A stretch of 64,000 nucleotides of DNA from an uncultured Verrucomicrobiota bacterium (lineage in GTDB: Bacteria > Verrucomicrobiota > Verrucomicrobiia > Limisphaerales > UBA9464), in assembly GCA_903939515.1 (NCBI GenBank), contig CAJAHH010000049.1, positions 1-64,000 of the forward strand, in the 5' to 3' direction. Each line of letters begins with the position of its first letter. The stretch's first letter is position 1. Both the position numbers and the translations under genes were made by a program. This document shows positions 1-64,000 of this stretch, piece by piece. The notes under the pieces are model-generated. The model saw only the letters and a list, made by a program, of their open reading frames with translations. It did no database searches and was not told the origin of the DNA.

Positions 1-273
1 GGTCCGTGTCTGCCGACGTGGCGCTTTCGGAGAAATCGCCCTACCTCGGAGGCGTTTGTGGGTGGGGGGAGGGTTCGGCCACCCGGATGTAGTCCGAGGA
101 CCTCCTTGGTGGGGAACGATCTCCGAGCGGTCCGGCGCTGCGGTATTGCCCGTCGAGATTGCCTGCCCTGGAGAGGGCCGTATCTCAGTCCTGTTCAGCG
201 GTCCGTCACTGCGGCGGTCCGTGTCTGCCGACGTGGCGCTTTCGGAGAAATCGCCCTACCTCGGAGGCGTTTG
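1..273. repeat. Dispersed repeat locus A, with a 58-bp direct repeat
   Basis: Bases 1-58 are repeated exactly at 216-273, so the period is 215 bases; the first copy touches the window edge and may extend further left. Each copy contains an imperfect hairpin (20-40 and 235-255) with arms GGCGCTTTC and GAAATCGCC around a GGA loop. The stretch between the copies (about 81-154) carries a second module, beginning TTCGGCCACCCGG. Both modules recur at 59.9-60.1 kb next to lpxB. No convincing gene lies here: the overlapping reading frames in all phases are short and unlike known proteins. Probably a non-coding dispersed repeat. Confidence 0.8.
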
Positions 274-343
274 GGTCAGGTTGGATCTCAGCAACGTTCC
301 GGAATCTACCGACAGTGGCCGCTTCAACCTCGCTTCTCCGCAC

Positions 344-359
344 TGTTCCACGTGGAACA
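344..359. promoter_or_regulatory. parS: parS-type ParB binding site (copy 1)
   Basis: The perfect 16-bp palindrome TGTTCCACGTGGAACA matches the widely conserved bacterial chromosomal parS, which is bound by ParB (Spo0J) and usually clusters near the origin, often beside gidA/mnmG. It lies 65 bases upstream of the chosen mnmG start. An identical copy lies 798 bases downstream inside mnmG. Two exact copies in 64 kb are far beyond chance. parA and parB themselves are not in the window. Confidence 0.85.
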
Positions 360-423
360 TTCGATTCAAATCACCGCCTCGCCCTGAGATTGCTGATTGG
401 GAAGAAATCACTACCCTCCCGGC

Positions 424-2412
424 ATGTTCGTCTATCCTAAGCGGTATGATGTCATTGTGGTGGGAGCTGGCCATGCTGGGGTGGAAGCGGCTTTGGCTGC
501 CTCGCGGATGGGCTGCAAAACACTGCTGTTGACCATCAATTTGGACACCATCGGGCAAATGTCCTGCAATCCGGCCGTTGGCGGACTTGCCAAAGGTCAC
601 CTCGCCCGAGAAATAGACGCTCTAGGCGGAGAGATGGGAAAGACGACCGACCTCTGCGGCCTCCAATTCCGAATGCTCAACACGAAGAAGGGGCCCTCTG
701 TGTGGGCTCCCAGGGCGCAATGCGACAAGAAGGCCTATCAGTTTCGTTTGAAGTGGGTCTGCGAACGCCAGCCCCTTTTAGACTGCAAACAGGGTCAAAC
801 GCTCCGCTTGCTCCATCGAGAGGGCCGCGTTTATGGGGTCGAGACCGCCTTGGAGGTTCAATTCCTCGCCGAAACTGTCGTGGTTACCACCGGAACGTTC
901 CTGCGAGGTCTCATGCACATTGGGGCCAATCAGCAATCCGGCGGTCGTGCGGGTGAATCGGCGGCCACCGGCCTTTCAGGGTCCTTAGCTGATGTGGGCC
1001 TCCGCTTAGGCCGACTGAAGACCGGAACTCCCCCTCGATTAGTCCGTCAATCCATCGATTTCACCCGAACTGAGCCCCAATATGGGGATGAACCGGTTCC
1101 CTGGTTCACTTATTGGAAGGAAGACCTCTGGAACGATCCATTGTTCCACGTGGAACATCGCTCTGGAAGTTCCACACTTCCTCCCGGGCCTTACCCTGCG
1201 GGATCCATCCTGGCACGACATGGCGGTCAAGAACCCTGCTACATCACCCATACCACCGATCGCACCCGGGAGATCATCCTGCAGAATTTGCACAAGTCCC
1301 CGATGTATTCAGGAGTCATTGAGGGCGTCGGACCCCGTTATTGTCCGAGCATTGAAGACAAATACGTCCGGTTCGCCGACAAACCAAAACATCAGATCTT
1401 CTTGGAACCAGAGGGGATCGCCACCGATGAAATCTACGTCAACGGGTTCTCGACCTGCCTTCCCTTTGAAGTTCAGATCGAAATGGTCCATTCCATCGTT
1501 GGTTGCGAACAGGCGGAAATCCTCCGGCCCGCCTATGCGGTCGAGTATGATTTCTCTGATCCCACCCAACTCTCTCCCAGCTTAGAAACCCGCTGCTGCC
1601 AGAATCTCTTCCTAGCAGGCCAAATTAATGGAACATCCGGTTACGAGGAAGCCGCAGCCCAAGGAATCATGGCCGGCATCAATGCGGCCCGACGAGTCCA
1701 AGCAAAGGACCCGATCGTCCTACGACGAGATCAGGCTTACATTGGGGTTCTCATCGATGATCTCGTCACCAAAGGCACCCTGGAGCCTTACCGGATGTTC
1801 ACCAGCCGGGCCGAATACCGCCTCCTCCTGCGTCAAGACAACGCCGACCAACGCCTTAGCCCGATCGGTCGGGACATTGGTCTGCTACCTCAGCGGCACT
1901 TTGATCAATTCTCCTCCAAACTTCTCTCAATTCAGGAAGAAGTCCGTCGGCTTCAAACGACCCGGCATGGTCAGGACCTCCTGTCCGATCTCCTCAAGCG
2001 GCCCGAAGTGGAGTATCGCACCTTGCCCGGTCTCAGAACCGATCTGCCCGACGAAGTCACTCTACAGGTCCAGATCACTCTTAAATATGCCGGTTACATC
2101 GATCGCCAAGAAGCGGAAGTCGAACGCCTGCGTCTTTGGGAGAATCAAGGCATCCCTGCCACTTTGGACTACGGACAAGTCCCCAGCCTACGGATCGAGG
2201 CCCGTTTAAAGCTCCAATCCATTCAACCCACCTCCTTAGGTCAGGCGGGTCGGATCAGCGGTGTCACCCCCGCCGATGTCTCGGTCTTGAGTCTCTTCCT
2301 CAAACGAATGATGGCAGCCCCATCCAAAGCAGAATCGGAGTCCAACGCCTGCTGCTCAGAGGAACACTTAGACGCCCCAGGAGCCCACAATCAGTGCTGC
2401 GGAGACCTCTAA
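424..2412 (+). CDS. mnmG: tRNA uridine-5-carboxymethylaminomethyl modification enzyme MnmG (GidA)
   Basis: FAD-dependent subunit that, with MnmE, installs the 5-carboxymethylaminomethyl group on the wobble uridine of certain tRNAs; cytoplasmic. The N-terminus has the dinucleotide-binding motif VVGAGHAGVEAA. Family blocks follow: MSCNPAVGG, LKTGTPPR, GVGPRYCPSIEDK, GQINGTSGYEEAAAQG and EPYRMFTSRAEYR. The ATG at 424 is preferred over a TTG at 397 because it directly precedes the conserved YDVIVVGAG start; this gives 662 residues. Two oddities: a variable loop at about residues 233-262 carries a parS palindrome encoding LFHVEH (residues 240-245), and the C-terminus ends in an unusual Cys-rich tail with two CC pairs. 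In many bacteria this gene adjoins rsmG and parAB; here a YihY-type gene follows. Confidence 0.96.
   Translation: MFVYPKRYDVIVVGAGHAGVEAALAASRMGCKTLLLTINLDTIGQMSCNPAVGGLAKGHLAREIDALGGEMGKTTDLCGLQFRMLNTKKGPSVWAPRAQCDKKAYQFRLKWVCERQPLLDCKQGQTLRLLHREGRVYGVETALEVQFLAETVVVTTGTFLRGLMHIGANQQSGGRAGESAATGLSGSLADVGLRLGRLKTGTPPRLVRQSIDFTRTEPQYGDEPVPWFTYWKEDLWNDPLFHVEHRSGSSTLPPGPYPAGSILARHGGQEPCYITHTTDRTREIILQNLHKSPMYSGVIEGVGPRYCPSIEDKYVRFADKPKHQIFLEPEGIATDEIYVNGFSTCLPFEVQIEMVHSIVGCEQAEILRPAYAVEYDFSDPTQLSPSLETRCCQNLFLAGQINGTSGYEEAAAQGIMAGINAARRVQAKDPIVLRRDQAYIGVLIDDLVTKGTLEPYRMFTSRAEYRLLLRQDNADQRLSPIGRDIGLLPQRHFDQFSSKLLSIQEEVRRLQTTRHGQDLLSDLLKRPEVEYRTLPGLRTDLPDEVTLQVQITLKYAGYIDRQEAEVERLRLWENQGIPATLDYGQVPSLRIEARLKLQSIQPTSLGQAGRISGVTPADVSVLSLFLKRMMAAPSKAESESNACCSEEHLDAPGAHNQCCGDL
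1142..1157. promoter_or_regulatory. parS: parS-type ParB binding site (copy 2, inside mnmG)
   Basis: The same perfect palindrome TGTTCCACGTGGAACA as at 344-359, embedded in the mnmG reading frame. It encodes residues 240-245 (LFHVEH) in a loop that is shorter in the E. coli protein. Intragenic parS sites are known in other bacteria, so binding by ParB is likely but not shown here. Confidence 0.82.
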
Positions 2413-2643
2413 AGCGGAATAGTTCAGCGGAATCGGTCGTCCTTATCGAGCCTTCTTCCACCGGCGCTTCAATAGCTGGCTCGTTAAGGACCTCCCCCTC
2501 GATCTCCCCCGCTTACCCACTTCCCTGCCGACTGAATTGTTCCGGCTCCTGCCCTGGTCTTAAACTCCTTTCAGAACCCTGGGCGCCTCCCGAGGCATCA
2601 ACTCAACCCATCGCGTCTGTTCAGGGACTCTCGGTTTGGAAGG

Positions 2644-4116
2644 TTGCCGAAACGGGCGGAATCCGAGTACCGTCTGCGCGTGCCGAAGCCCTCGCGTCTC
2701 CAACAAATCCAGGCGGATGTCGCGGCGACTTTCCTCGACGGTGTCCACGCCCATCCGGATCCCGAGTCTCTGTCCGCATTCCAGAAATTCACCCATTTCT
2801 GGGCTTTGGTAGTCCGATTCTTCTGGAAAAACCGCTGCCAAATCCGGGCCTCGGCCCTGGCCTACACCACTTTAATGGCCTTAGTGCCACTGCTGGCGGT
2901 CTCGATCAGCATGCTGGCGATCTTCCAAATCGATAACGCCAAGAAATCGATCGATCGCTGGATCTCTCAGTTGGTCCAAAATGTTGCTCCGACGTTGGGA
3001 TTGTCGGGTCAACAAGGAGCCGACGTTTCACAGGAGGCCGTGGTCACCGAAATCGTCAAGATCGTCTCAAACATCCCATTCGGCACGATCGGCATCACTG
3101 CGATGATCGGTCTGATCTTTGCCGCCATCTCAATGATGCGGACCATCGAAGCTGCCTTCAACGACATCTGGGGTGTCACACGCTCTAGGTCCTGGTGGAA
3201 CAGCATTCTTCTCTATTGGGGGGTTCTGACGCTGGGGCCGGCCGTCCTAGCCTTGGTCACCACCTCGAGTTATGTTAAGGCTACCTTCCAACAGGTTGAA
3301 TGGATGCAGCGACTCCCCCTCTTGGGCATGCTCAACACCGCCCTTCTCCCCATCATCACGCTGGCCATTGCCTTTGGACTCTTCTACTTGTTGATGCCCA
3401 ATACTCGGGTCGATCCCCGATCGGCTGCCGTTGGAGCAGCGGTTGCCGCCACCCTCTGGTGGGGTAACTCCCAACTGGGAGCCCTCTACAATACCCGAGT
3501 AGTCACCTACTCCAAGATCTATGGATCCCTGGGTGCGGTGCCCTTGTTCCTTCTAGGACTCTACTTTTCCTGGTTGATCCTGCTCTTTGGATCACAAGTG
3601 GCCTACGTCTTCCAAAATAGAGGCGCTTACCTTCAGGACCGTCAAGCCGACTCGATCCACCAGAACGGGCGCGAGTTCGCCGCCTTGCGTCTGATGACCG
3701 CCATTGGGATGTGCTTCCAACGGGGCGAGCGCCCTCCGGCCGCCTCGTCCCTGGCCAACCAGTTGGGAATCCCTCCTAAGCTTGCTACATCCCTGCTCGG
3801 TTCACTGGCCTCCTCCGGCCTTTTACATGAGACCTCAGGGGCCGAAGCCGCCTTCGTTCCGGCTAAACCCCTGAACGAACTATCCATTCAATCCATCCTA
3901 CTCGCCATCCGGACGGCGCATGGAAGGGATATTTCTACCGCTGAGGATGCCGGACGCCAGCCGGTGACTCAGGCTCTGGATGCGGTTCGAAAGGCCGAAA
4001 ACTCCATGGCCTCCACCTTCACATTGGCCCAACTGGTTGATGAAGCTATTGAAGCCGCCGTGGACTCAAAGCCTAAGCTCAAAGAGCCCTCGGCCAGTCC
4101 TTCGTCGGTCTCCTGA
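2644..4116 (+). CDS. YihY/virulence factor BrkB family inner-membrane protein
   Basis: Polytopic membrane protein of the YihY family (formerly called ribonuclease BN), whose role is not settled. After a soluble N-terminus of about 60 residues comes the hallmark RASALAYTTLMALVPLLA block, then membrane segments around residues 145-165, 195-205, 235-250 and 295-320. SKIYGSLGAVPLFLLGLYFSW is the typical last conserved segment. The C-terminal 140 residues are cytoplasmic and contain a winged-helix-like stretch (ANQLGIPPKLATSLLGSLASSGLL), then a low-complexity tail. At 490 residues it is longer than the usual 290-430. The start is a TTG with no clear ribosome site, so the N-terminus is uncertain. 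Confidence 0.85.
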   Translation: MPKRAESEYRLRVPKPSRLQQIQADVAATFLDGVHAHPDPESLSAFQKFTHFWALVVRFFWKNRCQIRASALAYTTLMALVPLLAVSISMLAIFQIDNAKKSIDRWISQLVQNVAPTLGLSGQQGADVSQEAVVTEIVKIVSNIPFGTIGITAMIGLIFAAISMMRTIEAAFNDIWGVTRSRSWWNSILLYWGVLTLGPAVLALVTTSSYVKATFQQVEWMQRLPLLGMLNTALLPIITLAIAFGLFYLLMPNTRVDPRSAAVGAAVAATLWWGNSQLGALYNTRVVTYSKIYGSLGAVPLFLLGLYFSWLILLFGSQVAYVFQNRGAYLQDRQADSIHQNGREFAALRLMTAIGMCFQRGERPPAASSLANQLGIPPKLATSLLGSLASSGLLHETSGAEAAFVPAKPLNELSIQSILLAIRTAHGRDISTAEDAGRQPVTQALDAVRKAENSMASTFTLAQLVDEAIEAAVDSKPKLKEPSASPSSVS

Positions 4117-4158
4117 CCTCTCACCACCCAGCTCTCGGCGCCGGCTCCGCTGCCAGGC

Positions 4159-4932
4159 TCATCGAGGAACCGGGCCGTCAAACGCCAACTCAGTTTTGGT
4201 CCCGCGAACGTCGTCGACCATGCTCACACTGCACGTCCATCGGTCGGCCTGCTCCCGGAACTGGGTGATCGAGAAGTGCTTCAGCCGAACCTTGCGCGCG
4301 TCATAGACCTCGGCACTCAAGACCACTCCGAGCTTTTCATCGATCCAAGACCTGACCGAAGCAGGTCCCTCGGGTTTCTTGGAGACACTTTCGAGCACTT
4401 GACACCACCTACCATTGCTCAATTCACGACTAATAACACGCTGTTCGCGCCAATGAAGAAATTCCATACCCAATTCACGGAGTAAAAAATCACTCTTTGC
4501 GATCGCCCAATCCCCAGACGCTCGGCCCCCCTGGATGGGTGGTTTCCCAAGACCCTCGACCACCACTTCAAAGGTCGGAGGTCCCTCAGCACTGTAGTGG
4601 ATTCTTGAAACCTCCCCTGCGCCTTTCGCGTCCGGGCCTCCCACCCGATATTCAACTGTCCATCGCCCCTTCCCGGGTTGAGTGACCACAGTCACCGGAA
4701 TCTGACGGCGTCCCTCCCGATTACGGATCCTCAAGACCGCCTGATTGGTTGAGGACTCTTCGGGAGCCACCGTCCGCAACCGTTGGGCCAACTCACGTCC
4801 CTGGGACTCCGCCGTCTCATCAGCGAAAGCGACCGACAACACACCCGTCCCGACGACAAGAATCCAGAGGATGGACCAGACAGATGCGGGAACCCGGCTC
4901 TTTGCCTGCAATGAGGGAAGCATGACGCTCAT
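4159..4932 (-). CDS. Secreted LolA/DUF4292-like lipoprotein-sorting-type protein
   Basis: A 257-residue exported protein with an N-terminal signal sequence (hydrophobic core VWSILWILVVGTGVLSVAFA, then Asp-Glu). The body alternates beta strands and resembles the outer-membrane lipoprotein-sorting family, e.g. the order VTVVTQPGKGRWTVEYRVG, FLLRELGMEFLHW, then SVRSWIDEKLGVVLSAEVYD. This architecture is seen in LolA/LolB-like proteins that bind lipid in the periplasm; the assignment rests on general pattern only. Two in-frame ATGs (4932 and 4923) precede the signal. The first overlaps the stop of the upstream Cys-rich gene in an ATGA arrangement, so the two are probably translationally coupled. 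Confidence 0.6.
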   Translation of the reverse strand: MSVMLPSLQAKSRVPASVWSILWILVVGTGVLSVAFADETAESQGRELAQRLRTVAPEESSTNQAVLRIRNREGRRQIPVTVVTQPGKGRWTVEYRVGGPDAKGAGEVSRIHYSAEGPPTFEVVVEGLGKPPIQGGRASGDWAIAKSDFLLRELGMEFLHWREQRVISRELSNGRWCQVLESVSKKPEGPASVRSWIDEKLGVVLSAEVYDARKVRLKHFSITQFREQADRWTCSVSMVDDVRGTKTELAFDGPVPR

Positions 4933-5150
4933 CGGAGAATCACTTGGGGCCGCTCTCCGCGCCGACCTTGCACGATCAATCCGGCCGACCCTGGAGTCGA
5001 CGAACCACCCGAACAGCCACAACCTCCTCCGCGGCTCCCCAGCAAACGGAGCCCTTTTCGCGGTGCCCATCGGGCCCACAGGAACAACGCCAGCGTGATT
5101 CCCACCACGCTCAGAGCCGCTAATTTCTGCCAGTCCATACCCAGCAGCAT
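4929..5150 (-). CDS. Small single-pass membrane protein with a Cys-rich tail
   Basis: A 73-residue protein (69 if the second ATG, at 5138, is used). It has one membrane segment (AALSVVGITLALFLWARW), a short basic stretch, then a Gly/Cys-rich motif GGGCGCSGG and a variable tail. This plan resembles small FeoB-associated or Cys-rich membrane proteins that may bind a metal, but no feo gene is nearby and the function is unknown. Its stop overlaps the start of the LolA-like gene by four bases, which supports it being a real gene. The region upstream is divergent from the lipoprotein gene at 5248. Confidence 0.55.
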   Translation of the reverse strand: MLLGMDWQKLAALSVVGITLALFLWARWAPRKGLRLLGSRGGGCGCSGGSSTPGSAGLIVQGRRGERPQVILR

Positions 5151-5247
5151 AGCCGCAGGCCCCTGGGGAGCAATCCCTCGCGTCGGGGGACAAATTTGGA
5201 CATTCCTGACGATTGACCTGATGGCTAGGCATGCTTGTCTGTCCGCC

Positions 5248-5634
5248 ATGCAACCCCCCCGCTTGATTGGGTTACGTCGCCTGGGATGGGTTCTCGTCTT
5301 CGGGCCCGCTCTGGGCTGCGGTTTATTAGCCCTCTCAGGATGCTCCGCTACCTCAAAAGCTCGGCTGCTCATGCCCGCTCCAGACTTCCCTGCCGTCATC
5401 CACCCTTTAGACGGGAGTGTTGGCTCCGTAGTTCTGGTCAATGAGCGCCTCCGGTTTGTGGTGATGGATTATTCCTTCAGCACTCTGCCACCCACCGGCT
5501 CCCTTCTGGAAGTGTACCGTTCCACCAACCGCGTGGGCCGAGTCCGGTTGTCCCGATGGAGCAATCCGACAACGGCCGCCGCCGACATCATTGAAGGCGC
5601 CCCCCAAATCGGCGACACCGCTCGACCCGATTGA
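5248..5634 (+). CDS. Small putative lipoprotein
   Basis: A 128-residue protein whose N-terminus (RRLGWVLVFGPALGCGLLALSGC) is a lipoprotein signal with lipobox LSGC, predicting lipid attachment at that Cys. The mature part is about 95 residues with an SH3-like run (GSVGSVVLVNERLRFVVMDY, LLEVYRSTNRVGRVRLS, ADIIEG) similar in pattern to small beta-barrel domains seen in other Verrucomicrobia. The frame extends upstream, but the ATG at 5248 is the one that gives a clean signal peptide. Function unknown. The next gene, a multihaem cytochrome, starts 54 bases later on the same strand, so they may be co-transcribed. Confidence 0.65.
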   Translation: MQPPRLIGLRRLGWVLVFGPALGCGLLALSGCSATSKARLLMPAPDFPAVIHPLDGSVGSVVLVNERLRFVVMDYSFSTLPPTGSLLEVYRSTNRVGRVRLSRWSNPTTAAADIIEGAPQIGDTARPD

Positions 5635-5688
5635 TGCCTCATGAGTTGGTTTTAATTTCTTATACCTTTCATCCGAAGGGAGGCTCGC

Positions 5689-7692
5689 TTGACCCTCCAA
5701 TGGGCCAATCTCTACGGTACGGCCGTGCGTTCCTTTTGCCTCTTCATTCGCAGCGTGGTGCACCTCACCGCGATCTGCCTTGGGCTCCTCTGCCCAAATG
5801 GCCTGATGGCTGCCGAACCTGCTGCCGGTCTGGCCCAAACACTGCGATCAGGAAACTCATCCGATCACCGTACTGCCGACGGAATTGCCCTATTTGTGCC
5901 TTCGGGCGAACCCGCTACGCCCTTCTTGGTCCCAGGGCCCTTCACCTCAGCCTGGTCTGGTGAGCTGTCCGTCGACCTTCGCGGCGAGTACTCCTTCCAT
6001 GGGCTCTTCACCGGCCACCTCAAGGTTTTCATTAATGATGCGGTGGTCCTCGATGCCGACGGCAAAAGCCCGGCTTGGATCGAGAGCTCGAAGGTCCGAC
6101 TCAACAAGGGGGCCAACAAAATCCTGACCGAATACACGGCTCCCAAATCCGGTGAAGCCCTGGTGCGAGTGTATTGGTCCGGCAAAGAGGTTCCCTTCAA
6201 TCCCATTCCCGTGGGCGCCCTCAGCCACACGGCCAATGCCGACATCTCCTCCGCCAACCAACTGCGACGAGGCCGCGATTTGTTTGCTGAACTCCGGTGC
6301 TCGCACTGTCACACCACCCAAGGCGGCATGCCCGATCTCACGGCCGACGCTCCGGCCTTCAGTGGCATTGGATCCCGGCGACACTCGACGTGGCTGGCTC
6401 AATGGATCGCCAACCCAGAATCCCTGCGACCCGGCACTCCCATGCCCGCGCTCTTCCACGGAGCGGACGCCGCCACCCACTCCGACGCCATTGCTGCCTT
6501 TCTCGGTTCACTCAAGGCAGCGAACCCTCCTTCACCGGCTGCGGCCTCTACGGCCGAACTCGTGGAAGCCGGAAAGTCCCTCTATGAGAAGCTCCACTGC
6601 GTCGCATGCCACGTGGCTCCCGAAGACACCAAGACCGATCCGACCAAGATCTCCCAAAAACAGGTGCTGGCCAAATTCAAGCCGGGAGCCCTGGTCTCTT
6701 TCCTCCGGAAGCCCTCCGAACACTTCGCATGGATCGGGATGCCCGACTTCAAGCTGTCCAACGACGAAGCTTCTCAGCTGGCTGCCTACCTCGAATCGGC
6801 CGCAGACAAACCCTCGGAACGTTCTATCCCCTCCGATGAGGCACTAATTCTCAAGGGCAAGAACTTGGTCCAAAGCTCCGGCTGCCTCAACTGTCACACC
6901 CTAGACCTCCCCAACGCCTACAAAGCTCCCGCGCTGGCCACACTCAAGCCCGAGGCCTGGTCGGCCGGTTGCTTGGCAGCCTCACCCACCGGTGAATCCA
7001 AAGCACCCCGCTATACTCTCTCCTCCGCCGATCGCCAGGCGCTGGCGGCCTTCGGTCGGACCGACCGCTCTTCGCTCACCCGACACACCGCCGCGGACTT
7101 CCTGGAACGCCAGTCGGTGTCCCTCAATTGCCGGGAATGCCATGGGAAATTCGAAGGCTTTCCTGCCTGGGAGCTCCTCGGTGGTAAACTCAAGCCCGAG
7201 TGGGCCAGCCGCTTCATCGGTGGATCTGAGTCCTGGAAACCCCGCCCGTGGCTTGAATCCCGGATGCCGGCTTTCCCCACCCACGCCGCGTTCCTGGGCC
7301 AAGGCTTAGCCACCGCGCATGGATTGGCACCAATGACAGCGGCCGATGATGCTCCCGACGCCGAATTGGCCAAAGTGGGCCACAAGCTCATCGGTACCTC
7401 CGGCGGCTTCGCCTGCATCTCCTGCCACAGCGTCGGTGACTTCGGAGCGACCCAAGTCTTCGAAGCGCCGGGCATCAACTTGGCTCACTCCTTTGAACGT
7501 TTGCAGCCCGACTTCTATCGGCGCTGGCTGCGCAACCCTGTTTCCATAGACCCCAATTCCAAGATGCCTGCTTACTTTGATGAAGAGGGCCGGAGTGCCC
7601 TCGCCGAGGTGCTGGAAGGCGATGGGCCCAAGACCATTCGCGCGCTCTGGGAATACATCCGACTGGGTTCCAAGATGCCCAAGCCAGAATAG
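5689..7692 (+). CDS. Exported pentahaem c-type cytochrome with an N-terminal PA14-like domain
   Basis: A 667-residue exported protein with five CXXCH haem-c motifs: CSHCH (204-208), CVACH (304-308), CLNCH (399-403), CRECH (481-485) and CISCH (576-580). The signal segment is around residues 20-42, ending LMAAEP. Residues 75-175 look like a beta-sandwich of PA14 type (FTSAWSGELSVDLRGEYSFHG, LKVFINDAVVLDADG, GANKILTEYTAP). Distal Met ligands are plausible in repeated PMPALF, MPDF, RMPAF and KMPAYF segments, one per cytochrome domain. The start is a TTG preceded at 5678-5683 by a strong GGGAGG ribosome site. Likely periplasmic electron transfer coupled to carbohydrate binding or oxidation; partner and substrate are unknown. 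Confidence 0.85.
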   Translation: MTLQWANLYGTAVRSFCLFIRSVVHLTAICLGLLCPNGLMAAEPAAGLAQTLRSGNSSDHRTADGIALFVPSGEPATPFLVPGPFTSAWSGELSVDLRGEYSFHGLFTGHLKVFINDAVVLDADGKSPAWIESSKVRLNKGANKILTEYTAPKSGEALVRVYWSGKEVPFNPIPVGALSHTANADISSANQLRRGRDLFAELRCSHCHTTQGGMPDLTADAPAFSGIGSRRHSTWLAQWIANPESLRPGTPMPALFHGADAATHSDAIAAFLGSLKAANPPSPAAASTAELVEAGKSLYEKLHCVACHVAPEDTKTDPTKISQKQVLAKFKPGALVSFLRKPSEHFAWIGMPDFKLSNDEASQLAAYLESAADKPSERSIPSDEALILKGKNLVQSSGCLNCHTLDLPNAYKAPALATLKPEAWSAGCLAASPTGESKAPRYTLSSADRQALAAFGRTDRSSLTRHTAADFLERQSVSLNCRECHGKFEGFPAWELLGGKLKPEWASRFIGGSESWKPRPWLESRMPAFPTHAAFLGQGLATAHGLAPMTAADDAPDAELAKVGHKLIGTSGGFACISCHSVGDFGATQVFEAPGINLAHSFERLQPDFYRRWLRNPVSIDPNSKMPAYFDEEGRSALAEVLEGDGPKTIRALWEYIRLGSKMPKPE

Positions 7693-7735
7693 TCCTGGTT
7701 CGATTGCTCCATCGACAGAGAATCGACAGAGAAAA

Positions 7736-7760
7736 CCCCGGGCCAATAACGGCACCGGGG
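7736..7760 (-). terminator. Possible terminator for the minus-strand isomerase-like gene
   Basis: Inverted repeat CCCCGG...CCGGGG with an inner GCC/GGC pairing and a six-base loop. On the minus strand it is followed by TTTTC. It lies about 150 bases beyond the stop of the gene at 7909-8793. The T-run is short, so termination is only tentative. The rest of 7693-7908 shows nothing else. Confidence 0.35.
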
Positions 7761-7908
7761 TCCAACCGAGCGAAACCAAAGTCATCGCCGATTTGGTCTG
7801 AAACCGGCGACGTGGGCTGTCTTCTTAATCTCGGCCCGGTTTCGAGGGTCTCATCAGAACGCCCGATTCAAGACCCAACCCATTGCTCCCTTCGGAGCTG
7901 GAATCGCG

Positions 7909-8793
7909 TTACCAACGCACGCTCTCGAGATACTTTAGCGACTGGGGGATTTGCTCCACGCTCGAGGCCGATTCATCCTCGAGGAAGTAGTGCTTCACAC
8001 CCGACTTCTGGGCCGCCTTCAGGATCTTGGGCCAGTCCATTTGACCGGTTCCCAGTGCCACATCGTTGTTAGGATCGGTTCCGCCATTGTGGAAACCCGT
8101 CGGTACGCCCTTCTTCAGGTCTTTCAAATGCATCAACTCCCAACGACCGGGATACTTGGCCAGCCAAGCGGCGGGATCTTCACCGGGGTATTGGACCCAA
8201 AGGATGTCCATTTCGAAGGCCACGTAGCGCGAGTCGGTCTCCCGAATAAGAATGTCCATCGCCTTCTGCCCTGAACTATTCTGATGTTTGAATTCATAAC
8301 CGTGGCAGTGGTAGAAAACCTTGATCCCATGGGCAGCCAGGGCCTTTCCGGCCTTGTTGAAATCAGCCGCCGCTTTGTGGGCTGCCTCGATGTCGAACTC
8401 GCCTTTGCCCTTAATCCAGGCCGCGCCCACATACCTGATCCCCAACTCCTGACATTCCTTGGCCACTGCCTCGGTGTCACCAGTGATGCGATCCATGGGG
8501 AAATGACCAGCGATGGGCTTTAAGCCTGCTTGGTCCAACATTTGGCGGAATGCGGGATTCTTCAGGTTGTAGTTGCCGGCCAACTCGACCTCCTGAATGC
8601 CAAAACCTTTCACCGTCCCAATGCTCTGGGGAACGCTGCGGGTGAACTGGGCTCGAAGGCTGTAGAGTTGGATGCCCACCGGACCGTGGAAATCGGACCC
8701 GGTACCAACCGCCGGACTGTGGGTGGAGCAACCCACGGTGACCCAGGCGGCCACCAATGCAGTCCAAATGTAATGACGAAACGAAGTCTTCAT
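7909..8793 (-). CDS. Sugar phosphate isomerase/epimerase-fold lipoprotein
   Basis: A 294-residue protein of the xylose-isomerase-like TIM-barrel superfamily. It starts with a lipoprotein-like signal (MKTSFRHYIWTALVAAWVTVGCS), so it is probably exported. Barrel hallmarks include GPVGIQLYSLR, FGIQEVELAG, KVFYHCHGYEF, YVAFEMDILWVQYPGED, WELMHLKDLKKG and LGTGQMDWPKIL, with acidic and His residues at the strand ends where metal is bound in this family. Such exported family members are abundant in Planctomycetes and Verrucomicrobia and are thought to act on sugars; the substrate cannot be read from sequence. Confidence 0.85.
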   Translation of the reverse strand: MKTSFRHYIWTALVAAWVTVGCSTHSPAVGTGSDFHGPVGIQLYSLRAQFTRSVPQSIGTVKGFGIQEVELAGNYNLKNPAFRQMLDQAGLKPIAGHFPMDRITGDTEAVAKECQELGIRYVGAAWIKGKGEFDIEAAHKAAADFNKAGKALAAHGIKVFYHCHGYEFKHQNSSGQKAMDILIRETDSRYVAFEMDILWVQYPGEDPAAWLAKYPGRWELMHLKDLKKGVPTGFHNGGTDPNNDVALGTGQMDWPKILKAAQKSGVKHYFLEDESASSVEQIPQSLKYLESVRW

Positions 8794-8906
8794 GGAAGAG
8801 CCAGAGTCAACCTCATCGGGTCGGTCTGGCGCAACCGGGGAATAACCCGCTTTGGCGCTCTTTCCTCAATCACCACCACACCCAATCACCACGGTGTCGT
8901 CTGCCT

Positions 8907-10022
8907 TCAGCTCATGCGCATCGGCATGATTACATACAGAAACGGCTCATTGGTCTTCAAAACACCCGGGCTGAGCTCATCAATGAGTTCAAAATAAACC
9001 TCATCGGTATCCAACGCCTTCAGGGGATCCATTAAATAACCCGGGTTGAACGCGATGGCGAAATCTTTGCCTTGGTACTTGATGGCTACCGTTTGCCGAG
9101 CTTCGCCGACCTCTGGAGCATTGGCAGTGATGGCCAACTGATTGCGGCTGAAGGTCAACTTCACCGAATTCTGCTTATCGGTGGTCATGATCTCAGCCAG
9201 TCGGAGCGACTTGAGAAATTCTTCTCGATTGAGCGGCACCCGTTCCAACGGTTCGGCAGGAATCACCTGACGATAATTCGGATACACTCCATCCACCAAT
9301 TTGGTGACCAAGATCGCCGACACGGCGCCTTCGGTGGTGGGCTTCGTTGCGAACGAGGCCTGATTCTCAGTGAATTTGACCTCCACATTCCCGCCACCCT
9401 GGAGCAAGCGGGTCAATTCATTGATCGCTTTGGTGGGAAGGATGAAATCGGCCTGGTTGTCTGCTGAAATCTCGAATTCCTCTTCGCACAAGGCCAGCCG
9501 GCGGCCATCGGTAGCCACCAAGATCAGCTTGTTTTCCTTGAGGCTGATGTAAATGCCGTTGAGCACAAACCGGCTCTCGTCGGTTGAAACCGCAAAGCTC
9601 GTCTTGCGAAGCATTCCTTTGAGTTTGTCCTGAGGAATGACCACCGTGCGATTTTGTGCAAACACCGGCAGCGGAGGAAACTCCTCGGCGGCCAAACCGT
9701 TGACCTTGAAGAATGCGCTTCCGGCTCGGATTGAGGCCACGGACTTCTCATCAACCTCGATCTCGATCTCCGTAGCCATGAGCTCCCGGGTGATATCGAC
9801 CAGCTTCTTCACTGGCAGCGTTGCCCGACCCGGCTGCTCCACGGTGGCGGCCACCGAACAGGTGATCGTCACGTCTAAATCGGTGGCGGTCAGCGAGAGG
9901 CGCCCTTCGCCCGTCTCCAACAGGACATTGGACAAGATGGGCAGCGTGGATCGCGACCCGACAATGTTCTGCACGGCCTGAAGGCCAACGAGCAGCTGAT
10001 CCTTGGCGATCGTTAGTTTCAT
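8907..10022 (-). CDS. dnaN: DNA polymerase III beta subunit (sliding clamp)
   Basis: The 371-residue clamp that encircles DNA as a dimer and tethers the replicative polymerase. The N-terminus (MKLTIAKDQLLVGLQAVQNIVGSRSTLPILSNVLLE) and the blocks FAVSTDESRFVLNGIY, LVATDGRRLAL, GVYPNYRQVIP and the C-terminal YVIMPMRM are family hallmarks; the last forms the partner-binding pocket edge. dnaN normally lies beside dnaA and recF near the origin. Here it is flanked by a lipoprotein gene and, divergently, a pterin dehydratase gene, so the usual dnaA-dnaN-recF order is not kept. Confidence 0.97.
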   Translation of the reverse strand: MKLTIAKDQLLVGLQAVQNIVGSRSTLPILSNVLLETGEGRLSLTATDLDVTITCSVAATVEQPGRATLPVKKLVDITRELMATEIEIEVDEKSVASIRAGSAFFKVNGLAAEEFPPLPVFAQNRTVVIPQDKLKGMLRKTSFAVSTDESRFVLNGIYISLKENKLILVATDGRRLALCEEEFEISADNQADFILPTKAINELTRLLQGGGNVEVKFTENQASFATKPTTEGAVSAILVTKLVDGVYPNYRQVIPAEPLERVPLNREEFLKSLRLAEIMTTDKQNSVKLTFSRNQLAITANAPEVGEARQTVAIKYQGKDFAIAFNPGYLMDPLKALDTDEVYFELIDELSPGVLKTNEPFLYVIMPMRMS

Positions 10023-10147
10023 GTTCGGCTTACTATCAGTGGAGAGTCTTCAAAGAGAAAGTCCTTAGTAAGGACGGTGAACAAACCCTACAACCTGAGC
10101 AAACCCCAGTAAACAGGGCTGATAAAAGATTTTCCATCGGTGAACTG

Positions 10148-10229
10148 TTTTGGGAACAACCCGGGCTGAAGGCTGAAACAGCGGTTGTTGGCTCCCTATT
10201 GGCACCCCGTTGGACCGTTGTTCCCAAAA
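10148..10229. repeat. 13-bp inverted repeat in the dnaN upstream region
   Basis: TTTTGGGAACAAC (10148-10160) is matched exactly by its complement GTTGTTCCCAAAA (10217-10229), with 56 bases between. The pair sits between the divergent dnaN and pterin-dehydratase genes, where promoters for both are expected, so the arms could be operator half-sites or the base of a long stem. No DnaA box (TTATCCACA type) was seen in the region, so an origin is not supported. Confidence 0.5.
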
Positions 10230-10295
10230 TCCTGCGAAGAACTTCCTGCGCGCGAAGCTTGAACCCGAAGAACTCGTTCGTACGGTTTGTATCGA

Positions 10296-10610
10296 ATGGA
10301 AGCGATCAACAGCGATGGAACCGCTGATATCCGGGGCTGGACGTTGGAAGGCCGATGTTTGGTCCGAACAGAAGTGTTTACTGATTTCCGAGCCGCGATG
10401 CTCTGGGTCAACCGGGTTGCCTGTTTGGCTGAGCAACGAAATCACCATCCGGACATCCATATCCGTTGGAATCGAGTCACCTTGAAGTTGAGCACGCATG
10501 AACAGGATGCTTTGACCGACCGGGATTGGTCCTGGATTAAGGCCGCTGAGACCGATTTGGTTGTCGATGCGAATGGATCGTTGAAAAGGGATAGCCAAGA
10601 GGCTTTTTAA
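10296..10610 (+). CDS. Pterin-4-alpha-carbinolamine dehydratase
   Basis: A 104-residue protein of the PCD/DCoH family, which dehydrates 4a-hydroxy-tetrahydropterin to recycle the pterin cofactor of aromatic amino acid hydroxylases. The active-site block NHHPDIHI, the following WNRVTLKLSTHEQDALTDRD and the N-terminal GWTLEGRCLVRTEVFTDF fit the family and its usual length of about 95-115 residues. The ATG at 10296 is chosen; a TTG three codons earlier is possible. No hydroxylase gene is nearby, so its partner is unknown; in many bacteria the family has other, poorly defined roles. Confidence 0.9.
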   Translation: MEAINSDGTADIRGWTLEGRCLVRTEVFTDFRAAMLWVNRVACLAEQRNHHPDIHIRWNRVTLKLSTHEQDALTDRDWSWIKAAETDLVVDANGSLKRDSQEAF

Positions 10611-10630
10611 GGACAAAAAAAAGCGACCAC

Positions 10631-11647
10631 TTAATCTTTGGTCAGAAAAAATCCGCGTTGCTTGGTCGAGACCGGATAGCCGGCTCGATCTAAAATCTGC
10701 AGCATGTCTTCCCAAACTTTTCGTTTTTCTGAAAGGGCCTGATTTCGAAGCAGGTACGCTGGATGATAAGTAGGCATGAGCGGTATCCCTCGATAGTTTT
10801 GCCAAGCGCCCCGCAGTTGGGCGATACCGGTCGTTCCTTTACCCAAGAGACCTTCCACAGCGCTAGCACCCAAAGCCACCAAGACGCGGGGCTGAACTAA
10901 GTCGATTTGCCGTTCAAGCCATGGCAGACACGTCGAAACCTCGTCGGGCCTAGGTTTGCGATTGCCCACCGAATCTCCGGGAGTGTCCGGGCGACATTTG
11001 ACGATATTGGTTATAAATACCGAATCCCGACCCAAACCCATCGCCGTGAGAATCTTGGTGAGCAGTTCTCCAGCTGGACCGGTAAAGGGTTCACCACTCA
11101 AATCTTCTTCGACCCCGGGAGCTTCGCCGACAAACAAGATCTTGGCCTGGATGTCGCCGACGCCAAAGACCACCGAATGGCGAGAGGTAGCGAGATGGGA
11201 GCAGCGGGAGCAGGCAAGAATTTCTGCCCGGAGTTCGGCCACAGCAGCGGCTCTGGCCTCAGGCGGCAAGGGAGGTGGTAACGGAGCGGCAACGAGGGAA
11301 TTTTTCGGACTAAAAGAGGCAGAGGGAAGGGCTGAAACGGCCTTCGACCACCGTGACACGGCCGCCTCAGAACGGACGGCGGTAGGAACAACAAACGACC
11401 GAGGAGACGCGGAGGCCAAACGCTCCGGCGGAACAAAAGACATCGAAGAATCCTGAATTGCGGGCCCAGTCGGTTTGGCAGCCTCGCGACGCACCAGCGA
11501 AGGAAGGGGATTAAGAGGCTTTAGAGCGGGGCTAACAATTGAAAGGAGGGTTTCGCGACGCACCGGTACCCAACCAGCACCTCGGTCTTTCAAGGTCTCC
11601 AGATGGGCGATGGTCGCATCCAACAATTGCAAGTAAGCAGAAGACAT
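10631..11647 (-). CDS. Uracil-DNA glycosylase, family 4/5 type with iron-sulfur cluster
   Basis: Base-excision repair enzyme removing uracil from DNA. The C-terminal 210 residues hold the family-4 layout: cluster cysteines CSRC near the start of the domain, the GEAPG motif after VVFGVGDIQAKILFV, FTGPAGELLTKIL, the third cysteine in NIVKCRPD, the fourth in CLPWLERQI, and the terminal MPTYHPAYLLR with the catalytic-loop His. The N-terminal 125 residues are Pro/Ala/Ser-rich and poorly conserved, a common feature of long bacterial members. The ATG at 11647 (MSSAYLQLLD) is preferred over one at 11683. Convergent with the pterin dehydratase gene, 20 bases away. Confidence 0.9.
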   Translation of the reverse strand: MSSAYLQLLDATIAHLETLKDRGAGWVPVRRETLLSIVSPALKPLNPLPSLVRREAAKPTGPAIQDSSMSFVPPERLASASPRSFVVPTAVRSEAAVSRWSKAVSALPSASFSPKNSLVAAPLPPPLPPEARAAAVAELRAEILACSRCSHLATSRHSVVFGVGDIQAKILFVGEAPGVEEDLSGEPFTGPAGELLTKILTAMGLGRDSVFITNIVKCRPDTPGDSVGNRKPRPDEVSTCLPWLERQIDLVQPRVLVALGASAVEGLLGKGTTGIAQLRGAWQNYRGIPLMPTYHPAYLLRNQALSEKRKVWEDMLQILDRAGYPVSTKQRGFFLTKD

Positions 11648-11754
11648 CGGGTCCGAACTCCACAGTCTAATCAATCGGATCATTTGCCAAGCGCCGTTGA
11701 CCCGGCTCGAGATGGAGTGATGCTTCGACCAGACAAACCCACACCAGAAGACCC

Positions 11755-13182
11755 ATGAGCATCTACGGTATCAGGAAAACCAAAATCATCGCCACACTTG
11801 GCCCGGCCACCGATTCGCCAGAGATGTTGGAGCGCCTCATTCTAGCTGGGGTAAATGTCCTCAGGCTCAACATGAGTCACGCCAAACCGGAATGGGTGCG
11901 ACGCGTGGTCCAAGACATTCGCGGTTTGTCCGAACGGCATCAGCGGGCCATCGGAATTCTTTTGGACACTCAAGGTCCGTCGATTCGGACCGGCGATGTT
12001 GCCGAAAAAATTTCGTTGTCAGTGGGAGAGCGGTTCACCTTCACGGTCCGCGGAAAGATTCCGGCCCAGGGCAAGTGGACCAGCGTCGGTTACGATCAAT
12101 TTGCCGACGACGTGCATGCCGGCGACACGCTGATCGTGGACAACGGGGAAATGAAGATGCGGATTTTGTCGAAGACGGCAGACACCGTGGAATGTGAAGT
12201 CCTCACCGACGGAACCTTAGGCAGTCGTCGGCATATTAATTTGCCTGGGGTCCACGTTTCGCTCCCTGCGCTAACAGAAAAGGACAAGGAAGACATCCAA
12301 CTGGGACTCGAGGTCGGCGTCGACTACATCGCCTTGAGTTTCGTGCGCGAATCTAAGGACATCGAGTTACTGAGGGCCTTTCTGAAACAACACCCTTCGG
12401 CCCACCAACCGCAAATTGTTGCCAAGATTGAGCACCAGTTCGCGGTCAATCATTTTGATGCGATCGCCCGAGAAGCCGATGTGATCATGGTGGCCCGCGG
12501 CGATTTGGGAATAGAGTGCAACTATGAGGAGTTGCCCATCATTCAGCGGCGAATCGTCAAAACCTGTCAGCAACTGGGCCGACCCGTGATCGTGGCCACC
12601 CACATGTTGGAGAGCATGATCCAAAGTCCGACGCCCACCCGGGCCGAAATTACAGACGTGGCGAATGCGGTCTACGAGCAGAGCGACGCCATCATGCTCA
12701 GTGGTGAGACCACCGTCGGAAAACATCCCCTGGGTTGCATCGAGGTCATGGACACGATCGCCCGACGCATCGAGCGCAGTGGTGGGACTAACTATCAGGA
12801 AAAAGCCGAGCTCACGTCTTCGCGACAGAAGTTAGTACGGAGTGCCGTGGGGCTCGCCGATGACATCAAAGCCGATGCAATGTTGATCTTCACCAAACGA
12901 GGCCACATGGCTCGGTTTGCCTCATGGATGCGGCCGCGCCATTCGGTTGTTTATGCGTTCACCGATCGATGGCCCACCGCCGATGGGATGACCTTGCTGC
13001 GCGGAGTCATTCCCCGGGTGGTGGCGTTTAATTCTCAAGATCCGGATCGAACCGTCGATGCGGCAGTCGCCCAACTGATGAACGACGGATTACTGCGACG
13101 CGGTAATACAGTTGTCGTTGTCACCAACATGGCTTCCGGAGAGCGGATCGTGGATGGAGTGAAGATCCGAGCGCTTGACTGA
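11755..13182 (+). CDS. pyk: Pyruvate kinase
   Basis: Glycolytic enzyme converting phosphoenolpyruvate and ADP to pyruvate and ATP; 475 residues, standard length. N-terminal TKIIATLGPAT and VLRLNMSHA, then the active-site region AKIEHQFAVNHFD, the metal-site MVARGDLGIE, and HMLESMIQSPTPTRAEITDVANAV with IMLSGETTVGKHP. The C-terminal domain follows to residue 475. It starts 107 bases from the divergent uracil-DNA glycosylase gene. A UbiA-type gene follows after 29 bases on the same strand and may be co-transcribed. Confidence 0.97.
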   Translation: MSIYGIRKTKIIATLGPATDSPEMLERLILAGVNVLRLNMSHAKPEWVRRVVQDIRGLSERHQRAIGILLDTQGPSIRTGDVAEKISLSVGERFTFTVRGKIPAQGKWTSVGYDQFADDVHAGDTLIVDNGEMKMRILSKTADTVECEVLTDGTLGSRRHINLPGVHVSLPALTEKDKEDIQLGLEVGVDYIALSFVRESKDIELLRAFLKQHPSAHQPQIVAKIEHQFAVNHFDAIAREADVIMVARGDLGIECNYEELPIIQRRIVKTCQQLGRPVIVATHMLESMIQSPTPTRAEITDVANAVYEQSDAIMLSGETTVGKHPLGCIEVMDTIARRIERSGGTNYQEKAELTSSRQKLVRSAVGLADDIKADAMLIFTKRGHMARFASWMRPRHSVVYAFTDRWPTADGMTLLRGVIPRVVAFNSQDPDRTVDAAVAQLMNDGLLRRGNTVVVVTNMASGERIVDGVKIRALD

Positions 13183-13211
13183 AGCGGGCCGTCAGAAGGG
13201 AATCCCCGATC

Positions 13212-14072
13212 TTGAGTTCCACAACCCCATCATGGAGATCTTGGCTGATCCTCGCCCGGGCCTCTAATTTGCCGACGGTGTGGTCCAATTGTCTGGCGGC
13301 AGGGGTCTTGGGAGGAGGGCTGGAATTCGGCCGAATGGGCGCGGTTTTAGTATCAGCCAGTTTGATTTACATCGGAGGCATGATCTTGAACGACGCGTTC
13401 GACGCCGAGTTTGACCGACAGTTCCGACGGGAGAGGCCCATACCCTCGGGAGCGGTTTCCGAGCTTCGAGTCTGGCAGGCGGGGTGGTCTCTCATCGTGG
13501 CCGGCGTCATTGGGTTGGCGGTGCAGGGCTGGTGGACCACGTTCTTCGTCGGACTGCTGGCCGGGTCGGTCATCCTCTACGATTGGATCCACAAGCGAGT
13601 GACGCTCTCCCCGGTGTTAATGGCAGCCTGTCGTTTCTTCCTCTTCCTGACGGTGGCATCGGTCGGGGAACGCGGAGTCACCGGAGAAGTCGTGTGGGCA
13701 GCCTTGGCGCTGTCGGCGTGGATCGTGGGCCTGAGCTACATTGCACGACGGGAAAGCCGGAGGGGTCCGATGGCCTATTGGCCATTGGTATTTTTGGCGA
13801 TACCCGGACTTTTGGCCGGATTGGTCCATGGAGACGATCCGGGCTTGGGCGTAATTTTAACCGGACTTTTGGCGCTGACTTGGACCGTCTGGAGTCTGAG
13901 CCATACCGTGGGTCGGGCCCAACCCCACTTCGGCCGAACTGTCTCCGGACTTTTGGCCGGCATTTGTTTGGTAGACGTGCTCGCCATCGCCCCCGATCCC
14001 AGCGGGATGGGACTGTATGTGGGGCTCTTCATCCTTTCGCTCTTGGCTCAGCGGTTCATTCCGGCCACCTGA
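13212..14072 (+). CDS. UbiA-family prenyltransferase
   Basis: An integral-membrane aromatic prenyltransferase-like protein of 286 residues, with about eight or nine hydrophobic segments. The first Asp-rich motif is present as NDAFDAEFD (the NDxxDxxxD form that binds Mg-prenyl diphosphate), preceded by RASNLPTVWSN and followed by RRERPIPSGAVS; the second motif region is YDWIHKRVTLSPVLMAACR. This pattern is closest to the UbiA/EboC group rather than to ubiquinone or haem O enzymes; the product is not deducible. The start is a TTG. Three copies of CCGGACTTTTGGC recur at about 13804, 13860 and 13944, encoding repeated GLL segments. Confidence 0.85.
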   Translation: MSSTTPSWRSWLILARASNLPTVWSNCLAAGVLGGGLEFGRMGAVLVSASLIYIGGMILNDAFDAEFDRQFRRERPIPSGAVSELRVWQAGWSLIVAGVIGLAVQGWWTTFFVGLLAGSVILYDWIHKRVTLSPVLMAACRFFLFLTVASVGERGVTGEVVWAALALSAWIVGLSYIARRESRRGPMAYWPLVFLAIPGLLAGLVHGDDPGLGVILTGLLALTWTVWSLSHTVGRAQPHFGRTVSGLLAGICLVDVLAIAPDPSGMGLYVGLFILSLLAQRFIPAT

Positions 14073-14217
14073 TCGCAAGATGAGACCGCCGCGACCAGAC
14101 ACGGGTGGAATCCAACTTTAGGTGTAACCCGAGAGGGTCCGGGCCAAAGCATCCGAGGATTACAGGAGCTGGATTACTTTCCTTTTGGCGAGGACGCGGT
14201 CCAAGTCCATACTTCGG

Positions 14218-16385
<2,168 letters not shown>

Positions 16386-16514
16386 GCCGGAGTCGTTGAG
16401 CTCAGCCGCAACGATGCAGTTGCAGACCGTATCGTTGCGGCAACCCTCGAGTCGATTGAACCGGTTCCGAGCTCTGATTCAGACCGAACGCCCAGAGTGA
16501 TTGGGACTAGCAGT

Positions 16515-16850
16515 TCAGGCCTTGCGCACGAAGCAGGCTTTGAGACCGAGGGCGACCCCATCGATCTTGCAGGAAATTTCGTGATCTTCATCCACCAGAC
16601 GGATGGGCTTGGATTTTGATCCGCCTTTGAGAACCCCGGAGGAACCACGCAGGGGAAGGTCTTTGATGAGGATTACGCAGTCGCCGTCATTGAGCACGGT
16701 GCCATGAGCATCCTTCACAATCCGGGGTCCGTCTGGGGCCTCGGCTTCCGTTGCGCGTTCCCACTCATGCCCGCAAGTGAGGCACTCCCATTTCGCGGGG
16801 TGTTCCATCACATCGGTCATCTCACACATCGGGCAGGCAGGCTTACTCAT
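16515..16850 (-). CDS. PhnA/YjdM-like zinc-ribbon protein
   Basis: A 111-residue protein of the PhnA family. An N-terminal zinc ribbon (CPMC, then CLTCGHEW) is followed by the compact C-terminal domain VLNDGDCVILIKDLPLRGSSGVLKGGSKSKPIRLVDEDHEISCKIDGVALGLKACFVRK, given here only as its pattern of short blocks. Originally linked with alkylphosphonate uptake by its location in E. coli, it is not the phosphonoacetate hydrolase of that name and its role is unclear. No phn genes are nearby. Convergent with thiC. Confidence 0.9.
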   Translation of the reverse strand: MSKPACPMCEMTDVMEHPAKWECLTCGHEWERATEAEAPDGPRIVKDAHGTVLNDGDCVILIKDLPLRGSSGVLKGGSKSKPIRLVDEDHEISCKIDGVALGLKACFVRKA

Positions 16851-16902
16851 CCAACCAACAGGCTATCTGGGCCGAGGTGCGGATGGAAACCGAATCCGGG
16901 TC

Positions 16903-18282
16903 TCAAAAAGTGACGGTACACTCCACCCACGCATAAAGGGTGGCGCCATTTGGATTCGCATTCGGGGCATTTTGGAGAAAGGAGCCCTTGAAGAGAGTGG
17001 CCACACCGGTATCGAGGCGACAGTTACCCGGAAGGATGTCCCAGCGGATCCGAGCTTCCAGTGGTTGTCCTACATACGATCCAGAAAATCCGGAGGAATC
17101 CCGTACCCCAGCGGCAGTGAAGGCGTCGAAGGGACTTTCCAACCAAATCCATCGGTGGCTCAGAGTGGTTTCCAGAGTCTTGGTGGGTCGGATGGAACCC
17201 CGAATTTCTGGTGATCTGAGGTTGGCTCGGGCAATGGCGCCGTAGAGGCCGGTGGGGCCAAATTCAAAGCGGCGGGCTCCGAAGAGCGTGTCGAAGCGCT
17301 GGTTCTGCCCATCATTGGGGTTGCGATCGCCGCTGGCTTGGTCGACGCGAACACCCAATCGAGGTGTGCCGCGGGCCTCCCACGTATACCCGGCCCCGCT
17401 TTGGAACATCCAAGCGGTGTGGTCGAGATCGGCGGACAGGCCGGTTCCCGATCGCGAAGAGCCTCGCTGCAAGGACGCTTCTGCCTCGAAATCCCATTGG
17501 CCGGGTTTGGCATTGCGGAAGAAACGACTTCCGGTTGTGTGCAATCGTCGATGGCGACGCGAGGGGTCGGCGTCTTCAAAAAGGCCTAACCAGTAGGCTT
17601 CAACCCGGGCGTCCAACCCAAGGCGGCGAGAGGTCGCATACACGCCATAGAATTGTTGACCGAAACTCTGAGTGTCGGCGGTGATCTGGTTGTCGAGTAG
17701 GGACGGAGCATCTTCGGGAAGACGTTGGACCGGCAGGAAGGCAACGCTTCGAATGGAGGCGTCGGAATCACCCGTCCAAAGCCAATCGACACCGGTGAAT
17801 GAATTGATGGTGTTGCGATAGGCGTTGCGCGCCACCAGTCGCCGATTGCCCAAATCGAGGGTTTCGCGACCGAACTGGATTCGGTGCTTGCCGCCGGAGA
17901 AGAGGGGGCCGGCATCCCAACGAACCTGAGCCTGAAGCAAATCCACAGCATTGACCTGCGTTGTGTCGATAGCGCTGCCCGAATCGGAGAGGTACTGCCT
18001 AGAATCCAGGACTTCACCCAACAACCCCACCGGTTCGGTTTTGATTTGTCCGAGCAGGCTGGTTCGGAGCGCCAGCGCCTGGTCGCTGCCCGGACGCCCG
18101 GTGCGAAAATTGTTGCCGAGAGATTCGTACCGAAGCCGTTGTTCCAGGCCAATATCCGCCCACTCAGGAAGATCGAGTGCCGAGCGAAGACGCCAGGGAC
18201 CCTCAGCGGCTAGGGCAGAGAACCCCGCCAACATCAGACAAAGATATCGAAAACCCGATGGGCAAAAGTTCAAGGTGATCAC
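16903..18282 (-). CDS. Outer-membrane beta-barrel porin, alginate-export-family type
   Basis: A 459-residue exported protein with a signal peptide (FRYLCLMLAGFSALAA) and a body of alternating amphipathic strands ending in aromatic residues, with WVECTVTF at the C-terminus, the terminal Phe favoured by outer-membrane barrels. The segment KHRIQFGRETLDLGNRRLVARNAYRNTINSFTG, used here as a guide in short form GRETLDLGNRRLVA, matches the alginate-export (AlgE-like) family. Likely forms a channel for anionic polysaccharide or sugar acids; the substrate is inferred only. It starts with GTG. The adjacent divergent gene is a large beta-helix protein. Confidence 0.75.
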   Translation of the reverse strand: MITLNFCPSGFRYLCLMLAGFSALAAEGPWRLRSALDLPEWADIGLEQRLRYESLGNNFRTGRPGSDQALALRTSLLGQIKTEPVGLLGEVLDSRQYLSDSGSAIDTTQVNAVDLLQAQVRWDAGPLFSGGKHRIQFGRETLDLGNRRLVARNAYRNTINSFTGVDWLWTGDSDASIRSVAFLPVQRLPEDAPSLLDNQITADTQSFGQQFYGVYATSRRLGLDARVEAYWLGLFEDADPSRRHRRLHTTGSRFFRNAKPGQWDFEAEASLQRGSSRSGTGLSADLDHTAWMFQSGAGYTWEARGTPRLGVRVDQASGDRNPNDGQNQRFDTLFGARRFEFGPTGLYGAIARANLRSPEIRGSIRPTKTLETTLSHRWIWLESPFDAFTAAGVRDSSGFSGSYVGQPLEARIRWDILPGNCRLDTGVATLFKGSFLQNAPNANPNGATLYAWVECTVTF

Positions 18283-18426
18283 GAAACCCGCCTCGGATCA
18301 AAAAGACTGAACGACCGTTGGAGAAGCCTTTTTCGGAGCGGCGTTGGAATTAAACGCTCGACGGCATCGAAGCGGGGCGTAACAACCGAACCCAGCCGTC
18401 GCGCTGCCGGAACGGTTCGATCCACT

Positions 18427-21258
18427 ATGACTTTGAAAATGCCGAAATCCAGCGTCGTCGCAGTCGCTGTTGCGACTCTGTTCTCAACCTCCCTGACGGG
18501 ACAGTCCTTGTTCAAAGACTCGTTCGAGTCGAACACTTCGGCCGACTATGATGTGAGGGTAGGTTATTATGCTGGCACCTCGACCAACGACTACACTCTG
18601 GATTGGTCGTACGACTACAGCGCTCTCACGTTCAACCGTTTTGCATTCCAGACGGCGACGCCCGAAAATTTGCCGGTTCCGCCCGCGCCCAATTCTGCTG
18701 TGGGTGGGTCGAAGGGACTTAAAATCACCGTCAACAAGAACGACGACGAGCCGGGTCGCTTTGCCCTGAGTCTTTATCCGAAGACCACGAATTTTTCCGG
18801 GGACTATGTTCTCAAGTTCGACGCCTTCTTGAATCATGCAGCCTTTGCAGACAGCGGAGTCGGAACTTCTGAGTTCCTCACGTTTGGTCTGAACCACTCG
18901 GGAGATTTAGTGAACTGGGGCGTGCTGTCGGGTGCAGAGCAGCGAGAGGATTTCGCGGCCGAGGCCGTGGGCGGGAGTGGCAGTGATGGCCTCTGGTTTG
19001 GGGTTGTCGGAGACGATGGCGCAGCGCGGGGTCTTCAAAGCTGGGAAGGACAAGCCGGACAAGCCAGTCGTTACCTCGACGGCGAGGCTGCGGGTGTTCC
19101 CGACCGCGACGGCAACGGCAATCCGGACGACGATGGCAGCGAGCCTTACCTGCGAACCCAATTTCCGTCACCGCGGTTCGAGGCCCCAGGTGTCCTGGGT
19201 AAGCGGTGGGTCCAGGTCGAAGTGAGTCAGGTGGGTGATGTGATTACCTGGAAGATCGATGGGCGGATCATCAGCCGTCGCACTAACACGAGTCCCTGGA
19301 AATCCGGGCGAGTGATGGTGGGCTACATGGATCCCTTTGCAGGCGTGGCCGAGGTGAAGGGGGAAAGTTGGCTGCTCATCGACAATCTTCGCGTTGAAAC
19401 GGTGCGGACCGTGGTGGTTAACACGGCCGACAACGCATCAGCGGCCGGTGATGGAAAGACCTCCCTGGCGGAGGCGCTCAAAGACGTTCGCTCCAATGAC
19501 CGCATTACCTTCAATATCCCTGGTGCTGGGCCGCATTATCTGGTCACACCGACCGCGGGCTATTCGATGGTTCAGGCCGATAATGTTTTGATCGACGGTT
19601 TTAGTCAGCCCGGAGCTATCGCCAACACCAATGTCCTTCAGGGTTCCGACACCGCCCAATTGCGGATTGTTCTCGATTCACGGGCTGGGGGTCGCTTTGC
19701 ACTGACCGACTACGGAGACCATGGGTTCGGGGATAGCGAGAGCGCGATCTTGCCGATTCTTAATTCTCGCAACTTCACCCTGCGTGGTGTGGCCGTGCTC
19801 AGTGCGACCGGCGGAGACTCCGCGGCCGATCCCTTTATCTATGGCGTGGCGTTGGTCGGTGCTTCGACCGAAGCCCGCATCCAGGGTTGCTGGTTCGGTG
19901 TCGATCCGGCGAAGCCGACGGCATCGGGAGTTCGCGGTGGTCGTGCTGCGGTGGCCTCCTTCAAGTGGGACAACAATATCACCTCAGAGGGATTGGTGGT
20001 CGGCACCGATTCGGACGGTTTTGGGGACGTGGCAGAACACAACCTAATCACCGGCCAATTGTTGGCCATTCATCTGGAGACCCCCAACACCCGGATTTCA
20101 GGCAATCGCTTCAACTACCTCCCCGATGGGTCGGTCTTCGATTATTCGCAAGTGGCGGGCTATCTCGGGGATTTCACCGACATGGAAGCCATTGAGAATG
20201 GGCGAGGCCATTACATGCTCATAGGTACGGATGGCGACGGCATCAACGACGCCAATGAGCGTAATTATTTTGGTCCCCTCAACTACGAGGTAGTGGTGGA
20301 GTTTTGGCGCACGGCGACCGGCGTGGTCCTAGCCGGAAATTCTTTTGGATACGGACCGTCGGGTTCGGTGCTCTTCAAAAACCCGACCCCGATGAGCCTC
20401 ACCACGGTTCGAAGCTATTCGACCCTCCGGGTGGGTTCCGACTTCAGCGGGCCGGCCGAATCCGACGCATTGGAAGCCAACAAGTTGTCCGGGATGGGAG
20501 CCCCCCTCATTCGTTTTCACGGCAGCAACGGGTCAGCGGATCAGCCGGCGCGGGTTGTTTTTCGCGGCAACGTTTTATCGAGCAATGTCGGCAGTGCTCC
20601 GTGGGATGCCGCGAGCGGCCTGGCGGCCGACAAATTCTATGGATTGGCTCTGGCAGAACCCACTGGTGAAATCCGGCCGGTGATTCAGACGAATTCGACC
20701 ACCTCTAAGCTTTCGGTTCGGGTGCCAGCGCGCAACCCAAGCTACGCGATGGGAGGCATTCAGGTGGATGTGGCTTTGGCGGATCCGATCGGCTTGGCTG
20801 CGACTTCAGAGGCCTACCCCAACGGTTCGGTCCAAAGTCTGAAACACTTGAAGCAAGTGACCTTGGACGCCTCGATGGATGGGGGATTGGTGGACATTGA
20901 TCTGAGCGAATTGGCCTTGAGTGCCGCTGATTTGAAACGAGTCACCGTCTCGGCCAGTTACGTTTTGGATGCGGTTGCTGCATCCGATACAACGATCGCC
21001 GTTCCGGTTTCTGCGGTGACGTCGCCGTTCTCGGCCACCTTGGGAGGCTTCGAAGTGCCGACGACGCCCATCCGAGTGGCGGTGACCCTCACGGGCAACA
21101 CCCTCGGACTCTCCTGGTCCGGAGGCCTCCCTCCTTACAGTGTTCAGGTCCGGAGCGCCTTGGATGCCCCATGGAAGAATTTGCTCACGACCAATGACTT
21201 AAAGACCACGGTGCCGGTCACCAACAGTGCGACCTTCTTCCGTATTAGCGGAAACTGA
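18427..21258 (+). CDS. Large secreted parallel beta-helix protein
   Basis: A 943-residue exported protein. After an N-terminal signal (VVAVAVATLFSTSLTGQ), residues 20-300 form a beta-sandwich/LamG-like part (KDSFESNTSADYDV, GDVITWKIDGRIISRR). Residues about 320-620 have a CSLREA-like opening (VVNTADNASAAGDGKTSLAEAL) followed by right-handed beta-helix repeats with NFTLRGVAVL, RIQGCWFGVDP and TRISGNRFNYLPDG. The remainder is Ig-like, ending TFFRISGN without a canonical sorting signal. It is likely a secreted or surface polysaccharide-active or adhesive protein; no catalytic site is recognised. Divergent from the porin gene. Confidence 0.7.
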   Translation: MTLKMPKSSVVAVAVATLFSTSLTGQSLFKDSFESNTSADYDVRVGYYAGTSTNDYTLDWSYDYSALTFNRFAFQTATPENLPVPPAPNSAVGGSKGLKITVNKNDDEPGRFALSLYPKTTNFSGDYVLKFDAFLNHAAFADSGVGTSEFLTFGLNHSGDLVNWGVLSGAEQREDFAAEAVGGSGSDGLWFGVVGDDGAARGLQSWEGQAGQASRYLDGEAAGVPDRDGNGNPDDDGSEPYLRTQFPSPRFEAPGVLGKRWVQVEVSQVGDVITWKIDGRIISRRTNTSPWKSGRVMVGYMDPFAGVAEVKGESWLLIDNLRVETVRTVVVNTADNASAAGDGKTSLAEALKDVRSNDRITFNIPGAGPHYLVTPTAGYSMVQADNVLIDGFSQPGAIANTNVLQGSDTAQLRIVLDSRAGGRFALTDYGDHGFGDSESAILPILNSRNFTLRGVAVLSATGGDSAADPFIYGVALVGASTEARIQGCWFGVDPAKPTASGVRGGRAAVASFKWDNNITSEGLVVGTDSDGFGDVAEHNLITGQLLAIHLETPNTRISGNRFNYLPDGSVFDYSQVAGYLGDFTDMEAIENGRGHYMLIGTDGDGINDANERNYFGPLNYEVVVEFWRTATGVVLAGNSFGYGPSGSVLFKNPTPMSLTTVRSYSTLRVGSDFSGPAESDALEANKLSGMGAPLIRFHGSNGSADQPARVVFRGNVLSSNVGSAPWDAASGLAADKFYGLALAEPTGEIRPVIQTNSTTSKLSVRVPARNPSYAMGGIQVDVALADPIGLAATSEAYPNGSVQSLKHLKQVTLDASMDGGLVDIDLSELALSAADLKRVTVSASYVLDAVAASDTTIAVPVSAVTSPFSATLGGFEVPTTPIRVAVTLTGNTLGLSWSGGLPPYSVQVRSALDAPWKNLLTTNDLKTTVPVTNSATFFRISGN

Positions 21259-21346
21259 AGCATGGCCGGTTGGCCGAGCCACATCCCTCCCGCTGAGGCG
21301 AAGGGGTTTCGGCTCGTAGGCCGGCGCTAGGCTCCTCGCATTCCTA

Positions 21347-22150
21347 ATGAAGCTGGTATTCTCTGAGGCGGTCGCAGATCCCAGCCGCTACGTCTATCCG
21401 TATGCGGTCTGGGCATTTCCGGAACCTACAGAAAGCCCCGCTGATTTATTTGCAGCCGGATTTTTACCATCCGCTCCAGATCTCTCCCGCTTCTACATGG
21501 GGCGCCAATTGCGGGTGCCGCTGGGAGAATGGCGAACCTCTTCCGAAAACCGCCGTGTGCTGCGTAAGGCTGGAAATTTGCAGTGTGAGTTGGTGCCTCG
21601 GGATCGCTTTGACCTAACGCCGGAGCGCCGAGTGGCCTGGTTGGCCTTTGCCGAGGCGCGCTTCGGTTCCGGTGTCATGCCCGCGGCCCGGTTGGATCGA
21701 TTGCTGGCGGGTCGGGTGATTTCCCACTTGCTGGTGTTCCGGGACGGCGGTGGTGATGGACCCGAACGGGGAGTGGCTCTGCTCTACCTCGAGCCGCCGC
21801 GGATGGCCTATTACTACTATGCGTTCTATGACTTGTCCGATTCGGGCAGCCATCTCGGGATGGCTATGATGACGAGGGCCGTGGCTTGGGCTCAGGAAAG
21901 TGGTTTGGGTCACCTGCACTTGGGCACCTGCTATGCCGAGAGGGCTCTCTATAAGACTCAGTTCGAGCCGATAGAATTTTTCAATGGGCACCGATGGTCG
22001 CGCAACCGGGATGAATTGCGGCACTTGCTCCGCACCCAGCCCGAAACCCATCGGTTGGAGTCGCCGGACTATCAGTCATTTCTCGACGGTGGTTTGTCGG
22101 CCGCAGCGGCCGTTTCGCCCTTCCGGGTCTCGCTCAGCGCTTCAAGCTGA
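21347..22150 (+). CDS. Ate/Bpt-like GNAT protein (arginyl/leucyl-tRNA-protein transferase relative)
   Basis: A 267-residue protein whose C-terminal half matches the GNAT core of aminoacyl-tRNA-protein transferases: GVALLYLEPPRMAYYYYAFYDLSDSGSHLGMAMM (shown as short blocks YYYYAFYD and GSHLGMAMM), LGHLHLGTCY and FNGHRWSRNRDELR. The N-terminal part retains the FYMGRQLRVPLGEWRTSSENRRVLRK step but lacks the Cys cluster found in Ate and Bpt. Such enzymes add an amino acid to protein N-termini for degradation. The lost Cys motif makes the substrate uncertain. It converges with the SGNH hydrolase gene and their ends overlap. Confidence 0.6.
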   Translation: MKLVFSEAVADPSRYVYPYAVWAFPEPTESPADLFAAGFLPSAPDLSRFYMGRQLRVPLGEWRTSSENRRVLRKAGNLQCELVPRDRFDLTPERRVAWLAFAEARFGSGVMPAARLDRLLAGRVISHLLVFRDGGGDGPERGVALLYLEPPRMAYYYYAFYDLSDSGSHLGMAMMTRAVAWAQESGLGHLHLGTCYAERALYKTQFEPIEFFNGHRWSRNRDELRHLLRTQPETHRLESPDYQSFLDGGLSAAAAVSPFRVSLSASS

Positions 22151-22811
22151 GTTCGATGGCATCAAAAACCGGTTTTCGCCACGCCTCGTAACCCTCGGCG
22201 TTAAGATGGAGCCGGTCAGCGGCAAAAAATCGGGGATCGGGTTTGCCTTGGGAGTCGAGCAATGGCGAGGCCACGTCGATGACGCGCACATGCTGACGAG
22301 ACTGAGCTAGGATCTTGAGCCGTCGGTTGAACTCCGATTGAGCTTCGAGGAGATGCACACGAGAGGGGCTCGGCTTCACGGTGAGCAAGAGGATCGAGGT
22401 CCCCCGGAGTTCGGTTTCGGCTCGCTCCAAGAACACGGCCAGATCTTGAGCGATTTCCGCGGGGGTTTGGCCATCGGCCAAATCATTATCGCCTTCGTAG
22501 ACCACGACCACCGAGGGGCCATAGGGCAGCACCACTCGGTTAAAGAACCGCAGGAGATCCTTGAAACGGGAACCACCGAAACCGCGGTTGAGCACCGGCC
22601 GATTTTGAATTGAGGCGGGCAAATTGGTCCACAATCGGATGCTAGAACTCCCCACGAACAAGATCGGCCGAGGCGGTGGTGGGACTCTGCGGTCTAGGGC
22701 TTCAAATTTTAGAACCTCCGGCTCAAAGCGATTGGTGGAGGCCAATTCAGCGGCGTTCAAAGGAAGCAGAAGGATCAGTCGGGAGATCCAGGCCAATAGC
22801 CAGAATCTCAT
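22134..22811 (-). CDS. SGNH/GDSL-type hydrolase, probably exported
   Basis: A 225-residue serine esterase/lipase of the SGNH superfamily. N-terminal signal-like segment (FWLLAWISRLILLLPLNAAE). Block I is FVGSSSIRLW with the nucleophile Ser; block II Gly and block III Asn are in NRGFGGSRF and YEGDNDLADG; the final Asp/His pair is DRLHLNAEGYEAW. Acts on an ester in lipid or carbohydrate; the substrate is not deducible. It starts four bases inside the end of lipA (ATGA overlap), so the two are co-translated. Confidence 0.85.
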   Translation of the reverse strand: MRFWLLAWISRLILLLPLNAAELASTNRFEPEVLKFEALDRRVPPPPRPILFVGSSSIRLWTNLPASIQNRPVLNRGFGGSRFKDLLRFFNRVVLPYGPSVVVVYEGDNDLADGQTPAEIAQDLAVFLERAETELRGTSILLLTVKPSPSRVHLLEAQSEFNRRLKILAQSRQHVRVIDVASPLLDSQGKPDPRFFAADRLHLNAEGYEAWRKPVFDAIELSLKR

Positions 22812-23725
22812 GCCGGTGGGATCGGAGAGAATTCGTCGGCATGATACGAACTGCGAACTAAGGGACCCGAGGCCACATGGGTGAATCCCATGGCATCACC
22901 CTCACGCCGGAGTGAGTCGAAAACGGCCGGAGGGATGAAGTCCACCACCGGTAGGTGCTTGAGGGTCGGTTGCAAGTATTGCCCCAGAGTAAGGATATCA
23001 CAGTGGGCCTGGCGGAGGTCTCGCATGGCTTCGAGCACTTCTTCCTGAGTTTCACCCAGCCCGAGCATCATACCCGATTTAGTGTGAACTTTGTCGCCGA
23101 GGCGGTCTTTGACCTTGGTCAGCACGCGGAGGGACCGCTCATAGGTGGCGCGATGGCGCACCGAAGGAGTCAGACGGCGAATGGTCTCGAGGTTGTGGTT
23201 GAAGATGTCTGGCCGAGCCGCGAGGACCGAATCGATCGCGTCGTCACGATCGAGGAAATCGGGAGTCAACACCTCGACAACGATTCCAGGATTAAGATCT
23301 CGGACCGCTTCGATGGTGCGGCGGAAATGTTCGGCTCCGCCGTCCTGGAGGTCATCCCGAGCCACGGCGGTGATCACCACATGCTTGAGTCCCATGCGAC
23401 GGGTGGCCTCGGCGACTCGCTGAGGCTCATCCTGTTCCAAGGCCAGTGGTTTGGCTGTCGAGACCGCGCAGAATCCGCAGGCGCGGGTGCAACGATCTCC
23501 CGCGATCATGAAGGTCGCCGTGCCCTTGCTCCAGCACTCCCAATGATTGGGGCACTTGGCACTCTCGCAAACCGTGTGGAGGCCCAAGCCATCGAGCAGC
23601 GTGCGCGTGGCCGTGAAGGCACTGGAGGTGGGTAACTGCACCTTCAGCCATTCGGGCAGACGGCGCCTGGGAAGTAATGGGATCGCGGCCATCGGGGCCG
23701 CCATCGTTGAAGAACACGAACTCAT
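22808..23725 (-). CDS. lipA: Lipoyl synthase
   Basis: Radical-SAM enzyme that inserts two sulfurs into octanoyl groups on E2 and GcvH proteins to make lipoate. Both cluster motifs are visible: CESAKCPNHWEC (auxiliary cluster) and CTRACGFC (radical-SAM cluster), followed by DLNPGIVVEVLTPDF and SGMMLGLGET. The C-terminal conserved part TLGQYLQPT... LPVVDFIPP, VASGPLVRSSYHADEF is typical. The long N-terminal Met at 23725 is used; ATGs at 23704 and 23692 would still give a normal enzyme. Four-base overlap with the downstream SGNH gene; lipB is not in the window. Confidence 0.97.
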   Translation of the reverse strand: MSSCSSTMAAPMAAIPLLPRRRLPEWLKVQLPTSSAFTATRTLLDGLGLHTVCESAKCPNHWECWSKGTATFMIAGDRCTRACGFCAVSTAKPLALEQDEPQRVAEATRRMGLKHVVITAVARDDLQDGGAEHFRRTIEAVRDLNPGIVVEVLTPDFLDRDDAIDSVLAARPDIFNHNLETIRRLTPSVRHRATYERSLRVLTKVKDRLGDKVHTKSGMMLGLGETQEEVLEAMRDLRQAHCDILTLGQYLQPTLKHLPVVDFIPPAVFDSLRREGDAMGFTHVASGPLVRSSYHADEFSPIPPA

Positions 23726-23740
23726 CGACAGCCTTGAAGC

Positions 23741-24997
23741 TCAAACCGGACCGGCCGCTTGGCAACTGCTTTTGGGAAGGCCTGCTTGCTGCTCGATGAA
23801 GTCGGCGGCCTGGGTGGCGATGACATTCCAGTCGAGCCGGGCGGCGACTCGAGCGGCCGCCGAGAGACCGAGGGCCCGGCGTTCGGTGGCTGGAAGGGCG
23901 AGGATTGCCAGAACGTTCTCGGCGAAGGATTGGCCCGTCCAACCGGAGAACCGGATCGCCGGTTCGTCGGCGAAGTAGCGGGAAAGAGTTTCTAGAGGAG
24001 TGCTGACGCAGGGAATCCCGCAGCCCAGGTATTCGACGGCCTTGGCGACAAAGGCGCAGTGAACACCTTGTGATTCCTCATAAGGGACCATACCCACGGA
24101 AGCTCCGCCCAGGGCCTCAGCCATTTTGTGGTACGGAATGAAGCCGGTCATTTCGAGCGGGATCCCGGGAGCGGCCGCCCGAACCGCCTGAGCCAATTGC
24201 AGCAACGCAGGAGTCTCCTTCCCGAGGAATCGGAATCGGAGATCCGGCCGGCGAGCGTGCAGGTGCAACAAAGCGTCTCGGGCGATGGGGCCTAGGTGAT
24301 GCGTGTCGAAGGACCCGTGCATGACCACCACGGGCCTCTGGGAATTCGTCGGATTGGCCGCGGTTTCGGGATGCGGCCGAAACAGGCTGGCATCGTAGCC
24401 ATATTGGATGACTCGGATCCGGTCCGCCGGATAACCGGTGGCTTGGAATCGTTCCGCCAACGGAGCCGACACGGTCATCACGCCCTCGGCATTGAAGCGC
24501 CGCGGCAACGAGCGCTCGTAGCGGTTGAGCCAGGGAACCAAACCCGATCGCGTAAACACCGCGGGCCAGGTCTCCATGAACCCTGTGAGGTAGTCCAGGA
24601 AGTTGAGGACGATGGGGACTTTCCAGCGACCTCTCAGTAGGCCAGCGGCTACGGCAGAAATCGTGTGCTGCGAGAGGAGGACGTCGAAGCGAAATTCCGA
24701 GACGGTCGATTGGCGCAGGGACTTCAGCGTCCGGTCGGCGTGCTGGGCCAGGGCGAGCGGATAAAGCAGGTACTTGAGGTTGCGGTGGGGCGTGTAGCGA
24801 CCCATCGGCCACCGGGTGAAAGGATGGATGTGAATACCTTGGGTCGCCGCAATGGATTCCCAATCGGGGAAGATCGGGCAAAACAAGTGGACTTCATGGC
24901 CTCGGCGCACCAATTCGCGGATCAGATAAATCGCTTCTGCTGAGCCTCCGCCGCTGGGAGGGAAATAGGGTTCATGGGTGAGGAAGGCCAGGCGCAT
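23741..24997 (-). CDS. Glycosyltransferase, GT4-type
   Basis: A 418-residue glycosyltransferase of the GT-B fold. The N-terminal domain has RLAFLTHEPYFPPSGGGSAEAIYLIRELVRRGHEVHLFCP (short blocks PSGGGSAEA and RRGHEVHLFCP). The C-terminal domain has RIRVIQYGYDASLFRPHP, then HLGPIARDALL, RFLGKETPAL, GFIPYHKMAEALGGASVGMVPYEES and the acceptor-domain signature AVEYLGCGIPCVSTPLE. The ATG at 24997 begins the Rossmann strand; upstream sequence in the frame is low-quality coding. Sugar donor and acceptor unknown; cell-surface glycan is likely. 15 bases from lipA and 29 from the peptidase gene, so an operon is likely. Confidence 0.88.
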   Translation of the reverse strand: MRLAFLTHEPYFPPSGGGSAEAIYLIRELVRRGHEVHLFCPIFPDWESIAATQGIHIHPFTRWPMGRYTPHRNLKYLLYPLALAQHADRTLKSLRQSTVSEFRFDVLLSQHTISAVAAGLLRGRWKVPIVLNFLDYLTGFMETWPAVFTRSGLVPWLNRYERSLPRRFNAEGVMTVSAPLAERFQATGYPADRIRVIQYGYDASLFRPHPETAANPTNSQRPVVVMHGSFDTHHLGPIARDALLHLHARRPDLRFRFLGKETPALLQLAQAVRAAAPGIPLEMTGFIPYHKMAEALGGASVGMVPYEESQGVHCAFVAKAVEYLGCGIPCVSTPLETLSRYFADEPAIRFSGWTGQSFAENVLAILALPATERRALGLSAAARVAARLDWNVIATQAADFIEQQAGLPKSSCQAAGPV

Positions 24998-25026
24998 CGC
25001 AAGGGGAGATGTGGAGTCGAGGGCGG

Positions 25027-26169
25027 TTAGTCTAGGCCGCGAAGGAACCGCTCGAGGATAAGGATCGATTTTTCCAACTGGGAGATGGCCAGCCATTCCC
25101 GCTCGGTGTGAGCCTGGGCGATGTCTCCCGGACCGAACACCACCGAAGGGATCCCTCCCGCGGCCAAGGGCGCCGCATCGGTAAAGTAATGAACGCCTCG
25201 GGTAGTCCGACGTCCGGCGGCGCGGGTCAAAGCCTGAACCAGCGGAAGGTCGGGATTCGTTTCGAGCGGCTCGCAGGGACTGGTCCGGAGGGTGTCGAAG
25301 GAGGCTTTGAGTCCCTGCCGCTGCAACAAGGCACGAATTTCGCGCCGAACCCCGGCTTCTGTCTCGCCGGGAAGAGTGCGTCGATCGATGTCGATGATGC
25401 ATTCGGCGGGCACGATGTTGGGTTGGCGTCCCCCGTCGATCCGGCCGACGTTGATCGTGGGCCGACCAAGGCGAGGATGAGCGGGACGAGCGGCCAGTTC
25501 GGAGGCATACTCTGTCTCGAGAGCTAGAACGATTCGAGACATGGCGGTCACGGCGTTGCGGCCGCGATGCGGTGTGGCCCCATGGGCTGGACGCCCGATG
25601 GTTCGCAGGCGCAGCCAGACATCGCCTTTGTGCGCCGTCACAATTTCCAAGCCGGTCGGCTCACCGACAATTGCCAAATCGCTCTTAGGCCCGTGGCTGG
25701 CAAAGTGTCGGGAACCCAATTGCATGTTCTCTTCGTCGATGAGGCCGACAAAGAGGATCTCAGTATGCGCCGGCCGTGGGCCCGCGGCGGTCACGTTGAG
25801 CAGGGATTGAAAGTAAGCGCTGACAGACCCTTTGGTGTCGCACGCGCCGCGCCCATAAACGCGCCCGTCGCGGACAACGGGCTTGAGCTGCAGCGCGTAG
25901 GCCGGTTCACCGACTGTGTCGAGGTGCGGAGCCAACAGGACTCTATGGCGGACTGGGCCCCGCGGGGTTAATCGGACGAGGAGGTTGGAGCGTCCCGGGA
26001 CCACGGGTTGTGATTCCACCTCAAGGCCGTGTCGACGGGCCGCCGATGCCAGGAATTCCGCCACCCGATGTTCGCCATGAAAATTGGGATCGCTGAAAAA
26101 GGCAGGGTTCACGCTGGGCAGCGCGATGAGATCCTGAAGCAATCGGACGCTGGTGGGTTGGGAGGCCAC
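25027..26169 (-). CDS. M20-family metallopeptidase (ArgE/DapE/acetylornithine deacetylase-like)
   Basis: A 380-residue zinc amidohydrolase of peptidase family M20. The first metal ligand motif is LLAPHLDTVG, the bridging Asp is in GRGACDTKGSVSAYF, and the general base Glu and a ligand sit in LIDEENMQLGS and AIVGEPTGLEIVTAHKGDVW. The lid-domain His is in GRPAHGATPHRGRNAV. The C-terminal ligand region is TDAAPLAAGGIPSVVFGPGDIAQAHTEREW. It starts with GTG. Substrate (N-acetylornithine, N-succinyl-diaminopimelate or a peptide) cannot be decided. Next upstream is an AraC regulator. Confidence 0.9.
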   Translation of the reverse strand: MASQPTSVRLLQDLIALPSVNPAFFSDPNFHGEHRVAEFLASAARRHGLEVESQPVVPGRSNLLVRLTPRGPVRHRVLLAPHLDTVGEPAYALQLKPVVRDGRVYGRGACDTKGSVSAYFQSLLNVTAAGPRPAHTEILFVGLIDEENMQLGSRHFASHGPKSDLAIVGEPTGLEIVTAHKGDVWLRLRTIGRPAHGATPHRGRNAVTAMSRIVLALETEYASELAARPAHPRLGRPTINVGRIDGGRQPNIVPAECIIDIDRRTLPGETEAGVRREIRALLQRQGLKASFDTLRTSPCEPLETNPDLPLVQALTRAAGRRTTRGVHYFTDAAPLAAGGIPSVVFGPGDIAQAHTEREWLAISQLEKSILILERFLRGLD

Positions 26170-26211
26170 GGTGATCGAGAGCCTACCGGAGGGTTGGCTC
26201 CCCGGCGATCA

Positions 26212-27183
26212 TCAACTTTTACGGCGAGCGGCCCGTTGGGTCGGAGTGGCCATGGGGTAGAGCCCTGGACAGCAGCCGAAGGTTTGATGGAACGCGGCGC
26301 TGAAATGGCTGAGGCTCGAATACCCAACTTCTAACGCCGCCTCGGTGACGTTAAATGATCCGGATCGCAACAAGGTGGCTGCCTTTTCCATCCGCAGCTG
26401 CCGTAGGTACTGGGGAATGGTTTGTCCCATCTCCTTTGAAAAAGTCCGGCTCAGGTAGAACGGACTGCATGCGGCTTCCCGGGCGATGGTTTCCAGCGAA
26501 GGGGGGAGGGTCAGGTCTTTCTTGAGGGCCTCGACCACGGTTTCCACACGGTCACGGGCAACCCGCTGTTGGCGATGACAGAACAGTTCGGAATCCGAAG
26601 GCGGGGCGAAGAAGAACTCGCTCATCAACTCTCGGACCTTGGCCCCGTACCAAAGCCTTTGAGCTCCGGCCAAGACCGGAGGTTGGCGCAAGGCCATGAC
26701 CAGGTCGCGTTGACGGGTGGTCAGGGGCTCGGGTTCGGAGACGCCCGAAACGGCAGGTAGGGCATCCAGCGACGTCTGGATGAGGGGGTGGAGAAAATCC
26801 CGACTTTCTCCCAGCTCTCGGCGCAAGAAATCGGGGCGAAACTCCACCGTGATGAACTGGTGGGTTTGTCCCGGGGAGCGAACAGCAGAGAGGGGGGACT
26901 GGCCTTGGCGATAGAAACCGGCGGACTGGTTGCGGAAACGGGCCGTCTTGCTGCCACAGCTGACCGAACCTTGGCCCGAGAGATTCAGGCAGAGCTCGAC
27001 GCTCTCAGGATGGAAGCTGCGGGCCCAGTCAATCGGATCGGATGCATTGAAATCGTGCCATTCCAAGCTGAAGCCCAGGCTTCCGAAACTGCCGAAGAGT
27101 TGTCGCCAACCGGCCCCGATGGCAGCCCAAGCAGCGACCTCGCCTTCAAAGCGGGGCGGGTTTGTCTTGGGAGTCCGAGGCAT
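26212..27183 (-). CDS. AraC-family transcriptional regulator
   Basis: A 323-residue DNA-binding protein. The C-terminal 100 residues hold two helix-turn-helix motifs of AraC type: LETIAREAACSPFYLSRTFSKEMGQTIPQYLRQLRM and AALEVGYSSLSHFSAAFHQTFGCCPGLY, given as the recognisable landmarks FYLSRTFSKEMG and GYSSLSHFSAAFHQ. The N-terminal sensor domain (about residues 10-200) has no clear ligand motif. The ATG at 27183 is chosen over longer frames. It is 42 bases upstream of the peptidase gene and divergent from cysS, so either could be its target; that is a guess. Confidence 0.85.
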   Translation of the reverse strand: MPRTPKTNPPRFEGEVAAWAAIGAGWRQLFGSFGSLGFSLEWHDFNASDPIDWARSFHPESVELCLNLSGQGSVSCGSKTARFRNQSAGFYRQGQSPLSAVRSPGQTHQFITVEFRPDFLRRELGESRDFLHPLIQTSLDALPAVSGVSEPEPLTTRQRDLVMALRQPPVLAGAQRLWYGAKVRELMSEFFFAPPSDSELFCHRQQRVARDRVETVVEALKKDLTLPPSLETIAREAACSPFYLSRTFSKEMGQTIPQYLRQLRMEKAATLLRSGSFNVTEAALEVGYSSLSHFSAAFHQTFGCCPGLYPMATPTQRAARRKS

Positions 27184-27358
27184 GGCAGCAAATTTGTTAA
27201 GCTTCAGGGTAGGGCGCGAGCGGCGCACCGACAAGATTCCCTGCCAAAGGGGTGTTGGACGGCCTGCGCCGAAATTCTCGAACCACTTCGGGTTCGAATC
27301 CCCAGCCGCACGATGCCTTTCTATTTTGCGCCAGAACGGTAGGTTCTGCATCCATCGC

Positions 27359-28783
27359 ATGGCCCTGTGCTTGTTCAACTCGCTCCACCGTCGGGTGGAG
27401 GCATTCACGCCACTGTTTCCCGACGCCGAATCCATTGGGTTCTATTGCTGCGGACCCACTGTGTACGACTTCGGTCACATCGGAAACTTTCGGACCTTCG
27501 TCTTTGCAGATCTCCTGCGGCGCTACCTCGAATTTCGGGGATTTCGCGTCAACCATGTGATGAACATCACGGACGTGGAGGACAAGATCATTCGTCAAGT
27601 GGCGGCCACGGGACTATCGCTGGCCGAGTTTACCGGCCAGTACACCGAGGCCTTTCTCGCGGATCTGACCACCCTTTCTTGCCTCCGGCCCCATCATTTG
27701 CCCAAGGCAACCGATTACATTCCTCAGATCATCGACCTTATCCAACGGTTGGAGCAGCGAGGCATTGCTTACCGAGCGGGCGATGGCTCGGTGTACTTCA
27801 GTATCAACAAGTACCGGGCCTGTGGTTGTCGCTATGGTCAGTTGGTGACGCTGGATCCGGAGGCGCAGCGGCGCACCGAACGCGTTTCGGGCGACTCCTA
27901 CGACAAGGACGACCTGGCCGATTTCGCGCTGTGGAAGGCCCGTGTTCCGGGCGATGGGGCTGTCTTCTGGGACAGTCCTTGGGGCGAAGGTCGCCCGGGT
28001 TGGCACATCGAGTGTTCGGCCATGAGTATGGCCATTCTCGGACCGAGTTTTGATATTCACCTGGGTGGCGAAGATTTGGCATTTCCCCATCACGAAGACG
28101 AGATCGCCCAGAGTGAAGGGACGGGGTTGCAGCAGCCAGGTCAACCGTTCGTGAAACATTGGGTTCATGCGGCCCATTTGCTGGTGGACGGCAAAAAGAT
28201 GAGCAAGTCGCTGGGTAACTTCTTTACGGTGCGAGATTTGTTGGGACAGGGATTTCAGGGTCGAGAAATCCGCTTCCTTCTCATCAGCGCGCATTATCGC
28301 GAGACATTCAATTTCACCCGAGACGGCCTCGAGGCCACTCGATCGGCATTAGCCCGATTGGATGCCACCGTCGCTCAATTGACGGAGCGGGCCGGGTCGG
28401 TGGTCCCCGAGACCTCCACGACGCCGTCGGCCTTGGAGATTTCGTTCACTGAGGCCTTAGATGACGACCTCAATGTTTCGAAAGCATGGGCAGTGATCTT
28501 TGACTGGGTCCGGGAAACCAATGCGGCCTTGGCCTCGGGTTCGCTGAGCCCGAGCGCCGCCGCGGCACGCCTTCAGTCTTGGTTGCGGGTCGATGGAGTC
28601 ATGGGCTTGGGCGGGCGCCCTGTGGCGGAAGTCCCCGCCGCTGCGATAGCGTTGCTGGAGAAGCGCAATGCCGCCAAAGCGGCTCGCGACTTTGGAATGG
28701 CCGATACCGTGCGCAATGAACTCAAGGCCCTGGGTTGGACCGTCGAGGATTCCAAGACTGGGTCGAAACTCAAACGTCTCTAA
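27359..28783 (+). CDS. cysS: Cysteinyl-tRNA synthetase
   Basis: Class Ia aminoacyl-tRNA synthetase charging cysteine onto tRNA-Cys; 474 residues, near the usual 460-480. Signatures: FYCCGPTVYDFGHIGNFRTF with the HIGH-like motif and a first zinc Cys, MNITDVEDKI, the zinc-site block GRPGWHIECSAMSM and HHEDEIAQSE, and KKMSKSLGN, the KMSKS loop. The ATG at 27359 precedes a normal N-terminus (LFNSLHRRVEAF). A perfect 7-bp hairpin, TCGAACC/GGTTCGA, lies in the 175-base gap upstream. Confidence 0.97.
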   Translation: MALCLFNSLHRRVEAFTPLFPDAESIGFYCCGPTVYDFGHIGNFRTFVFADLLRRYLEFRGFRVNHVMNITDVEDKIIRQVAATGLSLAEFTGQYTEAFLADLTTLSCLRPHHLPKATDYIPQIIDLIQRLEQRGIAYRAGDGSVYFSINKYRACGCRYGQLVTLDPEAQRRTERVSGDSYDKDDLADFALWKARVPGDGAVFWDSPWGEGRPGWHIECSAMSMAILGPSFDIHLGGEDLAFPHHEDEIAQSEGTGLQQPGQPFVKHWVHAAHLLVDGKKMSKSLGNFFTVRDLLGQGFQGREIRFLLISAHYRETFNFTRDGLEATRSALARLDATVAQLTERAGSVVPETSTTPSALEISFTEALDDDLNVSKAWAVIFDWVRETNAALASGSLSPSAAAARLQSWLRVDGVMGLGGRPVAEVPAAAIALLEKRNAAKAARDFGMADTVRNELKALGWTVEDSKTGSKLKRL

Positions 28784-28793
28784 TAGACCGGTG

Positions 28794-29171
28794 ATGGAAA
28801 CCCCAGGCCTCGGAGTCGTCGCTCTCAAATCGTGGGAGAACGCCGTGCTGCGCCATTTGTTATTAGCAGAGCCCGATGCGGCGCTGGCGACTCAGTTGGT
28901 CGGCGTGACGGTCTTGGGACGTGAACGATTGGGACCCGCGCTGTTGATCCGACTTCGCGCCCCGGACGGTTCATTTCCAGGAACTCGCGGTGCCACTTTT
29001 GGAGGCCATACCTTTGCCCAGATTAAAGGATGCCCTTCAAGAGCGGCCTTCACACTCCACCTCGATGACCAGGGCTGGGTGAGCCACTTGTTCGCCTTTC
29101 TGGAGGATGATTCCTCGTGGCCGTCGAAGACGGATGTCGTCGAGGTGTTGGATGCGAAGAGTCAGGCCTGA
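28794..29171 (+). CDS. Hypothetical protein
   Basis: A 125-residue protein of unknown function starting ten bases after cysS, with METPGLGVVALKSWENAVLRHLLLAEPDAALATQLVGVTV as a guide in short form SWENAVLRHLL and LATQLVGVTV. It looks soluble, with GTRGATFGGHTFAQIKG and DDQGWVSHLFAFLEDDS blocks. No recognised motif or signal. It may be co-transcribed with cysS. Its end overlaps the convergent comF gene by ten bases. Codon use looks normal for the window. Confidence 0.55.
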   Translation: METPGLGVVALKSWENAVLRHLLLAEPDAALATQLVGVTVLGRERLGPALLIRLRAPDGSFPGTRGATFGGHTFAQIKGCPSRAAFTLHLDDQGWVSHLFAFLEDDSSWPSKTDVVEVLDAKSQA

Positions 29172-29971
29172 CGGGTGGGCGGCCGATGGATTTCCAAGAC
29201 GGCTCGAGCGACGGCCCAAACGACCACGCGTTCGGCGCCTAGATTTTTCAGAACGGCCGCCACTCCATCGGTGGTTGCCCCGGTGGTGAGGACGTCGTCC
29301 ACAAGGATCCATGATCCGTGGATTTGAGGCGTACCGGCCGGTTCGAAGGCGGTCCTCATGTTGCCGATTCGATCCTCTCGGCTCAGGGAAGTTTGGCTCG
29401 ACGTGGCCTCGCATCGTCGGACCAGATCCGTTCTCAAGGGCACCCCCAACGCGTGGGCCAGAGGTGCGGCCAGACGCTCGGCCTGATTGAATTCGCGCTC
29501 GCGCTGTTTGACGCGGTGCAGTGGTACCGGCACAACACCTTGCCAGGAATGGTCGACCAATCGGGGCAACGCGGCCTCCATCATGAGCCCCGACAAAAAT
29601 GTCCCAAACCAGAGCTCCCGCTGGTATTTGAGCCGGTGAATGCATTCTAGGGTGATGCCCTCGGCGATGGCGGCGGCACGGGCTTCATCCCAGGCCCAGG
29701 AGTCCCTCCGGCAGGCGGCACAAGTTTGAGAGCCGATGATCGTTCCGGAGAAAGGTATTCCACAGCGTTGGCAGCAGGGCTCGGTGATCCGGCGGACACT
29801 GCCCTGGCACGCAGTGCAGACGTAACCCTGATCGCGATCGGCCCGATGTTGGTGGCAGAGAGCGCAAACCGGGGGATACACGAGCCCCAGAATGACCTCG
29901 GGCCAATTGCCTAGTCCGAGCCCGCCGACAGGCCTGTGAATGGGACCGCTGATGGAGCGTTCAAGGAGCAT
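29162..29971 (-). CDS. comF: ComF-family phosphoribosyltransferase-like protein
   Basis: A 269-residue ComF/GntX-family protein. An N-terminal zinc-finger region has cysteine pairs CALC, CTAC, CQRC and CAAC. The C-terminal phosphoribosyltransferase-fold half has VVPVPLHRVKQREREFNQAERLA and the PRPP-binding loop WILVDDVLTTGATTDGVA. The family is associated with natural competence in some bacteria, but many members have other, unclear roles; no competence cluster is seen here. The ATG at 29971 overlaps the end of the upstream CPBP gene by 11 bases, so they are coupled. Confidence 0.85.
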   Translation of the reverse strand: MLLERSISGPIHRPVGGLGLGNWPEVILGLVYPPVCALCHQHRADRDQGYVCTACQGSVRRITEPCCQRCGIPFSGTIIGSQTCAACRRDSWAWDEARAAAIAEGITLECIHRLKYQRELWFGTFLSGLMMEAALPRLVDHSWQGVVPVPLHRVKQREREFNQAERLAAPLAHALGVPLRTDLVRRCEATSSQTSLSREDRIGNMRTAFEPAGTPQIHGSWILVDDVLTTGATTDGVAAVLKNLGAERVVVWAVARAVLEIHRPPTRQA

Positions 29972-30917
29972 TGCCCAGAGGGGTAGGATTGGCGGGGTTG
30001 GCTGGGCTCTTGCGGCGTCCGAGGACACCCATAAAAAAAGCGCTGGTAACCGCGATCACCGCAAAGGTTAGCCAGCCATCGTGCAGGCGGCCCGAGCCCC
30101 ACCACCACGATTGCGTGCCTTGGTGGGTCAGCGGTGCCGTGAAGAACGTGTAGGATTTGAACCAGAAGATCCATCCGGCGTGCAAACCCAACGGGACCCA
30201 CAGCGCACCGGTCCGCTCGCGGCACCAGGCCAGTAACCAGCCGATGGCCCCCAGGGTGAGAAATCCGGGGAACACCTGCGAGGGTTGGCTCAGACCCGAA
30301 AGCATGCGGCCCAGCATTTCTAAGCCGGTCCAAGGACCCACTGAAAGGGGGGCTTCAGGCCTGTGGAAGAAATGGACCAGAGCATAGAGAGCCGCGCTGC
30401 TCAGAGCGGCGGCCGGAAAAGAAAATTGGCGGCGAAGCGATCCAAAGACCATCCCACGGAACAGCAGTTCTTCCATGAACGAAACGGCGATGGCCGCACC
30501 GAGCGCCCGAATCGCATGAGCGAGTAGCAAGCTCCAGGAATGAGCCGAATCCCAGGTGCGGACACCGAACCCGAGAGAGAGGAGAGCCACCACTGCCAGC
30601 GACATCATTCCGCCCGCCAGGCCGATTAACAGGTCCCGTCGGGCCGGTCGGCCCCACACCATGCCGACGGAGTGCCAACCGGGAAAAAGGCCACTTTTGG
30701 CCATGGGCCAAAGCCCAAGCAGGGCAACCCCCAGAAGGCTTCGATCTACGTACCGGCGAAACGGTTGCGCGGCCAATGAAGAGTGAGGGCCCACGTGCTG
30801 GACGAACATCCAAAGCCACGGAGCTAGGAGGGCCCCACCCACAAACACCGCCGTCAGGTATCCACCCAAGACCCAAGCCGAGTTGGGTGGTGGATTGGGT
30901 ATCGATGGCCTATTCAT
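29961..30917 (-). CDS. CPBP-family intramembrane metalloprotease-like protein
   Basis: A 318-residue polytopic membrane protein with about eight hydrophobic segments. The family motifs are visible: EELLFRG (residues in FMEELLFRGMVFGSLRR), the second motif with His in ALVHFFHR, and a third near LGLHAGWIFWF, together forming the glutamate/histidine site of CAAX-type and bacteriocin-immunity proteases. Substrate unknown. It follows the Fur-type gene by 68 bases in the zinc cluster, without an obvious zinc-related reason. The ATG at 30917 is chosen. Confidence 0.85.
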   Translation of the reverse strand: MNRPSIPNPPPNSAWVLGGYLTAVFVGGALLAPWLWMFVQHVGPHSSLAAQPFRRYVDRSLLGVALLGLWPMAKSGLFPGWHSVGMVWGRPARRDLLIGLAGGMMSLAVVALLSLGFGVRTWDSAHSWSLLLAHAIRALGAAIAVSFMEELLFRGMVFGSLRRQFSFPAAALSSAALYALVHFFHRPEAPLSVGPWTGLEMLGRMLSGLSQPSQVFPGFLTLGAIGWLLAWCRERTGALWVPLGLHAGWIFWFKSYTFFTAPLTHQGTQSWWWGSGRLHDGWLTFAVIAVTSAFFMGVLGRRKSPANPANPTPLGNAP

Positions 30918-30985
30918 GGGAGCCTGGCGCAAGAGGATAGGAGGAGACACCGACTCTCCGCACCATGGCATCCCGGCCGCCATGC

Positions 30986-31459
30986 TCAAGGCGCTTGGCA
31001 GTTGGGGCAGATTCCAAAAAATTCCATTCGATGGGAAATTTGGGTGAATCCATGCCGGCGGGCCAACTGATCCTGAAATTCATTTAGGAAGCAGTCGTCG
31101 AGCTCGACGATGCGCGCGCAGCGAGTGCATACCAAATGATGGTGGTGGCCATCGCCTTCCTCGGGAGATAATTCGAAGCGGGCGGCTCCGTCGCCAAAAT
31201 CGTAACGCCTCACCAGCCCCATGCGTTCGAGGGTGTGCATGTTGCGGTAGATGGTCGCCAGATCGCAGTCGAGCTTGCCGAGCGAGGTGTGGATTTCCTT
31301 GATCGTCAGCGGGGACGAATGCTTGCGGAGCACGTCGAGAATCGCCTGACGCGGGGCGGTGATCTTTAGTTCACCTCGGCGCAGCTTGTCGGTCAGGTCG
31401 GACAGCGGTTGCTGGATGAGTCGGTGAGGGTGCTGGTGCTGGGGGCAGGGCCGGCTCAT
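30986..31459 (-). CDS. zur: Fur-family regulator, probably Zur
   Basis: A 157-residue metalloregulator of the Fur family. Winged-helix DNA-binding domain at about residues 20-90 (ITAPRQAILDVL, DLATIYRNMHTLERMGLVRRYD); the regulatory domain has the metal-binding HHHH at 105-108 (GDGHHHHLVC) and structural zinc pairs CTRC (111-114) and CPNC (151-154). The His-rich N-terminus (PCPQHQHPH) may bind metal too. It overlaps znuB by four bases, so a zinc-responsive role (Zur) is inferred from the operon rather than from its own sequence. Confidence 0.9.
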   Translation of the reverse strand: MSRPCPQHQHPHRLIQQPLSDLTDKLRRGELKITAPRQAILDVLRKHSSPLTIKEIHTSLGKLDCDLATIYRNMHTLERMGLVRRYDFGDGAARFELSPEEGDGHHHHLVCTRCARIVELDDCFLNEFQDQLARRHGFTQISHRMEFFGICPNCQAP

Positions 31460-32271
31460 GGTGCGTTCTGGTGGGCACGTTGCAGCCGACCTCCAAGTAG
31501 GGACACAATAAACAATCCGACCAAGGTCAGCGTGATGCAGGGGCCACTGGGCAAGTTGAGCGGATAAGAGAGAATCACCCCGCCGCTGGCGCCAATGAGG
31601 CCCAGGAACAGGCTCAAGAGAATTTGCTGTCGCAGACTTCGGGCCAGATTCCGAGCCGCCGCCGGTGGAATCACCACCAACGAGGTCACGAGGATGATGC
31701 CGAGCAGGCGTATGCTCAGCGCGACGGTGACGGTGAGTAGGGCAACGAATCCGTAGTTGAGCCAGCGCACTGGGATACCCGACACGTGGGCCAGATCGGA
31801 ATGGGCGGTCAATAGAGCCAGAGCGTTGAGCTTCCAGAAAAGGACCGAGCCCACGGTGATCAACACCACCAAGGCCAGAGCAGCATCACCCCATCCGACG
31901 GAAAGAATGTCACCAAAGAGGTATCGATCGAGTTCACCGCGATAGCCCTTGAGGAGACTCAAAATCACCATACCCAGGGCCACCGACCCGCTGAGCAACA
32001 GGGCCATGATGGTGTCGTTGAGCAGGACGGTTTGTTCTTTGAGCCAGAGAATCAGGCCTGCGATCACCAGGCTAAAGAGGATCATGGGGACCGTAGGGTC
32101 CGGCAGACCGAGCCAGAATCCGAGGGCAACACCCGCCAGGGCCGCATGGGCTACGGTATCGCTGAAGAAGGACATGCGCCGGGCCGTAACGAAGACTCCA
32201 ATGAATCCGCAGAGCGGTCCGAGAAAGAGGGCCGTCAGGACCGCACGCAGCATGAAGGGTTCAATGTCCAT
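31456..32271 (-). CDS. znuB: Zinc ABC transporter permease
   Basis: A 271-residue membrane permease of the metal ABC-3 family with about eight hydrophobic segments. Landmarks: FMLRAVLTALFLGPLCGFIG, MSFFSDTVAHAALAGVALG, SGIPVRWLNYGFVALLTVTVALS and the coupling region IILVTSLVVIPPAAARNLAR. It works with the ATPase and binding protein encoded just upstream to import zinc or manganese. The overlap with znuC is 11 bases. Zinc specificity is inferred from the Fur/Zur partner and the histidine-rich binding protein. Confidence 0.92.
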   Translation of the reverse strand: MDIEPFMLRAVLTALFLGPLCGFIGVFVTARRMSFFSDTVAHAALAGVALGFWLGLPDPTVPMILFSLVIAGLILWLKEQTVLLNDTIMALLLSGSVALGMVILSLLKGYRGELDRYLFGDILSVGWGDAALALVVLITVGSVLFWKLNALALLTAHSDLAHVSGIPVRWLNYGFVALLTVTVALSIRLLGIILVTSLVVIPPAAARNLARSLRQQILLSLFLGLIGASGGVILSYPLNLPSGPCITLTLVGLFIVSLLGGRLQRAHQNAP

Positions 32272-33055
32272 GGCTGCCGTGGGAATGAGGGTGCTGGTGC
32301 TGGTACGGGGTGAAATGAATGCCGTAGGCCTGTCTTAGGGACTCCGCATTCATGACTTCTTCGGGAGCGCCTTCGCAGCAAATGACGCCATTGAGGGCGA
32401 AAACTCGACTGGCGTGGCGATACACCATGGAAAGGTCGTGCGACACGAGAACGACCGTGAGTCGCCGGCGTCGATGCACTTCGGCGATGAGTTCGTAGAA
32501 ATCGGCCTCACCGGGGGTGTCTACGCCGGCGGTAGGCTCATCCAGCAACAGCAATTCAGGGTCATTGAGCAGGCTGGAGCAGATCAGAACACGCTGGAGC
32601 TGTCCGCCGCTGAGTCCGGCCACCGGGCGGTCTAGCAATCGGGTGACATCCATTTCGCCCACGGCCTCGTGCAAGAGCGCATCTATTTGGCGAGAGGGTC
32701 GCCAGAACCAACTGGCAGTGAGGGGTCGGCGGATCGCCAAGAATTCCCGGACCGTCAGCATGAAACTCGGGTCGAGTTGGAGCCGTTGGGGCACGTAGCC
32801 CATCCGTTTCAAGATCCCTGGACCCGGTGGGCCTTCTTGCAGCAGTCGGACCGATCCCGAGTCTGGTTTCTGCAAGCCCAAGAGGCAGCGCAGCAGGGTG
32901 GTCTTGCCCGACCCATTGGGGCCGATCAGCGCAACCATTCGGCCTGCCTCGATGCGCAAGTTCACACCCCGAAGCACGGGGTTGCCACCGAGTCGGACGT
33001 GGAGGTCTTGAACCTCGACGGCTGCTGGTTTCTGCGATCGGAAAGCAATGTCCAT
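32261..33055 (-). CDS. znuC: Zinc ABC transporter ATP-binding protein
   Basis: A 264-residue ABC ATPase. Walker A is GPNGSGKTT (residues 45-53), the Q-loop is near GYVPQRLQLD, the ABC signature LSGGQLQRVLICSSLL, Walker B LLLLDEPTAGVD, and the switch His is in VVLVSHDLSM. The C-terminus is histidine-rich (HQHPHSHGSHGH), as in many zinc-importing ATPases. It starts six bases after znuA and overlaps znuB by 11, so the three genes form a tight transport operon. Confidence 0.93.
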   Translation of the reverse strand: MDIAFRSQKPAAVEVQDLHVRLGGNPVLRGVNLRIEAGRMVALIGPNGSGKTTLLRCLLGLQKPDSGSVRLLQEGPPGPGILKRMGYVPQRLQLDPSFMLTVREFLAIRRPLTASWFWRPSRQIDALLHEAVGEMDVTRLLDRPVAGLSGGQLQRVLICSSLLNDPELLLLDEPTAGVDTPGEADFYELIAEVHRRRRLTVVLVSHDLSMVYRHASRVFALNGVICCEGAPEEVMNAESLRQAYGIHFTPYQHQHPHSHGSHGH

Positions 33056-33061
33056 GGGGCG

Positions 33062-34006
33062 TTAGCGCAAGGAGGATTCCAGAGTGCGCAAGTTTCGGCG
33101 AAGCCCCTCGATGTAAAAGGTCCGGGAAGCGGAGCCAGTCTCGAGGACATCGAGTTCAGCAACGCCGATGGCGAGATCGTTGGCCAGACGTTTGACCAAC
33201 CGGGGATGGAATTGAGGTTCTGAAAAAATCACACGGACCTGTTGTTTTCGGATGGCCCGGGAGAGTTGTGCGAGGTACTTCGGCGAGGGGTCCACGCTCG
33301 GGACTTCTTCGACCACGCCGACGAGCTGAAGGTCATACCGTCGGCAGAAGTACGGGAAGGCATCATGGAAGGTGACGATCCTGCGGTTGCTTAGATCTTT
33401 GAGCGAGGATCGGATTTGCGTATCGAGCTGGTCCAGTTCCTGGAGATAAGTCGCTCCACGGCGGGTGTACCCATCGGCGTGGGCTGGATCGGCCTGACAG
33501 AGGGCCTGGATAATGTTGGAGACACAGTGTTTGGCGAAGACAGGGTCGAGCCAGACATGGGGATTGGCATCCTCATCACCGTGGTTATGGGTGTGATCCG
33601 AGTGAGATTTTTTAGACCCGGTGGTTTCGGCATCCATGGCCAGTGGAGTGAGGTGGTGGATGAGTTGCGGCTGGAGTCCGTCAGTTACCGTAACGACACG
33701 GCGGGAGGGTTTTGAGGCCCCTCGGGTCACAGCCCGTGTGAGCCAAGTGTCCAAGCCCAAGCCGTTCATGAGCACCACGTCGGCGGCGGCCAATTTTCGA
33801 AGATCGGAAGGTCGGAATTGGAAGTCGTGGGGGCCTACGTTGGCTGGAAGCAAGCTCTCTACAGTGGCCGCATCACCGGCGACGTTGGCCGCCCAAGAAT
33901 GGATCACCGGCAGCGTGGTTAAGATCCGGATCTCAGCCGCCTGCGATTTCAGCCCACAGAGCAGGCCGAGCAGCAATGCCAATAAGTAGGAACGGTGGCC
34001 ATTCAC
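33062..34006 (-). CDS. znuA: Zinc ABC transporter periplasmic binding protein
   Basis: A 314-residue substrate-binding protein of the metal ABC (cluster A-I) type. The GTG start at 34006 gives a clean signal peptide (GHRSYLLALLLGLLCGLKSQAAE); an upstream TTG at 34042 would give a poorer one. Metal-site landmarks are VGPHDFQFRPSDL, the His/Asp-rich loop KKSHSDHTHNHGDEDANPHVWLDP (read as the blocks SHSDHTHNHGD and NPHVWLDP) and VTFHDAFPYFCRRYDL. A candidate Zur operator lies just upstream. First gene of the znuA-znuC-znuB-zur cluster. Confidence 0.93.
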   Translation of the reverse strand: MNGHRSYLLALLLGLLCGLKSQAAEIRILTTLPVIHSWAANVAGDAATVESLLPANVGPHDFQFRPSDLRKLAAADVVLMNGLGLDTWLTRAVTRGASKPSRRVVTVTDGLQPQLIHHLTPLAMDAETTGSKKSHSDHTHNHGDEDANPHVWLDPVFAKHCVSNIIQALCQADPAHADGYTRRGATYLQELDQLDTQIRSSLKDLSNRRIVTFHDAFPYFCRRYDLQLVGVVEEVPSVDPSPKYLAQLSRAIRKQQVRVIFSEPQFHPRLVKRLANDLAIGVAELDVLETGSASRTFYIEGLRRNLRTLESSLR

Positions 34007-34031
34007 GGTCGGCAGGATAGGAAGCGGTGCG

Positions 34032-34057
34032 GAAGATTGCAAACCGCTTGCATCTTC
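34032..34057. promoter_or_regulatory. Candidate Zur operator upstream of znuA
   Basis: An inverted repeat, left arm GAAGATTGCAA and right arm TTGCATCTTC around ACCGC. The arms match apart from one extra T in the left arm. It lies 26 bases upstream of the preferred znuA start. Palindromic sites of comparable size are known for Zur and Fur-type regulators, though the consensus differs between phyla. Assignment as a Zur site is an inference from the position and the linked Fur-family gene. Confidence 0.5.
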
Positions 34058-34078
34058 AAGGTGATCTAAAGAAACAAA

Positions 34079-34104
34079 AAACCCGCCGGCGAACCGGCGG
34101 GTTT
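34079..34104 (-). terminator. Rho-independent terminator after rpsR
   Basis: An 11-bp perfect stem, AAACCCGCCGG paired with CCGGCGGGTTT, around a CGAA loop (34090-34093). On the minus strand it is followed by a run of T from the bases 34075-34081. It lies between the rpsR stop and the znuA start, so it ends the DksA-like/rpmG/rpsR transcript and insulates znuA. The opposite orientation also has A/T runs, so it may work on both strands. Confidence 0.85.
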
Positions 34105-34122
34105 AAAAAAGGTCGTAACAGT

Positions 34123-34371
34123 TTACTTCATCAGAAGCATCTGCCGAGCGCGCTTGATCGCGATGCTGAGCTTGCGCTGGAAGGGGGCCGGCAAGCCGGT
34201 GTACTTCCGGGGCAGAACCCGTCCGTTGTCGGTCACGTACTGCTTGAGCAGGGCGACGTTCTTGTAATCGATAGCGTCGATGGTGAACTCGACCTTAGGC
34301 TTCGGACGCGGGGTCCGGGCTGCGGTCGATCGGCGCTTCTTCTTTTCCTCGAGCTTGGTCTTGCGGGGCAT
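34123..34371 (-). CDS. rpsR: 30S ribosomal protein S18
   Basis: An 82-residue S18, with the conserved core IDAIDYKNVALLKQYVTDNGRVLPRKYTGL (read as DYKNVALLKQYV and GRVLPRKYTG) and C-terminal AIKRARQMLL. It binds 16S rRNA in the platform of the small subunit and contacts S6. The N-terminus is Lys/Arg rich. It follows rpmG by eight bases and is closed by a strong terminator. Confidence 0.97.
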   Translation of the reverse strand: MPRKTKLEEKKKRRSTAARTPRPKPKVEFTIDAIDYKNVALLKQYVTDNGRVLPRKYTGLPAPFQRKLSIAIKRARQMLLMK

Positions 34372-34379
34372 AGCTTACC

Positions 34380-34547
34380 TTACTTGATTTCGCGATGCAG
34401 GGTATGACGGCGAAGGAAAGGATTGAACTTCTTCTTTTCCACCTTGTCGGTCTGCAGCTTCTTGTTTCGGGACGTCTGGTAGCGGGAGACGGGCTTACCC
34501 TCCTTCTTCGCTTCCGTACACTCAATGGTCACAATCTCACGCGGCAT
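34380..34547 (-). CDS. rpmG: 50S ribosomal protein L33
   Basis: A 55-residue protein read directly from the sequence: it begins [17 protein letters not shown], continues RYQTSRNKK and ends [12 protein letters not shown]. The pattern with YQTSRNKK and the final [11 protein letters not shown] is L33. It has a single Cys near the N-terminus rather than the zinc-binding CXXC pairs of the other L33 form. It begins four bases after the DksA-like stop at 34551 and eight bases before rpsR. Confidence 0.93.
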
Positions 34548-34550
34548 AAA

Positions 34551-35168
34551 TCAGTTTTCCTTATCCTTGGTCGGTTTCTCCTCGACGTCGCTGTCGTCGT
34601 CTTCAACGTCCACCGAGGCACCGGCCTCGACGGAGCCCAGCGAACCGAGGCGGTTTCGCTGGCGCAGGACGCCTTCCTTCTCGAGTTGGGCCTGCGATTC
34701 AACCGTGTAACGGGCCCAGGGGATCGCCTCTAAGCGGGCCTTGGGAATGACTTTTGAGGTCAATTCGCAGACACCGTAAGTGCCTTTTTCGATCCGTTTG
34801 AGGGCTTCCTCGATCTCATAAACAGCATCTTGGTCTGAAGACAGGAGGCTGAGTGCGAAATCGCGATCGAAATTGTCGGTACCAGAGTCACCCATGTGGA
34901 GGCTATAGCTCTCCATCTCAGATTGGGATTCTTTGGCTAAACCGCTCATCTGGCCGCGGAGTCGCTCGTGCAGGTCCAGAAGGTTTTGGTAGAACTTCTG
35001 CCACTCCGGCTTGACCCGGGAAATGGGCATCCAGTTCAGGGTCTCGGGAGGTACGGGCTTTCCACCGGATTTCGCCAAGGGGCGTCCGAGGATCGTGGCA
35101 GCACTAACAATGCCGACCTTTTGGTGGCCTGTTTTCTTGATCGCAACCGGTGCCGGTTTTTTTGCCAT
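34551..35168 (-). CDS. DksA/TraR-like regulator lacking three of the four zinc cysteines
   Basis: A 205-residue protein whose central and C-terminal part resembles DksA: a coiled-coil (LDLHERLRGQMSGLAKESQSEMESYSL), the conserved acidic tip region DNFDRDFALSLLSSDQDAVYEIEEALKRIEKGTYG (read as short blocks DRDFALSLL and EEALKRIEKGTYG). In DksA the zinc site has two CXXC pairs; here only Cys134 remains (YGVCELTSK), and the second pair region reads YTVESQ. The N-terminal 45 residues (Lys/Pro/Ala) and acidic tail are extra. It may act on RNA polymerase in a zinc-independent way. First gene of a unit with rpmG and rpsR. Confidence 0.75.
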   Translation of the reverse strand: MAKKPAPVAIKKTGHQKVGIVSAATILGRPLAKSGGKPVPPETLNWMPISRVKPEWQKFYQNLLDLHERLRGQMSGLAKESQSEMESYSLHMGDSGTDNFDRDFALSLLSSDQDAVYEIEEALKRIEKGTYGVCELTSKVIPKARLEAIPWARYTVESQAQLEKEGVLRQRNRLGSLGSVEAGASVDVEDDDSDVEEKPTKDKEN

Positions 35169-35362
35169 GGCGTCTCTTTCCCTGTTTACTTGCTGAGGCA
35201 CTCGTCCACCGCGGACGACTCATCCGCCAAGTGCTTTCTCCCACAACTCATTTCGAATCGAGGGCCGCGGAACCTAACAAGCGGCTGACAGAACGCCACT
35301 AAAATCTTTAGATGATGCGCGAGCATCCGGCCAACGAGCAATAATCTAAAGGAATTTTGAGC

Positions 35363-35411
35363 GCACCCAATGGCGACGGGCGATGCCATTCCGGAGGGGG
35401 CAACTGGGTGC
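35363..35411 (+). ncRNA. Possible structured leader or small RNA upstream of carA
   Basis: The 390-base gap before carA contains a foldable element: GCACCCA (35363-35369) pairs with TGGGTGC (35405-35411), enclosing an inner stem ATGGC/GCCAT (35370-35374 with 35385-35389) and an unpaired Gly-rich purine stretch TCCGGAGGGGGCAAC. The following TGGGTGCC could alternatively pair with GGGCAC at about 35425, suggesting a switch, and CTGATATCAG is palindromic. No known riboswitch class is recognised and no open frame is convincing. Confidence 0.3.
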
Positions 35412-35558
35412 CTGATATCAGATCTGGGCACTGTGAAGCAGATGGAAGTCGCGGCCCTGGCGGACCTTCGTGCTTCCTTCGCCTTGCTTCGTGAGGGAGC
35501 TTGCGCACACTCCGCGCCGCCCTGGCGATGATCCAGTGGTTCTCTCTATCAGAGTCTA

Positions 35559-36719
35559 ATGAACGCGATTCTCGCCCTTGAAGACGGTTCGGTGTTCCGT
35601 GGCCACGGATTTGGAGCGCAAGCTTCGGCGTCCGGGGAGGTGTGTTTCAACACCTCGATGACCGGCTATCAGGAAATCCTGACCGATCCCTCCTACAAGG
35701 GGCAGATCGTGACGATGACCTACCCGATGATTGGCAACACGGGCATCAACCTTCAGGACATGGAGTCTTATAAGGCTCATTGCTCGGGGTTTGTGATCCG
35801 GGAACTGAGTCCCTGGGTGAGCAACTGGCGGGCGGATCAATCGCTGGCGTCCTACTTGGAGCAGAATGGCATTCCGGGAATCCAGGGTGTCGACACCCGG
35901 GCCCTGACCAAGAAGCTCCGCGTGCGGGGTTCTTTGGCTGGATTCCTTACTACCGAGCCGATGTCGGATGCAGACGCCGTGGCTCGGGCTCGGCAGTGGG
36001 GCTCGATGGAGGGACGCAACTACGTCGTCGAAGTGACCCATCGGGAGAGTTTCATCTGGGATGAGAAAGATAAGGACTCGGCGGAATTCGCCGTGACCCA
36101 GCAGCATTCACCGCCCAACCCACGGCACATACGCCTTCCGCTGCGGGCAGCGGACATCCCGATCGTGGCCTACGATTTCGGCATCAAATACAACATCTTG
36201 CGAAGCCTCCGCCAACGAGGGTTTCGCATTCGCGTGGTGCCCGCAGGGACTTCGGCTGCGGAGGTGCTTTCTTACAAGCCTGCCGGGGTGTTCCTCAGCA
36301 ATGGTCCGGGCGATCCGGGGACGCTGAGCGGGATTGTCGGCGAGGTGAAGACGCTGGTGGATACGGGGATCCCGATTTTCGGAATTTGCCTGGGTCATCA
36401 GATTCTGGGCCAGGCGTTGGGCGGCAAAACCTTCAAACTGAAGTTTGGGCATCGGGGCGGAAACCAACCGGTGAAAGATTTGGAGTCGGGTCGGGTCGAG
36501 ATCACTTCGCAGAATCATGGTTTTGCGGTTGATCCGGCGTCGTTGCCGGCGGAGGTGGCTGTGAACCGGATCAATCTCAACGACCAGACGGTCGAGGGGC
36601 TGCGCCACAAGACCAAGCCGGTGTTTTGTGTTCAGTACCATCCGGAGGCGGCTCCCGGTCCGCACGATTCCTCGGTGCTCTTTGATGAGTTCCGGGACCT
36701 GGTAGTGAAGAGGGGTTGA
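35559..36719 (+). CDS. carA: Carbamoyl-phosphate synthase small subunit
   Basis: Glutaminase subunit that supplies ammonia to CarB for carbamoyl phosphate, used for pyrimidines and arginine. The N-terminal domain begins [19 protein letters not shown] and contains [27 protein letters not shown]; the amidotransferase domain has the nucleophile in [10 protein letters not shown] and the His/Glu pair in [15 protein letters not shown]. At 386 residues it has normal length. carB does not follow; a glycosidase-type gene converges after 29 bases, so carB must be elsewhere. Confidence 0.97.
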
Positions 36720-36748
36720 TCGGTTTCTGTTTCAGGAGAATTCTGAAA

Positions 36749-37903
36749 TCAGCGGGGTTCGGCTGCGCGAGGTTCGAGGGTGATGATGAGGGCGTTGCCC
36801 ATGGGGCGCTCGGATCCTTCGCACGGGGTATTCATGACCTGACCGCGGGCCCATAGGGTTGAGGAACCACCACCGTCAAGATTCAGCGCATCGGTGCATC
36901 CCAGGCGAGTGAAGTGGGCTGCCAATTCGGCGAGAGACATGCCCACTGACTGGCCGCGCTGACGGCCGTCCACTTGTACCAGGAAGAAAAACTCTGCATT
37001 CCATCCGATGGCCGAGCGCGGATGCCGAGCGTCTGAGGATTGAAACTGGGTGGGCTGGCCGTCTTTGAGTAGAGCGGGACCGCCGCCCAAAGCAGTTGGA
37101 GTATTTTTTAGGTTGGGTCGAGTTTCAGTCGACAAGGTCCAGAGAGATCCGGGTGCGGTTTGCGTGGGAGAGACTTCGTTCCTTATGGGTAGCGAAAGAA
37201 CGACACCGTTGGTGGGAATCAGGGTGTTGCCGCCCGAGTGGACGGAGTGGAGTCGGAAGGTCGAGCGGAGGCCCGGTCGGATGGGCAACACGGTGCCCGC
37301 CTCGGCGATGAGAAGAAATTCGGTACCGGTGGCGGAAGGGGTTCGAGGACCTACGGCCGCCGTAAAGAGGACGGGGCGCTCTTGGCGCTCTTCGTTGAGC
37401 CCGATGGCTAGGCTCGTTCCGTCGGGAGCAATCATCGAGAGTAGCGAGACCACTGGACCAAGATGGAGCGAACGATCCGGACCCATCCAGAAGGCGCTCT
37501 TGCCGTTGGGTGCGGAGATGAATTCCCCGTCCCGAATGCAAAGTCCCTCTGGATCGCCCAGGCAGGGGCCCCCTCTCGCAAAAAAGTCCCCGTTGAGAGC
37601 AGCCAGCGCCTGACCTTGAGCTCTCGGGAAGTTCGAGGCCTGACTGGACAGCGTGGCCACACCCAGTTGATGGCCACCACCCAGGAGGACATGGATCCCT
37701 AGATCTGAGCGGTCTCGTCGGATGCGGATCACCTGTACGGACCAGGGACCCTCCGCCAATGCCTCATGGTTGTAAGAGAAACCGTCGGCGAGCCGACTCC
37801 TGGGCGCGGGTGCTTGAGAGAAAGATGGTTTTTCGGACGAGCGGGAGGCCTCGGTTCCGACGAGTGCGGCAGCGCCGAGAAAGAGCGTGAGCCAGCGCTT
37901 CAT
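36749..37903 (-). CDS. Phosphodiester glycosidase-family exported protein (copy 2)
   Basis: A 384-residue protein with a signal peptide (RWLTLFLGAAALVGTEA) and a phosphodiester glycosidase (NAGPA-type) domain. Landmarks: ALAAL-NGDFFARGGPCLGDPEGLCIRDG, RHPRSAIGWNAEFFFLVQVDGRQRGQSVGMSLAELAAHF, and CTDALNLDGGGSSTLWARGQV. These blocks surround the catalytic region of the uncovering enzyme of lysosomal enzymes and of bacterial exopolysaccharide-linked members. It starts four bases before the end of the paralogue upstream; the pair is a tandem duplication. Substrate inferred only to be a phosphodiester-linked sugar. Confidence 0.85.
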   Translation of the reverse strand: MKRWLTLFLGAAALVGTEASRSSEKPSFSQAPAPRSRLADGFSYNHEALAEGPWSVQVIRIRRDRSDLGIHVLLGGGHQLGVATLSSQASNFPRAQGQALAALNGDFFARGGPCLGDPEGLCIRDGEFISAPNGKSAFWMGPDRSLHLGPVVSLLSMIAPDGTSLAIGLNEERQERPVLFTAAVGPRTPSATGTEFLLIAEAGTVLPIRPGLRSTFRLHSVHSGGNTLIPTNGVVLSLPIRNEVSPTQTAPGSLWTLSTETRPNLKNTPTALGGGPALLKDGQPTQFQSSDARHPRSAIGWNAEFFFLVQVDGRQRGQSVGMSLAELAAHFTRLGCTDALNLDGGGSSTLWARGQVMNTPCEGSERPMGNALIITLEPRAAEPR

Positions 37904-39144
37904 GGCGACGGTTTCCCGGAGGGTACCGTAGGTTGAGTCTCGGGGAGCCGGACAACCAAGAGGCTCGTGGCCGTGGCACGTTCACGTCCGTAGCACGGGC
38001 TGTTGAGCACCTGACCGTTCAGGATCAATTCGGTGGAGCCGCCGCCATCGAAGTTAATGGCTTCTTGGCAGCCGAGTTTGACAAGGAACTCCGAGAGCTC
38101 TGCAAGAGTCATGCCCACTGAGAGCCCGGCCTGACGCCCATCCACGACAACGAGGAAGCAGTGACGCTCATTCCATCCGAACGCGGAACGCGGATGACGT
38201 TCCGAAGAACGGGCTGCGGACTTGCCGGTGGGCGTGCCGAGGTGAACGAGAGCAGGGCCGCCGCCGATGGCCGAGACCGCAGATTCCAGGGTTGGTTCGG
38301 TGCGGGTCTCGAGGACCACCCGGGCCCCGGGCCGCAGGAGATCCTGCAGTGGGGTTCCAGCACGGAGAATTAAACAGTCCGCCTCCAAAGGCGCAGAATG
38401 GTTGGTTACGGCGCCTCGGACCACGGCCCGGAGCGGTTGACCTGCCTTCAAGGGTGGCCCGGGATGCGATCCGTCGCGGGCCAAGATCCAGCCCGAGGGG
38501 CGGTCCCCTTGGATGGCTGTGGACGCGGCCGGGGTAAGCACCACCGGACGTGAGCCGTCGAAGTCCTCGTTGAGTCCGAATTCTTGTGGGGCCGATTCGC
38601 CCACGCGCACCGTGAATCGAGGGCGCACGGTGTCGATGTGGGGTTTCCCGGATGGGTCGAACCAGAGGCAGTCGCGCTCGATGGGCGCGCTCATAAGTAA
38701 GTTCCGCTGGATGAAGAGGCCTCGAGGGTCTCCGGGCATAGGGTCGTTCTCGGTGGCATAGAAGTCGCCATTGATCGCGGCGACGGGTCTCCCGAGAGAT
38801 TTCGGAAAGAGGGTGAGCTGATCGGACAAGGGATTGAGTCCAATCCGGTCATGGAAGGCCAGTGAGGGAAAGAATCCTAATCCGGGCTGGGAGCGATCGA
38901 CTCGAACGATGTGTATGGACCAAGGCTCATCCCGCACCGCATGGCTGACACTGATTCCCGGTGATGCTTCCCGGAATGCTGGGAAGGCCTCGCCCCAGAC
39001 TTGGACTCGGCTGAGCCCAACCAACATCAGCCCTAGAAGGACCTGATTGACGACAACTCCGTGGGCTGTCCAAAACATTCGGGTCAATGGGTTTGATCCC
39101 GAGGATCGGGCGGGAGTGGACTGAATCGGCGTGAGGCTTCGCAT
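37900..39144 (-). CDS. Phosphodiester glycosidase-family exported protein (copy 1)
   Basis: A 414-residue paralogue of the next gene downstream, sharing INGDFYATENDPMPGDPRGLFIQRN, RHPRSAFGWNERHCFLVVVDGRQAGLSVGMTLAELSEFLVKLGC and NFDGGGSTELILNGQV. The N-terminus (TAHGVVVNQVLLGLMLVGLS) is a membrane or signal segment. The body between residues 60 and 200 is only loosely conserved between the two copies, so the duplication is old. It follows the VWA/amidotransferase-like gene by six bases and belongs to the MoxR operon. Confidence 0.85.
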   Translation of the reverse strand: MRSLTPIQSTPARSSGSNPLTRMFWTAHGVVVNQVLLGLMLVGLSRVQVWGEAFPAFREASPGISVSHAVRDEPWSIHIVRVDRSQPGLGFFPSLAFHDRIGLNPLSDQLTLFPKSLGRPVAAINGDFYATENDPMPGDPRGLFIQRNLLMSAPIERDCLWFDPSGKPHIDTVRPRFTVRVGESAPQEFGLNEDFDGSRPVVLTPAASTAIQGDRPSGWILARDGSHPGPPLKAGQPLRAVVRGAVTNHSAPLEADCLILRAGTPLQDLLRPGARVVLETRTEPTLESAVSAIGGGPALVHLGTPTGKSAARSSERHPRSAFGWNERHCFLVVVDGRQAGLSVGMTLAELSEFLVKLGCQEAINFDGGGSTELILNGQVLNSPCYGRERATATSLLVVRLPETQPTVPSGKPSP

Positions 39145-39150
39145 GGCGGA

Positions 39151-41469
39151 TCAGGCCAATCCTTTCCAACGCCGCAGCGACCATTCGAGAACCAAGAGCC
39201 CCAGCAAGATCGCCAGATATATCGGGCGGTCCCAAAGGGGCTTCCGAAGGAATTCGATCCAAGGCTGAGGCAACTCTCCCCAGAGGGCCTCTAGACCGCG
39301 AGGATGAGTCTCTTCGACGCGGAGGGCCATGCCGTCACCGGATTGAGCCACGCCTTCCATCACCGCAGGTCGGGCCTGAAGATCGGCCAATTCCGGATCA
39401 ACGCTTTCGGCCACCAGCAGTTGACGATCTACGCCGAGGGATTCCCCACCTCGTTGCGCCACGGCGCTGATAACAAAGGTGCCCGGTTTTTGTAGAGTGA
39501 TGGGAGCCACGTAGGCGCGTCGGTTTGGATCGTAGCGTGCCACAGCCACTGCATTGCTTGAGGAGCCCGTTCCGGCATAGAGAGTCACTTCGGCATCGGT
39601 GATTTCGTGTTGGGCTTGATCTCGAACCCGGATGGATGCCGAAGCCGTTGCGCCTGGGGTGACGTAGGCACTGGAAAGATCGAGGAGGACGGGCGGATTG
39701 GTACGACTGCTTCGGCCGGCGGCCAACCAGCGGATGGCGTTCACCCAGAACCGGCGGTAGTAGCGCGAGTCGCAGTTGTCCTCGGAGACGAGCCATTTTG
39801 GATTTCGGGGCTCGCCCCAGAGAGTTTCAAAATCCGCACCCCAAGACCGGGTGGTGTCGGAAGTGAAGGCCATGGTGCGACCTCGACCCACTTGCTGGAC
39901 GGCCAGCAGGACATCGCCCTCGATGCCTTGGGGGGCATTGTCCGCATAGGCCAGCACTTGTGCACCGGGCTTGGCCCGTTCCATTCGGTTGATGCCATGG
40001 AGGGTAGGAAATTTCTCAGTCCAGATTTTGCGCGTCTCTTCGGCATCGGCCCCGATGGCTACGATGGGATGGGTCCACGCGGCTCGGGGAACCTTCGGCA
40101 GAAAGTCTTCTTTCGAAGAGTCGAAGGCGCCCTCCATGGCGACAGGGATGATGCGGTCGAGGAGGGTTTGGTGGTAGCCGCCGCGCCCGAAGGCCGAGTT
40201 GCCGCCGATCATGAGGAATCCACCGCCGAACTCCTCGACCAGTCGTGCCATGTTGGTCAATTGGAGCGGACTGAAGGAGTCGCGCCGAATGTCGCTGTGG
40301 ATGACCACATCGTAGTTCAACAGTCCGGCGAGATTTTTTGGGAAGCCTTGGGTGGGATGGTCGACTGGGTAGATGCGCTCGCCCGTGTCTGGATCGGAAT
40401 CCACCGTATTGAGGTACTGCCCGTTGTTGCCGAACTGCCGATAGAGCGTGGTTACCTGAATGCCCGGGTCGCTTTGCAGGGCGTCTTTGAGGTACTTCCA
40501 TTCGGGCTGCGGGCTTTGGTTATTCTGTGGAGTTCCCTCCATGTAAACCACTCGCAGCGTGGGATCCACCACCTCTAATCCGAAAGGCCTCCGGTTGTTG
40601 GAGGCCAGCCATTCGCCAGGGCTCGTCGAGACGCTCACCTCGTACACTTGGAATCCGCGCTGGCGTGGCGTGAATTCGAGTTCGACATGCTGAGCGTCGC
40701 CGTTGAGCTCCAGCGGCTTGGCCGCGAGAATCTGCCCATCCTTGCGGACTTGCACAGTGACGGTTTTCCCGGCGAAACCCGCTGATCGGAGATCCACCGA
40801 GACTCGAGACGGCGCGTTCTCAGCGACCGCGCGTCGGACCTCCAGGCCGGTGATGCGCACATCCCGCACTTCGTTGGTGGTGCCGCTCAGGAGGGTGTGG
40901 ACACGCAGACCATGGCGGCGCAGTCGGCGAGCGGCCGTCTCCGGATCCAGCCCATCGGTCTCGATGCCATCGGAGACTAAGAGAACGCTCGTCAGGGGAT
41001 CTTCCGGTGGCAGCGTGAGCAAGGAGTCCAGCGCGCGGGAAATCCCAGACGATGGACCCTCGGCTGGCCCGGCGACTCCATTGGTTTCAAGACTCATGAC
41101 GTCGCTGAAACGCAAGGCCAGCACATCGACCGAGTCCGGCTTGGCCGGCAAGACATGGCGGGCGATCCAGGCCCGGGCCGCGGTCAATCGGCCCTCAGGG
41201 ATGTCGGTGGTGGCCATGCTCCGGGAGGTGTCGATGAGCACCGCCAAGCGGGTCCGACGCGGATGGATAATTTTTTCAATCCACTGGGGATCCATCAGGC
41301 ACAGCACTAGCCCAACGATGGCCGTGAGGCGGAGCAGGCCGCACAGGACCCGAACCCAGGGCAGCGTCCGACCGCGGGCGTACCCATAGCTCAGGGTCAG
41401 CAGGCTGACGGTGACGATCCCCGCGAGGATCAGCCACCGAAGCTCTGGCAATTGGGTGAACTGCATCAT
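39151..41469 (-). CDS. Membrane VWA protein with a glutamine-amidotransferase-like domain
   Basis: A 772-residue protein with two N-terminal membrane segments (LRWLILAGIVTVSLLTLSYGYA and VLCGLLRLTAIVGLVLCLMD). A von Willebrand A domain follows with the MIDAS motif DTSRSM. Residues about 330-560 resemble a class I amidotransferase-like sandwich: YDVVIHSDIRRDSF, GGGFLMIGGNSAFGRGGYHQT, DVLLAVQQVGRGRTMAFTSDTTRSWG. Ig-like strands and a final membrane segment (PIYLAILLGLLVLEWSLRRW) end it. Fits the family often found next to BatA/MoxR genes; probably part of a complex in the envelope. Confidence 0.8.
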   Translation of the reverse strand: MMQFTQLPELRWLILAGIVTVSLLTLSYGYARGRTLPWVRVLCGLLRLTAIVGLVLCLMDPQWIEKIIHPRRTRLAVLIDTSRSMATTDIPEGRLTAARAWIARHVLPAKPDSVDVLALRFSDVMSLETNGVAGPAEGPSSGISRALDSLLTLPPEDPLTSVLLVSDGIETDGLDPETAARRLRRHGLRVHTLLSGTTNEVRDVRITGLEVRRAVAENAPSRVSVDLRSAGFAGKTVTVQVRKDGQILAAKPLELNGDAQHVELEFTPRQRGFQVYEVSVSTSPGEWLASNNRRPFGLEVVDPTLRVVYMEGTPQNNQSPQPEWKYLKDALQSDPGIQVTTLYRQFGNNGQYLNTVDSDPDTGERIYPVDHPTQGFPKNLAGLLNYDVVIHSDIRRDSFSPLQLTNMARLVEEFGGGFLMIGGNSAFGRGGYHQTLLDRIIPVAMEGAFDSSKEDFLPKVPRAAWTHPIVAIGADAEETRKIWTEKFPTLHGINRMERAKPGAQVLAYADNAPQGIEGDVLLAVQQVGRGRTMAFTSDTTRSWGADFETLWGEPRNPKWLVSEDNCDSRYYRRFWVNAIRWLAAGRSSRTNPPVLLDLSSAYVTPGATASASIRVRDQAQHEITDAEVTLYAGTGSSSNAVAVARYDPNRRAYVAPITLQKPGTFVISAVAQRGGESLGVDRQLLVAESVDPELADLQARPAVMEGVAQSGDGMALRVEETHPRGLEALWGELPQPWIEFLRKPLWDRPIYLAILLGLLVLEWSLRRWKGLA

Positions 41470-41485
41470 GGTGTGGGTGCGGAGG

Positions 41486-44086
41486 TCATTGGGCCCGGGT
41501 GAGGCGACGGAAGTACTCGCTAATTTGTTCCTCGAACTGTCGAGGGGCTTGCTCGGCTGAGACATCCGTCCGTTCGGGACCTTGCCGCAAGGCTCGCTCG
41601 AGCAGATCGGCCGCCGACTGGACCCCAGCCGCCGCCAAACTGCTGCTGGTTTCGGCAGACTCACTGCGGCCATCACCCAGCGCCTCGGCGGCCTGGGCCA
41701 TTTGCTGGGCGGCGGCCTCCATGCGTTTGCTGGCGGCGAGCGCCTCGCGAGCCTCAGGGCTCTTCATTCGGTCGATCTTTTCAGCCAGCTTGCGGGCTTG
41801 GTCTTGCAGACGTTTCTGACGCTCAGCCATGGCGCGATCTTCCGGCCTACCGGGTCCGCCGGGTTGTCCATTCGGTTTGCCTGGCTGGGAGCCAGGGCTC
41901 GGCGGAGAGGGTTGAGATTCTCCAGGTTTCCCCGGTTTTCCGGTCTCGCTCGGCGGGCTGTTTTTATCCGGTGAGCCAGGCTTGCCCTCGGGCCCTTTTT
42001 GTCCGGGCTTTTCACCCGGGGTGGGCTTTTGAGCTTTGGCAGGATCAGACCCTTCCACCAGACGGGCCAATTCAGATTGAGCCTTGGCTAGTGCCAGCGC
42101 CTCCGCGAGGGCTTTCTCTAGCTCGGCCGCATTGGCCGGCTTCTGGGGCTTTTTATCGATGCCTTCCAACACGACCTGGGGTGGTTGCGGTTCGGGCGGA
42201 GATTCTTCAGGCGGTTTCTCGGAGAGCTCGGGTTCGGTCGGAAGGTTTTTGAGCTGCGGCATGGCTTTGATGGCCCGGTACAGAGCTGCCAAGGCTTTCT
42301 CCTCGGCGGGGAGAGCTCCTTGGGGCGTTTGTCGTTCCAAGGCGCGAGCTGCGTCGTCCATGCCTTCTAGGGCTTCGTCCAGGGCGAACTGGGCGGCCTT
42401 GGGCGCATTCATGGATTCCAGCTTCTGTTGGTAACGGGCGGTGAATTCGCGGGCCTCGCGTTGGCGCTGGGATAGGTCCTGGAAGGTCTTGGCGGGTGCA
42501 TTGGTTCGCGTGGCCGTGGTCTCGGCCAAGAGCCCCTTCTGGATGGCGATGAGGTTGAGGCGCTGTTGGGGTTGCCCTTTGCGCTTCGAGGGCGGCGGAC
42601 CGGAGCGATCGGTCAGTTCGATGAAATACGTGGGTGAGCGACCGATCCCGGGACCGTCGAGCGTGTTGTTGTCGCGGGCTTCAGCATAATAGGAGACCAC
42701 ATCGTAGGGCTTGAGCCCGAGGCTACCCAGACGGAGGACCACCGCGCCGAGGGTTTGTCCGTCCTTGAGGTTGCGATCGCGGACTTCCAGCCGTTGCTCA
42801 GGACCGCCGAGCACGTGGTAGACGAGGGTGATCGAATCCAATCCGAAGTCGTCCGATGCGGCGACTTTTAGCGGGATGATCTCGTCTGGGTCGGCGCGGA
42901 TGTCTTCGCCAGGCTCGGTGATGTCCACCTTGGGGGGCAGATCGGGAAGGGCGCGGATCGGATGACGGGCTGCATTGGCGAGGGAAGGTCGGCCCCGAGT
43001 GTCGGTAATCAGAATGGAATATTCGGAATCGGCGGAGACGATGAACTCGCCGCGCCAGAGGTTCGACGCGGCGGCTTTCAATGCGATGACCGTGCCGTTG
43101 GTGAGCCGCAGCTCGGCTTGGCCCAGCGCGACGTTTCCTGTCACTTCGAATAACGCTCGCGAGCCACGCAGGGCGGTGATGGGCGGAGAAGATTGGCGCA
43201 GTTCGGGAAGGCCGGAATAGGTCGGAGAGAGGAGCCGAATCGACAGCCGAGCCACCTCGGGTGGGACGTAGGCCACCAGAGAATAGGTTGGGGAGAGGGT
43301 GTCACCGGCGCGGATGCGGAAGGTACCGGATGTGGTGACCATCAGGGTCTGGAACGCGACCGCATTGGAAAGCACCGGCACCGACAGACGCTGCCAGCCA
43401 GTGTCGCCTTCGGAGCGCCATAGGTAGTCTACCGACGGGGGGATTCGTCCTGAGAGACGGTGGGTGAGAGTCAGCCGATGGCCCACCGGGAATTCGCCAC
43501 CGGCCGGTTCGACCACCAACTGGGTGAAGCGGGCCTCCGACCATGGGGCGAGGGTTCGCAGCAGGGCCGTGCCGGATTGCGGCGCCAAGATCAAGAACCC
43601 CACCAGGGCCGCCAGGACGCTGGAACCGAAGAGGAGCCCAGGGAGGCCGAGTCGTCGCAAGTAGGGAACTTCGTCGGTGCGCGCCACGCGGGCCGCGCGT
43701 TGGCTCAGGGCGCTCGCCAATTCTGATTCGTAGGCCCCCGTGGGTGTCCGGACACCCGACAGGTATTCGGCGGCCGTGGACACTTCGCATCCGAGTTCAG
43801 GCCGGGTTGACTCCAGGTCGAGGGCGGCCTCCTTCAGGGGAGTTGCCTGCTGGCGGAGGCGCAACCACTGACGCACTCCGAGTACCAGGCCCAGCAGGAG
43901 GCCCAACCAGGCCAAGACCCGTACCCCGGTTGGTAGCAGGAGCTTATAGTCGACAAGCATCACCGCCAGCGAACCCAAGAGCAGTCCGGCTACCATGGCC
44001 GCGACCGCACCGGTGCGTCGCGCGGCGTCCTTGCGTCCGGCGGTTTGGGCCAGTTGCCTGCGGGCTTGATCGGCGGGTGTGTTCAT
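41486..44086 (-). CDS. DUF4175-like membrane protein with a Pro/Gly-rich linker and coiled coil
   Basis: An 866-residue protein with three N-terminal membrane segments (AAMVAGLLLGSLAVMLVDY, VRVLAWLGLLLGLVLGV, LPGLLFGSSVLAALVGFLIL). Beta-rich repeats follow to about residue 500. The C-terminal third has Ala/Glu/Gln coiled coils, then a low-complexity run rich in Pro, Gly, Lys and Ser (about residues 690-770), then a final helical part (RLQDQARKLAEKIDRMKSPEAREALAASKRMEAAAQQMAQAAEAL, read as coiled-coil). No catalytic motif. It is overlapped by four bases with the BatA-like gene and lies in the MoxR operon, where such proteins are common in Planctomycetes and Verrucomicrobia. Confidence 0.75.
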   Translation of the reverse strand: MNTPADQARRQLAQTAGRKDAARRTGAVAAMVAGLLLGSLAVMLVDYKLLLPTGVRVLAWLGLLLGLVLGVRQWLRLRQQATPLKEAALDLESTRPELGCEVSTAAEYLSGVRTPTGAYESELASALSQRAARVARTDEVPYLRRLGLPGLLFGSSVLAALVGFLILAPQSGTALLRTLAPWSEARFTQLVVEPAGGEFPVGHRLTLTHRLSGRIPPSVDYLWRSEGDTGWQRLSVPVLSNAVAFQTLMVTTSGTFRIRAGDTLSPTYSLVAYVPPEVARLSIRLLSPTYSGLPELRQSSPPITALRGSRALFEVTGNVALGQAELRLTNGTVIALKAAASNLWRGEFIVSADSEYSILITDTRGRPSLANAARHPIRALPDLPPKVDITEPGEDIRADPDEIIPLKVAASDDFGLDSITLVYHVLGGPEQRLEVRDRNLKDGQTLGAVVLRLGSLGLKPYDVVSYYAEARDNNTLDGPGIGRSPTYFIELTDRSGPPPSKRKGQPQQRLNLIAIQKGLLAETTATRTNAPAKTFQDLSQRQREAREFTARYQQKLESMNAPKAAQFALDEALEGMDDAARALERQTPQGALPAEEKALAALYRAIKAMPQLKNLPTEPELSEKPPEESPPEPQPPQVVLEGIDKKPQKPANAAELEKALAEALALAKAQSELARLVEGSDPAKAQKPTPGEKPGQKGPEGKPGSPDKNSPPSETGKPGKPGESQPSPPSPGSQPGKPNGQPGGPGRPEDRAMAERQKRLQDQARKLAEKIDRMKSPEAREALAASKRMEAAAQQMAQAAEALGDGRSESAETSSSLAAAGVQSAADLLERALRQGPERTDVSAEQAPRQFEEQISEYFRRLTRAQ

Positions 44087-46290
44087 GGGGTTGAGCGGTT
44101 GGCGACAACGGTTTCGATGAGCAGCAGTGCCAGGGCCGCTGCGAGCAAGATGCGCCACCATTCTTGTCGGCCAGGTTCGTTGCCGAACCATCCAGGCGGC
44201 AGATCTGATTCAGCATCGGTACGACGTGCTAAGCGCCCCTCGGCGGCCGAGGGCTCCCAGGCGGCGAGGTCCGATTCAATGGGCGGTGGATTGGCGGCCA
44301 AACGCCATCGTTCCCGACCGGATTCATCGCTCACGCTGTAAAATCCGGAAAAAGGAACCTCGAAAACCGCGGTGCCATCGGATCGAACTTCCAGTGCCGG
44401 TGGTGGGCTTGAGGAAGCGGGTCGCACCTGCAGGCCGAAGCGAGCGAAGGCTGTGGGAGCTGCTGGTGTGGGTGTAACAGCGGTCGCCGAGGCCGCGGTG
44501 AGCGCCTCCGGGACCGCCGCCGCAAATGGGACAGACGGAGTGTTGAGACCAGCACCTCCGTTGCCCCACCGGATTCGTCCCTCGGTTCCGGTGATGAGCG
44601 GATCGGAGGATCGCAGAAGGCGTTCGTCGCCACGGTCGGCCAGCCAGGTGACGGCCGCCATGACCCACGGAACGAAGCTTTTGTGTTTGGGCCAGTCCGT
44701 CCATGCGGTGTCTGCCGAGGTGTTGGCCAAGAGCACGGCGCCCCGGCCTACAGAACGGCCTAAGAGGAAGGGGTGTCCGTCGTCGAAGCGTGCCAGCACG
44801 GCGCTCTGTGGAGAGGCGGTCAGCGCGTGTCGACGGGTGAATTCAGCGACGGCAGGACCGCCGGACCGAGCCTCTGTGAACGGCCGAAAGACCGGGCTTG
44901 TTCGGTCGAAGGCACCGATGCGCCAAGGCACTTCGGCGTCGGCCGAAACCGGCGAGCCCCATTGCGCCGGAGACAGCGCGCCAAATTCCGCATTGAAGCG
45001 GGAGGGTTCTAGGGAGTCGCCGCCGAAGAAGAAGAGTCCTCCGCCCTGATCCACCCAGGCGTTGAGTGCGGCGATGGCGTCACCCGGAAGCGATCGCATC
45101 GCCGGCAGCAGCACTACGTCGGGTGGGCGTCGAGTACCGTTGGGTGCCAGGGCTGCCGCCAATGCTTCAGGGCGGAGGATGTCTACCACGAAGCTCCCTT
45201 GACCCGAATTGGTGGAGCCGAAGAACGGGTCTAGGGCGGCGGCTACAAAGAAGGTCTGCTCTTCGAACGATCGTACCTGGCTGCGATTTTCGACGGCGAC
45301 GACGCGGATGCGTTCCGGCACCTGGAAAGCCAGTCGGCGAACATTATCCTCGGCCAACGCGTCGGATACTTCTAATTGAACTTCGGCCTCATGCCAGCCG
45401 GCCGTGAGCCGCGGCAGTTTCCATTCCAGGGAATCCGAGACACCGGCTCCTCGAGAGAAGGAGATTTTGGAAAGGGTTTGCCCATCGAGGACGCACCGAA
45501 CCGTGTGATTTTGCACCGGCTGGTCTCCGTAATTGGCGACGATCATCGACAGAGGTCCGTTGGGTTCGGCGGGAAGTCGGAAATCGGTGACGGCCACATT
45601 GGGTGAGACCGCAGGTCCGACTCGTATGAATCGGATCGGCAGCCAGCGTGGGAGAGAAACGCGGTTGAGTTGTTCTGCCCCGGTCCGCTGGAGGTCGCCG
45701 ATGACGATGACAGAGGCAGTGCCGGGTGAATTGAGGGTCGCCACGAGTGACAAGGCCTCCCGAAGGGCGTCGCCTGTATCGCCTCGACTGGAGGTGGGTT
45801 GGAGATCCTTCAGTCGATCCAGAATCAGGGAGGGTGGCCCAAAACCCGAAAGAACCTCGGCGCGTTCCCCGATCCCGACCAGCGCAGCCCGATCGCCCTC
45901 GATCAAGGAGGCGAGGACTCGGCGGGCCTCCGCCAATGCGGCGGGCCAGCGGGGTTTGCCAGAATCGGTGGCCCGCAGGCTCAGGGATCGGTCGAGCACT
46001 AGGATCACATCTTGGCGCTTGGGCAGCGGTTGTCCGCTCCAGCCCTCCGGGAGGTAGGGCCGGGCGAAGGCGAGGACGATGAGCGCGAAGACCAGCAACC
46101 GGAGCAGCAACAGCAGCAGGTTCTTGAGTTTGCGTCGGGATGAGCTGCGGGTGTGCACGACCTCGAAGAAGCGCAGCGTGCTCACCTTCATCCGCGGATT
46201 TCGCTGCTTGAGCAGGAGGTGCAGCAGTACGGGAATCCCCAAGCCTGCGAGGGCAGACAGCAGGAAGGCATGAGTAAACAAGAAGGGCAT
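44083..46290 (-). CDS. BatA-like protein with VWA domain
   Basis: A 735-residue membrane protein. The N-terminus is the BatA/aerotolerance domain: FLLSALAGLGIPVLLHLLLKQRNPRMKVSTLRFF and KNLLLLLLRLLVFALIVLAFARP, short blocks PVLLHLLLK and LLVFALIVLAFARP. A VWA domain begins near residue 90 with the MIDAS motif DRSLSL. Residues about 330-600 resemble the amidotransferase-like sandwich seen in the neighbour (LPAMRSLPGDAIAALNAWVDQGGGLFFFGGD). It ends with a membrane segment (LLAAALALLLIETVVA). Four-base overlap with the DUF4175-like gene. Confidence 0.8.
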   Translation of the reverse strand: MPFLFTHAFLLSALAGLGIPVLLHLLLKQRNPRMKVSTLRFFEVVHTRSSSRRKLKNLLLLLLRLLVFALIVLAFARPYLPEGWSGQPLPKRQDVILVLDRSLSLRATDSGKPRWPAALAEARRVLASLIEGDRAALVGIGERAEVLSGFGPPSLILDRLKDLQPTSSRGDTGDALREALSLVATLNSPGTASVIVIGDLQRTGAEQLNRVSLPRWLPIRFIRVGPAVSPNVAVTDFRLPAEPNGPLSMIVANYGDQPVQNHTVRCVLDGQTLSKISFSRGAGVSDSLEWKLPRLTAGWHEAEVQLEVSDALAEDNVRRLAFQVPERIRVVAVENRSQVRSFEEQTFFVAAALDPFFGSTNSGQGSFVVDILRPEALAAALAPNGTRRPPDVVLLPAMRSLPGDAIAALNAWVDQGGGLFFFGGDSLEPSRFNAEFGALSPAQWGSPVSADAEVPWRIGAFDRTSPVFRPFTEARSGGPAVAEFTRRHALTASPQSAVLARFDDGHPFLLGRSVGRGAVLLANTSADTAWTDWPKHKSFVPWVMAAVTWLADRGDERLLRSSDPLITGTEGRIRWGNGGAGLNTPSVPFAAAVPEALTAASATAVTPTPAAPTAFARFGLQVRPASSSPPPALEVRSDGTAVFEVPFSGFYSVSDESGRERWRLAANPPPIESDLAAWEPSAAEGRLARRTDAESDLPPGWFGNEPGRQEWWRILLAAALALLLIETVVANRSTP

Positions 46291-46330
46291 GCCGGGTGTC
46301 AGTGAGTGGGCAGTGCCTCGTTGAGGTGAT

Positions 46331-47218
46331 TCACAGGTACCCCCTCCGGTCGAGGTAGGCCATGAGAGCCTGATCGAGGGGCTTGCCGGTCGAGAGGCGC
46401 ACGTAGTCGAATTCGTACCCGTCGCAGGCGCTCTTCAACCGATCACAGAAGGCTTCGAGCCGTTGACGATATCCCTCGCGCGCCTCGTCGAGATGAACGA
46501 CGCGTTCTTCGCCCGTTTCGCTGTCTTCCAAAACCCATTCCCCGGTCTCGGGCAGCTCCAGCTCTTCCGGTGACAGGAGGTGGAAGACGAGGGTTTCTTG
46601 ACGGTGGGCATGGAGTTGGCGCAGGAGTTCAAAGCCCGAATCATCGATGGTGAAAAAATCCGAGATGACTACCGAGAGCCCACGGCGCACCACTGCCTGG
46701 ACGATCCCGAAGAGGTCCGGACCCAGGACCGTCTGGCCGCCCGCCTGAGCTCGGGCCAGAGCGGCGAAAAGTTCCATGGCCTGGTTTCGGGAGTTGGCGC
46801 AAGGGATCGCCTGACGGCTGTCTGGCCCGAAGAGAACCAGTCCGGGCGCATCCCGCTGCTGGATCATCAAGTGGGCGAGTGCGGCTGCCAGCAGTCGGCC
46901 GAAGGTGAACTTGTGGGCTGGCCCGGTCCCGAAATCCATGGAGGCCGAGGTGTCGAGGTAGATTTGCCCGCGGTAGTTGGTGTCGTCCTCGAACTGTTTG
47001 ATGTAGAGCGCGTCACTCCGAGCCCAGACCTTCCAGTCTAGGTGGCGGAGATTATCGCCCTGAACGTACTGGCGGTAACTCGCGAACTCCGTCGAGTACC
47101 CGAGGAACGGACTGCGGTGAAGTCCATCGAGAAAACCTTCCACGACGGTCCTGGCCAAGAGCGGCAGGTCTTCCACCGACGCCAGCAAGCGCGAGTCGAT
47201 TGGGAGGTGTGTGGACAT
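46331..47218 (-). CDS. DUF58-domain protein
   Basis: A 295-residue protein of the DUF58 family that accompanies MoxR ATPases. The hallmark region reads STEFASYRQYVQGDNLRHLDWKVWARSDALYIKQFEDD, and the VWA-like core has a MIDAS-type motif DTSASMDFG. RGLSVVISDFFTIDDSGFELLRQL and the C-terminal YDFVRLSTGKPLDQALMAYL-like stretch are further landmarks. No membrane segment. The ATG at 47218 follows the MoxR gene by 30 bases. Confidence 0.9.
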   Translation of the reverse strand: MSTHLPIDSRLLASVEDLPLLARTVVEGFLDGLHRSPFLGYSTEFASYRQYVQGDNLRHLDWKVWARSDALYIKQFEDDTNYRGQIYLDTSASMDFGTGPAHKFTFGRLLAAALAHLMIQQRDAPGLVLFGPDSRQAIPCANSRNQAMELFAALARAQAGGQTVLGPDLFGIVQAVVRRGLSVVISDFFTIDDSGFELLRQLHAHRQETLVFHLLSPEELELPETGEWVLEDSETGEERVVHLDEAREGYRQRLEAFCDRLKSACDGYEFDYVRLSTGKPLDQALMAYLDRRGYL

Positions 47219-47248
47219 GGTTTCAACAAGTCTGGCAAGGACCACGAA

Positions 47249-48256
47249 TTACCGGATGGGAACGTCCTTCAAAAGGCGGTCGATTAAAGTCTCCACATCG
47301 ACCTTCTGGGCGCGGGCGTTGAAGTTGGGATTAATGCGGTGGCGCAAAACTTGTCGGGCCACACGCCGTATTCCCTCTTCGTCCGCGCAGAGGCGGCCGG
47401 TGGTTGCTGCGTTGGCCTTGGCCCCCAGCACCAAGAACTGGGAGGCACGGGGGCTGGCTCCCCAACGCACAAACTCGCGAATGTAGGATGGGGCATCCGG
47501 CGTCTCAGGCCGAGTGCGAGAGACCAGCCTCACTGCATAGGCGATTACCTCGTCACTGACGGGAACACTGCGCACTAGTTTCTGCGCTTCGATGAGTTCA
47601 GGTCCGGTGATCACCGGTGTGATCATCGCTTGTGAGGTGCCGGTCGTTTCTCTCACCACCCGTTCTTCGTCGGCCACGGAGGGATAGGTGGTGTTCAGAC
47701 AAAACATGAACCGATCGGCTTGGGCCTCGGGCAGCACGTAGGTGCCCTCTTGTTCGATCGGATTCTGGGTGGCGAACACGTGGAATGGCTTCGGCAGCGG
47801 GTAGGTCTTCCCGCCAACGGTGACTTGCCGCTCTTGCATGGTCTCGAGCATCGCGGCCTGGGTCTTGGGCGGGGTCCGGTTGATCTCGTCGGCCAAGATG
47901 AGATTGGCGAACACAGGTCCCGGCAGGAACACCTGTCGTCTCCGGCCCGATTCCGGATCTTCTTCTAGGACGTCGGTGCCGGTGATGTCGCTGGGCATCA
48001 GGTCGGGGGTGAACTGGATGCGGTTGAACTGAAGGTCCACCGCCTGACTGAGGGAGCGAATCAACAATGTTTTTGCCAGACCCGGTACACCGGTGATCAA
48101 TGCATGGCCTCCGGCAAACAGGGTCAGCAAGGTGTTGTCGATAATCTCCTGCTGCCCGATCACGGCCTTGCCGATTTGCTCCACCAACGCCTGTCGCCGG
48201 GCGGTCAATTGTTCGATCGCGGCGACGGAAACGGCTGGATAGTCGGAGGGATTCAT
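47249..48256 (-). CDS. MoxR-family AAA+ ATPase
   Basis: A 335-residue AAA+ ATPase of the MoxR subfamily, chaperone-like enzymes that work with VWA proteins. Walker A is GVPGLAKTLL (about residues 56-65), Walker B is LILADEINRTPPKTQAAMLETMQERQVT, sensor and arginine-finger regions are FVFATQNPIEQEGTYVLPEAQADRFMF (read as ATQNPIEQEGTYVLPEAQ) and LGAKANAATTGR. The ATG at 48256 is selected. It is the first gene of the seven-gene operon running to 36749 and faces the divergent RDD/GYF gene across 132 bases, so the operon promoter lies there. Confidence 0.95.
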   Translation of the reverse strand: MNPSDYPAVSVAAIEQLTARRQALVEQIGKAVIGQQEIIDNTLLTLFAGGHALITGVPGLAKTLLIRSLSQAVDLQFNRIQFTPDLMPSDITGTDVLEEDPESGRRRQVFLPGPVFANLILADEINRTPPKTQAAMLETMQERQVTVGGKTYPLPKPFHVFATQNPIEQEGTYVLPEAQADRFMFCLNTTYPSVADEERVVRETTGTSQAMITPVITGPELIEAQKLVRSVPVSDEVIAYAVRLVSRTRPETPDAPSYIREFVRWGASPRASQFLVLGAKANAATTGRLCADEEGIRRVARQVLRHRINPNFNARAQKVDVETLIDRLLKDVPIR

Positions 48257-48388
48257 GAGGGGGGAAGCGACGCTGAAACCAAGGACACCCGGAACTGGAG
48301 ATGGTTTCAACCGCAACGCTTTAAATATCTTCAATCATGAAGTCGGTTGCTGATTCTGCACAGAGGCACTATCTCAGCGGCCTCGCAC

Positions 48389-49072
48389 ATGTCTTCACCC
48401 TACACGATGATTGGTTCCGATGGCCGCGAATACTCCGGTTCGCTGGAGGAATTGCGCGAATGGTCTCAGGATGGGCGGTTGGGTCCAGCGACGTTGGTTT
48501 GGAGCGAGGCCGATGAACGCTGGCTCGCGGCTGCGGCGCGTCATGAGTTGGTCTGGGATCTGCCCGGTTCGGAAATCGAGGCCGAAGCACCCTCGGCTCC
48601 GGCTTTCTACCGTGCCGGGTTTGTGCCCCGCCTGGTGGCCTTCGTGGCTGATTGGATGGTGATTCTGTTTTTAGTGAACTTGGTGGTGATGCCCTGGCGT
48701 GAATCGCTTCAGGCTCTCGTGCAGCAGGTGCAGGGGCAGTTGGAGTTGACCGGCGATGCTCAGCCCGATCTTTGGCTACTGTTGAGGTTCCAACTGATTT
48801 TCACGGCGATCTACACATCAGTGAGCCTCGTCTATAGCGTGGGATTTCAGGGGCGCTTCGGAGCCACTCCTGGGAAACGGCTGCTAGGCCTCAGCGTGGT
48901 CACCCTCGACGGCGTGCCGCTGGGTTATGGCGGAGCCTTCCGCCGCTACTGTGCTGAATTGCTCAGCATTCTTAGCTTCGGTTTGGGGTACCTCATGGTC
49001 TTGGCCCCGGAACAGCGCGCCTTGCACGATATCCTGACCGGGACCCAGGTGGTCTTGACTCCGCGCAATTGA
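48389..49072 (+). CDS. RDD-family membrane protein with an N-terminal GYF-like domain
   Basis: A 227-residue protein. Residues 3-60 form a GYF_2-type domain (YTMIGSDGREYSGSLEELREWSQDGRLGPATLVW). Then comes the RDD membrane domain: FVPRLVAFVADWMVILFLVNLVVMP with the Arg and Asp of the name, FQLIFTAIYTSVSLVYSVGFQGRFGATPGKRLLGL, and PEQRALHDILTGTQVVL. RDD proteins are envelope proteins of largely unknown function. Common beside MoxR-type clusters; divergent from the MoxR operon. Confidence 0.85.
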   Translation: MSSPYTMIGSDGREYSGSLEELREWSQDGRLGPATLVWSEADERWLAAAARHELVWDLPGSEIEAEAPSAPAFYRAGFVPRLVAFVADWMVILFLVNLVVMPWRESLQALVQQVQGQLELTGDAQPDLWLLLRFQLIFTAIYTSVSLVYSVGFQGRFGATPGKRLLGLSVVTLDGVPLGYGGAFRRYCAELLSILSFGLGYLMVLAPEQRALHDILTGTQVVLTPRN

Positions 49073-49509
49073 GACCAAGAGTTTCCTGGCCGGAGATCTT
49101 TCCTGACTTCGAGCGCGACCCCACCAAAACGTTGCCGAACGATGAATTTTAATCATAGTACAACTTTCTAACGATTCGTTTGAATAGCACAAAGTTCGCT
49201 TTTAGGGATACAGGCTTAAGAAATGAGATATCTGGCTCAATTTTTACAGATTGTCTGTTCCAAGACCGGTGATACCGGTCTCTTAAGAGCTTGGGCTCAA
49301 GGTTTTCTTCAGTCGGGTTGGGTCCAGCAACGCCCGCTTTGGGTGCTTATCCCTGTTCGTATCCCCGGTCGAATCTCCGGTCGAATCTCGGGTCGAAATG
49401 AGGCCGAGGGGCTTGGCCGACGCACACCGTCTCGCGCAGACCTTCAACGCCTAGGGTATGATGGTCACCCGCACCGCGACCGCCCGGTTTTCGGGAGGAA
49501 TTGGTCATC
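49073..49509. other. Intergenic region before tonB, with short repeats
   Basis: No gene is supported over most of this stretch. It is AT-rich between 49140 and 49215, which suits promoters for the tonB cluster. GACCGGT and ACCGGTC form a perfect hairpin around GAT at 49264-49280. A 12-base unit, CCGGTCGAATCT, occurs as two exact copies at 49365-49388 and a degenerate third to about 49399. A reading frame at 49223-49513 (start ATG) encodes Gly/Arg repeats but has no ribosome site. Confidence 0.5.
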
Positions 49510-50247
49510 ATGAGAGCCGCTTTTGCGACGGTCAGAGCGGGTTCCATTTACACGCTACGATCTGAGTTGTATCGATCCAGTCTTCCGCAGGCTGCTGAAG
49601 ACAACGGTCGTCGCCTGATTTGGATGAACACGGTGTGTGCCCTCTTCCTGGCGGGCGGAGTGTTCGGAATTGCTCATCCCCCGGGATTGGTTGTCCAGAA
49701 GTTCACGGCAGACGAGGTGGTTCAACCGGTTGAAATCCGTGAATTCAAACAGGAGCTCCAGCAGCAAGTCGCCTCCGAGGACGATACTCCCCCAGACGAG
49801 CCGGCCCCGGCTGAACCGGTCTCTGTGCCGGCGGTGGTGGTGGCCCCGGCCGATGCCACTGTTGCTTTTGCGGTTGAAGTGAAGGGTCCGGTGATTATTT
49901 CCAAGGATCCGAATTTCGCCGTGCCTCCGCCACGGGAGACCCGCCGCAACGTGTCGGCGGCTCCGACGGGACCGCGTCGTTTCGAGTCGGGCAAGGGGGC
50001 GGGTACCGGACGGTTCACGCCGGAACCTTCTTATCCACGGGAAGCACAAGTCCGTCGGGAAACCGGAGCGGGAGAGTATTTGGTCACGATTGATGGCGCG
50101 GGTGGGATCTCGGAGTTGAAGCTTTTGGCCTCTTCCGGAAGCTCCACTTTAGACAATGCCTTTCGTCAGCATGTTCGCAGACTTTGGCGTTTCCGCCCTG
50201 AGGATGCCGGAGACTGGATCATTCCCTTCGAATACCGCCTTCGGTGA
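49510..50247 (+). CDS. tonB: TonB-family energy transducer
   Basis: A 245-residue protein with an N-terminal cytoplasmic part, one membrane segment (WMNTVCALFLAGGVFGIAH), a Pro/Glu/Ala-rich periplasmic linker (DEPAPAEPVSVPA) and a C-terminal TonB domain: EPSYPREAQVRRETGAGEYLVTIDGAGGISELKLLASSG and RHVRRLWRFRPEDAG-like VRRLWRF. It couples the inner-membrane ExbB/ExbD proton channel encoded just downstream to outer-membrane transporters. It is slightly unusual in having about 40 residues before the membrane segment. Confidence 0.85.
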   Translation: MRAAFATVRAGSIYTLRSELYRSSLPQAAEDNGRRLIWMNTVCALFLAGGVFGIAHPPGLVVQKFTADEVVQPVEIREFKQELQQQVASEDDTPPDEPAPAEPVSVPAVVVAPADATVAFAVEVKGPVIISKDPNFAVPPPRETRRNVSAAPTGPRRFESGKGAGTGRFTPEPSYPREAQVRRETGAGEYLVTIDGAGGISELKLLASSGSSTLDNAFRQHVRRLWRFRPEDAGDWIIPFEYRLR

Positions 50248-50329
50248 TATCTTAACCCAAGACTAAGACTCTGGATCTAACGCCCATTCCCCAACCGCGG
50301 CTTTTTTAACCCTCACGACTGACGCTACA

Positions 50330-51001
50330 ATGCTCGCAAATACCCTCGCCGAATACTTCAACAAGGGCGGACCGATCATGTACCCGATCGCTCTTGTTGC
50401 CATCATCCTGTTTGCGGTCGTCGCTGAGCGCGGAGTATTTTGGTTCCTCCTCGGGCGCCGTCGCGATATGGCCCAACTGGAAAACACCTTGGGGGCTATG
50501 GAAAACAGCGACTTCAAGGCGGCTGTGGTCCAGACGCAGGGATCCAATGATCCGGTGGTGCGCATGATTTACCACGGTTTGACTCACATGCACGGCTCCT
50601 TGCAGGGGGCGCTCCAAGTGGCCGCCGGCATGGAAATCAAGCGCGCGGGCCGATTCATGGTGCTCATCGACACGTGCATCACCCTGGCGCCGCTCCTCGG
50701 ATTGCTGGGCACCGTCACCGGCATCATGGGTTCCTTCCAAAAGATGGGTGAGTCGAGCATCGCCGGCGCCATGACTGAGATCCAGGGCGGCATCGGCGAG
50801 GCACTCATCGCTACGGCCGCCGGTCTGGGTATCGCCATTATCGGGGTCTTCTTCCTCAACATCTACAACGAGATGATGGAGAAGCTGAAGTTCGACCTAG
50901 AGACCGCCGCGACCAACGTCGAGGTCATGGTCACTCAGGCCAAGCAGGAAGGCTTTGACACAGTTGCCTTCCGCCGCGAAATCGCAGCCAAAACCCACTG
51001 A
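50330..51001 (+). CDS. exbB: MotA/TolQ/ExbB proton channel protein
   Basis: A 223-residue inner-membrane protein of the ExbB/TolQ family. Three membrane segments: PIMYPIALVAIILFAVVAERGVFWF, the TLAPLLGLLGTVTGIMGSF hallmark and AAGLGIAIIGVFFLNIYNEMM. The segment ALIATAAGLGIAI is the typical ion-channel signature. It lies between tonB and two exbD genes on one strand, so they form the energizing complex. Confidence 0.92.
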   Translation: MLANTLAEYFNKGGPIMYPIALVAIILFAVVAERGVFWFLLGRRRDMAQLENTLGAMENSDFKAAVVQTQGSNDPVVRMIYHGLTHMHGSLQGALQVAAGMEIKRAGRFMVLIDTCITLAPLLGLLGTVTGIMGSFQKMGESSIAGAMTEIQGGIGEALIATAAGLGIAIIGVFFLNIYNEMMEKLKFDLETAATNVEVMVTQAKQEGFDTVAFRREIAAKTH

Positions 51002-51004
51002 CCT

Positions 51005-51478
51005 ATGGCTGGAGGCGGCGGCGGCCGCAGTGCCGCATCAACCAGCGGGAAGCGAGGGAAGTTCTCGTCGCCCATCCCGATTAAGAAGGCACGCATCGAA
51101 ATCGTGCCCTTGATCGACGTGATGTTCTTCCTTCTGGCGGCGTTCATGATGGTTTCCTTGAGCCTGCAGCAGTCGAAGACGCGTCCGATGGAACTCATCG
51201 ACGCCAAAAAGGCGACCGACGACTTTAAGCCAGACGTCATCAACATTGGTGTTGAGAAGGACGGCACCGTCGCCATCGGTACCAACATCGTGGACACCGC
51301 GGCGCTCGTTCAGGAACTGAACTCCCGATACAAACAGAATCCTAAGACGCCGGTGTTTATCACCGGCGACAAATCCGCTCCCTACCGAGCCGTCGGTGGG
51401 GTGCTTCAGCAGGTGCGTTCGGCCCGCTTTACTCGGGTTTCGTTCGTGACCAAGGAAGCCGAACGCAACAGCAAGTAG
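51005..51478 (+). CDS. exbD: ExbD/TolR-family biopolymer transport protein (copy 1)
   Basis: A 157-residue protein with a Gly-rich N-terminus, then the hallmark IEIVPLIDVMFFLLAAFMMVSLSL, a single membrane segment with the Asp that carries protons in this family. The periplasmic domain contains INIGVEKDGTVAIG and TPVFITGDKSAPYRAVGGVLQQVR. It starts four bases after exbB and is followed by a second exbD after 14 bases. Confidence 0.9.
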   Translation: MAGGGGGRSAASTSGKRGKFSSPIPIKKARIEIVPLIDVMFFLLAAFMMVSLSLQQSKTRPMELIDAKKATDDFKPDVINIGVEKDGTVAIGTNIVDTAALVQELNSRYKQNPKTPVFITGDKSAPYRAVGGVLQQVRSARFTRVSFVTKEAERNSK

Positions 51479-51492
51479 ACCGATTTCGTTCC

Positions 51493-51915
51493 ATGCATCT
51501 GGGTTCCTCCACCTCCGTCAAGAAGGCCCGCGTCGAGATCATCCCATTGATCGACGTGATGTTCTTCCTCTTGGCCGCCTTCATGATGGTCACCCTGACC
51601 ATGAACCGGCTGCGCACCTTGCAAATGGACCTGCCGTCGGCCGTCGCCCCGAAATCGTCGGAGAAGCCTGACATGATGGAAATCGTCATCGATCGCGACG
51701 GCGACTTGAAGGTGGGTGGCCAGCTGCTTCCCTTCTCAGAATTAGCGGGACGGGTGGAGGCCAAGGTGGCCTCGAATACCAACTATCCGTTTTATCTGAA
51801 GCCGGATTATCAGACGACCCATGGCAACGTGCTCCGGGTCCTCGACACCATCAAGGCGGCCGGTGCCAACAAGATCTCCATGGCCATTGACGTGACCGGG
51901 GCCGACAAGAAGTAA
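51493..51915 (+). CDS. ExbD/TolR-family biopolymer transport protein (copy 2)
   Basis: A 140-residue paralogue of the preceding protein, with VEIIPLIDVMFFLLAAFMMVTLTM in the membrane and periplasmic MMEIVIDRDGDLKVGGQLLPFSEL. The membrane stretches are nearly identical to copy 1 while the periplasmic parts differ, so the two may form a heteromeric channel partner or serve different transducers. Two ExbD proteins per ExbB are common in Verrucomicrobia and Bacteroidetes. Confidence 0.88.
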   Translation: MHLGSSTSVKKARVEIIPLIDVMFFLLAAFMMVTLTMNRLRTLQMDLPSAVAPKSSEKPDMMEIVIDRDGDLKVGGQLLPFSELAGRVEAKVASNTNYPFYLKPDYQTTHGNVLRVLDTIKAAGANKISMAIDVTGADKK

Positions 51916-52091
51916 GTCGGGTTGCCTTAGGAGACCTCACGGTGTCTTCGGTGGGGCTCATCCGGAACGTTGAAAGCACAGCCGGTCGATACCGAGTGCT
52001 GACCACGAGTGCTGACGAGACCCAAACCCCATGGACAGGCGCCGGCTGCGGGAGTTTCATCCGAAGGCAACCCTTTGAAGCGCCTGTCCCC

Positions 52092-53330
52092 ATGATCCGC
52101 CGCTCTGTTCGACTCCTCGCCTCCGTCATAGCCGCTCTCAGCGTGGCCGTTCCTTCGGCTTCGGCTGCTGCAGACTGGCCGCAATTCCTGGGCCCCACCC
52201 GCGATGGGCACAGTCCTTCGACGACTTTGGATATGGTGCCCAAGGAAGGCTGGCCGTTGCGCTGGAAGGCGGCGGTCGGCGAGGGTTTTTCCGGACCGAT
52301 CGTGGTGTCCAATTGCGTGTACTTGTTCCACCGCTCGGAGGGCCAAGAGGTGCTGTCGGCCTATCACGTGACGGATGGAAGTTTGCGGTGGAAACACGCC
52401 TTGCCCACGTCGTATTCGGCCCAATTTGGTGGGACTGAAGGTCCCTCGGCCACTCCAGCAGCGGATCACCAACGGGTGTTTGCCCTGGGTGCCTCTGGAA
52501 AGCTCCGGGCTGTTTCGGCGACCGAGGGTCGTCTTCTTTGGCAGGTCGACTGCGCGGAGCGGTTTGGAGCCGAGTCTGGCTTCTTCGGCTTTGGCAGCTC
52601 ACCGCTGTTGCTCGGCGATCGGCTAATCGTTCAGGTGGGCGGCCCGGAGGCCTGCGTGGTGGCTTTTGCGGTCAGTGACGGTCGGGTGCTGTGGAAGGCC
52701 GGAACCGACGAAGCCGGATATGGTTCCCCGGTGCCGCGAACGCGAGCCGGTCAGCAAGAAGTCCTGTGTTTCAACCGTGCCGGTTTATTGGTGCTGGATC
52801 CGGCCAATGGGGCGGAGCGAGCTCGGTTTCCATGGCGGGCTCGCATGCATGCCAGTGTGAATGCCGCCTCGCCCATCGCCGTGGGGGACGGAGTCTTTAT
52901 GACTTCCAGCTATGGCGTTGGGGCCGTCTTGCTCAAACCCGATGGAAAGACCCTTCGGCCCGCGTGGTCGGGTGACGAGTCGCTCTCTTCCCATTTTGCC
53001 ACGCCGGTGTTGGTTGATGGTTTCTTGTATGGATTCCATGGACGCCAGGAATCGGGTCCCGACTTCCGCTGCATCGAGGCGAGCTCCGGAAAGGTCCGAT
53101 GGTCGTTGGAGCGGGCCGGATCAGGATCGGTTTTGGCAGCCGGTCGAAAACTCGTGCTGCTCATGGAGAGTGGAGAAGTGCGCGTTTTGGAAGCCACCCC
53201 AGAGAAGCCCGTCGAAAAGGGTCGATTCCAGGCCGGGGTTTCAGGAGCACGAGCCCTGCCTGCGTTGGCTCTCGGTCGGTTCTTTTTCAGGGATCGGGCT
53301 CACCTGCTTTGCCTAGAGATTTCCCATTGA
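52092..53330 (+). CDS. Exported PQQ-type beta-propeller protein
   Basis: A 412-residue protein with a signal peptide (LLASVIAALSVAVPSASAAA) and repeated WD-like blades of the PQQ-binding/outer-membrane-lipoprotein (BamB-like) superfamily: ADWPQFLGPTRDGHSP, ADGSLRWKH-like TDGSLRWKHAL, ATEGRLLWQVDC, SDGRVLWKAG, ANGAERARFPW and SSGKVRWSLERAG. No PQQ-dehydrogenase active-site Asp/Ca region is recognised, so redox activity is unlikely. Such proteins are abundant in Planctomycetes and Verrucomicrobia. ATG at 52092; a longer frame upstream lacks a signal. Confidence 0.8.
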   Translation: MIRRSVRLLASVIAALSVAVPSASAAADWPQFLGPTRDGHSPSTTLDMVPKEGWPLRWKAAVGEGFSGPIVVSNCVYLFHRSEGQEVLSAYHVTDGSLRWKHALPTSYSAQFGGTEGPSATPAADHQRVFALGASGKLRAVSATEGRLLWQVDCAERFGAESGFFGFGSSPLLLGDRLIVQVGGPEACVVAFAVSDGRVLWKAGTDEAGYGSPVPRTRAGQQEVLCFNRAGLLVLDPANGAERARFPWRARMHASVNAASPIAVGDGVFMTSSYGVGAVLLKPDGKTLRPAWSGDESLSSHFATPVLVDGFLYGFHGRQESGPDFRCIEASSGKVRWSLERAGSGSVLAAGRKLVLLMESGEVRVLEATPEKPVEKGRFQAGVSGARALPALALGRFFFRDRAHLLCLEISH

Positions 53331-53450
53331 ATCACCGGCTCGTCTTTGTTGGGAAAAAACAGAATCTGGCGGTTTCGATTTGCCTGCATTGGTTCCAGCG
53401 GTTAGTTCCACCTCCGTCCATCGACCGGTATTTCTATCGACACTATTTTT

Positions 53451-54482
53451 ATGCCCAACGCCTACCACGCTTCGATCGAAGGCGCCCAGCACGGCGCGAA
53501 GTCCCTTGAGCAGTTCCTAGACTATGCCAAGAACGCCGGTGCCGCCGGCGCACAGCCCAGCAACTACATGCTGGGCGATGGCAAGGGTGGCTTCCGAAAA
53601 GCCAAGGACATCGCCGCCGCCTTCAATAGCCGGGGCATGCGCTTGGACGGTATCTCTTCCCACTGCCCGTTCTGGGTGCACACCAGCGCCTGGACCGGCA
53701 CGAAGTCCGGAAACCCCTTCATCGCACCCGATGTCGCCAAGCTGTCGCCCGAAAAGATCGAGGCCTGGCACGAGAAGTACCTCCTCAAGCTGATGGATCT
53801 CTCGGCGGACCTCGGTGTGAAGTCCATGCCCATGTTTTGGGGCGTGGCCTTCGGTTGGGAACTGGCCAGCGGTTATCCCTGGGGTTTCTGGGGGGGATCT
53901 GGCTTTGATCTCGTTAAGGAAGGCCAGGAGCGCTTCGTCAAGAAGACGGCCAAGCTGCGCAAGCACGCCAACAGTTTAGGTCTGAAGTTGTGCCACGAAA
54001 TCCATCCCGGCACGGCCGCCATGACGGCCGACGACTTCCTGATGCTGGTGCAAATTTGCGACAACGATCCCTGCCTCGCGGTGAACGCCGATCCGTCTCA
54101 CTGCTGGGAAGGTGAATCCTGGGAGAGTCGTTTCCTAAAAGTCGGCAAATACATCTATGCCGCCCATGTGAAAAACTTCGTGATCCGCCCCGGATTCCCG
54201 CTGCGGACTATGGAGTCCAACTGGACCCGTCGGGCCATGCAGTTCACCGACCTCGGCAGCGGTGACCTCAACATGCAGCGCTACGTCGAGCTCCTCTTGG
54301 CCGTGGGCTACCAAGACCGCTACTGCAAGCTGCACGGCTGCGAATCGGCCCCGCTGGTGGTCGAGGCCGAGAGCGCTCACAAGGCTCTGGATTTCTGTTC
54401 GGCCGATGGCATTGCCTACGTCGCCAAGAATCTCTGTTTCCCGCAGGCAGGCGGAAGCTTCGAAGACGGCATGGGAGCCTGA
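53451..54482 (+). CDS. Sugar phosphate isomerase/epimerase-fold protein
   Basis: A 343-residue TIM-barrel protein of the xylose-isomerase-like family without a signal peptide, so cytoplasmic. Landmarks: MRLDGISSHCPFW, KSMPMFWGVAFGWE, LGLKLCHEIHPGTAAMTADDF with metal-binding Glu/His, CLAVNADPSHCWEGESW, YAAHVKNFVI, YCKLHGCESAPLVVEAES. Substrate unknown; family members act on sugars, inositols or related compounds. A strong terminator follows at 54530. Confidence 0.88.
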   Translation: MPNAYHASIEGAQHGAKSLEQFLDYAKNAGAAGAQPSNYMLGDGKGGFRKAKDIAAAFNSRGMRLDGISSHCPFWVHTSAWTGTKSGNPFIAPDVAKLSPEKIEAWHEKYLLKLMDLSADLGVKSMPMFWGVAFGWELASGYPWGFWGGSGFDLVKEGQERFVKKTAKLRKHANSLGLKLCHEIHPGTAAMTADDFLMLVQICDNDPCLAVNADPSHCWEGESWESRFLKVGKYIYAAHVKNFVIRPGFPLRTMESNWTRRAMQFTDLGSGDLNMQRYVELLLAVGYQDRYCKLHGCESAPLVVEAESAHKALDFCSADGIAYVAKNLCFPQAGGSFEDGMGA

Positions 54483-54529
54483 CCGATCTCTGTGTGGGTT
54501 TCAGCTGGAGCTATTCAATAGCCAATTGA

Positions 54530-54556
54530 GGCGGCGGGTTTCCCGCCGCCTTTTTT
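54530..54556 (+). terminator. Rho-independent terminator after the isomerase-fold gene
   Basis: A nine-bp perfect GC stem, GGCGGCGGG and CCCGCCGCC around a three-base loop, followed by TTTTTT. It lies 48 bases past the stop of the upstream gene and before lysA, so it closes the unit from 53451. Confidence 0.9.
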
Positions 54557-54622
54557 ATTCCGGGGTTGCGGACTGGGGTCGCGGTTGATCTCTGGGTCTG
54601 CTCTGTGGCACAAAACCCGGAG

Positions 54623-55984
54623 ATGCATTCGTTTCGCTATGTCGGTCGGGAACTCTTCTGCGAGGATGTCCCGCTTTCGGACCTGGTCCAAAAGCACGGA
54701 ACGCCGCTTTACGTCTATTCGCAGGCCACCCTGTCCGACCACTACTCCAAGCTCGATACCGCATTGGCGTCCGTGGATCACCTGATCTGCTTCGCCATGA
54801 AGTCCAACTCCAATCTCGCTGTGATCCGCACCTTTGCGGACCTCGGAGGCGGGTTCGACACGGTGAGTGCTGGTGAGATCCAGCGAGTCATTGCCGCTGG
54901 CGGTGATCCTGGCAAATGCGTCTTTGCTGGAGTCGGCAAGACCGAGGAGGAGATCACGTTCGCTCTGAAGCAGGGTATTTATAGCTTCAATGTCGAATCC
55001 GAGGCCGAGTTGGCGCGCATCAGCAAGGTGGCGGTGAAGCTCAAGAAAATCGCCCCGGTGGCCGTGCGGGTAAATCCGAATGTCGATGCTCACACGCACG
55101 CCAAGATCACCACTGGCACTTACGACAACAAGTTCGGCATCCAGTTCGAATCCATCGAGGCCGTCTACGCTCGGGCAGCCAAGCTCCCCAACATCCGCCT
55201 TCGGGGTTTGCAAATGCACATCGGTTCCCAGTTGACCAATGTTGAGCCTTTCCGGCAGGCCGTCGAGAAGGTCGCGCCGCTGGTGACCAAGCTCAATGCC
55301 CGCCATGGATTCGACTTCTTCAGTATCGGGGGCGGCATCGGCATTGTTTATCAAGATGCCCTCGCCTCGGGCGACGCTGCCTGGTGGAAGACTGCTGCTG
55401 GCCGGGAGATCCTCACTCCGGACCTGTATGCAAAGACGCTGATTCCGCTCCTCAAGCCCTTGGGCCTAAAGATCCTCCTCGAACCGGGTCGGTTCATGAG
55501 TGGTAACGCGGGCGCCTTGGTCACCCGGGTCGAGTACATCAAGAAGACCGGCAAGAAGAACTTTGTCATCGTGGATGCGGCGATGAACGACCTCATCCGG
55601 CCGGCCTTCTATGACAGTTTCCATGAAATCGTGCCGCTGACGAAGAAGGCTGGGGCTAAGGTGTCGTCCGACGTGGTCGGGCCTGTCTGTGAGAGTGGTG
55701 ACTACTTCGCTAAGGATCGTCCGCTGCCCAAGGTGGGAGAAGGCGACACCCTCGCGCTGTTGAGCGCCGGCGCCTATGGATCAGTGATGGGTTCCAACTA
55801 CAACAGTCGGTCGTTGCCGACCGAGATCTTGGTCCACGGCAAGAAGACCTCGGTGGTGCGTCGCCGTCAGACCATTGCCGACATTTGGGCCAATGAAGCG
55901 ATCGCCGACTGGCAACAGAAGTCTCAGCCGTCGATCCCCGAAAAGCCCCGGGCCAAGGCCAAGGCGACCAAGGCCAAGAAATAA
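54623..55984 (+). CDS. lysA: Diaminopimelate decarboxylase
   Basis: PLP enzyme making L-lysine from meso-diaminopimelate; 453 residues. The N-terminal barrel has ICFAMKSNSN with the PLP Lys at residue 60, GGGFDTVSAGEI, NVESEAEL, RVNPNVDAHTHAKITTG and HIGSQL. The PLP-phosphate Gly-rich loop is in FSIGGGIGI. The C-terminal domain has ILLEPGRFMSGNAG, and the substrate Cys region GPVCESGDYFAKDR plus SAGAYGSVMGSNYNSR. The ATG at 54623 gives a normal start. A Lys/Ala-rich tail (PRAKAKATKAKK) follows. Bounded by terminators on both sides. Confidence 0.97.
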   Translation: MHSFRYVGRELFCEDVPLSDLVQKHGTPLYVYSQATLSDHYSKLDTALASVDHLICFAMKSNSNLAVIRTFADLGGGFDTVSAGEIQRVIAAGGDPGKCVFAGVGKTEEEITFALKQGIYSFNVESEAELARISKVAVKLKKIAPVAVRVNPNVDAHTHAKITTGTYDNKFGIQFESIEAVYARAAKLPNIRLRGLQMHIGSQLTNVEPFRQAVEKVAPLVTKLNARHGFDFFSIGGGIGIVYQDALASGDAAWWKTAAGREILTPDLYAKTLIPLLKPLGLKILLEPGRFMSGNAGALVTRVEYIKKTGKKNFVIVDAAMNDLIRPAFYDSFHEIVPLTKKAGAKVSSDVVGPVCESGDYFAKDRPLPKVGEGDTLALLSAGAYGSVMGSNYNSRSLPTEILVHGKKTSVVRRRQTIADIWANEAIADWQQKSQPSIPEKPRAKAKATKAKK

Positions 55985-56019
55985 CGGAGCTCGCTCGCGG
56001 GCGTTGGGAGTAAACCAAG

Positions 56020-56060
56020 AAAAACGGGAGTGGGGCTCAGCGCCTTCCACTCCCGTTTTT
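56020..56060. terminator. Bidirectional terminator between lysA and the pseudopilin gene
   Basis: A 14-bp perfect stem: AAAAACGGGAGTGG (56020-56033) with CCACTCCCGTTTTT (56047-56060) around a 13-base loop, with T runs on both strands. It lies between two converging genes and serves both. Confidence 0.92.
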
Positions 56061-56103
56061 TTGATCCGGAGGGTCTGGGTCCGGGTGTCTTATCGGACCG
56101 CTC

Positions 56104-56910
56104 TCACTCGTAACCGGGACCCACTGTCGTCACACTGGACCACCATTTCGCGTCGACGAGGGAATCTCCCGCCGGGACATTCAACCCGGTGTTGCTGCCT
56201 CGGCCGAATGTTCGGATCTTGCTGCCGACCCATCGATGAATCTCCGAATGGCCATCCGCAAAGGAGAAGCCCGCGGCTCCGTTGTGGTACGCTGCAGGGA
56301 AATCGATGATATTTCCGGACTTGGCCTCGGGCCTGACCATTTGAACGGCGCAGGCCGCATCGTTGATGCTGTCGGGATGCTCGTCCAGCAACACCCAAGT
56401 CATGGTTGGATTCACAATGTGGTCCAGTCGCCCGTAAGTCTTGTACGGAGGCGCCGGCAACCACCCACCATAATCAAACACCTGACTCATCGATTGGCTT
56501 CTGACCCGCGGAACCTTCTTGCCGGCTTCAATCCGAGTCGTTCGATCTGCGGGGCATCTCCAAACCTCGCGAGTGTTGCCCAGGTATTTCATCAGGGGGC
56601 TCTTGTCGATGGTGTTGGTCGGAGAATCGCTGGCGGATCCCGCCACGAGGAGGACACGCAAGTTGTCCTCGGGTCCGCCAGCCAGAGATTTAACTAGTAA
56701 GCCCTGATTATCATCGGCGTACAGTCGCCAAGCCATCATCATCTGCTTGTTGTTGTTCATGCACTGGATGCCAAGGGTCTTGGATTTGGCTTTCCCCAAT
56801 GCGGGCAGGAGCATGCCTGCTAGGATGGCGATGATGGCGATGACGACGAGCAACTCGATGAGCGTGAAGCCACAGCGAGGGGGTCGATGGGTTTGGGACA
56901 ACAATTTCAT
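56104..56910 (-). CDS. Type IV pseudopilin-like protein (prepilin N-terminal methylation domain)
   Basis: A 268-residue protein with the prepilin peptidase motif [25 protein letters not shown] (cleavage after Gly, methylation of Phe, Glu at +5) and a long C-terminal domain ending in an [11 protein letters not shown] region, the H-X-DG type C-terminus common in Planctomycetes and Verrucomicrobia. The middle part has [18 protein letters not shown] and [12 protein letters not shown]. Likely an exported pseudopilin or surface protein of unknown role; no secretion genes adjoin it. The ATG at 56910 is chosen because it keeps a short leader. Confidence 0.88.
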
Positions 56911-57063
56911 TGGGGTTATTTTTAAGCTGTTCCATTGGATGTGGGGCGTCAACAGAATCGTGGTTGGCAATCTGGAACGATTTTCTCGCCTCGCAGGCGG
57001 GGTTTCCCTTCAGTTGTTGAACCCGCGGACATCGCCCATCGATCCGCGACCTAATCCCCGCGT

Positions 57064-58092
57064 ATGAAGGCCATTCAACTGGAAAAGCCCGGATCCTTCC
57101 GGGTCATCGATATCGACGAACCCTCCGCTCCCGGTCCGGGTGAGGCCGTGGTCCGCGTTCATCAAGTGGGCATTTGCGGCACCGACCTCGGAGGCTACTT
57201 GGGCAAGATGCCCTTCTTCTCCTACCCGCGGATTCCTGGGCACGAACTGGGCGTCGAAGTGGTGAGCGTCGGCGACGGGGTCACGAACGTACGTCCCGGA
57301 GATCGGTGTAGCGTCGAGCCGTACTTGAACTGCCAGCGCTGTCATGCGTGTGGTCGGGGGCACACCAATTGTTGTCATCACAATCAGACCCTGGGCGTGC
57401 ATTGCGACGGAGGCCTTCGGCGGTACTACACGGTGCCAGCCCGTAAACTTCATGTCGGTGCTTCTCTGGATTTCGAACAGTTGGCGCTCGTCGAGACCCT
57501 CGCCATCGGGAGTCACGCCGTGTTCCGTGCCGCGCCGAAGTCGGGCGAGACGGTTTTGGTAATCGGGGCCGGTCCGATTGGATTGAGTGTCATCGAGTTC
57601 GCCAAACTCAGCGGGGCTCGGACGGTGGTGATGGACATGAACGAGCAACGCCTGGCCTTCGTCCGAGACGTCATGGGAGTTACCGACACCGTGCTGACTC
57701 GGGGCGACGGATCCGAGTTTACAGCGGTCGAGAAGCTGACCGACGGCAACGGGGCCGAGGTAGTCATCGACGCCACCGGGTCTAACAAATCCATGAGCCA
57801 GGCACTGGGCCTCTGTGCGTTTGCCGGACGTCTGGTGTATGTGGGTATTACTCAGGCCGATTTGAGTTTCCCCCATGCCCCGATTTTGCATCGCCGGGAA
57901 CTGAGCATTCTTGGAAGCCGCAATGCTCTCCCAGAGGATTTCCGTAGCATCATCGGCCATATCGAGGCGCGTCGGATCGACACCCGGCCGTGGATCACCC
58001 ATCGCTCGGCCTTCGGAGAAATGATCGATCAGTTTCCCTCGTGGTTGAAACCCGAGACCGGGGTCATCAAGGCGATGGTGTCGGTGGACTGA
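57064..58092 (+). CDS. Zinc-dependent alcohol/polyol dehydrogenase (MDR superfamily)
   Basis: A 342-residue NAD(P)-dependent dehydrogenase. Catalytic zinc ligands are Cys38 (GICGTDLGG) and His60-Glu61 (IPGHELGVEV); structural zinc cysteines are in CQRCHACGRGHTNCC. The Rossmann domain has VLVIGAGPIGLSVIEFAKLSG and VVMDMNEQRL. The pattern fits sorbitol/threonine/galactitol-phosphate dehydrogenases; substrate not deducible. It is followed by a rhomboid gene after 26 bases. Confidence 0.9.
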   Translation: MKAIQLEKPGSFRVIDIDEPSAPGPGEAVVRVHQVGICGTDLGGYLGKMPFFSYPRIPGHELGVEVVSVGDGVTNVRPGDRCSVEPYLNCQRCHACGRGHTNCCHHNQTLGVHCDGGLRRYYTVPARKLHVGASLDFEQLALVETLAIGSHAVFRAAPKSGETVLVIGAGPIGLSVIEFAKLSGARTVVMDMNEQRLAFVRDVMGVTDTVLTRGDGSEFTAVEKLTDGNGAEVVIDATGSNKSMSQALGLCAFAGRLVYVGITQADLSFPHAPILHRRELSILGSRNALPEDFRSIIGHIEARRIDTRPWITHRSAFGEMIDQFPSWLKPETGVIKAMVSVD

Positions 58093-58118
58093 ATTCCTCG
58101 GCCGTTTCTTCAGCCGTC

Positions 58119-58787
58119 ATGAAATCTCCTCCCCCCTTGCTGCCTCCGCGCGGGGAGCCGCTGCCGTTGGAGCGAGGTGCGACCCGGGTGTTGATTGCGC
58201 TGAATCTGGTGTTCTTCGCCTACGAGCAATGGCTCGACCGGGTCGATCCCGGCCGCCAGCGCTGGTTTGAATTGAACCACGCCCTCAGCCTCGAAGGGTT
58301 GCAACGGGGAGCCTGGTGGCAATGCCTGAGCTTTCAGTTCCTGCATGGGGGGTGGATTCACTTGGCCATGAATCTCCTCCTGCTGCACTCATTGGGCCCT
58401 GTAATGGAGACGACCCTGGGGCGGTGGCGTTTCGTCCTGCTCTACCTCGCCAGCGGAACTCTGGGCGGCATTCTTCATGTGGTGGGCGCTTGGATGATGC
58501 CGGATTCCTTTGGAGGACCCGTAGTGGGCGCATCAGCAGGATTGTGCGGGTTGTTGGCGGCCCTCGGAGCGTTGCACTCTGAAGAACGTCTGAGGGTGCT
58601 GCTCTTCTTCGTTATTCCCCTGGAAATCCGGGCGAAGTTTGTTCTATTGGGAGGGATTGTCATCAGCGCCCTCGGTGCCGTCTTTGTGGTGGGTCCCATT
58701 GCTCATCTGGCCCATCTCGGAGGCTTTATCGGAGGCTTGGCCGTCGCCCTAGCGCTTCAGCGGAATCTCTGGCTCAGCACGCGGTGA
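58119..58787 (+). CDS. Rhomboid-family intramembrane serine protease (1)
   Basis: A 222-residue protein with six or seven membrane segments. Landmarks: SFQFLHGGWIHLAMNLLLLHSLGPVMET (FLHG-xx-HL-xx-N), the catalytic Ser in VGASAGLCGLLAAL, and the catalytic His in HLAHLGGFIGGL. The short soluble N-terminus is Pro-rich. Substrates unknown. It is followed by a second rhomboid after 60 bases; the two are not near-identical and may have different targets. Confidence 0.88.
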   Translation: MKSPPPLLPPRGEPLPLERGATRVLIALNLVFFAYEQWLDRVDPGRQRWFELNHALSLEGLQRGAWWQCLSFQFLHGGWIHLAMNLLLLHSLGPVMETTLGRWRFVLLYLASGTLGGILHVVGAWMMPDSFGGPVVGASAGLCGLLAALGALHSEERLRVLLFFVIPLEIRAKFVLLGGIVISALGAVFVVGPIAHLAHLGGFIGGLAVALALQRNLWLSTR

Positions 58788-58847
58788 ATTCGGCGCGAGT
58801 GGATCCGCATTGGAAAATGGGCCCAGCCCAGACTATTCTTAAACGCA

Positions 58848-59753
58848 ATGCTTTCAGATCGGGATTACATGCGGGAAGAGGACAACGGGATGCGTTTCTC
58901 TTGGACGGTGATGCTCCTCATCGCCTTGGTGGTGGTCTTCGCCGCGGACGAAATTGCCAAAGCCTACCTGGGCCTGTCGCTGCAGCAGCACGGGGCCCTG
59001 TCCAGCAGCGTTTGGCGATCGGGTTGGGTCTGGCAGTTGGTGACCTTCCAATTTTTGCATGGCAATTTCGCTCACCTGTTCTTCAACGGGTTGGGTATTT
59101 GGATGTTCGGACGCCCCATCGAGGCGGCGTTTGGCGGCCGACGAATGCTGGGCCTTTGGATGGCCGGTGGCCTGGTGGGTGGTTTGCTGGAGTTGGGAAT
59201 TAGCGCGGCCTTTCCGGGTGTATTCTCCCCAAGTGTGGTGGGGGCGTCGGCCGGGCTCATGACCTTCCTTGCGATTTTCTGCCGGCTCGAGCCCGATGCC
59301 CGAATCTTGCTGGCCCTCATTGTTCCGGTTCCGGCCCGTTTCCTGTTCTACTTCTCGGTCGGTGTCGCCGTGTTCTTCATCGTGGTCCCATCGCGGGACG
59401 GAGTGGCTCACGCTGCACACTTGGGTGGTTTGCTTTTCGGGTGGTTCTGGGTCCAGGCCGGATATCATCGGGGCGAGGGTTTGTGGGAGCGTCTCTCCGA
59501 AGCCTGGTATCGTTGGAACCAACAACGCCAAACGCCCCGCGCCCCCTCTCGAGCGGCCGATGGCAAGATTATCAAGCCGTCGTTCCGTTCGGACTCAGCT
59601 CCGACCCCAGCAAAAGAACTCTCTGACGCTGAGTTCATGGCCCGTGAGGTGGATCCCATTCTCGATAAGATCGCCCGGGATGGGATTGGCAGCTTGACCC
59701 CGGCCGAACGTCAAACGCTCGAGGCAGCTCGTAAGAAAGTGACCCGCCGCTGA
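58848..59753 (+). CDS. Rhomboid-family intramembrane serine protease (2) with C-terminal extension
   Basis: A 301-residue rhomboid. FQFLHGNFAHLFFNGLGIWMFGRPIE precedes the catalytic Ser in VVGASAGLMTFLAIF; the His is in HAAHLGGLLFGW. After the membrane part (to about residue 205), a soluble tail of about 95 residues has SRAADGKIIKPSFR and a helical ELSDAEFMAREVDPILDKIARDGIGSLTPAERQTLE, a small domain found at the end of many verrucomicrobial rhomboids. It forms a tandem with the preceding rhomboid gene. Confidence 0.88.
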   Translation: MLSDRDYMREEDNGMRFSWTVMLLIALVVVFAADEIAKAYLGLSLQQHGALSSSVWRSGWVWQLVTFQFLHGNFAHLFFNGLGIWMFGRPIEAAFGGRRMLGLWMAGGLVGGLLELGISAAFPGVFSPSVVGASAGLMTFLAIFCRLEPDARILLALIVPVPARFLFYFSVGVAVFFIVVPSRDGVAHAAHLGGLLFGWFWVQAGYHRGEGLWERLSEAWYRWNQQRQTPRAPSRAADGKIIKPSFRSDSAPTPAKELSDAEFMAREVDPILDKIARDGIGSLTPAERQTLEAARKKVTRR

Positions 59754-59870
59754 CAGCCCTCTGGTTGGATCCACCGATGAGCCCATCAGGTCTTAGCAGC
59801 CATTGAGGGAGACCCATAAAGGGCGATGTCATCCCAGTGGCGTGCTCAATGCCCTAGTGCAGTGTCTCAC

Positions 59871-60113
59871 TCCAAGACACTACCTCGGAAGTGGGTGGGT
59901 AAGGATGGTTTTTCGGCCACCCAGATGTAGCCCGAGGACTTCCTAGGTAGTGACCGATCTCCGAGCGGTCCTGTCTGCGGCGGTCCGGCTCTGTGGTATT
60001 GGATCGGGAGAGTGGCGCTCTTTGTCATGTTCGCCGACGTGGCGCTTTCGGAAAAATCGCCCTACCTCAGAAGTGCGTGGGTGAGGATGGTTTTTTCGGC
60101 CACCCGGTACCGG
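59871..60113. repeat. Dispersed repeat locus B (copy of the left-edge element)
   Basis: This stretch repeats parts of bases 1-273: TACCTCGGAAG near 59881, the TTCGGCCACCC module (59911 onward) followed by ATGTAG, CCGAGGAC and GATCTCCGAGCGGTCC, then the CCGACGTGGCGCTTTCGG module at 60034 with the hairpin (60041-60061), and a second TTCGGCCACCCGG at 60096. It ends exactly at the lpxB stop. The sequence differs from locus A by scattered substitutions and small indels, so the copies are old. No gene is supported in 59754-60113. Confidence 0.75.
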
Positions 60114-61268
60114 CTAGTCAGCCAAGATCTTGTCGGCCGCTCGCTCGGTGGCTCCTGGAGGTCCTAGAAGCTGGCGAACCAGGATGAGTTCTTTTCGGGC
60201 CTCCGAGAGTGCACCCGGAGTTGTCAGGAGGTTCAGGGTAGCCTCAGCCAGGGCGTCGGAAGTGGCCGCGTCTTGGACAAACTCCGGCAGGACCGCCTTG
60301 CCGGCCAATAGATTGGGCATGGCCAAAAAAGGAACTTGGATGATCCGCTTCCCAATTTGGTAAGTGCTCCACGAGGTCTTGTAGAGGGCGATCGTGGGCA
60401 CTGCGAACCAGGCGCACTCTAGAGTCACGGTTCCGGTCGAGGCGATGGCTACGTCGGCGTCGGCCAGGATGGCGGCGAGTTTGCCGATCTGGATAGACAT
60501 GCCTTTGGGATGAGCAATCGCCGGAGGCAGAGCCGACCGGGCGGCTTCCTGTGGCAACACCAGGGTGCATCGGGCCCCGGTTTTCTCGATGATCTTCTGG
60601 GCCGCCGCCGCGACCACTGGCCAGTGGCGTCGCAGTTCTTCAGAGCGACTTCCCGGGAGCAGCACCAGATGGGGTCGCTCCCCAGCCGATCGGAAGGGGG
60701 GCGCCGGCGGTAGACCATGCCGATCGACCAATGGGTGACCCACAAAGTCGACCTGCACACCCGGTGCATTCTGGGCATACCACTCTTTTTCGAAGGGAAG
60801 GATCGAAAGTAATCGGTCCAGAATTCGAGGCATCTCCCGGGCCCGTCCGGCACGCGATGCCCAAACTTGTGGCGACACGAATTGCACCCGTCGCGGCCGC
60901 CAGTTCTGGAAAGTTCCAGAGCACTCAGCAGTCATTGCGGTGATGGCCTTGAGGAAGCGCAAATTGAAGGCCCCGAAATCAACTCCGATCACTACGTCGG
61001 GAGTCCGTTCGCGGGCGGCTTCCAACAACAGTCGGAACGCGCTTTGGAACCGCCCCAACTGGCGAAGGGCATCGGCGGGACCGATGACCGAATGCGTGGT
61101 CAAGTCGCAGAGAATTTCCACTCCGGCTGCCGCCATGGCCGGCCCCCCTGCTCCGAAAAACTGGGGTTCCAGAGGACCCGTCCTTTGGCGCAGAGCGCGA
61201 ACTAGCTCGGCGGCGAGTTGGTCGCCACTGGGCTCACCGGCGATTAGCAGGATGGACGAAGGCTTCAC
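60114..61268 (-). CDS. lpxB: Lipid-A-disaccharide synthase
   Basis: GT19 enzyme joining UDP-2,3-diacylglucosamine and lipid X to make the lipid A disaccharide; inner-membrane associated. 384 residues, as usual. N-terminal AGEPSGDQLAAELVRAL, then FFGAGGPAM, GVDFGAFNLRFLK, QVWASRAGR, DRLLSILPFEKEWY, VDFVGHPLVD, LLPGSRSEELRRHWP and the donor-site TGTVTLECAWFAVPTIALYKTSW. The start is GTG. lpxA, lpxD and fabZ are not in the window. It ends at the repeat locus B boundary. Confidence 0.96.
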   Translation of the reverse strand: MKPSSILLIAGEPSGDQLAAELVRALRQRTGPLEPQFFGAGGPAMAAAGVEILCDLTTHSVIGPADALRQLGRFQSAFRLLLEAARERTPDVVIGVDFGAFNLRFLKAITAMTAECSGTFQNWRPRRVQFVSPQVWASRAGRAREMPRILDRLLSILPFEKEWYAQNAPGVQVDFVGHPLVDRHGLPPAPPFRSAGERPHLVLLPGSRSEELRRHWPVVAAAAQKIIEKTGARCTLVLPQEAARSALPPAIAHPKGMSIQIGKLAAILADADVAIASTGTVTLECAWFAVPTIALYKTSWSTYQIGKRIIQVPFLAMPNLLAGKAVLPEFVQDAATSDALAEATLNLLTTPGALSEARKELILVRQLLGPPGATERAADKILAD

Positions 61269-61632
61269 CGTGGGGCCGCAAGCCTAGGAGGATTAGCCCG
61301 ATTGTGGAAGCGCTCCCCAAACACCATTTTGTCCCAGAAATAATTTCTCTATGAACCCGGTTTCCACGCGCTGCGCCGCCCTCCTGAGCCTCCCCACCCA
61401 CGGGGCGACTCGGACTGGCCTAGGGTGCGGTGATCTCCCCTCTGGATCGTTGGGTCGCTTCGCCGAGTCCTCCGACGGGTCTTGTCACTCATCGGCACAC
61501 CGCGCCGTGCGCCAGAACTAACTGTTACCCGTTGCTGCCCGTTAATTCGCACCGCGTTTTCCCCGCATCAGGGCCTCTTCCAGTCTGGCTTTTGGAGGGA
61601 GTCTGCCAGAAAATCACCCAATACCAGAGCCC
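61269..61632. other. Intergenic region, no gene seen
   Basis: 364 bases between divergent lpxB and the truncated cytochrome/DUF1549 gene. Promoters for both must be here. Short reading frames across it are not convincing, and no RNA gene or repeat was recognised. Confidence 0.6.
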
Positions 61633-64000
61633 ATGAAGATCCCCCTGCTTCCCGAGGCAATCGCCCTGTTCACCGGAACCCTCCTGGTTTCCCAGACAAT
61701 GGCGGCGACCGACTTCACGGCCGAGATTGAGCCGCTACTAATTCGGCGTTGCTTCGAATGCCATGGCCCGGACAAGCAAAAGGCCAATCTTCGCCTGGAT
61801 TCCCGAGCGGCGGCCTTTCAGGCGGCCGAATCTGGCAAGGTGGTCCTCGAGGTGGGAAAACCCGAGACCAGCGAACTCATCCGTCGCGTCACCGCCACCG
61901 ATCCAGATGAGGTCATGCCGCCCAAGGGTCCGCGATTGACACCGGCTGAAGTCGCCAGCCTCACCCGTTGGATCCGCGAAGGTGCTGTATGGCCTGATAG
62001 CAATATCCAGAAGCATTGGTCCTTCCAGGCGCCGATCCGACCCATTCCTCCAGAAAATCTGCCCAAGACGGCCACTCTTCAAAATCCCATCGACCGCTTC
62101 ATTGTGGCTCGATTGGCCAAAGAAGGGCTGCAGCAACAGCCTGAAGCCGATCGGGCCAATCTGATTCGTCGCGTCTCCCTCGACCTCACTGGCCTGCCTC
62201 CGGAACCGTCCGAGATCAGCGCCTTTCTCGCCGACAAGTCGCCGCGCGCGTTTGAGACTCTTGTCGACCGCCTACTTGCCTCGCCCCACTACGGGGAGCA
62301 CATGGCCCGGGGTTGGCTCGACCTCGCGCGCTATGCCGATTCCAATGGTTACCAGGTAGATTTGGCGCGTTCCATTTGGCCCTACCGCCAATGGGTGATT
62401 GAGGCCTTCAACAAGAACCAACCGTTTGACCAATTTACCATCGACCAGCTGGCCGGTGATCTTTTGCCTCAACCCACCTTGGCTCAGCGCGTCGCCACCG
62501 GGTTCAACCGCAATACTAAGGTCAACGACGAGGGGGGTGGCGATGCCGAGGAGTACCGCACCAAGGCGGTGAAGGACCGGGTAGCAACCGTGGGCACGGC
62601 CTGGTTAGGACTCAGCCTGAACTGTGCCGAATGCCACACGCACAAGTATGATCCGATCACCCATGAGGAGTACTACCGGTTTTACTCCTTCTTCAACAAC
62701 AGTTCCGACTCGGGCAATTACAGTCTCGGCCCCTCGGTCGAGGTGCCTAAGCCAGACCTGACCGACATGGATGCGCACCTGTCTCGGCGATTGCAGGAGA
62801 CCCGGGATGAGCTTTCTCGCATCGAGAAGGAACTTCAAAAATCTCAGGCCGTTTGGGAGAAGTCGGTGGCTCGGAAGGCCGACCCGTGGCGCACTCTCCA
62901 ACTCGTCAACCCCCAGTCCACCGGCGGTTCCAGCTACACGAACTTGCCGGACGGATCCCTCCTCGGAACTGGGGTCAACGCCATCTACGACACCATTACC
63001 GTCGAAGCCGAGACGGACCTCACAGGCATCACGGCTGTCCTGCTCGAAGTGCTGCCCGATCCTAGCCTCCCGAAGAATGGTCCGGGTCGTTGGGGCGCCA
63101 GTGGCAATTTCATCCTCGACGAATTTTCCTTCGCCGCCGCTCCCATGAAGGGCGCCGCTCCGGCCAACACCAATCTCTTCTTCAGCAGCGCCACGGCCGA
63201 TTGGGAACAGCAGTATTACAAGGCCGAGCACGCGATCGATCGTAATTCCAAGACGGGTTGGTCCATTGGTCCTCGCTTTGGACAGCGTCACTTTCTCATC
63301 GCTCGGTTGCAGGATCCGACCGGATACCGCGGGGGCAGCCGGCTCACCTTTCGCTTCGACCATTACCATGGGAACAGCCATTGCATCGGCCGATTCCGCA
63401 TCTCGGTGACCACAGAGAAAGATCCCCAACGCCAATGGCCCCTGCCTGAAGACGTGCGGGTGGCCGCCTCCCGGTCCTCGCAGGAACGGTCGACCGAGCA
63501 GTCGGCGCTCCTGGCGGCCAGCCAGCGCTCCGCCTCGGAGAAGGTCCGTACCCTGGAACGCGAACTCTTCGTTCTCGAGCAAAGTCGCCGGCAGCGCGCC
63601 GCTCAGAAGTTCACCACGCTGGTGATGCAGGAACGATCCGAACCGCAGCCGCGCGAGACTTACATTCATCTCCGAGGCGATTTCCTAACGAAGGGGAAGG
63701 TCGTACAGCCGGGTATCCCCGCGGTGTTCCCACCCCTGCCGGCGGGACTCCCGGCCAATCGCCTGACCCTCGCCCGTTGGTTAGTCGATCCAGCCAATCC
63801 CCTCACGGCTCGGGTCACGGTGAACCGGTTCTGGGAGCGCTGCTTTGGAACGGGTCTGGTAAAGACCAGCGAAGACTTCGGCCGCCAAGGTGAATTGCCT
63901 TCCCATCCCGAACTCCTCGATTGGCTGGCCACCGAATTCATCGCCAGCGGATGGGACGTCAAGGCCCTGCAGAAGCTCATCGTAATGTCGGCGACCTACC
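61633..64000 (+). CDS. Planctomycete-type cytochrome c/DUF1549/DUF1553 protein, cut by the window end
   Basis: The 5' part (789 codons) of a PSD1-and-cytochrome-c protein. A signal peptide (LLPEAIALFTGTLLVSQTMAA) is followed by the cytochrome domain with haem motif CFECH and distal PPKGPRL (residues 36-130). DUF1549 starts with PIDRFIVARL and has the SLDLTGLPPEPSEI, ASPHYGEHMARGWLDLARYADSNGYQ and ECHTHKYDPITHEEYYRF blocks. A beta-sandwich insert (residues 415-590) follows, then the start of DUF1553 (ANPLTARVTVNRFWERCFGTGLVKTSEDFG). Typical of Planctomycetes and Verrucomicrobia; thought to act in breakdown of complex polysaccharides. Confidence 0.92.
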   Translation, partial: MKIPLLPEAIALFTGTLLVSQTMAATDFTAEIEPLLIRRCFECHGPDKQKANLRLDSRAAAFQAAESGKVVLEVGKPETSELIRRVTATDPDEVMPPKGPRLTPAEVASLTRWIREGAVWPDSNIQKHWSFQAPIRPIPPENLPKTATLQNPIDRFIVARLAKEGLQQQPEADRANLIRRVSLDLTGLPPEPSEISAFLADKSPRAFETLVDRLLASPHYGEHMARGWLDLARYADSNGYQVDLARSIWPYRQWVIEAFNKNQPFDQFTIDQLAGDLLPQPTLAQRVATGFNRNTKVNDEGGGDAEEYRTKAVKDRVATVGTAWLGLSLNCAECHTHKYDPITHEEYYRFYSFFNNSSDSGNYSLGPSVEVPKPDLTDMDAHLSRRLQETRDELSRIEKELQKSQAVWEKSVARKADPWRTLQLVNPQSTGGSSYTNLPDGSLLGTGVNAIYDTITVEAETDLTGITAVLLEVLPDPSLPKNGPGRWGASGNFILDEFSFAAAPMKGAAPANTNLFFSSATADWEQQYYKAEHAIDRNSKTGWSIGPRFGQRHFLIARLQDPTGYRGGSRLTFRFDHYHGNSHCIGRFRISVTTEKDPQRQWPLPEDVRVAASRSSQERSTEQSALLAASQRSASEKVRTLERELFVLEQSRRQRAAQKFTTLVMQERSEPQPRETYIHLRGDFLTKGKVVQPGIPAVFPPLPAGLPANRLTLARWLVDPANPLTARVTVNRFWERCFGTGLVKTSEDFGRQGELPSHPELLDWLATEFIASGWDVKALQKLIVMSATY

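Follow-up and report, generated by a model that had tools for sequence, protein, structure and literature searches.

How can a chromosome segregation site come to lie inside the reading frame of a conserved tRNA enzyme, and has the DNA site or the protein set the sequence found there? Chromosomal parS sites of ParABS systems share a 16-bp palindrome with the consensus TGTTYCACGTGRAACA. The window analyzed here, 64,000 nucleotides (C49:1-64000) from the draft genome of an uncultured Verrucomicrobiota bacterium (4,712,579 bases in 160 contigs, 95.9% complete), holds two exact copies of this consensus, 798 bp apart. The original prediction had placed one of them before mnmG and the other within it, and both placements are confirmed:

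344..359, no strand: candidate parS site 1, intergenic, upstream of mnmG; exact TGTTCCACGTGGAACA
397..2412, plus strand: mnmG (gidA), encoding the enzyme of tRNA uridine-34 cmnm5 synthesis; full-length match to TIGR00136 at 800.6 bits (curated cut-off 524.85)
1117..1212, plus strand: coding sequence of the loop hosting the palindrome, about residues 241-272, from alignment with the Escherichia coli protein and AlphaFold
1142..1157, no strand: candidate parS site 2, inside mnmG, read as LFHVEH; exact TGTTCCACGTGGAACA
8907..10022, minus strand: dnaN, an origin-proximal marker; TIGR00663, 337 bits

The gene more likely starts at ATG 424, where E. coli MnmG begins, and with the start placed there site 1 lies about 65 bp 5' of mnmG. 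Site 2 falls inside the 671-codon open reading frame, and C57 and C316 of the protein are invariant among 39 homologues. At the contig end upstream of mnmG, positions 1-58 and 216-273 form a perfect 58-bp direct repeat with a spacing of 215, perhaps a dispersed repeat at which the assembly broke off. Elsewhere in the window, a TPP riboswitch (14214-14325, plus strand; Rfam RF00059, 67 bits) stands in front of thiC; as the mechanical ORF start at 14274 overlaps the riboswitch, the true thiC start lies downstream.

Across the whole draft genome, TGTTCCACGTGGAACA has no further match at one mismatch or fewer. There is a single two-mismatch site, at C75:13942, and matches at three mismatches are near background (18 in total versus 11 for a reversed control). 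From base composition, about 4e-7 exact copies are expected per 2-kb gene and 9e-4 per genome. The 16-mer is thus confined to the mnmG locus rather than scattered genome-wide, and a dispersed repeat or mobile element was rejected because only two copies exist in the genome.

The same genome encodes a cognate chromosomal ParB, whose presence the original prediction had made a point to check. It is the one ParB above the family cut-off (C54:4850; TIGR00180, 165 bits), its best matches among solved structures in the PDB are Spo0J/ParB chains, and it keeps the typical helix-turn-helix and GHAKV DNA-binding motifs, which 39 homologues in related genomes also retain. It had also been noted that no parA or parB follows mnmG, and neither gene is near it: the best ParA lies on C119, parB on C54, and mnmG on C49, three separate contigs. 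An adjacent parAB operon, common at parS sites though not defining for them, is therefore missing here. No parA or parB was found near mnmG in the Verrucomicrobiota loci examined, and no ParA within about 1.5 kb of ParB at the 48 ParB loci searched; the closest linkage seen is in G114, with about 17 kb between ParB and mnmG on one contig. Five genomes of family f4 (G091, G121, G201, G057, and G103) carry a second, longer ParB-like protein of about 540 to 560 amino acids, far from the first.

The peptide LFHVEH occupies residues 249-254 of the 671-amino-acid reading, within a loop of about 32 residues (about 241-272) where aligned E. coli MnmG has about 3, in keeping with the earlier claim that the loop is shorter in E. 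coli. The AlphaFold model of MnmG is confidently folded (mean pLDDT 85). Values below 50 are limited to the termini, a 3-residue stretch at 60-62, and residues 251-262, which are the sole long low-confidence segment within the folded body. The loop segment with LFHVEH is thus predicted to be disordered, and this floppy loop seems to exist mainly for carrying the DNA site.

The sequence FHVE(H/Q) is conserved at the same loop in many families, as would also be seen if it were a functional MnmG motif and the palindrome a by-product of its coding. Codon choice argues against that reading. We collected 120 FH[VM]E[HQ] peptides from MnmG homologues and took the codon usage of each individual gene as the expectation. 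The full set of four parS codons is present in 106 of the 120, compared with 7.0 expected and a maximum of 20 in 100,000 simulations, a contrast that is strong, though the sequences are related and the test carries no phylogenetic correction. Within the core, Phe is TTC and Glu is GAA in every case (120/120 each), His is CAC in 112/120, and Val is GTG in 113/114. The residue before the core varies among L, M, and V, its codon mostly ending in TG, while the last residue alternates between H and Q with CA constant. When 39 relatives are aligned by codon, the three highest ranks of 580 in synonymous conservation go to codons 250, 252, and 253, in that order, whereas 248 and 255, which lie beyond the palindrome, show nothing unusual. 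The expectation that synonymous codons would be fixed at the DNA level is thereby borne out.

Reading frames are equally telling. Further copies in the loop are read as VPRGT or CSTWN (L190, L191, L204, L208, and L341), and at L341 (genome G130) parS copies use all three frames within one gene. Because the same DNA yields such unrelated peptides, a protein-level cause is excluded. Several copies that seemed off-frame within stop-to-stop ORFs (L056-L058, for example) proved to be upstream intergenic sites and were left out of the coding counts. The number of copies per mnmG varies from 1 to 3, and in family f3 the position shifts to about codon 548. E. coli lacks the loop, which in the window protein is predicted to be disordered, and lineages without ParB lack the peptide-bearing site. 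We therefore rule out the peptide motif, on codon statistics and frame-shifted copies, and leave it next to no probability. The site is conserved by selection on DNA, not on protein.

The palindrome is kept in close relatives, as the original prediction required. All 27 mnmG loci from the same family have the in-gene site, 26 of them exactly and 1 with one mismatch. Two copies lie inside the loop at L032 and L033; at L031 only the second copy is retained, the first being destroyed. In one relative (L046/L035), whose MnmG is 98% identical, each copy has one mismatch, the inner one being synonymous. An extra copy just upstream of mnmG is present at 22 of the 27 loci, mostly 760 to 930 bp from the inner copy. 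Such spacing would fit a pair of operators flanking the gene start, at which ParB, or some other regulator that binds palindromes, would control the transcription of mnmG. Many genomes, however, have only a deep intragenic copy, about 700 bp into mnmG or at codon 548, and the sequence is that of the chromosomal parS consensus and tracks ParB, so that we consider operators very unlikely. Local regulation of mnmG may still arise as a side effect of ParB spreading.

To see how far the site follows ParB, mnmG was read from 90 further genomes of the phylum, counting any site in the gene with at most one mismatch. Of the 67 genomes that encode canonical ParB, 63 have such a site, as does 1 of the 23 that lack it; 63 genomes thus have both, 22 neither, 4 ParB only (G174, G216, G052, and G175), and 1 the site only. 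Counted by family, both are present in 22 and neither in 11, 1 family has ParB only, and 4 are mixed. The association is genuine, yet the Fisher p of 6e-16 overstates it, because only about 3 to 4 independent changes underlie it on the MnmG tree, where most genomes with neither form one clade.

Family f7, with genomes of 0.9 Mb, has no ParB, and one member retains a decayed site, GGTTTCACGTGAAGCA. In genus g11 of family f3, probably Akkermansia, the loop site is degenerate and an exact copy stands at about codon 548 of mnmG; L141, from a sister genus, has imperfect copies at both places. The ParB-bearing genome G174 (L344), which has no mnmG site, carries two TGTTCCATGTGGAACA sites 937 bp apart (C26:95516 and 96453), near trmL- and secA-like sequences, and this pair is apparently a relocated centromere. 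In one-mismatch variants such as TGTTCCATGTGGAACA, one half-site stays perfect, and Pseudomonas aeruginosa ParB binds half-sites GTTCCAC (PMC10419367). Only or mostly CATGTG/CACATG variants are found at L079, L085, L066, L067, L072, L073, and L081, with several such copies each at L079 and L085, which suggests that the ParB preference has shifted in these lineages.

Among 24 complete or near-complete genomes, scanned with Y/R variants of the consensus allowed, an exact site is present in 17, the same 17 that have canonical ParB. Every exact site is in or beside mnmG, and 13 genomes have one site only. When one mismatch is allowed, the extra matches fall within 10 kb of mnmG, except for a TTTC-type near-match in G236. 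The partner gene of mnmG, mnmE, can also host the sequence: G236 (L342:2710) has an exact copy inside mnmE, just past the NKTDL motif. One-mismatch TGTTCTACGTGGAACA copies lie in mnmE of G189 (L161:1998) and in an ORF closely similar to mnmE in G140 (L181:5257), in a different reading frame.

The proximity of dnaN had been taken as a sign that the sites are near the origin, and this holds. GC skew in the window is -0.16 at 4 to 8 kb, about 0 at 8 to 12 kb, and +0.05 to +0.10 beyond, with its change of sign in the interval of about 8 to 12 kb, at dnaN, so that both markers lie within about 10 kb. Sampled GC skew in four complete relatives places the origin at the mnmG site, not at dnaA, in three: in G137, G070, and G236 the minus-to-plus switch falls in or beside the interval holding the mnmG site, with dnaA 2.2, 1.2, and 0.5 Mb away from the switch, respectively. 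The fourth, G171, has no clear skew in the same sampling. Both dnaN and sampled skew point to clustering of the sites near the replication origin. A Hi-C study of 12 gut species, Akkermansia muciniphila among them, used parS clusters, GC skew, and coverage to locate origins, found them at parS clusters but not in every case at dnaA, and warned that dnaA is no sure marker; its passages on this point make no mention of mnmG (PMC10197239).

Might the site nonetheless be a relict of an ancestral rsmG-parA-parB locus, no longer acting? That parA and parB adjoin neither mnmG nor each other in the examined loci would fit, as would two arrangements elsewhere: parA and parB stand by mnmG in Limnohabitans (L083), and an acidobacterial metagenome-assembled genome (MAG), G244, has the same 16-mer with rsmG on one side and parA-parB on the other. 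A relict would hardly be the most synonymously constrained part of mnmG, multiplied in some lineages, relocated intact in others, and the sole exact parS in most complete ParB-bearing genomes; we hold this explanation to be extremely improbable.

Taken together, the sequence evidence makes it very probable that both palindromes are genuine chromosomal parS sites, in many lineages the sole centromere, to which ParB would bind. The claim that the enzyme has accommodated a segregation site finds support in conservation, codon constraint, and the presence of ParB. The arrangement is old: genomes with ParB from more than one class of Verrucomicrobiota have it, usually as the sole exact parS. It is absent from a large sampled clade without canonical ParB and decayed in tiny genomes lacking ParB through loss.

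By analogy with known ParABS biochemistry, from which we infer the roles in loading, binding, and segregation, canonical ParB, encoded elsewhere in the genome, would load on the palindromes as a CTP-dependent clamp and spread over the mnmG region beside oriC, and ParA would then move the duplicated origins apart. One site may lie within the mnmG frame because this origin-proximal gene offers a surface loop in which nearly any peptide is tolerated. Selection for the DNA site would have fixed the codons TTC CAC GTG GAA CA and hence the FHVE(H/Q) peptide, which has no apparent enzymatic importance. In a plausible history, an ancestral mnmG-rsmG-parA-parB origin locus dispersed, while the site stayed, sheltered in the mnmG loop, because a near-origin position was required.

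On balance we favor, as a probable overall picture, that the principal and often sole centromere of most ParB-bearing Verrucomicrobiota is inside mnmG, that the need for segregation created and maintained the loop, in any of three frames, because the centromere is encoded within the enzyme, that parA, parB, and parS are mutually unlinked, and that the marker of the origin region is mnmG, not dnaA. If so, mnmG clearly exemplifies how a cis-acting DNA site can dictate part of a conserved enzyme over phylum-scale evolution, with natural controls in other reading frames, relocated copies, and loss along with ParB. The site would also serve as a sequence-level marker of the origin region in Verrucomicrobiota, for which dnaA is a misleading guide. 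What holds parS at the origin once parA and parB have moved away becomes a testable question, and cultivated members, Akkermansia among them, make a test of ParB practical.

Intragenic parS sites are already known: in P. aeruginosa they have been mutated without protein change (PMC4368675). We found no report of a phylum-wide mnmG-embedded parS, or of parS in Verrucomicrobiota coding DNA, in a search mostly outside the subscription literature, where prior notice is possible; the mnmG arrangement is thus apparently unreported. An acidobacterial origin for the mnmG site of L080 (PLTV01000058.1, labelled Acidobacteriaceae) was rejected. The L080 contig shows synteny at two genes with mnmG loci of Verrucomicrobiota, and its MAG has a conventional rsmG-parS-parS-parA-parB locus of its own, which makes mis-binning or transfer of the contig probable. 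In the betaproteobacterial outgroup Limnohabitans, mnmG hosts a parS too: TGTTTCACGTGAAACA lies in the mnmG ORF (L083:9446) at another position and in another frame (VSRET), with parA and parB nearby.

MnmG of the window belongs to the same family as E. coli MnmG (PDB 3CES, 3CP2, and 9HIP) and aligns with it over the whole length, but has a 32-residue loop with the parS-encoded LFHVEH in place of 3 residues. The origin neighborhoods of Limnohabitans L083 (mnmG-rsmG-parA-parB) and of G244 (the same 16-mer in rsmG-parS-parS-parA-parB) likewise set mnmG or rsmG near parS. At the examined Verrucomicrobiota loci, by contrast, parA and parB are away from mnmG, parA is away from parB, and the site is in coding DNA, not beside parA. 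With chromosomal parS of ParABS systems elsewhere, the mnmG site shares the identical 16-bp palindrome, a canonical ParB in the genome, and clustering at the origin. It differs in being typically the genome's only exact site, in occupying the same enzyme loop in members of more than one class, in being unlinked to parA and parB, and in having shaped its host protein.
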